Origin: a virus
DNA: 30,353 nt
Virus record (IMG/VR): IMGVR_UViG_3300047550_006323
Span: 1-30,353 of that record
Direction: 5' to 3' (one strand)
A program made the position numbers and the translations under genes. Shown one piece after another: positions 1-30,353 of the stretch. The stretch's first letter is position 1. Every line of letters begins with the position of its first letter. Under the pieces are notes generated by a model. That model made no database searches and had not been told where the DNA came from. It was given only the letters and a program-made list of their open reading frames with translations.

Positions 1-680
1 GTGTAAACATACCAAGGACCAGAACCTGTTAATTCACCATTATCTACAACATTGGTTAATCCTGGGTTAGTATATAACTTACATCCTGTAGTGAATGATG
101 TGGCACAGCTAGAATTTATATAGTATGGGTCACCTAAATCTGCACAAGCATCATTGATTGTATATGCCAGACGAGCGACCTGAGATGCCGGGGTGGATGG
201 TGTAACTGAAGGCGTGGCGGCAGGAGATGAACAAATTTGTAATGACCCAATGCTGCCGCCACTAACTTGGTAGTAACCGCCACTGCCATCACCGTAATAA
301 CCATCTTGTGCCATGACTGAGCAATCACTTTGCGTGTATGTTTCAGGACCATTTATGTATAATGTGATGGCAACAGGAGCAGAACAAGCAAGAGTTGCTG
401 TGGTTTGTTTTAATGATACTAATCCTATTGTGCTAGTGTAACACAACAAAGAGGGTGTTGGTGTGATGCTTGGTGTGGGAGATACAGGTGAATAGGTATG
501 GTCGTAACTATAAAATTCACTGATTGCGTGAGGCGTGGCGCCATCAGGCTTGGATACACTTCCACTATTGACATTAGTGGTGGAAAGTGAGGTTAAACTG
601 GAATTAGCTGCTTCTCGGCTAAGTCCCTTTTCCTCGTTGATATCACCTATACTGATTTGTCCTGATGAACCCAGAGCCAT
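1..680 (-). CDS. Tail adhesin/fibre-like protein, C-terminus cut by window edge
   Basis: The frame is open from an ATG at 680 to the first base of the window (about 226 residues, no stop), so the gene continues beyond it. The start is fixed by an AGGAGGA Shine-Dalgarno about 8 nt upstream that lies inside the last codons of the preceding fibre gene. The N-terminus (MALGSSGQISIGDINEEKG, then an AISEFYSYDH-like motif near residue 55) resembles the attachment end of many phage tail and adhesin proteins. A Ser/Thr/Pro-rich linker follows (SPTPSITPTPS). After it come two related Cys-containing modules, about residues 75-150 and 165-226, with a pattern of C...YY...C...LYT...G. It is probably a receptor-binding or fibre-tip protein co-expressed with the S74 fibre. 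The family assignment is inferred from pattern; the domain has no firm name here. Confidence 0.75.
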   Translation of the reverse strand, partial: MALGSSGQISIGDINEEKGLSREAANSSLTSLSTTNVNSGSVSKPDGATPHAISEFYSYDHTYSPVSPTPSITPTPSLLCYTSTIGLVSLKQTTATLACSAPVAITLYINGPETYTQSDCSVMAQDGYYGDGSGGYYQVSGGSIGSLQICSSPAATPSVTPSTPASQVARLAYTINDACADLGDPYYINSSCATSFTTGCKLYTNPGLTNVVDNGELTGSGPWYVY

Positions 681-685
681 TAGAA

Positions 686-1978
686 TTATCCTCCTAGGGC
701 TTCAATCTTTGCATTCAATTCCTTAATGGCTTCTATGAGTACTGCGATTACTTTATCGTAACGCACTGCCTTGTATCCATCCCAACGTTCACGGACTGCA
801 AGAGGAAGAACAGCTTCAACTTCTTGTGCAATCACACCTATATCAGCACCTGAAAATCCATGCAGACTTTGAAATTCTGGTTTCCAAGTATATGTTACAC
901 CATTCATGGCAAGCACTTTATTCAATGCATCTGGAATATTTACAACATCATTTTTCAATCGTGAATCTGATGTTGAGAAGGCAACAACGTCACCTGCTGC
1001 GTCAATTCTTCCATCAATGGCACTTGGTGTTAATGCTGTACCTACAGCTAAACCTGTGCCTGCCACGTGGGCAGAACCATATATAGTTGTTCTTCCGGCA
1101 TCATCAATCACCATTCGTTTCTGGTTGCTCCACATATTGGCAGCAGTGACAGTCTTATCTGCGCCGCCGGTGCTTGCTACTGTATAAAACTCAACACGTC
1201 CTCCAATACCCATCAACATCATGGCACCACCATTGTTGGTACCATCACCAATGGCTTTGAATTCTGCTGTTCCTGGACCGCTACAATTTATACCTATATT
1301 GTGTGAAATTCCACCACGATATTCAATGTTTGAATCATTGGGTTCATCACCCCAACTTCCAAACATATTGGTGGATGCCGCAGAAATGTTTTCTGTATAT
1401 GCCACGGAACCCACTAAATTTGCTGCAGTTGAGAAATATCCTGCCTTCACTTCTCCTTGAAATTCTGAATTGCTATTCGTAAATTTTACAGCATTTGTGG
1501 TGTTGGACTTGATGACTAAATTGCCTGAGTTGTTGTTTAAAACACCATAAGTTGTACCGTTATCTTTCAACAACACATCAGCACCATCAGCATCAAGAAT
1601 GATGTCACCAGAAGCATCCAATGTGATGTCACCTGATGCATTATTAATTTGTGCAATAGTGGGTGTTGTAAGTGTTTTATTAGTGAAAGTTTCTGATCCT
1701 GTCAATGTTGCCAATTGTAATGTTGATGTTCCATTATAAAACTTCAAAGCATTGGAATTGTTCCAAACATCCCCTGACACAGGTGTGGCGGGATTGGCTC
1801 CTGATGGGAAATTCACACTGGCATTACCTGTTACTGGAGTATCTAGTGTGAGTTTCCCTGTCATTGGGATTGAACCATCACGTTCAATCTTTTCAACATT
1901 TAAATTGCTGAAGTTGGCATCAACTTGAGCATTCGTTAAAGGATTTGGAATTGCGGTGCGTAGGGTTATCGTGGCCAT
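686..1978 (-). CDS. Tail fibre protein with C-terminal S74 intramolecular chaperone
   Basis: A 430-residue fibre protein. Residues about 1-90 resemble short phage fibre N-termini (an NAQVDANFSNLN motif and a NGTSTLQLATLTGSETFTNK repeat), and the middle is low-complexity beta-rich sequence. Residues about 337-430 form a Peptidase_S74 domain: the SDSRLK motif (Ser337, Lys342), a GVIAQEVEAVLP segment, and a final coiled coil (VIAVLIEAIKELNAKIEAL). In this family the domain trimerises the fibre and then cuts itself off just before the conserved Ser, using a Ser/Lys pair. The mature fibre here would therefore end near residue 336. The start lies 3 nt after the stop of the upstream small gene. The fibre role is well supported; the receptor is unknown. 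Confidence 0.9.
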   Translation of the reverse strand: MATITLRTAIPNPLTNAQVDANFSNLNVEKIERDGSIPMTGKLTLDTPVTGNASVNFPSGANPATPVSGDVWNNSNALKFYNGTSTLQLATLTGSETFTNKTLTTPTIAQINNASGDITLDASGDIILDADGADVLLKDNGTTYGVLNNNSGNLVIKSNTTNAVKFTNSNSEFQGEVKAGYFSTAANLVGSVAYTENISAASTNMFGSWGDEPNDSNIEYRGGISHNIGINCSGPGTAEFKAIGDGTNNGGAMMLMGIGGRVEFYTVASTGGADKTVTAANMWSNQKRMVIDDAGRTTIYGSAHVAGTGLAVGTALTPSAIDGRIDAAGDVVAFSTSDSRLKNDVVNIPDALNKVLAMNGVTYTWKPEFQSLHGFSGADIGVIAQEVEAVLPLAVRERWDGYKAVRYDKVIAVLIEAIKELNAKIEALGG

Positions 1979-1981
1979 GGA

Positions 1982-2176
1982 TTATACCTTAGTAAGTATT
2001 TGGTGTAACATACTTTTAATTTCTAGAAGTTCGTTTTTAATGTTGTTCACATCATGTTCCATTTCTGCAATTTTTTCAGCACGTTCTTTTTTGGTCTTGT
2101 ATGCTAATAGACTGGCATCATCAGTATTTAACAATGCTGATGTGCTGACATCTCGACGAAAAACATTGGTTTTCAT
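1982..2176 (-). CDS. Small coiled-coil protein (64 aa), unknown function
   Basis: I chose the ATG at 2176 because it follows the upstream stop in a TAACATG junction, the same coupling seen at other junctions in this cluster. A TTG six codons earlier would overlap the upstream gene. The product has a short N-terminus (MKTNVFRRDVSTSALLNTDD), then a charged heptad-like helix from about residue 25 to the end with repeated hydrophobic positions (IAEMEHDVNNIKNELLEIK). It sits between a large structural protein and the S74 fibre. It may be a small assembly factor or fibre connector, or a chaperone, but no family is recognised. The reading frame and position make a real gene likely. Confidence 0.65.
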   Translation of the reverse strand: MKTNVFRRDVSTSALLNTDDASLLAYKTKKERAEKIAEMEHDVNNIKNELLEIKSMLHQILTKV

Positions 2177-2177
2177 G

Positions 2178-4490
2178 TTATGCCTGTAGAGCAATCACGC
2201 CCATATTGAACACTGTTGGAACAACTGCAGGATTTGATGTAATCATGGCAATTTTCACAGCAAATGTTTTATAGGTTGTATAGGTTGATGCATGGGTCAA
2301 TGACTTGTACTGAAACACACCTGAGGAATTTAATCCTCCTACTACAGTATTTTCATCATTGCTGTTTTTCTTTACTGTGTATTGCCAATTGGCAAATCCT
2401 AGTGTTGAATTTGCTCGACCTTTCTCCAGTTGTGTCCAAACTCTTCCTGCCATACCATTTGTATCAGTTGAACTTAACAATTTCACATATACTCGAACAT
2501 CCGTGTTGGGAGGAATATCGGCATTAAGATATACAATGATGTCATCAGCATCTTGATTATTTGCCAATTCAACATTGCGTGTGATGTATTGTCCTACTCG
2601 TGTTGTATCTTCTGATGATGCCACATTATCAGAAGTAATGGTTTCATTTGTGATGCTACTTGTGGTATTTGCATGAAGTGTGATGCTTGTGGCGCTGTTT
2701 ACACTTTTTACAACACCCAACACTTTATCATCATCATCACGTAATACTGCTCCTGCAATTACTTCAGTATCAAATGTTGTTGATGTTCCTGTAACTGTTG
2801 CCGAGGATATAGATGTTGTTCCTGTGAGTTCATCTGTTAATGCATCCACATAATTTTCAAGTAGCACCACATGAGTTTTTTCGACATCAATGAGTGGTGA
2901 TACATTTTCAGCAACTGAATCCACCACAGCTTGAAGCATCAACGTTCCTTCAGTTGAAGGTAATGCCAATGTGTTGTTTTCATATGAGTAGGAATATAAT
3001 GCTCGTTCACCATATGTGATGGAAGAAATTTCAGGTAAAGCAACATACGAGGTAGCTGTTGCCGATGAATCATACATCTTGTAATCCCAACCCACTGATG
3101 TGTTTTTATTTGTGATGTATGAAAGTGCAGGTGAAATTACGTGTGTGATGGCATCTTCAACTGTGATGGTGAATGTTGATTCCCGAACGTAAATTGTGGC
3201 ACTTGATACCACAACACCGGCATTTGCCGTTAATGTGATTTGTGTTGTTGTTGCTGAACTTACAGTACCAATTGATGTATTGGCATTGTTAATAAGAACA
3301 TCACCTGCTGTTAGTTCTGCTACAACACCACCCGTACCTGAAACTGTGCTTAATGATGTAGAGCTGGTCCAAGTTCCGGAAATAGGAGTGGCTTGTGAGA
3401 CCGAGGAGGATGTTAAATATCCTGAAGTGATTAACACCTCGGCACGATTTTCCGTACCATTGAAATATAACACTTCACCACGACCTGTGCTTTGAATGAT
3501 TAAATCACCTGGGTTCAATACGGTATCGGTTGGAACTGTAATGTAATCCACCTTTTTATTCTTCAATTCCAATGTTCCTGTTACCGTGTCATTGAATTCT
3601 GCTGTGTAAATGGAGAACTTAATATCACGGTCATCATAGGTGACCCATGAAGAATTGTTGTTGGAAATGAACAATTTTCCAATACTTGGTTGCAAGTCAA
3701 TGATTTCTGTGCTACCTACAACCTTTTCACCTAAACGACCCACCCAGACTTCATAATCATAATTATCACCGGCAGGGATAAGAACGCAAGCATATTCGGT
3801 GTTGTTTTTCAAATATACAGGTGCCGGGAAAATGAATAGTGTTGGAGCTGATGCATCTTCTGATACATTGACATCTTTAGGATGTAATGTAACCGTGGAA
3901 TATGGAAGAATGGTGTCTGAAGGAAATCCATCAACAACTTCACGAATTTGTAAGGTGATGGGAGCTGCATAACTTGGACGAGACTTGAAGTACACTTCCA
4001 TCTTTGTAAGTGCGACACCATAAGGATTACCTTGAATTAAAAATGTTTGAGCTAAAGGATCCTTATAGGAAATACCAAATGTTTGTCGAGAACTGATGGG
4101 TTCTTGAACAGTTTGAAAACGATTAATGGTGATGCTAGGTTCTTGTGTGCTTAAAACACCACCTACTTCAACAATGCCTGATTGATTGGTTGTGAATGTC
4201 ACAATGGCACTGGAATCCGCATCAGCCAAATCACCTAAGGAATTATTAGTGAGTACAAATGTTTTCACTCCAGAGAGAAAAGTTCCGGCTGGAATTCTAA
4301 ATTGTCCAGATACAGAACCATTTACATCTGTGGTAAGAGGTGATGAATATAATGTATCGGTACTCATTTTACAATATTCAGAAACATCTTGCCCATCGAA
4401 AAAGGCATACATCATTGTAAATGGCTTCAATCCTTTGGCGGCGAAGTCTACAACTTGTCCCCGAATATATGGTGTAATCGTTGTTGGCAT
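2178..4490 (-). CDS. Large virion structural protein, fibre/baseplate periphery (770 aa)
   Basis: This resembles structural proteins encoded next to DUF4815 proteins in T4-like phages of aquatic bacteria. Residues about 143-255 carry a recognisable segment: DPLAQTF, then MEVYFKSRP, LQIREVVDGFP, PVYLKNNTEYACVL and YEVWVGRLGE. This pattern is typical of a beta-sandwich domain in phage fibre and baseplate proteins. Two copies of a small beta module lie at about 376-434 and 556-620, each with a core like AGDVL...IGTVSSATTTQITLTA. The last third (SPLIDVEKTHVVLLENYVDA onward) also resembles the partner gene. It follows the 1329-residue gene by 25 nt and is probably part of the outer baseplate or fibre-attachment machinery. 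T4 gp9/gp10 would be positional analogues only. Confidence 0.75.
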   Translation of the reverse strand: MPTTITPYIRGQVVDFAAKGLKPFTMMYAFFDGQDVSEYCKMSTDTLYSSPLTTDVNGSVSGQFRIPAGTFLSGVKTFVLTNNSLGDLADADSSAIVTFTTNQSGIVEVGGVLSTQEPSITINRFQTVQEPISSRQTFGISYKDPLAQTFLIQGNPYGVALTKMEVYFKSRPSYAAPITLQIREVVDGFPSDTILPYSTVTLHPKDVNVSEDASAPTLFIFPAPVYLKNNTEYACVLIPAGDNYDYEVWVGRLGEKVVGSTEIIDLQPSIGKLFISNNNSSWVTYDDRDIKFSIYTAEFNDTVTGTLELKNKKVDYITVPTDTVLNPGDLIIQSTGRGEVLYFNGTENRAEVLITSGYLTSSSVSQATPISGTWTSSTSLSTVSGTGGVVAELTAGDVLINNANTSIGTVSSATTTQITLTANAGVVVSSATIYVRESTFTITVEDAITHVISPALSYITNKNTSVGWDYKMYDSSATATSYVALPEISSITYGERALYSYSYENNTLALPSTEGTLMLQAVVDSVAENVSPLIDVEKTHVVLLENYVDALTDELTGTTSISSATVTGTSTTFDTEVIAGAVLRDDDDKVLGVVKSVNSATSITLHANTTSSITNETITSDNVASSEDTTRVGQYITRNVELANNQDADDIIVYLNADIPPNTDVRVYVKLLSSTDTNGMAGRVWTQLEKGRANSTLGFANWQYTVKKNSNDENTVVGGLNSSGVFQYKSLTHASTYTTYKTFAVKIAMITSNPAVVPTVFNMGVIALQA

Positions 4491-4515
4491 TAAATGAAGC
4501 TCCTAAAATCGTTCG

Positions 4516-7500
4516 TTAAATTTGGTTGATACCCATATCAAGTTGTGTGGTGCCATCCCAACGGTAATTTTCATCAATTGGTCGAATACCACCTGTTCCT
4601 ATAATTCTGGTTTCAACACCCCCACCGCCGCCTCCACCGCCGCCTGAAGATCCACCACCGTCAGAAGGTGGGGGACTTGAAGATGTGGTTGGAGAAACTG
4701 CTGCTTTTGGTGGTGCTGCCACAGATGCAAACCATGATGTATTTCCTGATGTAGGTAGAATGTAAGAATCACCTTCAGGTGTGTTTTCTTCATCAAACCA
4801 AGTGTCAGACATAGGTGTGAGAGAAATGTTTCCCTCGTAATTGAATAACAACTTGTTTGTAGTATTTATGGCTTCTGAGGCATATGGATTTTCAGCATAC
4901 AATTTATGAGTGTATGGTAAGGTAATCAATTTTCCATTTTCTGTTTCCACAATGGCATCTGGACGTAACACAATTGGAAGAAGTGTTGCTGAAATGTTTG
5001 TTGTGGAACTAATGGTTGGAATGGTTCCTACTGCTGTACTTGTGGCTCCAGTAACGGTGTTACTTACAGCAAATGAGCTTGTTCCCACCGTGGCAGAGTC
5101 AAGGTATAAACGAACCCACCGATATCCTGTGGTGTAATCTGTCGCCAAAGTTACAACATGAGCCACCGTGCCTGAGGCACCTGAACCGTTGGATACAACT
5201 TCACCCACAACATATTCATCGGCTGTTGTAACTTGTTCCACAACTATATGCATGTTCTTGGAGTTTTGTACCAAGTTGCTAATGGTGGCTACTTCCAATT
5301 CAACGTTTGTGGGTTTCAAACTAGGTTGCAGGAATCCATTGAAAATGGTGCAACTATAACTTGGGTCATCCACCGCACCTTTACTATGGTCATTGAAGTC
5401 ATCAACAAGAACACCATTCTTTGGACGTTCATCTCCATTGGAATTTATTAAACTGCTATTCAACAACTTTTGTTCAAGGAAGGATAGTTCTGTGTATTGT
5501 TGCAAATCAGTTAAACGCTTATCAATTTGACTGATATCTCGCATCGTGTATCTACGATTTTCCACCAAAGTAACAGTAGTACCAAAATTTCTTCGGTCCA
5601 ATGAACGAGCCACTTTAGGAGAAGTTGATGGGAAAGGAGGAATGGTGATGATTCCCAACGTCATGGCATTGCCAGGTTGTGGGGGAGCAATGGGTGTGAT
5701 GTCAGGCACACCTGTCATGACTTCAAATTCTCCTTCTGAATTTAAAATTACTCTATCAATACGTCCAATGTTATATTGAACATCTGTGATGAATTCTTCT
5801 TGTGCATGTGGGATGTAAATGCCCGTCAAGAGCGTTTTAGATGCTTCTGTGTATGCAACGGGATTGATGGATGCTGATCCTTCAGATGTTGTGTTTGTGG
5901 AAACTTGTGTAACTGTAGCACGGAAATCCAATACATCTCGAAGATTGATTTTCACTGCATTAGGTGTGATGTATTGTGGAATTTCTGTCCATTCAATTTC
6001 AGAAACACTGGCAGCAGTTCCTTGTGCAGGTAAAGGATAAGAATCCACACTGAAGTATCCTCCCAATGATGCTGATGCACTATGTTCGAAATAATCCAAG
6101 TTGATTAAAAATCTCTTTTGTGAGAAATTGAATGTTTCTTTATTTTTCTTGGAAATGGATGACAAATCGTATAACGTATCAGTTTGTCCTGAATTCAATT
6201 CAAAGATGTCAGTGGAATCGGTTGCTAAACTGGCATAAGCAGTGGATGAAGAACCTGTGGTGATGGAATTGATTTTAAATACATCATAGAATCCCAAGGA
6301 CAAAGGTCCTTCCAAGGAATTTGTGGCAGGATTGTAATTGGGATGACATACCAAAATGTCAGCTGAGAAGGTGGAACCCCCATACGTGCTAGTCAACACA
6401 ATGGTTGTTGAAGTAACACTGGAAATGGTACCCACCAAAGAATTGTCACTGGACTTGTATACCTTGTCACCTATAGAAGCATTATCTGTTACACTTGTTA
6501 ATCCGGTAATGGTGGCACTGCCATTGGTTACTGTACCGCCTGAGAAAGTACGTGAGGTTTGTAGTTTCACTAAACGACCGGCACGTAATGTTTTACTACG
6601 GGGAGAAGTATCAGTTTTTCTTACAGATACAAATGCTGTGATACCATAAGTTGCATCTAATGTTTCTGAAGTAACATCAATGGTCAATGAGGTTGAAGTT
6701 AATCCAGTGATGACACCTGTGGATGTTGCAGCTGCAGTACCTAGAGGAATTACATCTCCTTCATAATATGCAGTATTGGCAGCACTATTATATTTCATTT
6801 CATCACTGGCAATCAATATAATTTCATTGGTTCTATTTGTTGTGGTATCAGCAGTAAAGGCAAATGTCTCATCACCTGACAATGAAAATGTTACTGCGCC
6901 TGCTGTTGATACAGTACCTGTCATTTTTTTACGATAGATGAAGGCGTTATTATATCCTGCAGCACCAATATCTAATGTAGAAATGTTTCTTTCAGGTAAT
7001 GGGAAAATCAGAGATGAGAAAGAGGTGTCTTGTAATTCAGCTGTGGCACCTGCAATGTCAGCATGGAATCTATCTCCAGTTCCATAATAGAAGCTGCGAA
7101 CATCAGCAAAACTTCCACTTGTCATTTTAATTTCTGACAGATATAACTTATATTGACAGGCGGCTTGACCGATAGTGCCTGAATTATATTCCAAAGAAAC
7201 AACTCGTGCTGTTCCTATTGCAGAACCACTTGCACCCAATGCACTTGTATTTGTTGTGGAATTTGATACATTAGATTTTGCATTACGGGCAGTGTCTTGA
7301 AGTTGTAATAATGTTCCAGGAGCTAATGCAGAAATACCACGAACATCATCAATGATGACATAATAACCATAGGCGGTGCTGATATTGGCATCTTCAATAT
7401 CACGGGTTTCAGTTTCTTTTTCCACATCAAAATATTGTGTTGCATATGTTTGATATTCATATCCTTTCACATATGCCTTACCTGCAGAAATTCCAAGAGC

Positions 7501-8505
7501 CAACTTTCCGGCATCGCCGCCATTACCTGAAGTGTATAATCCCCCATTATCACCATCAATTAAATGTTCACGGACATTTAATCCGAAAGGACGAATGGTG
7601 TAATCACCTGATTCATCATAGGTACGACGAGCCAATACCTTGTTCAATTCTCCATAATCAGTGACATCGTAACGACGAGCAACTTTTCCTAGAACAATGT
7701 CAAACAATATGTTGAACTCATCTGACACAGAAGCATTAGTATCAAATGATTTCAATTCTGTGGAAACTTTCAATCTATCTGCGCCAGGTGCAGTATAGTT
7801 ATATGTTCCTGTGGCTGGGTCACGAAGGGTGGTATCAATTTCTGAATCGACAATGGTTTCTACAATGTTCACACCCACCGACTTTGAAGGTGTGCTACTA
7901 AAAGCTTCAAGGACCACAGTTTGTGCCTTATGAATAACAAATGTGCCTTTTCCATAAATGATACCATCATTCAATGAGAACAATGACCCATACCCTATGG
8001 GAGTGGTGCCGGCGCCTGCAATCACGAAAGTAATGGAGTTATCAGATTCTAGAGCTAATGTATCACCGGCTGAAAATGTTGTTGTGGTGTTGTTGGTGCC
8101 TTGATTAATGTATTGAACGTGAAAGGTTTTATGAATGGTGGATTCAAAACCTTGTGTTGACTTTTTAATAACTGCTTTCAATCCTGTCGTTGAATTAACA
8201 AGAATTTCTCCCTCATATCCTTCTAAATCGGCATTGTCAATAGTTACAGCACCTGAATCGGTGTCAAGAATTTTCACATAAGGAACCTTTAAATTCAGTG
8301 CATAATCACATCCCGTGATAACTGCACCTTCTTTGAAAATGTGATTTCCAAAACGTTCCACTTGTTTTTGCAACATGGTTTGCATTTGTGTAAGCTCACG
8401 TGCCTGTACCGCATATCCGGGCTTAAACAAAATACGTTGATATTGCTTGTCATCATTGAAATCATCATAATATGGATTTGTATTTAAATTGATGTTGTTT
8501 GCCAT
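4516..8505 (-). CDS. DUF4815-type virion structural protein (1329 aa)
   Basis: The N-terminus (about residues 8-65: NPYYDDFNDDKQYQRILF, YAVQARELTQMQT, GNHIFKEGAVITG) is the typical opening of DUF4815 proteins, large structural proteins of T4-like cyanophages and relatives. Internal beta modules recur, for instance about residues 625-700 (GSATITGL...IGDKVY...VGTISSVTSTTIVLTS), also seen in the adjacent 770-aa protein. Near the C-terminus is a Ser/Pro stretch followed by an almost pure glycine run (about 1283-1296), then a conserved-looking 33-residue tail. The glycine run is a likely flexible hinge before a terminal docking peptide. Position after gp8 suggests a baseplate-periphery or fibre-network component. 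The exact role is not known to me. Confidence 0.82.
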   Translation of the reverse strand: MANNINLNTNPYYDDFNDDKQYQRILFKPGYAVQARELTQMQTMLQKQVERFGNHIFKEGAVITGCDYALNLKVPYVKILDTDSGAVTIDNADLEGYEGEILVNSTTGLKAVIKKSTQGFESTIHKTFHVQYINQGTNNTTTTFSAGDTLALESDNSITFVIAGAGTTPIGYGSLFSLNDGIIYGKGTFVIHKAQTVVLEAFSSTPSKSVGVNIVETIVDSEIDTTLRDPATGTYNYTAPGADRLKVSTELKSFDTNASVSDEFNILFDIVLGKVARRYDVTDYGELNKVLARRTYDESGDYTIRPFGLNVREHLIDGDNGGLYTSGNGGDAGKLALGISAGKAYVKGYEYQTYATQYFDVEKETETRDIEDANISTAYGYYVIIDDVRGISALAPGTLLQLQDTARNAKSNVSNSTTNTSALGASGSAIGTARVVSLEYNSGTIGQAACQYKLYLSEIKMTSGSFADVRSFYYGTGDRFHADIAGATAELQDTSFSSLIFPLPERNISTLDIGAAGYNNAFIYRKKMTGTVSTAGAVTFSLSGDETFAFTADTTTNRTNEIILIASDEMKYNSAANTAYYEGDVIPLGTAAATSTGVITGLTSTSLTIDVTSETLDATYGITAFVSVRKTDTSPRSKTLRAGRLVKLQTSRTFSGGTVTNGSATITGLTSVTDNASIGDKVYKSSDNSLVGTISSVTSTTIVLTSTYGGSTFSADILVCHPNYNPATNSLEGPLSLGFYDVFKINSITTGSSSTAYASLATDSTDIFELNSGQTDTLYDLSSISKKNKETFNFSQKRFLINLDYFEHSASASLGGYFSVDSYPLPAQGTAASVSEIEWTEIPQYITPNAVKINLRDVLDFRATVTQVSTNTTSEGSASINPVAYTEASKTLLTGIYIPHAQEEFITDVQYNIGRIDRVILNSEGEFEVMTGVPDITPIAPPQPGNAMTLGIITIPPFPSTSPKVARSLDRRNFGTTVTLVENRRYTMRDISQIDKRLTDLQQYTELSFLEQKLLNSSLINSNGDERPKNGVLVDDFNDHSKGAVDDPSYSCTIFNGFLQPSLKPTNVELEVATISNLVQNSKNMHIVVEQVTTADEYVVGEVVSNGSGASGTVAHVVTLATDYTTGYRWVRLYLDSATVGTSSFAVSNTVTGATSTAVGTIPTISSTTNISATLLPIVLRPDAIVETENGKLITLPYTHKLYAENPYASEAINTTNKLLFNYEGNISLTPMSDTWFDEENTPEGDSYILPTSGNTSWFASVAAPPKAAVSPTTSSSPPPSDGGGSSGGGGGGGGGVETRIIGTGGIRPIDENYRWDGTTQLDMGINQI

Positions 8506-8513
8506 GTGTGCCC

Positions 8514-10337
8514 TTAGAAGCTAAAAAAGAGTTTAATTTTTTCTACTTGTTCAGTTTGACGAGTAACAGGGGTGATGTTTTGTAAATAAACAATATCACC
8601 GCTATGTACATTGATTTCAGGTTCTGTAACTGTGGAAAGTGTCAACACAGATCCGGATGGGGTTGTTTCATTTTGTACAATGGATCCATTTGTTAAATTT
8701 TCATCATCAATGATAGGCAGAAGATGTAATGTTGTTCCATTTTTAAATGTCACAATGAATCTTCCCCCTGCTGTTGTAGTGATGATATCATCAATGGTGT
8801 ATGGTGATCCACTAGGTACCGTTACAACATATGCTGCATTACCTGTGTCTGATGAAAATAATGTGTTGTCATCATATTGTTTGATGTTTTTAATTAATCC
8901 AAATTGACGGAAATTGTTGTTCAAGAAAAAGTCAGATGCCACATCTTCAATGGATGTCACAATACCCACAACACGAGCCAACAATTCTTTAGGTACATCA
9001 CTACCATGTCCTCCTTGTGGAGAAATCACGGCTTGTAATGATGCTCCAACACCAATAGTAGGAGTTAATGTGGCATAGGTGTATCCAGAACCTGGATTTG
9101 TTACCGTGACGCCTGTGATAACACCACTACTTACTGTAGGAGTGACTTCTAGTCCTGTGCCATCACCTGTCACGGTGATGGTTGTGGATCCTGTGTATCC
9201 AGTTCCTCCTGATACAACATTCACAAATTCAATGGCTCCATTTTTCACAGCAGCATTGGCTGCCACATCAATGTTCAAAGGATTAGGTACATCTGATGTT
9301 GATAGTGATGCTGTAGCTACAGCACCTGAACCACTACCGCCTGAGAAGGCAACAAGGGCATATGAATATCCTTCACCGCCGTTCGTGATGGTGATGGAAT
9401 TCACGCCGCCTGCTGCAATGGTGGCAGTTGCTGTGGCACCAACACCATCACCTAATATAGTGACGGTAGGCGCTGATACATACCCAGTACCTGCTGAAGT
9501 AACCGTGGCAGACATCACAGTTCCATTATGGTCAAATGCTGATGATGTGGAAATGAAACGAACAGGAACATAATCGGCAGTTAAAAATTTTGTTCTATCT
9601 CCTATAGGTACTTCATACATGAATTGCCATTTATATCCATCTGCCAACGTGACAGGACCTACAGCAGTGCTAGTAGGTTGCACTGTGGATGCCGTTCCTG
9701 GTGAATATACACACTTATAGATGCGATAGCTACTATTCATCACAAAGAAATCATTGGCTAGATTTTGCAACACCACATCACTATCATATGCGCTGTATAT
9801 GGTGCTTGTTGTCCAGTTGTTTCTATCAATCATCAACACGGCATCATTGGGTTGAACACGCTTCACCGCCATTAAATCACGACGAGTTTGCGCTTCCGTT
9901 TCTCGGGTGTCTGTGGGTGTGGGAGCTGAAGCATCATTGGTCCATGATGAAGTTCTACCGAGAAACACATAATAGTAATCGGATGGGTTTGGATATGTGA
10001 ACACATCATACTTCACTATTACAACATTTTGATTCAACCCTGCGCCTGTATCCAAAACAACGCTGGTGCCATTCGTGGCAGTATAATCATCAGTTGCCAA
10101 TTGTGTGCCATTCACAAACACAGAAATTCTTCCTGGAGTATATGCCAATGTTTTTCCATCAGTATCAGAACCAGAAAATGTGGTTTGTCCTGATGTGGCA
10201 GTATACACGTAAATGGTGTTGCTTGCAGGCGTCAAAGAATTTGCATCAGTGGAAGGGACATTACGGGTATTGGTAATGCTTCTATGAAATTCTCGTGCAA
10301 GTTCAGTGCGAAATCTATAAGGAAATAGAGCTGGCAT
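8514..10337 (-). CDS. 8: Baseplate wedge protein gp8, enlarged
   Basis: Wedge subunit that helps form the baseplate arms. gp8 features visible: FRTELAREFHRSI at residues 9-21, YYVFLGRTSSW at 122-132, the RRDLMAVKRVQPNDAVLMIDRNNW block at about 152-175, FVMNSSYRIYKCVY at 198-211, and a C-terminus of IVYLQNITPVTRQTEQ...IKLFFSF. T4 gp8 is 334 residues; this one is 607. The extra length is mostly three insertions: a fibre-type module at about 42-112 (TSGQTTF...YTPGRISVFVNGTQL), a run of GxGYxxxPTV-like repeats at about 275-435, and a small beta module at about 503-545 that also occurs in gp53. A TATAAATA late-promoter box lies 23 nt upstream. It follows the gp7-slot gene, as in T4. Confidence 0.85.
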   Translation of the reverse strand: MPALFPYRFRTELAREFHRSITNTRNVPSTDANSLTPASNTIYVYTATSGQTTFSGSDTDGKTLAYTPGRISVFVNGTQLATDDYTATNGTSVVLDTGAGLNQNVVIVKYDVFTYPNPSDYYYVFLGRTSSWTNDASAPTPTDTRETEAQTRRDLMAVKRVQPNDAVLMIDRNNWTTSTIYSAYDSDVVLQNLANDFFVMNSSYRIYKCVYSPGTASTVQPTSTAVGPVTLADGYKWQFMYEVPIGDRTKFLTADYVPVRFISTSSAFDHNGTVMSATVTSAGTGYVSAPTVTILGDGVGATATATIAAGGVNSITITNGGEGYSYALVAFSGGSGSGAVATASLSTSDVPNPLNIDVAANAAVKNGAIEFVNVVSGGTGYTGSTTITVTGDGTGLEVTPTVSSGVITGVTVTNPGSGYTYATLTPTIGVGASLQAVISPQGGHGSDVPKELLARVVGIVTSIEDVASDFFLNNNFRQFGLIKNIKQYDDNTLFSSDTGNAAYVVTVPSGSPYTIDDIITTTAGGRFIVTFKNGTTLHLLPIIDDENLTNGSIVQNETTPSGSVLTLSTVTEPEINVHSGDIVYLQNITPVTRQTEQVEKIKLFFSF

Positions 10338-10360
10338 GGTTTTCTAGGTTAATTTGAGAA

Positions 10361-10368
10361 TATTTATA
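10361..10368 (-). promoter_or_regulatory. T4-type late promoter box upstream of gp8
   Basis: An exact TATAAATA on the minus strand, placed between the stop of the gp7-slot gene (10371) and the gp8 start (10337). It matches the T4 late -10 consensus recognised by the gp55 sigma factor with gp33. It leaves a leader of about 16 nt. The intergenic position and exact match support function. Confidence 0.75.
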
Positions 10369-10370
10369 CG

Positions 10371-11699
10371 TTACGGCGTAGTGTCTATGGCAGTTAAACT
10401 ACCATCTGAACTAGGAGTAATGGAACCTGTACCTGAAAGTTCCAATTCTGCAAACATCTTGAACCCACTAGGATGTGTACTTTTCAGATATTGTTCCTTC
10501 CAAGAATCTAATGGTTTAGTTGAAGTCACCAGATAGGAATATGGCTGATAATAGTAGTTGTCGAATAGACGATTCACATCTGACAAGAATCCTGACGCAT
10601 CCTTGAAATATCCAGGTGTTCGGTAAATTAATCCTGTGTTGAATGTCACAGTTGCTGTTGTTCCTGCAGGATTCAAAGGTGTAATTGAAATGGTTACTTC
10701 TTCAGTTGAAGCTGTGAATTTCCAACCAGATTCAATGATTCGAAGACCAGATAATGTGTTGTTGTCTCCTGCGCCTACATATCCAGGTTCAACATAATCT
10801 TCAAGAAAATATAATTCCGTATCAAAATCTTGTACTGATGACACACGAACTATAGCACCATTTACACCAGTAGATTCTTCTGCCATGTAGGCATCAGGAA
10901 TTTCAAACTCAGCTCCATATGAATCAATGGATTTCACGCTGGTCAACTGACGAGTTAATCTGCCATATACCGTTTCATTCCACACCACAAAAATTTTAGT
11001 GTCGTATGTACCTAAAGAACTAATGGTTTCATTTATTCCATCACCATCAATATCAACACTTGTGATGTTTAACAAGTCAGAATAGGCAGGAAATGTATAG
11101 GTATGAGATAAATCCACTTCCAACAAATAAATGTTAGGTTCACTTGTTCCTAACACATTGGAACATGATGTAGTAATGGTTCTAACTTCATCCGGACCAG
11201 GTAATGAAATGTAGTATGCCAAATCAATTGTTGTTCCTTCCAAATCAAACACATTTTCCGTCGTGAATCCTGTTGTATCAATTTTTAAATAATTTTTCTG
11301 TACCCATGTTCCATCCGAAGCACGCAGAATGTTATCACCTGGATATGATACTGTGATATCGGTATTGAACAACATACGGAAAAATAGTTCGGTAGCATTT
11401 TCCGAACCTTTAGCTTCATAATATTGACTTATATATTTTACAATTCTACGATTTTCTAACAATGATGAATCAGGAAAATCGTTAGCATATTGTTGTTTAA
11501 ACTTGGGTAAAAATGCATCTAATGTTTCATCAATATCAATCCATGTGTTATTATTCAACAACACATCATGTGCTTCTCCTTCTTGTTCAAGAAATCGGTA
11601 ATAGGATTCTAGAAATGTAACGAACTTAGGATAATCAGTCCGTACAAATTCTGGAAGATGACCAGAAACAAGATGTGAGAGTTTTTTCTTGATATACAT
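10371..11699 (-). CDS. Baseplate wedge-associated protein in the gp7 slot (442 aa)
   Basis: The gene lies exactly where T4 has gene 7, between gp6 and gp8, but the product is 442 residues against about 1030 for T4 gp7, so the name is not transferred. The N-terminus (KKLSHLVSGHLPEFVRTDYPK, then FLESYYRFLEQEGEA) and C-terminus (RLFDNYYYQPYSYLV...HPSGFKMFAELEL) are conserved-looking blocks I associate with baseplate proteins of T4-like cyanophages and relatives. The centre is beta-rich. Its start overlaps the gp6 stop in a TAATG, implying coupled translation and near-equal expression with gp6. It probably bridges the wedge core to gp8 and outer proteins; the family link to gp7 is inference from position. 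Confidence 0.75.
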   Translation of the reverse strand: MYIKKKLSHLVSGHLPEFVRTDYPKFVTFLESYYRFLEQEGEAHDVLLNNNTWIDIDETLDAFLPKFKQQYANDFPDSSLLENRRIVKYISQYYEAKGSENATELFFRMLFNTDITVSYPGDNILRASDGTWVQKNYLKIDTTGFTTENVFDLEGTTIDLAYYISLPGPDEVRTITTSCSNVLGTSEPNIYLLEVDLSHTYTFPAYSDLLNITSVDIDGDGINETISSLGTYDTKIFVVWNETVYGRLTRQLTSVKSIDSYGAEFEIPDAYMAEESTGVNGAIVRVSSVQDFDTELYFLEDYVEPGYVGAGDNNTLSGLRIIESGWKFTASTEEVTISITPLNPAGTTATVTFNTGLIYRTPGYFKDASGFLSDVNRLFDNYYYQPYSYLVTSTKPLDSWKEQYLKSTHPSGFKMFAELELSGTGSITPSSDGSLTAIDTTP

Positions 11700-13576
11700 T
11701 AGACTTCAGTGTAAGGTAATGCGTTGATAATCAATCCTGATGTAATGCCTGCTTCAGTATTACTTTCACTATCATCAAGTACTAAAATGATGTTTCGTGA
11801 TGCTTCGGCTTGGATGGCATATGGAGAAACATCAGCTGTTCTTACCTGGCTACTGGTAACATTTTGATATAATGGTTGTGGACGAACCGTGATGGATAAT
11901 GATGTTTCATTACCCAAATAGCTATTGATGTTTACATTACTAATTGTCACTACGCCTGTTGTGTAATTCACGGTTCCTACATTGGTGATAACAACATCAT
12001 TATCAGCATTAACAAGCTTCAATGTTCCAGTACCTTGTTCATTTTCAATGGCATCATCACTGTAATCTTGAAGATATGCATTGTATTGAACATTGTTAAG
12101 AATAGTTGTGAATATAGAACTACGAACAGTTTCTGGATCAATGGCAGTGAGAAAATTTATAGTACCTGCATAATTTGTTCCTGTAACAATACTTATTCTT
12201 CTTTGTAATCGCATCTTGAACAATGAACCAATAATGGAGGTGTTAGCCAACTTCACACGTTCCGTCAATTTTGATAAAAAGAATGTTTTATCTAACGTTC
12301 CTAATTCCTCATCAAAATAATCTTCAATTTCTGTTTGTGCTAAACTTGCAATGTCGGTGGCAGACAAGGTTGTTAACTTTGGATTATAATTTACAATACC
12401 TTCAAAACCAATGTAAAGATATTCTGGGTTCACAAATTCATGTTGAATGCTCATCACACTACGAGGACGTAAAATAGTTTCACGAACATATTCTTTGTCT
12501 GCATCCGTGATTACATATCCCGTGTTAGGATGAATGGAAATGAACACTTTACCATATACAGGAGGATCATTTTCTTCACCGCCCCATACAGCAACATCTT
12601 TTGCTTTTGATAAATTCGCCTTGATAAGTGAACGATAATCTTCTGATGTGACAGCTCTGTTTCTGGATGCATTGAATTTAGTTGCATTATATCGGATGGC
12701 ATCAATGGTTTCTTTCTCACTTCCTCCAGCTGCAGCAGTGACCGTGGTCACCGTTATTCCTGTTTCACCGGCAATATCACCAACAATTGTGAAATTTTGT
12801 GCACCATTACTGGCTGACCCCTTGGATGCCAAATAGGAAATGGTGACAATGTTGCCAGCTGTTAATTGTTTGCCAATGATGTCATCACCAAAAATGATTT
12901 GATATTTTCCTTCGTAATTTTCTTCTACCCAAAATATTTTACTTGTGTTTGTAACATCAATGACACTAGAAGATGTTACATATGCATATGATGTTGGGTC
13001 ACCCACAGAATTTTGTACTGTTACTGTGATGGTAGTGGTATCAATGTTGTCCACAGGAATGACAAAAGGACCTGAAAGTGTGTCAGATGTAACAGTATAC
13101 TGGTTGCTTAATGAAGTGCCTTCAATCAATTCAACATCTTGAAATGTGAAATTACCCCCACTAACTGTTACGGTATCTGTTACGTTAACACGGAAGGTGT
13201 AAGTAACACCATTGATGGTTGATGTGAATTCAACAGTAGGATCAATGGTTAATGTAGACCCCACGGTAACATTTTTCACTACCACAACATTCACTTTTGC
13301 TTTCGAGGATGTAGTTGATTTTGGTGTATATCCCAACATTTTTGCCAATGATACAACTGATGTTCTTTTAACAGCAGTATCAATGAACATTTCATTGGCT
13401 TGCATGTTAGCAAGAACAGCGTTGTAATGAGTATTATATGCCAACACATCCAATAATGTGCTAAGAGCCGAACCAGTGAAATCATAATCTGTAAACTCAG
13501 ATTGTGATGCTAGATAGGTTCGAAGATTAGCTTTGATTAAATCAAAATCTAGTTCGGTGATGTTAAGCTCTGCCAT
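11699..13576 (-). CDS. 6: Baseplate wedge protein gp6
   Basis: gp6 dimers form the continuous inner ring joining baseplate wedges. The N-terminal block (residues about 5-85: FDLIKANLRTYLASQSEF, GSALSTLLDVLAYNTHYNA, ANEMFIDTAVKRTSVVSLA, LGYTP) is typical of T4 gp6. The centre has Baseplate_J features, including the FGDDIIGKQL segment at about 229-238 and RAVTSEDYRSLI at about 307-318. At 625 residues it is close to T4 gp6 (660). It is flanked by gp25 upstream and the gp7 slot downstream, matching the T4 order. Both junctions are TAATG overlaps. Confidence 0.92.
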   Translation of the reverse strand: MAELNITELDFDLIKANLRTYLASQSEFTDYDFTGSALSTLLDVLAYNTHYNAVLANMQANEMFIDTAVKRTSVVSLAKMLGYTPKSTTSSKAKVNVVVVKNVTVGSTLTIDPTVEFTSTINGVTYTFRVNVTDTVTVSGGNFTFQDVELIEGTSLSNQYTVTSDTLSGPFVIPVDNIDTTTITVTVQNSVGDPTSYAYVTSSSVIDVTNTSKIFWVEENYEGKYQIIFGDDIIGKQLTAGNIVTISYLASKGSASNGAQNFTIVGDIAGETGITVTTVTAAAGGSEKETIDAIRYNATKFNASRNRAVTSEDYRSLIKANLSKAKDVAVWGGEENDPPVYGKVFISIHPNTGYVITDADKEYVRETILRPRSVMSIQHEFVNPEYLYIGFEGIVNYNPKLTTLSATDIASLAQTEIEDYFDEELGTLDKTFFLSKLTERVKLANTSIIGSLFKMRLQRRISIVTGTNYAGTINFLTAIDPETVRSSIFTTILNNVQYNAYLQDYSDDAIENEQGTGTLKLVNADNDVVITNVGTVNYTTGVVTISNVNINSYLGNETSLSITVRPQPLYQNVTSSQVRTADVSPYAIQAEASRNIILVLDDSESNTEAGITSGLIINALPYTEV

Positions 13577-13977
13577 TATCGTAATCTCTGAAGTGTAATA
13601 GTGATTGATGTAGGTTGATTAATTCCCACTACCGTGAAATAAATGGATACCTCATAGGCATTTTCTTCATATTTTGGGATAACATCCACAACATCTAGCA
13701 ATACTCGAGGTTCAAAGTTTGTTAACGTATTTTCAATGGCACGTTGCAATGTTTGTGTTGTGATGTCATCAATGGGTTCAAATAACAAACGCCGAGTAGG
13801 GGCTCCTAATTCGGGGTCAAACAACCGTTCACCAAATGCCGTGGAAACTAACGCTCGAATACTTTGCTTGATGGCATTATTATCAATCTTTTTCAGAACA
13901 TCCCCTGTTTCAGGATGTGCCGAGAAAGAAAAATCTAAATCTTTGTATAGTTTATTTGGAGTAGATAGAATTGCCAT
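13576..13977 (-). CDS. 25: Baseplate wedge protein gp25
   Basis: A small wedge-core protein, 133 residues (T4 gp25 132), of the GPW/gp25 family shared with type VI secretion TssE. Family features: KLYKDLDFSF near the N-terminus, KQSIRALVSTAFGERLFDPELG with its downstream LLFEP, then ENTLTNFEPRV and DVIPKY. The E-R-x-F-D-P-E-x-G core is intact. I chose the ATG at 13977 over an in-frame TTG at 13986 because the family usually begins close to the NKLYxDLD block. No clear Shine-Dalgarno precedes it, and a late-promoter box ends only 9 nt upstream. The stop overlaps the gp6 start (TAATG). Confidence 0.93.
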   Translation of the reverse strand: MAILSTPNKLYKDLDFSFSAHPETGDVLKKIDNNAIKQSIRALVSTAFGERLFDPELGAPTRRLLFEPIDDITTQTLQRAIENTLTNFEPRVLLDVVDVIPKYEENAYEVSIYFTVVGINQPTSITITLQRLR

Positions 13978-13986
13978 TTTATTCAA

Positions 13987-13994
13987 TATTTATA
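13987..13994 (-). promoter_or_regulatory. T4-type late promoter box immediately upstream of gp25
   Basis: An exact TATAAATA on the minus strand in the short gap between gp5 and gp25. A transcript from this box would begin only about 3 nt before the ATG at 13977, so the message would be close to leaderless. The exact match in a tiny intergenic gap argues for function; the tight spacing and local AT-richness argue for caution. Confidence 0.5.
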
Positions 13995-13997
13995 TGG

Positions 13998-15758
13998 TTA
14001 TACAAGATTGACTAAGGCTTCACGAGCTGGACGCCCTTGAACCTGAGCATATTTGTGATTCCAGAAGGTTCCAAATGTATTTCTGCAGCCGGCTTTGTTG
14101 AATGTACAATGAATCCATACAGCTGGCCCTGCTGACCGTGCTTCATATTCAAGCAACATTTGGTCAAAATTTAAATTATCACGTATCCATTTTGCTATTT
14201 CAACATACTGAGCCTTGGATGTTCCCGGGAATTGTAAATCCACACCTTGTCCTTTCATGTGTTGAGATGTAAGTGATCCTCCCCGAGGAACAAAATTTCT
14301 AAATCCAGAAGTGATGAGCATGTTAGGATAACGTGTTTTAATGGGGTCTAAAATGTTTTCAGCCAACGCCTTTAAGTTACAAGCAATTTCATTTTCTGAC
14401 AATCCATTAAATGATTGCAACTTACACTTTGATGCTGCAGCTTGTGTTGTCAATGATGCAATAGTGAAATATTGAGAAATTTGTAAATTTTCAGGATAAG
14501 AACTTCTGTTACCAAATTCTCCACAACCAGTGATGCTTTGTATTCTTGCAGGGGGTCGTTTAGTGTCAAATTCTGATGCAGATGGTGTGGGTGCATTAAC
14601 TTCTGCTGCTGTTAAAATACCAGATGCAATGGCTTCAGCTTGTAAACTTTTAATGGCTTCAGCATTTGTTTCATAATCTTCACTTAAAACATCTAAGTCT
14701 GTAGTTAATGTTTCACGGCGCGAAGGTACAAATAAATCTTGAAATTCAGGTTGTGAAGTTCCTGCCACATCAATGGTTGAGGGAGGAATGATTCCAGGAG
14801 ATGTTATGATGGGGCTTGCAGAAATAATGGATTTACTAGAAAAAGTGGTAAACAAATCTGAATGTAAATTCAATCCTAACTGTGATGCCAGTGTGATGCT
14901 TTTACCTGCTTTCAATTCTAAATCACCATGAGCATGCATTTTCAAATCACCATCAACTTCTAAATTACAATTGTTCTTCACATAGATGTTGCAATTGCCT
15001 TCAATGGTAACATTGGCATTTCCTTTGATAACAACATTGTTATGTCGCATGTAAACTTCATAACTATCTCCTACAATTTTTTTCACCATGGTACCATTTC
15101 TATCTACATCAACAAATGTTCCTGCCTTATGATACAACGTCATGCGTTCACTATCTTTAGTATCATCAATTTCAATCACGTGTCCAGATTCAGATTCAAA
15201 TACATGATTATAAGGATAAAATGCGCTATAGGCAGTCATGGGTTGATCCCAAGAACCTCCCATAGCAATTTCTACATTTTTCACACGTGAATCATCTTTA
15301 TCTTGAACAATAGTTTCTGATATTTGTTGATTACGAGCCAAACGATTAGTATCTGGTTCATTATTATTTAAATAGCTTTCTTTAGGATACACCTTGTTTG
15401 CATCTTGGAATCCATGGTTACCCTTCTGACGTAACATTTCAAAATATCTTTTGCCAGGAGCGCCTCCCATGGTGCCCATCATGATGGGTTCTTGACAATC
15501 ATCACCATCACGGAAAAATCCCGTAACCCAAGTTCCTTCAACAGGACCTATGGGTGTTTGTCCTATACCTGAAACGGCAGCAGAGGTGATGGGTTGTAAT
15601 GGATATGCCCAAGGTAAATCTTTTGTAGGTAGTTCTGTGGTATCAGGAGTATGATAACCTGCAATACGAACTTTACAGCGTCCTAGAAATAAAGGATCCT
15701 GTCTATCTTCAACAACTCCCACCCACCAATAAAAACTATTTCCGTAAATGTTTTCCAT
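13998..15758 (-). CDS. 5: Baseplate hub spike gp5 with C-terminal M15-type murein peptidase
   Basis: Central tail spike that pierces the outer membrane and locally digests murein. Residues about 5-100 form the gp5 OB-fold (YWWVGVVEDRQDPLFLGRCKVRI, GTWVTGFFRDGD, PIMMGTMGG). Residues about 185-300 are the spike beta-helix, with short repeats such as VVIKGNANVTIEGNCNIYV and GDLKMHAHGDLELKAGKSI. T4 gp5 has a lysozyme domain between these parts; here none is visible there. Instead, residues about 455-575 carry a peptidase M15-like domain: SQHMKGQGVD gives zinc ligands His500 and Asp507, and WIHCTF gives His550, with an acidic residue near 537 as the likely catalytic base. The domain predicts cleavage of peptide cross-links rather than glycan. 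It is coupled to the hub gene by TAACATG. Total length is 586 (T4 575). Confidence 0.88.
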   Translation of the reverse strand: MENIYGNSFYWWVGVVEDRQDPLFLGRCKVRIAGYHTPDTTELPTKDLPWAYPLQPITSAAVSGIGQTPIGPVEGTWVTGFFRDGDDCQEPIMMGTMGGAPGKRYFEMLRQKGNHGFQDANKVYPKESYLNNNEPDTNRLARNQQISETIVQDKDDSRVKNVEIAMGGSWDQPMTAYSAFYPYNHVFESESGHVIEIDDTKDSERMTLYHKAGTFVDVDRNGTMVKKIVGDSYEVYMRHNNVVIKGNANVTIEGNCNIYVKNNCNLEVDGDLKMHAHGDLELKAGKSITLASQLGLNLHSDLFTTFSSKSIISASPIITSPGIIPPSTIDVAGTSQPEFQDLFVPSRRETLTTDLDVLSEDYETNAEAIKSLQAEAIASGILTAAEVNAPTPSASEFDTKRPPARIQSITGCGEFGNRSSYPENLQISQYFTIASLTTQAAASKCKLQSFNGLSENEIACNLKALAENILDPIKTRYPNMLITSGFRNFVPRGGSLTSQHMKGQGVDLQFPGTSKAQYVEIAKWIRDNLNFDQMLLEYEARSAGPAVWIHCTFNKAGCRNTFGTFWNHKYAQVQGRPAREALVNLV

Positions 15759-15759
15759 G

Positions 15760-17013
15760 TTATCCTAAAGATGTTTTAAATGAATCTTTCAATAATTCAA
15801 GCATCATTTCATGTTTATTCAATGTGAATTGATGACGAATACTTGTAATAAGATATTTTCCTGAAAGAAATGGATCCAAATAATCTTCAATGTTTAAATT
15901 ATCTGTTTTGGCCATCGCTTTTGGAATCACACATTCAATTACTTTTCCTACTTCAATATCCGTTCTTCCTGGAACTTCAATTGTAAACCGCAAATTTCCC
16001 ATCTCAAATAATAAACTATTTCTTTGTAACACCCAATCCTCGTATTTTGGATCCATTTTTTCCTCAAACAATCCATATTGCTTTGTTCGCAGTGTTCGGA
16101 ATGAATCTACATTTCTAGGCAAAGAAGATGGGAATAATTGTCCGCTAGGTGTTTTTTCAAGGTTTTCTATTTGTCCTTTTTTCTTATGAAAATCTTGGCT
16201 ATATTCGTTATATTGTTTCAATGTAATGTCATGTGTAATCAATTTACTTGCATAATAACCAAAATCTTGTCCTTTAAATACATCTAAAAATTGTATAGCA
16301 CCCAAACGATTGATGTTATAATATTTACTTGCAAAATTTTTATATATTTCCACGGTATTGGCAGGCGTATAGGAATAGGTTCCAAACACCTCTTCAGTTT
16401 TCACAAGAAAATCCATGGTGTTGAAATGAAAACTTTTATTTCCTTCATAAAATAAACAATTGGGTACTTCACGATATCCTCGATTAGCAATCCAGTTGAT
16501 GATTTTCAAAGGAGACCAATATGGGGAAACCATGGCGACATCTGTGGATTGTCGTTCAGTTACCAGTGTCTTATCACTTTCAATATACTCATTGAATACT
16601 TTTCGAACCACAACATCTGTTTTACCTGAAAATTTCTTACTTACTCGGGTGGTGTTATCTTTCAAAGCCTCAACAGAAATTAAATTCAATATATAGGCTT
16701 GTTCTTTATCAATAATGGAACGTTCAGAGATGCCACTGATGTAGAAATTTTTCTTGATGCGCTGTTCACGATAACCAGGTGTTCGAAATGATACTGAAAC
16801 AACTTCTAATCCACTCAAAGATACTTGTGTGATGAAACTTGCAGCATCTTGAATAACCATGTGTCCTGTCATCATGTTACTAAAGATATCTTCAAAAATC
16901 ACAGTTTGAATCACAAAGGATCTAATGTCAATGGTTTTCCCTTTTACAATTAAATCCAATTTTTCAATAATTACTTCACCGGCCTCATTAATTCTTTCAA
17001 TGTTATTAGGCAT
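15760..17013 (-). CDS. Baseplate central hub protein, gp27-like
   Basis: A 417-residue protein directly upstream of gp5. gp27 forms the trimeric cup to which gp5 attaches; T4 gp27 is 391 residues. Visible segments fit the hub fold: FEDIFSNMMTGHMVIQD with a jelly-roll-like N-terminal domain, KNFYISGISERSI, VVRKVFNEY, an SPLKIINWIANRG segment near 180, and a closing beta domain (FTIEVPGRTDIEVGKVIECVIP, then KYLITSIRHQFTLNKHEMMLEL). That ending is characteristic of late-control-D/gp27 hubs. The start overlaps the gp53 stop in TAATG. The hub role is well supported by fold-like motifs and context; the T4 number is by analogy. Confidence 0.82.
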   Translation of the reverse strand: MPNNIERINEAGEVIIEKLDLIVKGKTIDIRSFVIQTVIFEDIFSNMMTGHMVIQDAASFITQVSLSGLEVVSVSFRTPGYREQRIKKNFYISGISERSIIDKEQAYILNLISVEALKDNTTRVSKKFSGKTDVVVRKVFNEYIESDKTLVTERQSTDVAMVSPYWSPLKIINWIANRGYREVPNCLFYEGNKSFHFNTMDFLVKTEEVFGTYSYTPANTVEIYKNFASKYYNINRLGAIQFLDVFKGQDFGYYASKLITHDITLKQYNEYSQDFHKKKGQIENLEKTPSGQLFPSSLPRNVDSFRTLRTKQYGLFEEKMDPKYEDWVLQRNSLLFEMGNLRFTIEVPGRTDIEVGKVIECVIPKAMAKTDNLNIEDYLDPFLSGKYLITSIRHQFTLNKHEMMLELLKDSFKTSLG

Positions 17014-17714
17014 TAGGCACCTATTCTATTATCAAATTCTTTCACAAATACAGGCAATAAATCTTCAGATATTATTTTGATGTTTCTTTTGGCATCATTC
17101 AATTCCACTTCATATTCATAATTGGTGACAGGGATGATGTTAGGATTGGAGCCATTGTAATCCACGATATATTCAAGAACTGTGTCATAATAATGATGAA
17201 CACGTGTGTCTGGTCGGGTGACAGCAGATATCACCAACCCTGTGGTACTGGTTGTGACATTGTTCAATGTGACCGAGGTTGTTAACACAATGAATCCTGA
17301 ATTGGAACGAATGTAAATGTTGGATCCTGTTTTAGACATGACTTCAAATTTGCCGCCATTACTACTTGTTAACATATCACCCACGGTATATGCTGCAGCA
17401 CTAGGCACCGTTATGATGTAATCATATTTCATGAACGTCACGTCCATGATTTTTCTTTCAGGCACGGGCCAATCATTTCTGGGATCCAAGATATCATTAA
17501 TCATCAATAACACCCAATGATAGGTAGGTGACCCATATAATTTAAAACTTACTGCTTCAGGTGTTTCACCATCTAGAATGAAATAATTTTCCAGAAAGGA
17601 ATATTGTTTTTTGAAATTTTCTGATACTGCAACACGTGAGAGAAAATCTCGAACAATGAATGGTGTATTGTTTCGTGTAATAACAGTTCTAGGAAACTTG
17701 GAAAAATATGACAT
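17013..17714 (-). CDS. 53: Baseplate wedge protein gp53 with an inserted beta module
   Basis: gp53 clamps neighbouring wedges together around the hub. The family N-terminus is clear: YFSKFP at residues 3-8, SFLENYFILDGETPEAVSFKLYG at about 39-61, then YHWVLLMINDILDPRNDWPV at about 65-84. T4 gp53 is 196 residues; this protein is 233. The extra residues are a small beta module at about 98-165 (TVPSAAAYTVGDMLTSSNGG, then FEVMSKTGSNIYIRS) that resembles a segment of gp8 in the same window. The gene overlaps its neighbours by TAATG at both ends, so gp48, gp53 and the hub gene form one coupled unit. Confidence 0.9.
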   Translation of the reverse strand: MSYFSKFPRTVITRNNTPFIVRDFLSRVAVSENFKKQYSFLENYFILDGETPEAVSFKLYGSPTYHWVLLMINDILDPRNDWPVPERKIMDVTFMKYDYIITVPSAAAYTVGDMLTSSNGGKFEVMSKTGSNIYIRSNSGFIVLTTSVTLNNVTTSTTGLVISAVTRPDTRVHHYYDTVLEYIVDYNGSNPNIIPVTNYEYEVELNDAKRNIKIISEDLLPVFVKEFDNRIGA

Positions 17715-18901
17715 TAGTAATTGTCCTTGATTCTATCTTCGGTCAACAATTCGAGTTCTGTAAAGGTTAACGACATGCTAATTTCTGCGGGAGCACCTTC
17801 TGTGCCTTTAAATGTCACAAAGTCAGCTCCACCATATGCAACTTTCATATCTGTTAAAGCACAACTACTAATCTTGAATAGATGTTCATTGGGGGCATTA
17901 CGGAAAAAGAATTGAATGGAAAATTCCGCAGGATATCCTAGGAAGAAAGTACCCTTTTTTGTAGGGTGCATATATCTTTTAAATGTTTTGATGATGTCTC
18001 GTGCTTGATTATATTCTTCTTTATTTTTTGGAAGAAACACATAGTTAAAGGAAAAACTTCTGAATCCCATGCTCTTGAACATTTGCACCTTGAAAGGATT
18101 CACAGCAATGCCAGATGAAGCTTGTGTTAACGCAGAAGCATCACCAAATGCTGATAATGGTCCTTTTTGATTCTTTAACGCAGCAACTGCTGCCATGCCT
18201 CCTAATCCTTGAATGGCTGCCTTGCCTGCGCCAAGCAACTCACCTCCTCCTTCCAGAATATTTCCTCCTTGAAATGCATTCACAGCGGAACTGAAGTTTT
18301 GTCCCACATTGGATATCACTTCTGGAGCTCCTCCTAACACACCTACATCAGCAGTATCCCATCCTGCACGATATGTTGTTGAAGGGATATCATTCATGTA
18401 TAAGGCAATTGCATCTCGAAGAAACACACGTTCACGATTTCGTACAACATCATCCACGACGGCAGAAAGAGCAGCAGAGGCACCCAACACGGCACCTGTG
18501 GCTTTCACTGCGGTGTTGGCTCTCCCTCCAAATGTGGATGCTGTTGATTTCACCACTTCGGTACCTAACGTGGCGCCGCCTGCCACAAATTGATAAGTTG
18601 CCAAACCTGCACGTAATGTTGCACTTTCAATTCTATCAGGACGATTTTGGTTGGAAACATCAACATTGACGTTTTGATTGGTTAACACTTCATTTTCACC
18701 AACATCCCCTTGCCGCTTACTGATGTAGAACACAGCATAATGGGGATATTCAACACTACCAACATCTAAAGGATACCGATATACATTTAAATTGCCTGGA
18801 CCTGATGACGCTGAGCCAGGTACATCTCCGCTCACACGTGGATCCTTGGGGGCACCTAAGCTATTGGCACCTACTGGGAAATTTTCATCGTTTATACCCA
18901 T
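17714..18901 (-). CDS. 48: Baseplate tail-tube cap protein gp48
   Basis: gp48 with gp54 forms the platform on which the tail tube polymerises. The C-terminal half matches the family: SMGFRSFSFNYVFLPKNKEE at about 277-296, IIKTFKRYMHP at 303-313, GYPAEFSIQFFFR at 322-334, APAEISMSLTFTELELLT at 370-387. The product is 395 residues from the ATG at 18901 (T4 gp48 364). I reject an upstream extension that would run across the opposite-strand gp4 gene. The chosen start begins MGINDENFPVG, with AAGGGA about 6 nt before it and a TATAAATA box 29 nt upstream. The middle is Ala/Gly-rich (about 105-265). Confidence 0.9.
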   Translation of the reverse strand: MGINDENFPVGANSLGAPKDPRVSGDVPGSASSGPGNLNVYRYPLDVGSVEYPHYAVFYISKRQGDVGENEVLTNQNVNVDVSNQNRPDRIESATLRAGLATYQFVAGGATLGTEVVKSTASTFGGRANTAVKATGAVLGASAALSAVVDDVVRNRERVFLRDAIALYMNDIPSTTYRAGWDTADVGVLGGAPEVISNVGQNFSSAVNAFQGGNILEGGGELLGAGKAAIQGLGGMAAVAALKNQKGPLSAFGDASALTQASSGIAVNPFKVQMFKSMGFRSFSFNYVFLPKNKEEYNQARDIIKTFKRYMHPTKKGTFFLGYPAEFSIQFFFRNAPNEHLFKISSCALTDMKVAYGGADFVTFKGTEGAPAEISMSLTFTELELLTEDRIKDNY

Positions 18902-18906
18902 AAATA
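18899..18906 (+). promoter_or_regulatory. Possible late promoter (CATAAATA) for gp4 operon
   Basis: CATAAATA on the plus strand, one mismatch from TATAAATA, 31 nt before the gp4 ATG. It overlaps the start codon of the divergent gp48 gene. Spacing matches the other late promoters of the window. The one-base deviation keeps confidence moderate. Confidence 0.45.
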
Positions 18907-18930
18907 TCCCTTGAAAAGAATTGACCACAC

Positions 18931-18938
18931 TATTTATA
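18931..18938 (-). promoter_or_regulatory. T4-type late promoter for the gp48-gp53-hub module
   Basis: An exact TATAAATA on the minus strand, 29 nt before the gp48 start. The upstream edge of the box shares a base with the gp4 start codon on the other strand. It is likely the main promoter for the leftward tail module. Confidence 0.75.
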
Positions 18939-19390
18939 TGGCTTATACCAAAGATACTTACCGCGGACGATTTGTTCCGACAAAACCCTACAAATATATC
19001 GGAGATCCCACCAACATCATCTACCGAAGTAGTTATGAATTGAAATTCATGAAATGGTGTGACATGAATCCTTCTGTGAAACGATGGGCCAGTGAAGAAA
19101 TTGTGATTCCTTATGTGAGCCCCATGGATAATCTTGTTCACAGATATTTCGTGGATTTCTTCATAGAAGTGGAAAATAAGTCTGGTGTAGTGAAGAAATA
19201 TTTGGTGGAAGTGAAACCTTACAGATATACTCAACCCCCAACCATCCCAAAAAGAAAAACCCAAAGTTTCATCTCGGAAGTGAAACAATGGGGTGTGAAC
19301 AATGCCAAATGGGATGCAGCAAAACGCTTTGCTTCTCAGCGCGGTTGGGAATTCATGCTTGTCACAGAGAAAGACTTACAATCTTCTTGA
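18938..19390 (+). CDS. 4: Head completion protein gp4
   Basis: Product is 150 residues, the same as T4 gp4. The family blocks are clear: GRFVPTKPYKYIGDPTNIIYRSSYELKFMKWCD, then SEEIVIPYVSPMDNLVHRYFVDFF and YLVEVKPYRYT. These include the E...D...ExK pattern of an endonuclease-like fold (Glu in SSYELKF, Asp in YFVDFF, ExK in LVEVKP). gp4 acts after packaging, finishing the head so that the tail can join. I take the ATG at 18938 (MAYTKDTYRGRF); an ATG 27 nt earlier would lengthen the protein beyond the family and overlap the promoter region. It has no obvious Shine-Dalgarno. It diverges from gp48 across 36 bp. Confidence 0.92.
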   Translation: MAYTKDTYRGRFVPTKPYKYIGDPTNIIYRSSYELKFMKWCDMNPSVKRWASEEIVIPYVSPMDNLVHRYFVDFFIEVENKSGVVKKYLVEVKPYRYTQPPTIPKRKTQSFISEVKQWGVNNAKWDAAKRFASQRGWEFMLVTEKDLQSS

Positions 19391-19396
19391 AACTAC

Positions 19397-19404
19397 TATA
19401 AATA
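19397..19404 (+). promoter_or_regulatory. T4-type late promoter after gp4
   Basis: An exact TATAAATA on the plus strand, 6 nt after the gp4 stop and 79 nt before the next gene. It gives a leader of about 72 nt. It would drive the gene at 19484, gp54, gp26 and the tape-measure gene. Confidence 0.7.
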
Positions 19405-19483
19405 GTAAGGATTATTTACATCATTCAGGACATAGTGAATTTATCACCTTGTCAAGTAGTAGTCAAGCCCCAATTTAACCATT

Positions 19484-20056
19484 ATGGCAACAACACCATT
19501 TCAACGAATTCGTGACACAGAGACACCAGAGAAATCATATCGGTGGTATCAAGATATGATTCGCAAGGTGGGGTTGACATCTGTAACTGCCAATCGTGTG
19601 ATGAGAAGCGATGTGGGAGAATTTGTCACCAGAGTGGAAATGGGTGATATGTATTTGTTTCTATATGACCCAAAAATGGCAGATAAACTTCCATATTATG
19701 ATGTTGCCCCATTAGTTGCCGTGTTTCGTCGTGTGCCAGATGGTTTTTATGGATTGAACTTCCATTATCTTCCTCCGATGATGCGCATGCGATTGTTGGA
19801 CAGAATGATGGAATTCACCACAGATGAAACCTTGTCAGAACAAACCAAATTTGCATTAAAATGGCAATTGTTGGATAACGCATCCAAATTTCCAGGTGTT
19901 CATGCCTGTGTGAAACGATATCTGTACACTCAGGTATCCTCACGATTATTAAAAATCTATCCACAAGATTGGCGTAAAGTTATCATGTTACCTATTGATA
20001 GTTTTGAAAAATCATCACGAAATGTTGTATTCAACGACTCACGGAGCAAGATGTAA
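19484..20056 (+). CDS. Conserved T4-type phage protein of unknown role (190 aa)
   Basis: A 190-residue soluble protein with no membrane segment. It has a strongly patterned core that I associate with proteins of T4-like phages: YRWYQDMIRKVG at 19-30, MYLFLYDPKMADKLPYYDVAP at about 56-76, VPDGFYGLNFHYLPPMMRMRLL at about 84-105, CVKRYL near 142, and DWRKVIMLPIDSFEKSS near 161. I cannot assign a function. Its place between gp4 and gp54 is near where T4 keeps genes 2, 3 and 4, so a head- or tail-completion role, or DNA-end protection, is possible but not shown. The stop overlaps the gp54 start in TAATG. Confidence 0.8.
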   Translation: MATTPFQRIRDTETPEKSYRWYQDMIRKVGLTSVTANRVMRSDVGEFVTRVEMGDMYLFLYDPKMADKLPYYDVAPLVAVFRRVPDGFYGLNFHYLPPMMRMRLLDRMMEFTTDETLSEQTKFALKWQLLDNASKFPGVHACVKRYLYTQVSSRLLKIYPQDWRKVIMLPIDSFEKSSRNVVFNDSRSKM

Positions 20057-20991
20057 TGGCAATAGAAAAACCTAGTGTACCAACGTTAGATGAATTTCTA
20101 TCACTGGTAAAATATAAAAGTTTAGCAAGGATGGAAAGATTCTTTGTGAACTTTCCAGTGCCAGGAGAAAATGGTCGCACAATGAGTTTATTATGTGAAC
20201 AGGCAGCCATTCCAGGTAAAAACATCAATGCACGAACCATTCGTATCAATGGGTTGAATGAATATCGAGCACAAGCTGCCGATTTCATGGGTGAGAGCAT
20301 CACAATGCAATTTTTAATTGATACCGATTATCTTCCTCGCCTTGTCATGGAAGAATGGATGAATTTATGTGTAAGTAAGCCGAATGAAGGTCGAGAAATA
20401 GGATTTTACAAAGATTATGCCAAAGACATCACACTTCACGCCTTGGTTCCAGCTGGATTACCAGGTGAAGCCATTTTAAATTTTAGCCCCACACAAGCTG
20501 ATTTTGGATTACGTCAAGGTGTTGAAAACTTCAGAAAAACCAATCCCACACTTGCCATTCCTTTAGATAAAGCTGTTCGTTCTGTACGCAATCGTGCTTC
20601 AGAAGCACTCACAAAAGCAAAAACTCAAATTGCAAGAAACATTTCTCCGCTAGCTAATCCATTAATTGAAGCATTTCGGGATACAGAAACCATTGCATAC
20701 AGTATTAAACTTGTGGAATGTTGGCCAACCTCCATTAACGTGATGCCTTTAGGGTATGATGCTGTAGGTGTGCAAAGAATGTCGGTTACATTCACCTATA
20801 AGTATTGGGAATCAGAAGTGGCTGACATGAGTAAGACTGAAGAAATTGCATCCAGTATGCAAACTAATTTATCAATTTTGGCAAAACAAGGTGTAACAAA
20901 GTTGACAACAGTAGGAACACAATTAGGAACTGATTTAAAAAGAGCTGCTTCTGAAAAATTACAGAATATCACACGCAGTATGAGGAGATAA
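20056..20991 (+). CDS. 54: Baseplate tail-tube initiator gp54
   Basis: gp54 caps the finished baseplate and nucleates tube polymerisation; it shares the tube-protein fold. The product is 311 residues (T4 gp54 320). Evidence: MERFFVNFPVP near 26, CEQAAIPGKNINARTIRINGL at about 47-67, FMGESITMQFLIDTDYLPRLVMEEWM at about 77-102, a helical middle at about 170-205, and a closing ECWPTSINVMP...VQRMSVTFTYKYWE block that is typical of tube-like proteins. It lies between a conserved completion-type gene and gp26. Two bases separate it from gp26 in a TAACATG junction. Confidence 0.85.
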   Translation: MAIEKPSVPTLDEFLSLVKYKSLARMERFFVNFPVPGENGRTMSLLCEQAAIPGKNINARTIRINGLNEYRAQAADFMGESITMQFLIDTDYLPRLVMEEWMNLCVSKPNEGREIGFYKDYAKDITLHALVPAGLPGEAILNFSPTQADFGLRQGVENFRKTNPTLAIPLDKAVRSVRNRASEALTKAKTQIARNISPLANPLIEAFRDTETIAYSIKLVECWPTSINVMPLGYDAVGVQRMSVTFTYKYWESEVADMSKTEEIASSMQTNLSILAKQGVTKLTTVGTQLGTDLKRAASEKLQNITRSMRR

Positions 20992-20992
20992 C

Positions 20993-21691
20993 ATGAGTAT
21001 ACCACAAGTGAAAGTTCCAGAATTCAGTATGACGTTACCTGTTTCAAAACAAACAATTACATTTAGACCGTTTGTTGTTAAAGAAGAAAAATTGTTGCTC
21101 TTAGCAAAAGAATCACAAACAACCGAAGATACTGTACGTGCCATCATGGATGTTGTTGAGTCTTGTACATTTGGTACCATGAAGGGTGATGATTATTGTT
21201 TAGCTGATTTACAATATGCATTTTTACAAATTCGAGGAAAGTCAATTGGAGAAGAAATTGAATTGATATTAATTTGTGGTGAATGTAATAGTAAGCAGCC
21301 TTATGTTGTTACTGTAAATGATTTTGAAATTCAAGGAGACTTACAAACATCCAAAGTGTTGAACTTAGGTGATGTGAAAGTTGAAATGAAATATCCAGAC
21401 ATTCTCCATTATGGAAAACTTATTGAAGATGGTAGTAATGAAGCTATTTTCAATGTTATTGTTGAATGCATTCAGAAAATTTTTTCAGAAGAAGAAATGT
21501 TTGTGAATTCCGAAGAACATCATCATGAAGTTCGTGAGTTTGTGGACAATTTAACTGCTGAAAACTTTGAGAAGTTTGAACAATTCTTTCTCAGTATGCC
21601 ATTGTTATTGAAGAAAATTAAATTTACGTGTAAGCAGTGTGAAATAGTTAACAATTTACAGGTGGATACAATACGAAATTTTTTTCACTAA
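20993..21691 (+). CDS. 26: Baseplate hub assembly protein gp26
   Basis: The T4 baseplate gp26 family (hub subunit/assembly). The opening (VPEFSMTLPVSKQTITFRPFVVKEEKLLL) is characteristic, followed by LQYAFLQIRGKSIGEEIE. Two CxxC pairs, Cys95/Cys98 and Cys213/Cys216, look like a zinc-binding knuckle. The zero-frame product is 232 residues (T4 about 208). It ends NFFH just after a run of seven T. The -1 frame is open across that run into the next small frame, so a longer product of about 287 residues is possible, like the frameshifted tail-assembly chaperones of other phages. Confidence 0.87.
   Translation: MSIPQVKVPEFSMTLPVSKQTITFRPFVVKEEKLLLLAKESQTTEDTVRAIMDVVESCTFGTMKGDDYCLADLQYAFLQIRGKSIGEEIELILICGECNSKQPYVVTVNDFEIQGDLQTSKVLNLGDVKVEMKYPDILHYGKLIEDGSNEAIFNVIVECIQKIFSEEEMFVNSEEHHHEVREFVDNLTAENFEKFEQFFLSMPLLLKKIKFTCKQCEIVNNLQVDTIRNFFH
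21679..21685 (+). promoter_or_regulatory. Candidate -1 ribosomal frameshift site at end of gp26
   Basis: Seven consecutive T, in zero frame as aaT TTT TTT followed by CAC TAA. Slippage by -1 would keep both Phe tRNAs fully paired. Reading would then continue as SLTLSHDN into the downstream frame, bypassing the stop at 21689. A stop codon 3 nt after the slip site is a known enhancer of slippage. Evidence is sequence-only. Confidence 0.5.
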
Positions 21692-21708
21692 CTCTTTCTC
21701 ATGACAAC

Positions 21709-21855
21709 ATGATGAATTTCTACAAAACGAATTTTTTAATGATGCAAATTCACAAATATTCGTTAACAGAAATTGAAAACATGATGCCTTGGGAAAGAGA
21801 AATTTACATATCAATGTTGTTACAATATCTCGAAAAGAAAAACCAAGAATCGTAG
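21709..21855 (+). CDS. Small tail-assembly ORF, -1 extension of gp26 or separate 48-aa gene
   Basis: The frame ends at 21855 and contains a conserved-looking block, HKYSLTEIENMMPWEREIYI, that I associate with small proteins next to gp26 in T4-like phages. It could start at the tandem ATGs at 21709/21712, giving 48 or 47 residues, but there is no good Shine-Dalgarno. The frame is also open upstream to the T7 run within gp26 without any stop (SLTLSHDN before the first Met). That makes a -1 frameshift product an attractive alternative. The arrangement, just before a tape-measure-like gene, is where siphoviruses and P2/Mu-like phages place their frameshifted chaperones. Confidence 0.6.
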   Translation: MMNFYKTNFLMMQIHKYSLTEIENMMPWEREIYISMLLQYLEKKNQES

Positions 21856-21863
21856 GATAACAC

Positions 21864-23066
21864 ATGGCAAGAAAAAAACCAAAAACCAAAGAAGAAAGCC
21901 TTGAAGGGATTCGTAAAGCACTAGAACGTGTGGAACGTACTGATGAACGGCCTTCAAACATCACATCCTTTACAAGTTCACTAAAGTATAATTTGACAGG
22001 AGTGACTCCAGACGCAGAAATGGAGGAAGGAGGATTTTTCCCTGCCGTGAAAAAAGAATTTTCTCGTGGTTTCAAAGAAATGTTTGGATTCCGAGATAAA
22101 GGGGATGTTGAAAAAGAACAAACATTGAAAGAAGAAGCACAAAAAGCTCAAGAAGCCGAGAAAAAGAAAATTGAAGAGCAAAATGAAAAAATCATGAAAA
22201 CCAGTGATGATATGTTATTGACCAACAAGAAAATGTTGGATGAATTAACAGTTTTGCGACAGGTCACAGAAGGAAGAGTGTCCTATAGTGAAAAATCTGG
22301 TCGGTATCATTCCAAAGAGCCAGGTAAAAAAGGACAATACATTTCCAATGAAACCATGTTTCCGGCATCAATCTCGTCTGGTACCGTGGTTGAAGAAGAT
22401 GACACACAATCCAAGATGTTGGAAAAACTTCAAGAAATTGATGAAAACACTGAAGAAGCAGCAGAAACGAACGGTGGAATGCTTAATGGATTAATGGATT
22501 TCATTACACCAGCCACTAAAGCATTAACAGCCATTGGTCCTGCATTAAGTAGCATTGCTTTACCTTTAGCTACAATTGCCGCCACCATCTGGGCTGGTAA
22601 AAAAGTAAAAGAAGCCGTGAGTGCCTTTGGTGATATGCGTGAAGCTCAACGTGGTGCTGAACAAGCTCTTGAAAAAGAACAACAAGGTGAAGCTAATGCT
22701 CGAGCAATATTTGAACAAAAGGATCCAGAATTGTTGAAGAAGGCAGATGAGCTTAGAGCAGCAGATGCTAATGCAGGACAAGAAGATAAAGGATTGGGTT
22801 ATTATCTGGGTCAAGCACGTGTACAGCTAGGAAGAACAGTTGGGGCTGCAGCAACCCCCACACCACCTCGGGTTAATGCCACTGCGGCAGTTGAACAATC
22901 CTCTATGCAGCCTAATGCTGCCGCACCTGTTGTAGTAAACAATGTTGCCAATAACACAACGGCACCCACCAGTTCTTCTTCAAGTGGAGCAGTTGTGGTA
23001 TCCCTTCGTGACATACATGGAAGCCACTTACGATTCCAAGAAAGAAGATTAACACGGGTTGTATAA
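21864..23066 (+). CDS. Tape-measure/tail-length protein candidate (gp29-like position)
   Basis: A 400-residue protein without strong family motifs, assigned by architecture and context. The N-terminus is highly basic (MARKKPKTKEE). Residues about 80-135 are a long charged coiled coil (EKEQTLKEEAQKAQEAEKKK). Residues about 218-246 are a hydrophobic Ala/Ile-rich helix (LTAIGPALSSIALPLATIAA). Another charged helix runs to about 310, then a Pro/Ala/Asn/Ser linker and a short closing motif (LRFQERRLTRVV). Extended helices, a hydrophobic segment and placement after gp26 fit a tape measure; T4 gp29 has 590 residues. At about 0.15 nm per residue, 400 residues would predict a tail near 60 nm. A different hub protein is possible. 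Confidence 0.6.
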   Translation: MARKKPKTKEESLEGIRKALERVERTDERPSNITSFTSSLKYNLTGVTPDAEMEEGGFFPAVKKEFSRGFKEMFGFRDKGDVEKEQTLKEEAQKAQEAEKKKIEEQNEKIMKTSDDMLLTNKKMLDELTVLRQVTEGRVSYSEKSGRYHSKEPGKKGQYISNETMFPASISSGTVVEEDDTQSKMLEKLQEIDENTEEAAETNGGMLNGLMDFITPATKALTAIGPALSSIALPLATIAATIWAGKKVKEAVSAFGDMREAQRGAEQALEKEQQGEANARAIFEQKDPELLKKADELRAADANAGQEDKGLGYYLGQARVQLGRTVGAAATPTPPRVNATAAVEQSSMQPNAAAPVVVNNVANNTTAPTSSSSSGAVVVSLRDIHGSHLRFQERRLTRVV

Positions 23067-23067
23067 A

Positions 23068-23100
23068 GAAAAAGGGGAGCTTTTCAGCTCCCCTTCTTTA
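23068..23100. terminator. Bidirectional Rho-independent terminator
   Basis: A perfect 7-bp stem GGGGAGC/GCTCCCC with loop TTTTCA (23074-23093), flanked by A-rich sequence on the left and T-rich on the right. It is usable on both strands and sits between the converging tape-measure-like gene and gp32. Confidence 0.88.
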
Positions 23101-23116
23101 CATCTCTTAATGAAAA

Positions 23117-24034
23117 TTAATCTTCAGCCAACTTACTGAAATAGCTGAGTGTATCATCCTCATCCTCATCGGGTGAAGATGTTTTCATTTGTGGTGCCCG
23201 AGCAGCCCGTGGAGCCGGAGCTGATGCTACTGGCTCATCCTCCATACGGCTTTCAGAAATTCTGTCGGCAGTCACACCTGTCGGAGCACCCTTCAAGACT
23301 AGATCCAGCTTCTTCTTCAATTCATCGTAACTCTTGAAGTTCTTCGGGTCAGTGAATTCTGTAAGCGAGTGTTGCTGATTCCAAATGGCCTCAATGGCGG
23401 CATCATCTTCAGCAATTGCTGACACAGGTTCAAATTCCGACTTGTCATAGTTACGATATCCTTCAACATTACGAATCTTCAACTTGAAGTTGGCACCCTT
23501 CCAGAAATCGAACGGATTGGTTGGATCCTCATCCTCGAACTGAGGTTGCATCACATCCTTAATCTTGTCGAAAATCTTCTTGCCATACTTGTACAAGAAC
23601 ACCTTACCCTCGTTCTGAGGATTGGCTGAATCCTTGATGACAAGAATGTTAGAGATGTATGTGAGCTTACGCTTCTGCTTCCGAGCAATTTCCTTGTTGC
23701 TCTCAATGCCAGAGTTCCAAAGTTCTGTGTTCAATTCAGAAACAGGATCAGCTTGATTCAATGTGGTCAAGCTGTTCTCAATGTACCAGCGACCTGAAGG
23801 ACCTTGGAATCCATGATTCCAGATGCGTACCCAAGGAAGCTCTTCTCCCTTTGGCGGCGGCAAGAAACGAATCACGGCGTAACCATTGCCTGCCTTATCT
23901 ACCGCCGGGCTCCAGAGCCGGTCATCATCACGGCGTTCACCTGAAGCGGGCTTTGCAATCTTTTCCACCTCTTTCATGAGGTTGTCGAAGTTGCCACGAC
24001 TCTTGCGTAAATCTGATAAACTACTGAATGTCAT
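23117..24034 (-). CDS. 32: Single-stranded DNA-binding protein gp32
   Basis: gp32 coats ssDNA at the replication fork and in recombination. The N-terminal LAST-like stretch for self-cooperativity is LRKSRGNFDNLMKE (9-22). The core has VIRFLPPPKG at 54-63, the WVRIWNHGFQGPSGRWYIENSL region at 68-89, and VFLYKYGKKIFDKI plus DPTNPFDFWKGANFKLKI at about 145-187. The C-terminus is acidic (DEDEDDTLSYFSKLAED). There is no cysteine at all, so the zinc-binding Cys residues of T4 gp32 are missing, although His74 remains. AAGGAG lies about 7 nt before the ATG. Codon use appears more C-rich than in neighbours, fitting high expression. It lies downstream of gp59 and gp33, the T4 set. Confidence 0.93.
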   Translation of the reverse strand: MTFSSLSDLRKSRGNFDNLMKEVEKIAKPASGERRDDDRLWSPAVDKAGNGYAVIRFLPPPKGEELPWVRIWNHGFQGPSGRWYIENSLTTLNQADPVSELNTELWNSGIESNKEIARKQKRKLTYISNILVIKDSANPQNEGKVFLYKYGKKIFDKIKDVMQPQFEDEDPTNPFDFWKGANFKLKIRNVEGYRNYDKSEFEPVSAIAEDDAAIEAIWNQQHSLTEFTDPKNFKSYDELKKKLDLVLKGAPTGVTADRISESRMEDEPVASAPAPRAARAPQMKTSSPDEDEDDTLSYFSKLAED

Positions 24035-24050
24035 TGTATTTCTCCTTGTA

Positions 24051-24084
24051 TGACGGTGTATAAAACGGTGTATGAAACGTGTAT
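24051..24084 (-). repeat. Three tandem 11-12 nt repeats in the gp32 leader
   Basis: Read on the minus strand: ATACACGTTTC, ATACACCGTTTT, ATACACCGTCA, directly upstream of the gp32 Shine-Dalgarno. T4 gp32 represses its own translation by binding cooperatively to its mRNA leader, so these unstructured repeats are a candidate operator. That role is inference. A weak TTGATG...TATGGT promoter might lie just upstream. Confidence 0.55.
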
Positions 24085-24098
24085 CCTACCATAACAAA

Positions 24099-24281
24099 TT
24101 AATACTCCTCATCAAACTCATAACGAATGTTATCACCATATGAATCTTCATCATCTTCTTCATCTTCCAACATATCAAAAATGGCATTTCGATGCTTACC
24201 AAACTTGTCCTTGGTGACTTTCTTGGGCTTCTTGAAATCCCGATACTCATCTTCATAATCTGAATCCCGATACCTACTCAT
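24099..24281 (-). CDS. Small acidic protein between gp59 and gp32 (60 aa)
   Basis: A 60-residue highly charged protein: an acidic/aromatic N-terminus (MSRYRDSDYEDEYRDF), a basic centre (KKPKKVTKDKFGKHRN), then a strongly acidic tail (DMLEDEEDDEDS and a final FDEEY). It overlaps the gp59 3' end by 8 nt, so it is translated with it. T4 has no equivalent gene between 59 and 32. The mixed basic core and acidic tail could suit a gp32/gp59 partner or a DNA mimic, but no function can be assigned. Confidence 0.7.
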   Translation of the reverse strand: MSRYRDSDYEDEYRDFKKPKKVTKDKFGKHRNAIFDMLEDEEDDEDSYGDNIRYEFDEEY

Positions 24282-24855
24282 GGAACACCTGTGTTGTAAT
24301 CATTGAAAATTTTTCCTTCTCCACTTTGATGAAAGGTGAATACTTGTGAATTGTTCGAGAGACGGAGTTCCAAACTGGATCCAACACAAGCTGTTCATCC
24401 ATCTCTACAGTAAATTTATATAATTTATTTAGAATAACAAGTGTTTCTAACCGACATTTTTTACCACAATATGCCTTCAATATCACCGGGTGTCCTTGTG
24501 AAGAATTGAACAACTCCTGGGGTGTAGAAACCAAATAGGATAAATTGGTGATGTCCTGTTTGTAGTTATAGGTCAAGCTTTCTTGGATTCGCTTCCATTC
24601 CATGAAGATTTCATGGCCCATGGGTTCGAAAATACCCCATTCATTACCATTTAAAAAGTTTGCCACCAGATATCCAATCAATTCTTCTTCTTGATAATTG
24701 TATTGTTTCATCAAGGTTTGAAGTTTCTTTTTGAAACTGGTTTTCACACCTGCTTTCGGTTTCTTTGGTATGATACCACTTCGGATATCATAATTGTCTG
24801 TTGTGAAATGCAACCGAAGAGCTGTGTAAATTCGGTATGCGTCATCAATGGTCAT
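24274..24855 (-). CDS. 59: Helicase loader gp59
   Basis: gp59 binds fork DNA and gp32 and loads the replicative helicase gp41. The product is 193 residues (T4 217). Features seen: AYRIYTALRLHFTTDNYDIRSG at about 6-27, a basic KKPKAGVKTSFKKKLQTL stretch at about 31-48, LIGYLVANFLNGNEWGIF at about 59-76, IFMEWKRIQESLTYNYKQDI at about 83-102, and LDPVWNSVSRTIHKYSPFI near 157. These follow the T4 protein's order of motifs. Placement between gp33 and gp32 is the T4 arrangement. Its start overlaps the gp33 stop (ATGA). Confidence 0.85.
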   Translation of the reverse strand: MTIDDAYRIYTALRLHFTTDNYDIRSGIIPKKPKAGVKTSFKKKLQTLMKQYNYQEEELIGYLVANFLNGNEWGIFEPMGHEIFMEWKRIQESLTYNYKQDITNLSYLVSTPQELFNSSQGHPVILKAYCGKKCRLETLVILNKLYKFTVEMDEQLVLDPVWNSVSRTIHKYSPFIKVEKEKFSMITTQVFHE

Positions 24856-25124
24856 ACAGGAAGTTTTGGAGATTTCTTCAAGAGATTCATTTCTTCGGCT
24901 TCAGCTTGTATCTTTGCCTTTAATGAGCTGGTAATCATACTGGCAACAGCCACAGTATCAATGTTCTTTTCTTCACAATACTCCATGAGAGTTTCCAGAT
25001 AACCAATTTTTCTACGAATGGCTTCCCGTTCTATGTGCATGGAAAATTCTGAAGCAGATGTGAATTCTCGGGTGATGAGATATTCAACTGTAAGAATTTT
25101 TGGGTCAAGTTTTTCTTCGGTCAT
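24852..25124 (-). CDS. 33: Late promoter co-activator gp33
   Basis: gp33 bridges host RNA polymerase to the sliding clamp and, with the sigma-like gp55, activates late promoters. The product is 90 residues (T4 112). The C-terminal half follows T4 gp33: LETLMEYCEEKNIDTVAVAS, then SLKAKIQAEAEEMNLL, matching the T4 pattern of LEATTAFLEENSI...KIQSEAIDENLL. The N-terminus is shorter. Synteny with gp59 supports the call, and TATAAATA boxes elsewhere in the window are its expected targets. gp55 itself is outside the window. Confidence 0.82.
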   Translation of the reverse strand: MTEEKLDPKILTVEYLITREFTSASEFSMHIEREAIRRKIGYLETLMEYCEEKNIDTVAVASMITSSLKAKIQAEAEEMNLLKKSPKLPV

Positions 25125-25609
25125 GATATCTTGGGTTCATAGAAAATATGATTTCCTATTTGTGTGATGGGTCTGGCAAAAGTCCAATTTGGTGATACCT
25201 TCGTGTTATGAAAGTATAACGCATTCTTTAATTTATTCACTTGTAAGTTATTTGTCAAGACCTGGACGGCAATATCATAGGATATCTTATATGTGGCACT
25301 ATCAAAGGGGGTTCTGGGTCCACACGTCCAGGAAAATTGACACCCACGTGAATTTCTTTGAAACACAACACCACAAATGGATTTTGGAAATTCACGGTGG
25401 CGAACACGATTCATGGTAACTGTGGCAACAGCAACTTTTCCAAGATATTGTTCCTGAGGAGCTTCATAGAAAATGTTTTTTGCCAAACACACAACTTCTT
25501 TTTCATCTAACCGCTTTTTTATAGGAACCCGCTCAATGATGGGTTTCGGTGTATGGGCTGTTGTTGACAATATAGCCAACATCACAATCAAAAGTACATT
25601 CCTAAACAT
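25121..25609 (-). CDS. Signal-peptide SleB-type cell-wall hydrolase
   Basis: A 162-residue exported murein hydrolase of the Hydrolase_2/SleB family. The ATG at 25609 is fixed by AGGAGG 4 nt upstream; an in-frame extension to 25675 would run through the tmRNA 3' region. A signal peptide is visible: MFRNVLLIVMLAILSTTAHT. The catalytic domain has VVCLAKNIFYEAPQEQYLGK with the expected catalytic Glu49, VAVATVTMNRV at 59-69, CQFSW at 90-94, ALYFHN at 130-135 and IGNHIFY at 151-157. It is a candidate endolysin or lysis helper acting in the periplasm. It overlaps gp33 by ATGA, coupling a lysis-type enzyme to the late regulator. No holin is visible nearby. Confidence 0.85.
   Translation of the reverse strand: MFRNVLLIVMLAILSTTAHTPKPIIERVPIKKRLDEKEVVCLAKNIFYEAPQEQYLGKVAVATVTMNRVRHREFPKSICGVVFQRNSRGCQFSWTCGPRTPFDSATYKISYDIAVQVLTNNLQVNKLKNALYFHNTKVSPNWTFARPITQIGNHIFYEPKIS
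25230..25258 (-). promoter_or_regulatory. Sigma70-like promoter inside the hydrolase gene, ahead of gp33
   Basis: TTGACA (25253-25258), a 17-bp spacer and TAAATT (25230-25235) on the minus strand. It shares the CTTGACAAA context with the ligase and nuclease promoters. Transcription would start about 100 nt upstream of gp33. The -10 is only four of six, and the site lies in coding sequence. Confidence 0.4.
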
Positions 25610-25647
25610 AGGACCTCCTGTTTGAAAGTTCATAGCAAAAGGGAAGG

Positions 25648-25903
25648 GGGTTTTCTGTTCCCAGGGAACCCCCAAAACCCGGCATGCTACCTAATTAGGC
25701 AGCTAATGCAAGAGGTGCGTTATATGCGCCTGTTAAATTTTTTGCTCTGCTTACGGCAGTCGCCTTTCGGGTAGCTCTCGCATCTAATCCTTAACCTGTC
25801 GAAACCAGTCATCCCCGAAATGTTGTGGTATTGAATGGAGATGGAGGGAATCGAACCCTCGTCCAAGCTATGTTTCAAGTTGAGCTGTTCTACTACCATC
25901 CTA
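25648..25903 (-). ncRNA. ssrA: Circularly permuted two-piece tmRNA (ssrA)
   Basis: Read on the minus strand. The acceptor piece comes first: T arm GAGGG-TTCGATT-CCCTC (25844-25860), then acceptor strand CATCTCC (25837-25843) and discriminator A (25836). CCA is not encoded. A 19-nt intervening segment (25817-25835) follows. The coding piece starts with GGGGATGACTGGTTTCGAC at 25816, the universal tmRNA 5' signature. GGGGATG and CATCTCC form a full 7-bp stem with a G3-U70 pair, the alanine identity element. CAGGTT of the coding piece can pair with AACTTG of the acceptor piece (helix 2). After an A-rich stretch, the tag frame GCA...TAA (25695-25727) encodes AYNAPLALAA. Its stop lies in a hairpin loop (GCTGCC/GGTAGC). 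A second strong hairpin lies at 25648-25680. The outer ends are approximate. Confidence 0.92.
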
Positions 25904-25909
25904 CACTAC

Positions 25910-25917
25910 TATTTATC
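25910..25917 (-). promoter_or_regulatory. Possible late-type promoter for the tmRNA
   Basis: GATAAATA on the minus strand, one mismatch from TATAAATA, placed about 7-10 nt before the estimated start of the acceptor piece. It is the only promoter-like match between the nuclease stop and the tmRNA. Read-through from the nuclease gene is the alternative. Confidence 0.35.
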
Positions 25918-25936
25918 ATCATCCTACGATACTATT

Positions 25937-26599
25937 TCACTTGTTGAACGCCTCGTATAAGTCACGATAATACAACAAACTATTTACATGCTTGTCTCTA
26001 CGACTTTCAAACACTTGCATGAATCCATCTTCCACCACAATGGCAATCACAAGACGATTGATGGGAATTTTTGTTCGTTCTTCAAACATGATAGCATACG
26101 CAGCCGCTTGCATGTAATAGTGTTGAATATGCTCTTCATCCTTTTCTCGCCGTGCCGTTTTAAAGTCAATGACACTTAACTTGCCATCAAACTCAGCAAT
26201 GCAATCCACTCGTCCCGCCAAACGAAGGTGATGTGACCATAACGTGGATTCTTGCGCACGAATGTTATCAATTCTATCCAACACAGGTTGTGCCACTTTG
26301 AACATCTCGTAATCCATCAACGAGAAATCACCACCAAATAATTCATTCTGAAGATATTTTTCCGCTAGAGTATGAAATCTGGTGCCACGAAATGCCGCTT
26401 TTCTGGACACACGATTGGCTTCTTCTTCACCCACCCGCTCACGCCACTCCAAGATGCCTTTCTTGGTGTGTGCAGAAAGCACTGTGGTCACGGAGGGATA
26501 GAGTTTACCATCTGGTGTATGATATACTCTATTCCCATCCGTGCCTGTTGTGGCTTTCAATTCTTCTATTTGTATTGGATTTCTGAGAAATGTTTTCAT
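25937..26599 (-). CDS. PD-(D/E)XK nuclease, RecB/MGME1-like
   Basis: A 220-residue exonuclease-type protein. Motifs in order: YPSVTTVLSA at 34-43, GTRFHTLAE at 72-80 with the family His76, GRVDCIAEFDGKLSVIDFKTAR at about 129-150 supplying catalytic Asp132, Asp145 and Lys147, and QAAAYA at 164-169. This arrangement is that of small RecB-like nucleases common in T4-like aquatic phages. Likely roles are DNA end processing in replication or recombination, or host DNA degradation. A TTGACA promoter lies so close that the transcript would start at or next to the ATG, and no Shine-Dalgarno is seen. The -35 overlaps the phoH stop. Confidence 0.88.
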   Translation of the reverse strand: MKTFLRNPIQIEELKATTGTDGNRVYHTPDGKLYPSVTTVLSAHTKKGILEWRERVGEEEANRVSRKAAFRGTRFHTLAEKYLQNELFGGDFSLMDYEMFKVAQPVLDRIDNIRAQESTLWSHHLRLAGRVDCIAEFDGKLSVIDFKTARREKDEEHIQHYYMQAAAYAIMFEERTKIPINRLVIAIVVEDGFMQVFESRRDKHVNSLLYYRDLYEAFNK

Positions 26600-26605
26600 A
26601 CTATA

Positions 26606-26634
26606 ATATTAACATCATTTTCCACATTTGTCAA
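26606..26634 (-). promoter_or_regulatory. Sigma70-like promoter for the nuclease gene
   Basis: TTGACA (26629-26634), a 17-bp spacer and TAATAT (26606-26611) on the minus strand. The -35 is a perfect match; the -10 is four of six. The expected start point is about 26599, the ATG itself, implying a leaderless message. Confidence 0.55.
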
Positions 26635-27389
26635 GAGGCTATCAACATTTCCTCGCATGCCAATCGTGCAATGATGTACTCTTTCACCAATGGTCCTCGA
26701 ACAATGTCTTCCACTTCAAATTCCACATGCCGGAATGATGGCATATGATTGGCAATGGCCATGAACTTTTTCAACCCAGACAAATCATTTCGCTTCTGTA
26801 AATCAGTTTGTCGGAAATCACCACAGAAGATGATTTTCGTGTTTTGACCTACTCGGGTCATGATGCTGTTCAGTTCCATGTCATTCATGTTCTGAGCTTC
26901 GTCCACAATCACAATACAATTATCCAAGGTTAATCCTCGAACATAAGAGGTGACCATGAAATGGATAAGGCTTTGTTCCTTCAACTTGTTATAAGCACTT
27001 TCTCCAAATCGTGGAAACAAGTCAGAACAAATTTCTTGATAGGGTTGTGAATACACTTCCACTTTTTCCTTCTCGTTGCCTGGAAGAAATCCAATGTCTC
27101 GGGATGGTACAGCAGAACGAACAATCACAACTTTTTTATATCCTGAATTTTCTAAAATTTCCTTGAAGGCGCTGTGCATGGCGATATATGTTTTACCTGT
27201 GCCTGCTACGCCATGGCACAGAATGGCTTTATGTCCTTTTCGATAGTAATTGAAAAAATTTTCCTGATTTTCTGTTAGGGCCCAAATTTCTTTTAAATCT
27301 GCGAGTTTGATTTTGTGTTTGGATTCTTGTTCCTCTTGGACAATGTAAGTTTGTGAAGTAACCAATTTCAGGCGCTTTTTGCGTGACAT
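26631..27389 (-). CDS. phoH: PhoH-like P-loop ATPase
   Basis: A 252-residue PhoH-family ATPase, taken from the ATG at 27389 (MSRKKRLKLV); a longer frame would run through the upstream terminator hairpin. Walker A GVAGTGKT at 60-67, the PhoH signature RSAVPSRDIGFLPG at 91-104, Walker B IVDEAQNM at 161-168, a sensor-like TKIIFCGDFRQTDL near 185, and a closing VEFEVEDIVRGPLVKEYI. PhoH proteins are widespread in aquatic phages; a role in RNA metabolism is suspected but unsettled, so no precise function is claimed. It lies just after a terminator, without a visible promoter of its own, and ends at the nuclease promoter. Confidence 0.92.
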   Translation of the reverse strand: MSRKKRLKLVTSQTYIVQEEQESKHKIKLADLKEIWALTENQENFFNYYRKGHKAILCHGVAGTGKTYIAMHSAFKEILENSGYKKVVIVRSAVPSRDIGFLPGNEKEKVEVYSQPYQEICSDLFPRFGESAYNKLKEQSLIHFMVTSYVRGLTLDNCIVIVDEAQNMNDMELNSIMTRVGQNTKIIFCGDFRQTDLQKRNDLSGLKKFMAIANHMPSFRHVEFEVEDIVRGPLVKEYIIARLACEEMLIAS

Positions 27390-27412
27390 AAAACACTCGC
27401 TAGGTTGAAGGT

Positions 27413-27447
27413 AAAAAATCCCGGCGGGCAATTGCCCTACCGGGATT
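27413..27447 (-). terminator. Rho-independent terminator between the zinc-ribbon gene and phoH
   Basis: On the minus strand, AATCCCGG pairs with CCGGGATT around an inner GGGC/GCCC stem, and the hairpin runs into a string of six T. It would end the guaC/ligase-side transcripts before phoH, unless it is leaky. Confidence 0.85.
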
Positions 27448-27466
27448 CATTATGGACGGAGAGTCC

Positions 27467-27733
27467 TTAGATGTAACTGCTGTTGTTTTTAAGTGTGGAG
27501 CCGGGAGTTTTATCATGTATCTTTTGTAAGACCTCTTTGAATCCATTGTCGGGTCGTCGAAAACCAAGACGAACAGGGTCACCGAGAGTAGGGGCAGTCA
27601 TGATTACCTTTTTGACTGCAACTTCACCGCAGTTAGTACATGGTTCCTCCTCTGGCACGTACATGGAAGAGATACTTACATTTCTTGTGAAATAATGCTC
27701 ACACTTTTCACAGCGATATTCATATGTTGGCAT
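27467..27733 (-). CDS. FmdB-like zinc-ribbon protein (88 aa)
   Basis: The N-terminal zinc ribbon is clear: MPTYEYRCEKCEHYF with Cys8/Cys11, then PCTNCGE with Cys32/Cys35. This is the FmdB-type putative regulatory ribbon found in bacteria and many T4-like phages. The rest (VIMTAPTLGDPVRLGFRRPDNG, then a short helix) resembles the phage versions. The start at 27733 is chosen because MPTYEY is the family opening; an upstream extension would cover the previous gene's end. It follows the 59-aa gene by 8 nt and is ended by a terminator. The function in phages is unknown; a nucleic-acid or protein contact is plausible. Confidence 0.85.
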   Translation of the reverse strand: MPTYEYRCEKCEHYFTRNVSISSMYVPEEEPCTNCGEVAVKKVIMTAPTLGDPVRLGFRRPDNGFKEVLQKIHDKTPGSTLKNNSSYI

Positions 27734-27741
27734 ATTTTTAT

Positions 27742-27921
27742 TTATCTTTCGTAGTTTTCTGCGACACGTTGCATTGTGTCTCGTACCCATTGAAGAAGTA
27801 GTACAGCAGACTCGTTTCCACGTACTAATCGTTCAATATTGTCTAATTCTTCGTCCATATCCGTAACAAAATACCTGATTCTGTCATCTACTTCTTGAAA
27901 ATACTCATCATGCTTGGTCAT
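27742..27921 (-). CDS. Small helical protein of 59 aa after DNA ligase
   Basis: This ORF is real by its signals: an AGGAGGGAG Shine-Dalgarno 1-2 nt from the ATG at 27921 overlaps the ligase stop codon, and the stop lies 8 nt before the zinc-ribbon gene. The product is mostly helical and acidic in its first half (MTKHDEYFQEVDDRIRYF, then DMDEELDNIERLVRG), ending QWVRDTMQRVAENYER. There are no Cys, membrane or signal features. I do not recognise a family. Operon position suggests a minor role linked to DNA metabolism. Confidence 0.75.
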   Translation of the reverse strand: MTKHDEYFQEVDDRIRYFVTDMDEELDNIERLVRGNESAVLLLQWVRDTMQRVAENYER

Positions 27922-27929
27922 ACTCCCTC

Positions 27930-29222
27930 CTACTTGATGGAAGATAAAGAATCGGCAACATCCTTATCCTCACGAAGTTCAATGAATACTGGAAGAAAAA
28001 GACTAAACTCACCTGTCTTTTTATCCTGAATTTTTGCATTATATTTCACAGCAACAATTTTTCCTACCGTGTTGTTCATGGTGTATTTATCACGTTGTTC
28101 ATCAGTGAAACCAGAACCCACATTCACTTTCACCAATTTATCTGAGGATTCCAACACCAAGGCACCCAACTTACCTACGTTCTTACCTGTGCCTTCTTGC
28201 CAATCAACGCACAGCAAGTCACACTCCAATTCTCCCTTGAACTTCACCTGATGCTTCACTCGCTTATCTTCCCAGCCTTTGGTGATGTCCTTGAGAATGA
28301 TACCTTCTTCACCCTTGGAGAAATATTCCTCGAACAAATGATGTGCCTCATCTTCAGATGCCACTTCAATGTTTTCAATCAATGATACTCGCTCTGGCAT
28401 TTCCAAATTCTGAAGAATCTCAAATCTGGATTCATAGGAAAGATTAGATTCCCCTAGTTTGAAATGTTCCAGAGGAATGATGTCCCAGATTACCGCCTCC
28501 ACCATGGTGGCTTCTTTATCAGAGATGGTTCCCTTCACCGCCTTGTTCAAGATGCCATTGCCCTTCTGACGATTCATGATGGAACCATTCTTTTCTCGAA
28601 CAATCAACTCACCATCAAACACCACAGGCAGTTCACCTGCCAGTGAGAGAAATTCTTGTTCAAGATTTCCCAACAAATCAATGCTCTTGCCATTACGAGA
28701 ACGGAAATCCACTTTATTGTTTTGTACAATGGCATTGAAACGCATCCCATCTAGCTTTAGTTGAACATAAGCAGGATAGGTCATCTTATTCATAATCTTT
28801 TCATCAAAGCCTGATGCCAACATCACAGGATAGGTGGGAATCAAGTTGGGCCAAATCTTGTTCACCGTGGCCTCAGATACACCACACTTCAAATCCTTTT
28901 CAATGATGCGTTCAATCACCTTGGCATCATCGGCAAGTACACTTTCCAAAATGTTTTTCAGATGTTGAATGGCGGCGTTGCCAGTTACGTCACGATTAAT
29001 GATTTTATCTAAATTATCCAATCCCCCTGCCAGAGGCGTGGCAAATCTTTCAGTAAGGTTTGGACTATAACCAGGAATTTTACGAATGTAGAATTGCGTG
29101 TATGGGTCAAGAGCAAGAAACAACACACGCTTCAATGTTTCATTGGCGTGATGCTTCTTTAAAATGGCTTCTTTTTCTAAACGACTACTGGTGTTTGCCA
29201 ATTCAAGAAAAATTGATTCCAT
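27930..29222 (-). CDS. 30: ATP-dependent DNA ligase gp30
   Basis: Seals nicks in replication, recombination and repair. The product is 430 residues, shorter than T4 gp30 (487). An N-terminal helical domain is followed by the nucleotidyltransferase core: motif I KLDGMR with the AMP-accepting Lys156, motif III VFDGELIV at about 210, WDIIPLEHF near 256, motif IV EGIILKD near 323 and motif V HQVKFKGELE near 340. The C-terminal OB domain has CVDWQEGTGKNVGKLGALVLES and NVGSGFTDEQRD. All key catalytic motifs are intact. AGGAGG lies about 5 nt upstream of the ATG, and a strong TTGACA/TATATT promoter sits just before it. Confidence 0.92.
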   Translation of the reverse strand: MESIFLELANTSSRLEKEAILKKHHANETLKRVLFLALDPYTQFYIRKIPGYSPNLTERFATPLAGGLDNLDKIINRDVTGNAAIQHLKNILESVLADDAKVIERIIEKDLKCGVSEATVNKIWPNLIPTYPVMLASGFDEKIMNKMTYPAYVQLKLDGMRFNAIVQNNKVDFRSRNGKSIDLLGNLEQEFLSLAGELPVVFDGELIVREKNGSIMNRQKGNGILNKAVKGTISDKEATMVEAVIWDIIPLEHFKLGESNLSYESRFEILQNLEMPERVSLIENIEVASEDEAHHLFEEYFSKGEEGIILKDITKGWEDKRVKHQVKFKGELECDLLCVDWQEGTGKNVGKLGALVLESSDKLVKVNVGSGFTDEQRDKYTMNNTVGKIVAVKYNAKIQDKKTGEFSLFLPVFIELREDKDVADSLSSIK

Positions 29223-29243
29223 GTTTCCTCCTGGTTATGTTGT

Positions 29244-29272
29244 AATATAACAAAATCCCCCACTTTTGTCAA
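29244..29272 (-). promoter_or_regulatory. Strong sigma70-like promoter for DNA ligase
   Basis: A perfect TTGACA -35 (29267-29272), a 17-bp spacer and TATATT -10 (29244-29249) on the minus strand. It gives a leader of about 15 nt containing the ligase AGGAGG. The -35 lies inside the hairpin that ends the guaC transcript. Confidence 0.75.
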
Positions 29273-29281
29273 GTAGGGGAT
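29251..29281 (-). terminator. Terminator after the GMP reductase gene
   Basis: On the minus strand ATCCCC pairs with GGGGAT, with an inner ACTT/AAGT helix (29255-29281), followed by TTTTG. It sits 20 nt after the guaC stop and overlaps the ligase promoter. The U tract is short, so efficiency may be partial. Confidence 0.6.
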
Positions 29282-29300
29282 GTTATTTGGTGAAATTGTC

Positions 29301-30320
29301 TTAACGAATGGTGTAAGTTTCCAAACTGGTGTTCAATTGTCGGTTCACCTGAATGAATTGTGCCTTGTCCTTCATTTCTGAAACATTTTTTGCATCAATG
29401 TAGGCACACGTTGAACGAATTCCACCTAAAATGTCAGCAATGGTGTGTTCCACCAAGCCTTTGTAAGGGATTTGCACCACTCGTCCCTCGGAAGCTCGAT
29501 AATTTTTCACCTGGTTGTGTTTTTTCTGAGCTGCATGACTACTCATCCCGTAAAAAGTGACTTTTCCATCGTGAATTTCTTGTTCCGACTCATCATGACC
29601 AGCAAAAATACTGCCTGCCATCACCATTTCTGCACCTGCAGCCAAGGCCTTTGAGAAATCTCCGGGAAAAACACATCCTCCATCACTTTGCACACCACCT
29701 CCAACCGCTTTTGCGGCTGGAACGCACTCTTGCAAGGCGGAAAATTGAGGATATCCCACACCTGCCACACGCCGAGTGGTACATACCGCGCCGGTTCCAA
29801 TGCCAACCCGTGCCATATCGGCACCTCGAAGTAAAATATTTTCAACTGCTTCGGGTGTTACCACGGTTCCTGCCATGATGAAGGCGTCAGGAATGGCATC
29901 TCGCACTTCAGCAATGAAGGAATAGAAGGGATTCATGTACCCATTTGCCACATCAATGACAATTTTAGGTGTAAAATTATCTACTCTATCCTTCCAAACA
30001 CGAACAATGTCTTGAGCTTTGATGAGCTCTTCACGATTCATGCCTATTGTGATGAAAGCATGACTTACATCCTTCTGTTCCACCCATTCAGCCAGGGTGT
30101 GATGCTTTGTGATGGCTGTGAAGGCGCCGAATTTCTTCAAGGCATGATGCATACTGAAGGTTCCAACACCATCCATGTTGGCAGCAATGATGGGTGCTCC
30201 ATGAATTTTTGCACCCCACTTGCCTTGTATTGTTGTTTCCACTTCCACTTGACTACGGGAAGTGATTTGAGAAAATCTTGGAACAATCAATACATCATTG
30301 AAATCCAGCTTTATCATCAT
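29301..30320 (-). CDS. guaC: GMP reductase (GuaC-like)
   Basis: An IMPDH/GMPR-family TIM barrel of 339 residues without CBS domains, matching the length of GMP reductases. It would convert GMP to IMP with NADPH. Evidence: LDFNDVLIVPRFSQITSRSQVE at about 5-26, ANMDGVGTF near 48, the catalytic loop GIGTGAVCTTRRVAGVGYPQ with the nucleophilic Cys, and the GMPR-type active-site flap and C-terminus (FYGMSSHAAQKKH, YRASEGRVVQIPYKG, HTIADILGGIRSTCAYIDA). GMPR rather than IMPDH is favoured by the MSS...YRA(S/A)EG segment and by length. AAGGT lies about 9 nt before the ATG. Its own promoter is outside the window. A terminator closes it. Confidence 0.88.
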   Translation of the reverse strand: MMIKLDFNDVLIVPRFSQITSRSQVEVETTIQGKWGAKIHGAPIIAANMDGVGTFSMHHALKKFGAFTAITKHHTLAEWVEQKDVSHAFITIGMNREELIKAQDIVRVWKDRVDNFTPKIVIDVANGYMNPFYSFIAEVRDAIPDAFIMAGTVVTPEAVENILLRGADMARVGIGTGAVCTTRRVAGVGYPQFSALQECVPAAKAVGGGVQSDGGCVFPGDFSKALAAGAEMVMAGSIFAGHDESEQEIHDGKVTFYGMSSHAAQKKHNQVKNYRASEGRVVQIPYKGLVEHTIADILGGIRSTCAYIDAKNVSEMKDKAQFIQVNRQLNTSLETYTIR

Positions 30321-30353
30321 ATCAAGATACCTTCTTGGTCACCGTTTCATAAA

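Follow-up and report, generated by a model that had tools for sequence, protein, structure and literature searches.

Phages that encode their own tmRNA are already known (PMC4131195, PMC7162821, PMC11915505). Mycobacteriophages such as Bxz1, Bacillus phage G and huge phages supply such an RNA, as does the virus considered here, but in the portions of those reports available to us it is not described as permuted (PMC4131195, PMC7162821). Some huge phages also carry SmpB, whereas the relatives of our virus are without it. Two-piece versions were reported in 2022, both for the Methylophilales phage Melnitz and as 53 of 133 unique phage tmRNAs (PMC9004378). The SsrA RNA of Melnitz (gene 86, MZ577097) resembles the one described below in being a permuted two-piece tmRNA of a T4-like phage, encoded between the genes for the Cas4-like exonuclease and gp33, and in matching the Rfam model RF04321 (113.4 bits); in neither case is a host-derived neighbor gene needed. 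It differs in its match to the alpha model (106.7 bits) rather than the beta model, in the glutamine riboswitch that follows it, in its tag (ANDNYVPVDYALAA) and in its promoter, TTGACA-17-TATAAATA, which its authors read as early (PMC9004378). Our gene, in contrast, has no -35 box, encodes no CCA and belongs to a different clade. The betaproteobacterial permuted tmRNA (RF01850) shares with it the gene order, the acceptor and T-arm anatomy, the P2 pairing and the 3' hairpin, but has an encoded CCA and the tag ANDERFALAA (in the representative L164), as against GAYNAPLALAA, resume codon GGC and no CCA in the phage gene, whose coding-piece core is moreover absent from prokaryotic genomes (see below).

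A permuted tmRNA with covarying helices

The window, that is, the whole stretch of DNA analyzed, is a partial, 30,353-base sequence of an uncultured virus. Its minus strand encodes, from 25904 to 25646, a circularly permuted two-piece tmRNA. RF04321 matches the minus strand at 25897-25695 over the full model length with 108.2 bits (E 1.8e-20; gathering score 47), the beta_tmRNA model RF01850 scores 89.8 bits (gathering score 84), and ARAGORN independently calls a permuted tmRNA at c[25604,25925] with the tag GAYNAPLALAA. A search for the T arm, acceptor 3' strand, gap and GGTTTCGAC in this permuted succession gave a single match in the window and no match in any of 100 shuffles. Most of the clear permuted tmRNAs in a 299-genome sample of one bacterial phylum score about 113-162 bits, as against the 108 of the window. 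The first-pass annotation had recognized a phage-encoded permuted tmRNA at 25648-25903 and had suggested the Infernal run with the permuted Rfam models; its span agrees with the refined coordinates to within 1-2 nt, and its identification is borne out by the RF04321 score, ARAGORN, 37 other viral contigs and the covarying stems. It nonetheless overstated the novelty of the finding, a phage permuted tmRNA having already been published for Melnitz (PMC9004378).

The acceptor 3' half is encoded ahead of the 5' half, with an intervening segment between them. The acceptor piece (25836-25904, 69 nt) holds one strand of each P2 helix, the T arm GAGGG-TTCGATT-CCCTC (25844-25860) and the acceptor 3' strand CATCTCC (25837-25843), which is followed by the discriminator A25836 and then by TTC, so that no CCA is encoded. 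A 19-nt intervening segment (25835-25817; 18-37 nt among relatives) separates it from the coding piece (25646-25816, 171 nt up to the end of the 3' hairpin). The coding piece opens with the acceptor 5' strand GGGGATG (25810-25816), which carries G3 and forms with 25843-25837 a stem of seven pairs including G3-U70; the GGTTTCGAC signature follows at 25798-25806. Both pieces contribute to the outer P2 helix (GGTAGT, 25892-25897, with GCTACC, 25775-25770) and to the inner one (TAGCTTG, 25864-25870, with CAGGTTA, 25798-25792). The tag frame, GAYNAPLALAA-stop, lies at 25695-25730, its resume codon GGC being given by ARAGORN and by spacing, and its UAA stop lies within the hairpin GCTGCCT-AATT-AGGTAGC (25686-25703); a further hairpin (25646-25673) ends the piece. 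Every structural detail checked in the earlier description holds, from the permuted order, the intervening segment and the acceptor stem with its G3-U70 pair to the TTCGATT T loop, the signature and the placement of the stop in a hairpin loop.

Folding energy favors the precursor only modestly over shuffles (z -1.9 for the minimum-energy fold), and covariation was therefore used as evidence instead. Across 24 distinct family sequences, which are related sequences rather than independent events, all cells of the acceptor stem, the T stem and the invariant outer P2 helix are paired, as are 98% of those of the inner P2 helix. Changes on both sides are seen in six pairs of the acceptor, T-stem and P2 helices, among them two in the T stem and three in inner P2. 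When the partner strand is slid by 1-3 columns, pairing falls to 44-57% for the acceptor, 60-80% for the T stem, 16-67% for outer P2 and 33-68% for inner P2. Compensatory changes preserve the acceptor and T stems as well as the helix that connects the two pieces, and the alanine identity pair G3-U70 is invariant (24/24 distinct relatives). The tag likewise ends in (L/Y)ALAA in all 35 intact copies, using differing synonymous codons; its start is variable (GAYNAP, GTYNTP, GTFNSP, GTNNMP, DNNYMS and others).

The block comprising T stem, acceptor strands and spacer (25816-25860) in the window differs as a unit from that of the close relatives L003 and L004 and is common to L102 and L141, with pairing preserved on both sides; we read these two swapped forms as probable products of recombination between phages. 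In two further relatives, L070 and L145, the tmRNA is truncated right after the GAYNAP codons, which removes the degron together with the stop and 3' hairpins. These might represent decay or a tag-less form, and the truncation suggests that the gene may be dispensable.

A phage lineage at a recurrent genomic position

The 23-base sequence GAGCTACCSGANAGGCGACTGCC, a core of the coding piece, is present in 37 viral contigs and in 0 of 84,980 prokaryote species genomes. A looser version of this pattern returned three bacterial records, in none of which does ARAGORN call a tmRNA, and these were set aside as a bacterial source. When permuted tmRNAs of phages and bacteria are placed in one tree, ten representatives of the family form one clade with support of 1.0 on a long branch. 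Its neighbors are beta-like tmRNAs and those of other T4-like phages, and Melnitz and the alphaproteobacterial ones stand apart; as the alignment is short and holds a single bacterial beta-type sequence (L164), its deeper position is weakly supported. In sister phages whose tags read DN..ALAA, the tmRNA passes the alpha model rather than the beta model, and relatives match the cyano_tmRNA model below its cut-off. At the DNA level, no isolate matched the window at default limits, and a permissive limit gave only short matches of T-arm type; by protein, the nearest isolates are cyanophages, HTVC008M and Melnitz (about 45-58% identity). The photosystem gene psbA was absent from 19 relatives.

Several other viral contigs (L012, L027, L037, L054, L058, L061 and L119) encode cyanobacteria-like permuted tmRNAs whose tags are without the usual -AA degron, ending instead in ...AELATV, ANKIVAFSRSKVATLV, ...TSELATA or ...TEMVPA. 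Such RNAs could possibly free ribosomes with the chain not being marked for degradation.

The genes around the tmRNA run on the same strand in the order ligase, phoH, Cas4-like exonuclease, tmRNA, endolysin, gp33, gp59 and gp32, with baseplate and tail genes beyond, in keeping with the T4-type replication and late region that had been proposed as its setting. The exonuclease gene (phrog_298; 25937-26599, minus strand) is directly upstream, the endolysin or cell wall hydrolase gene (25121-25612, minus) is directly downstream, and the gene for the gp33-like late transcription coactivator (phrog_254; 24852-25124, minus) comes next. In the cyanophage S-CREM1, the exonuclease and gp33 genes adjoin. 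Where the window has the endolysin gene, L003, L077 and L102 show an ORF, right after the tmRNA, that opens with a PP-loop-like SGG(A/V)DST motif. Elsewhere in the window (29301-30320, minus strand) lies a dehydrogenase gene (phrog_9582, E 7.9e-99), IMP dehydrogenase/GMP reductase-like by appearance, of which L055 carries a relative with 84% identity.

Anchoring a survey on the exonuclease protein rather than on the tmRNA, we found that 44 of the nearest 80 loci hold an ARAGORN tmRNA, all of them permuted, encoded on the strand of the exonuclease gene and located downstream of that gene, a proportion that is an estimate depending on the redundancy of IMG/VR and on loci cut short. The interval is thus a habitual tmRNA site in these phages. 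The first-pass annotation had envisaged acquisition from a host with the permuted form. These comparisons do not support a recent acquisition from the present host: the absence of the core from prokaryotes, the phage-only clade and the common occupancy of the slot together point to an old phage possession.

A predicted late promoter at a fixed distance

A T4-type late promoter element, GATAAATA, predicted from motif conservation at a fixed distance, lies at 25910-25917 on the minus strand. In 18 of 18 distinct upstream sequences of the family, ATAAATA (CTAAATA in one) is followed, after exactly five bases, by the start of the conserved RNA; none of the 27 bases upstream of the motif carries more than 0.9 bit, and there is no -35 element. 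The arrangement is thus that of a TATAAATA-like -10 element at a fixed distance without a -35 box, TATAAATA being the T4 late consensus (quoted in PMC5587285). The predicted transcription start, G25904, would also be the 5' end of the acceptor piece, as the invariant GTAGGATGGTAGTAG begins with this base. The tmRNA strand of the window shows no sigma70-like site near the gene, and the late coactivator gp33 is encoded in the window (phrog_254, E 5.9e-18). TATAAATA also precedes structural genes in the window, and in a relative of 177,878 bases (the record of L141, with loci L150-L158) there are 30 copies of it where 2.8 are expected, most of them lying 17-90 bases ahead of an ORF.

Outside the family, ATAAATA is found in 9 of 36 exonuclease-anchored tmRNAs, several of which also have TTGAC upstream of it at sigma70 spacing; others in this set show a TTGAC/TATAAT pair. 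A shift to exclusively late control therefore seems to have occurred in the family. We would give even odds to the fuller version of this proposal, namely that a phage-dedicated tmRNA lineage shifted from sigma70-type to phage late promoters, with the start site itself forming the acceptor 5' end, yielding a rescue RNA for the phase of virion production that is independent of the host tmRNA gene. One permuted tmRNA from outside the family (L046, tag AKTSTFKFMQVNVDVASNDSAFALAA) likewise has GATAAATA 60 nt ahead of its T arm, as in the family, and may have come under late control independently. Because the upstream exonuclease gene is separated from the promoter element by only 20 bases, transcription from an earlier promoter may read through.

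In the open-access papers searched, we found no report of a phage-only permuted lineage, of its late promoter or of a general occupancy of the exonuclease-gp33 interval. What is new here is the phage-only clade, the predicted late promoter at a fixed distance and the frequent use of this interval.

Probable ribosome rescue during virion production

We favor, with a probability of about 0.72, the interpretation that this is a working, late-transcribed permuted ssrA of a T4-like phage, belonging to a phage-only lineage, which rescues ribosomes with host SmpB, AlaRS and CCA-adding enzyme while virions are being produced. The phage-modified RNA polymerase, with gp33 from the window and presumably gp55 and gp45, would begin late transcription at or near G25904, and the start site would set, or nearly set, the 5' end of the acceptor piece. 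Judging from the anatomy and from what is established for tmRNAs, the 19-nt segment would then be excised by RNase P and tRNA 3'-processing enzymes of the host, the host CCA-adding enzyme would supply the CCA and host AlaRS would charge the RNA via G3-U70, with the acceptor and P2 helices, whose pairing is evident from covariation, likely holding both pieces together. Assisted by host SmpB, the tmRNA would enter ribosomes stalled on broken mRNAs late in infection and add GAYNAPLALAA, and the ribosome would terminate at UAA; the tagged chain would probably pass to ClpXP-type proteolysis via its LAA end. The benefit would be ribosomes kept free for the synthesis of virion proteins, although the host's own tmRNA could suffice.

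Such a scheme leans on host partners. As the first-pass annotation had noted, no smpB is seen in the gene list of the window, and none was found in 10 relatives of up to 177,878 bases, in which the positive controls were recovered; SspB is likewise absent from relatives. With neither protein nor an encoded CCA, the host CCA-adding enzyme, AlaRS, SmpB and proteases are needed. In the 178-kb relative, 29 tRNA genes are clustered at about 107-112 kb, nearly all of them without an encoded CCA, as in the tmRNA; by a rough pattern test, CCA is apparently encoded in 33 of the 36 same-slot tmRNAs outside the family.

The timing of expression is where a different account would enter, in which the tmRNA is early or constitutive, co-transcribed with phoH and the exonuclease gene, and serves, for instance, in the tagging and recycling of host proteins, a role suggested for the Melnitz RNA. 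The tmRNA does share its strand with replication genes of early or middle type, the authors of the Melnitz study infer an early promoter (PMC9004378), and in Melnitz as well as in several relatives a TTGACA precedes the TATA element at sigma70 spacing. However, the invariant late element at exact spacing, the lack of -35 conservation in the family and the lack of a nearby sigma70-like site on this strand of the window make early expression unlikely for the present gene.

Two further explanations dispense with trans-translation by the phage RNA altogether. It might act as a decoy that binds SmpB or enters ribosomes and so blocks host trans-translation, after the manner of the tRNA-domain-only RNA of mycobacteriophage DS6A, which is reported to inhibit tmRNA (PMC4131195, PMC11915505), and the truncated copies in L070 and L145 would suit such a role; yet the intact copies keep the tag frame, the stop hairpin and, through synonymous changes, the (L/Y)ALAA end, none of which a decoy would need, and we deem this improbable. 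That the gene is a non-functional passenger, either a host ssrA fragment carried by the phage or a misassembly, could be entertained for a 30-kb record from an uncultured virus, the more so as prophages are known to carry captured fragments of ssrA (see the discussion in PMC9004378). This is already contradicted by the conservation data, since the same gene recurs at the same place in dozens of contigs, with compensatory substitutions and a core found in no prokaryote genome searched, and we give it scarcely any credence.

Returning to a functional, late-expressed tmRNA, these observations suggest that a broad group of T4-like phages maintains ribosome rescue at a fixed genome position, rather than having captured host DNA by accident, and that in at least one lineage this function has come under late control. 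When a phage needs trans-translation was left to speculation in the Melnitz study (PMC9004378); the alternatives, early recycling of host proteins and late rescue of ribosomes, are now open to test.
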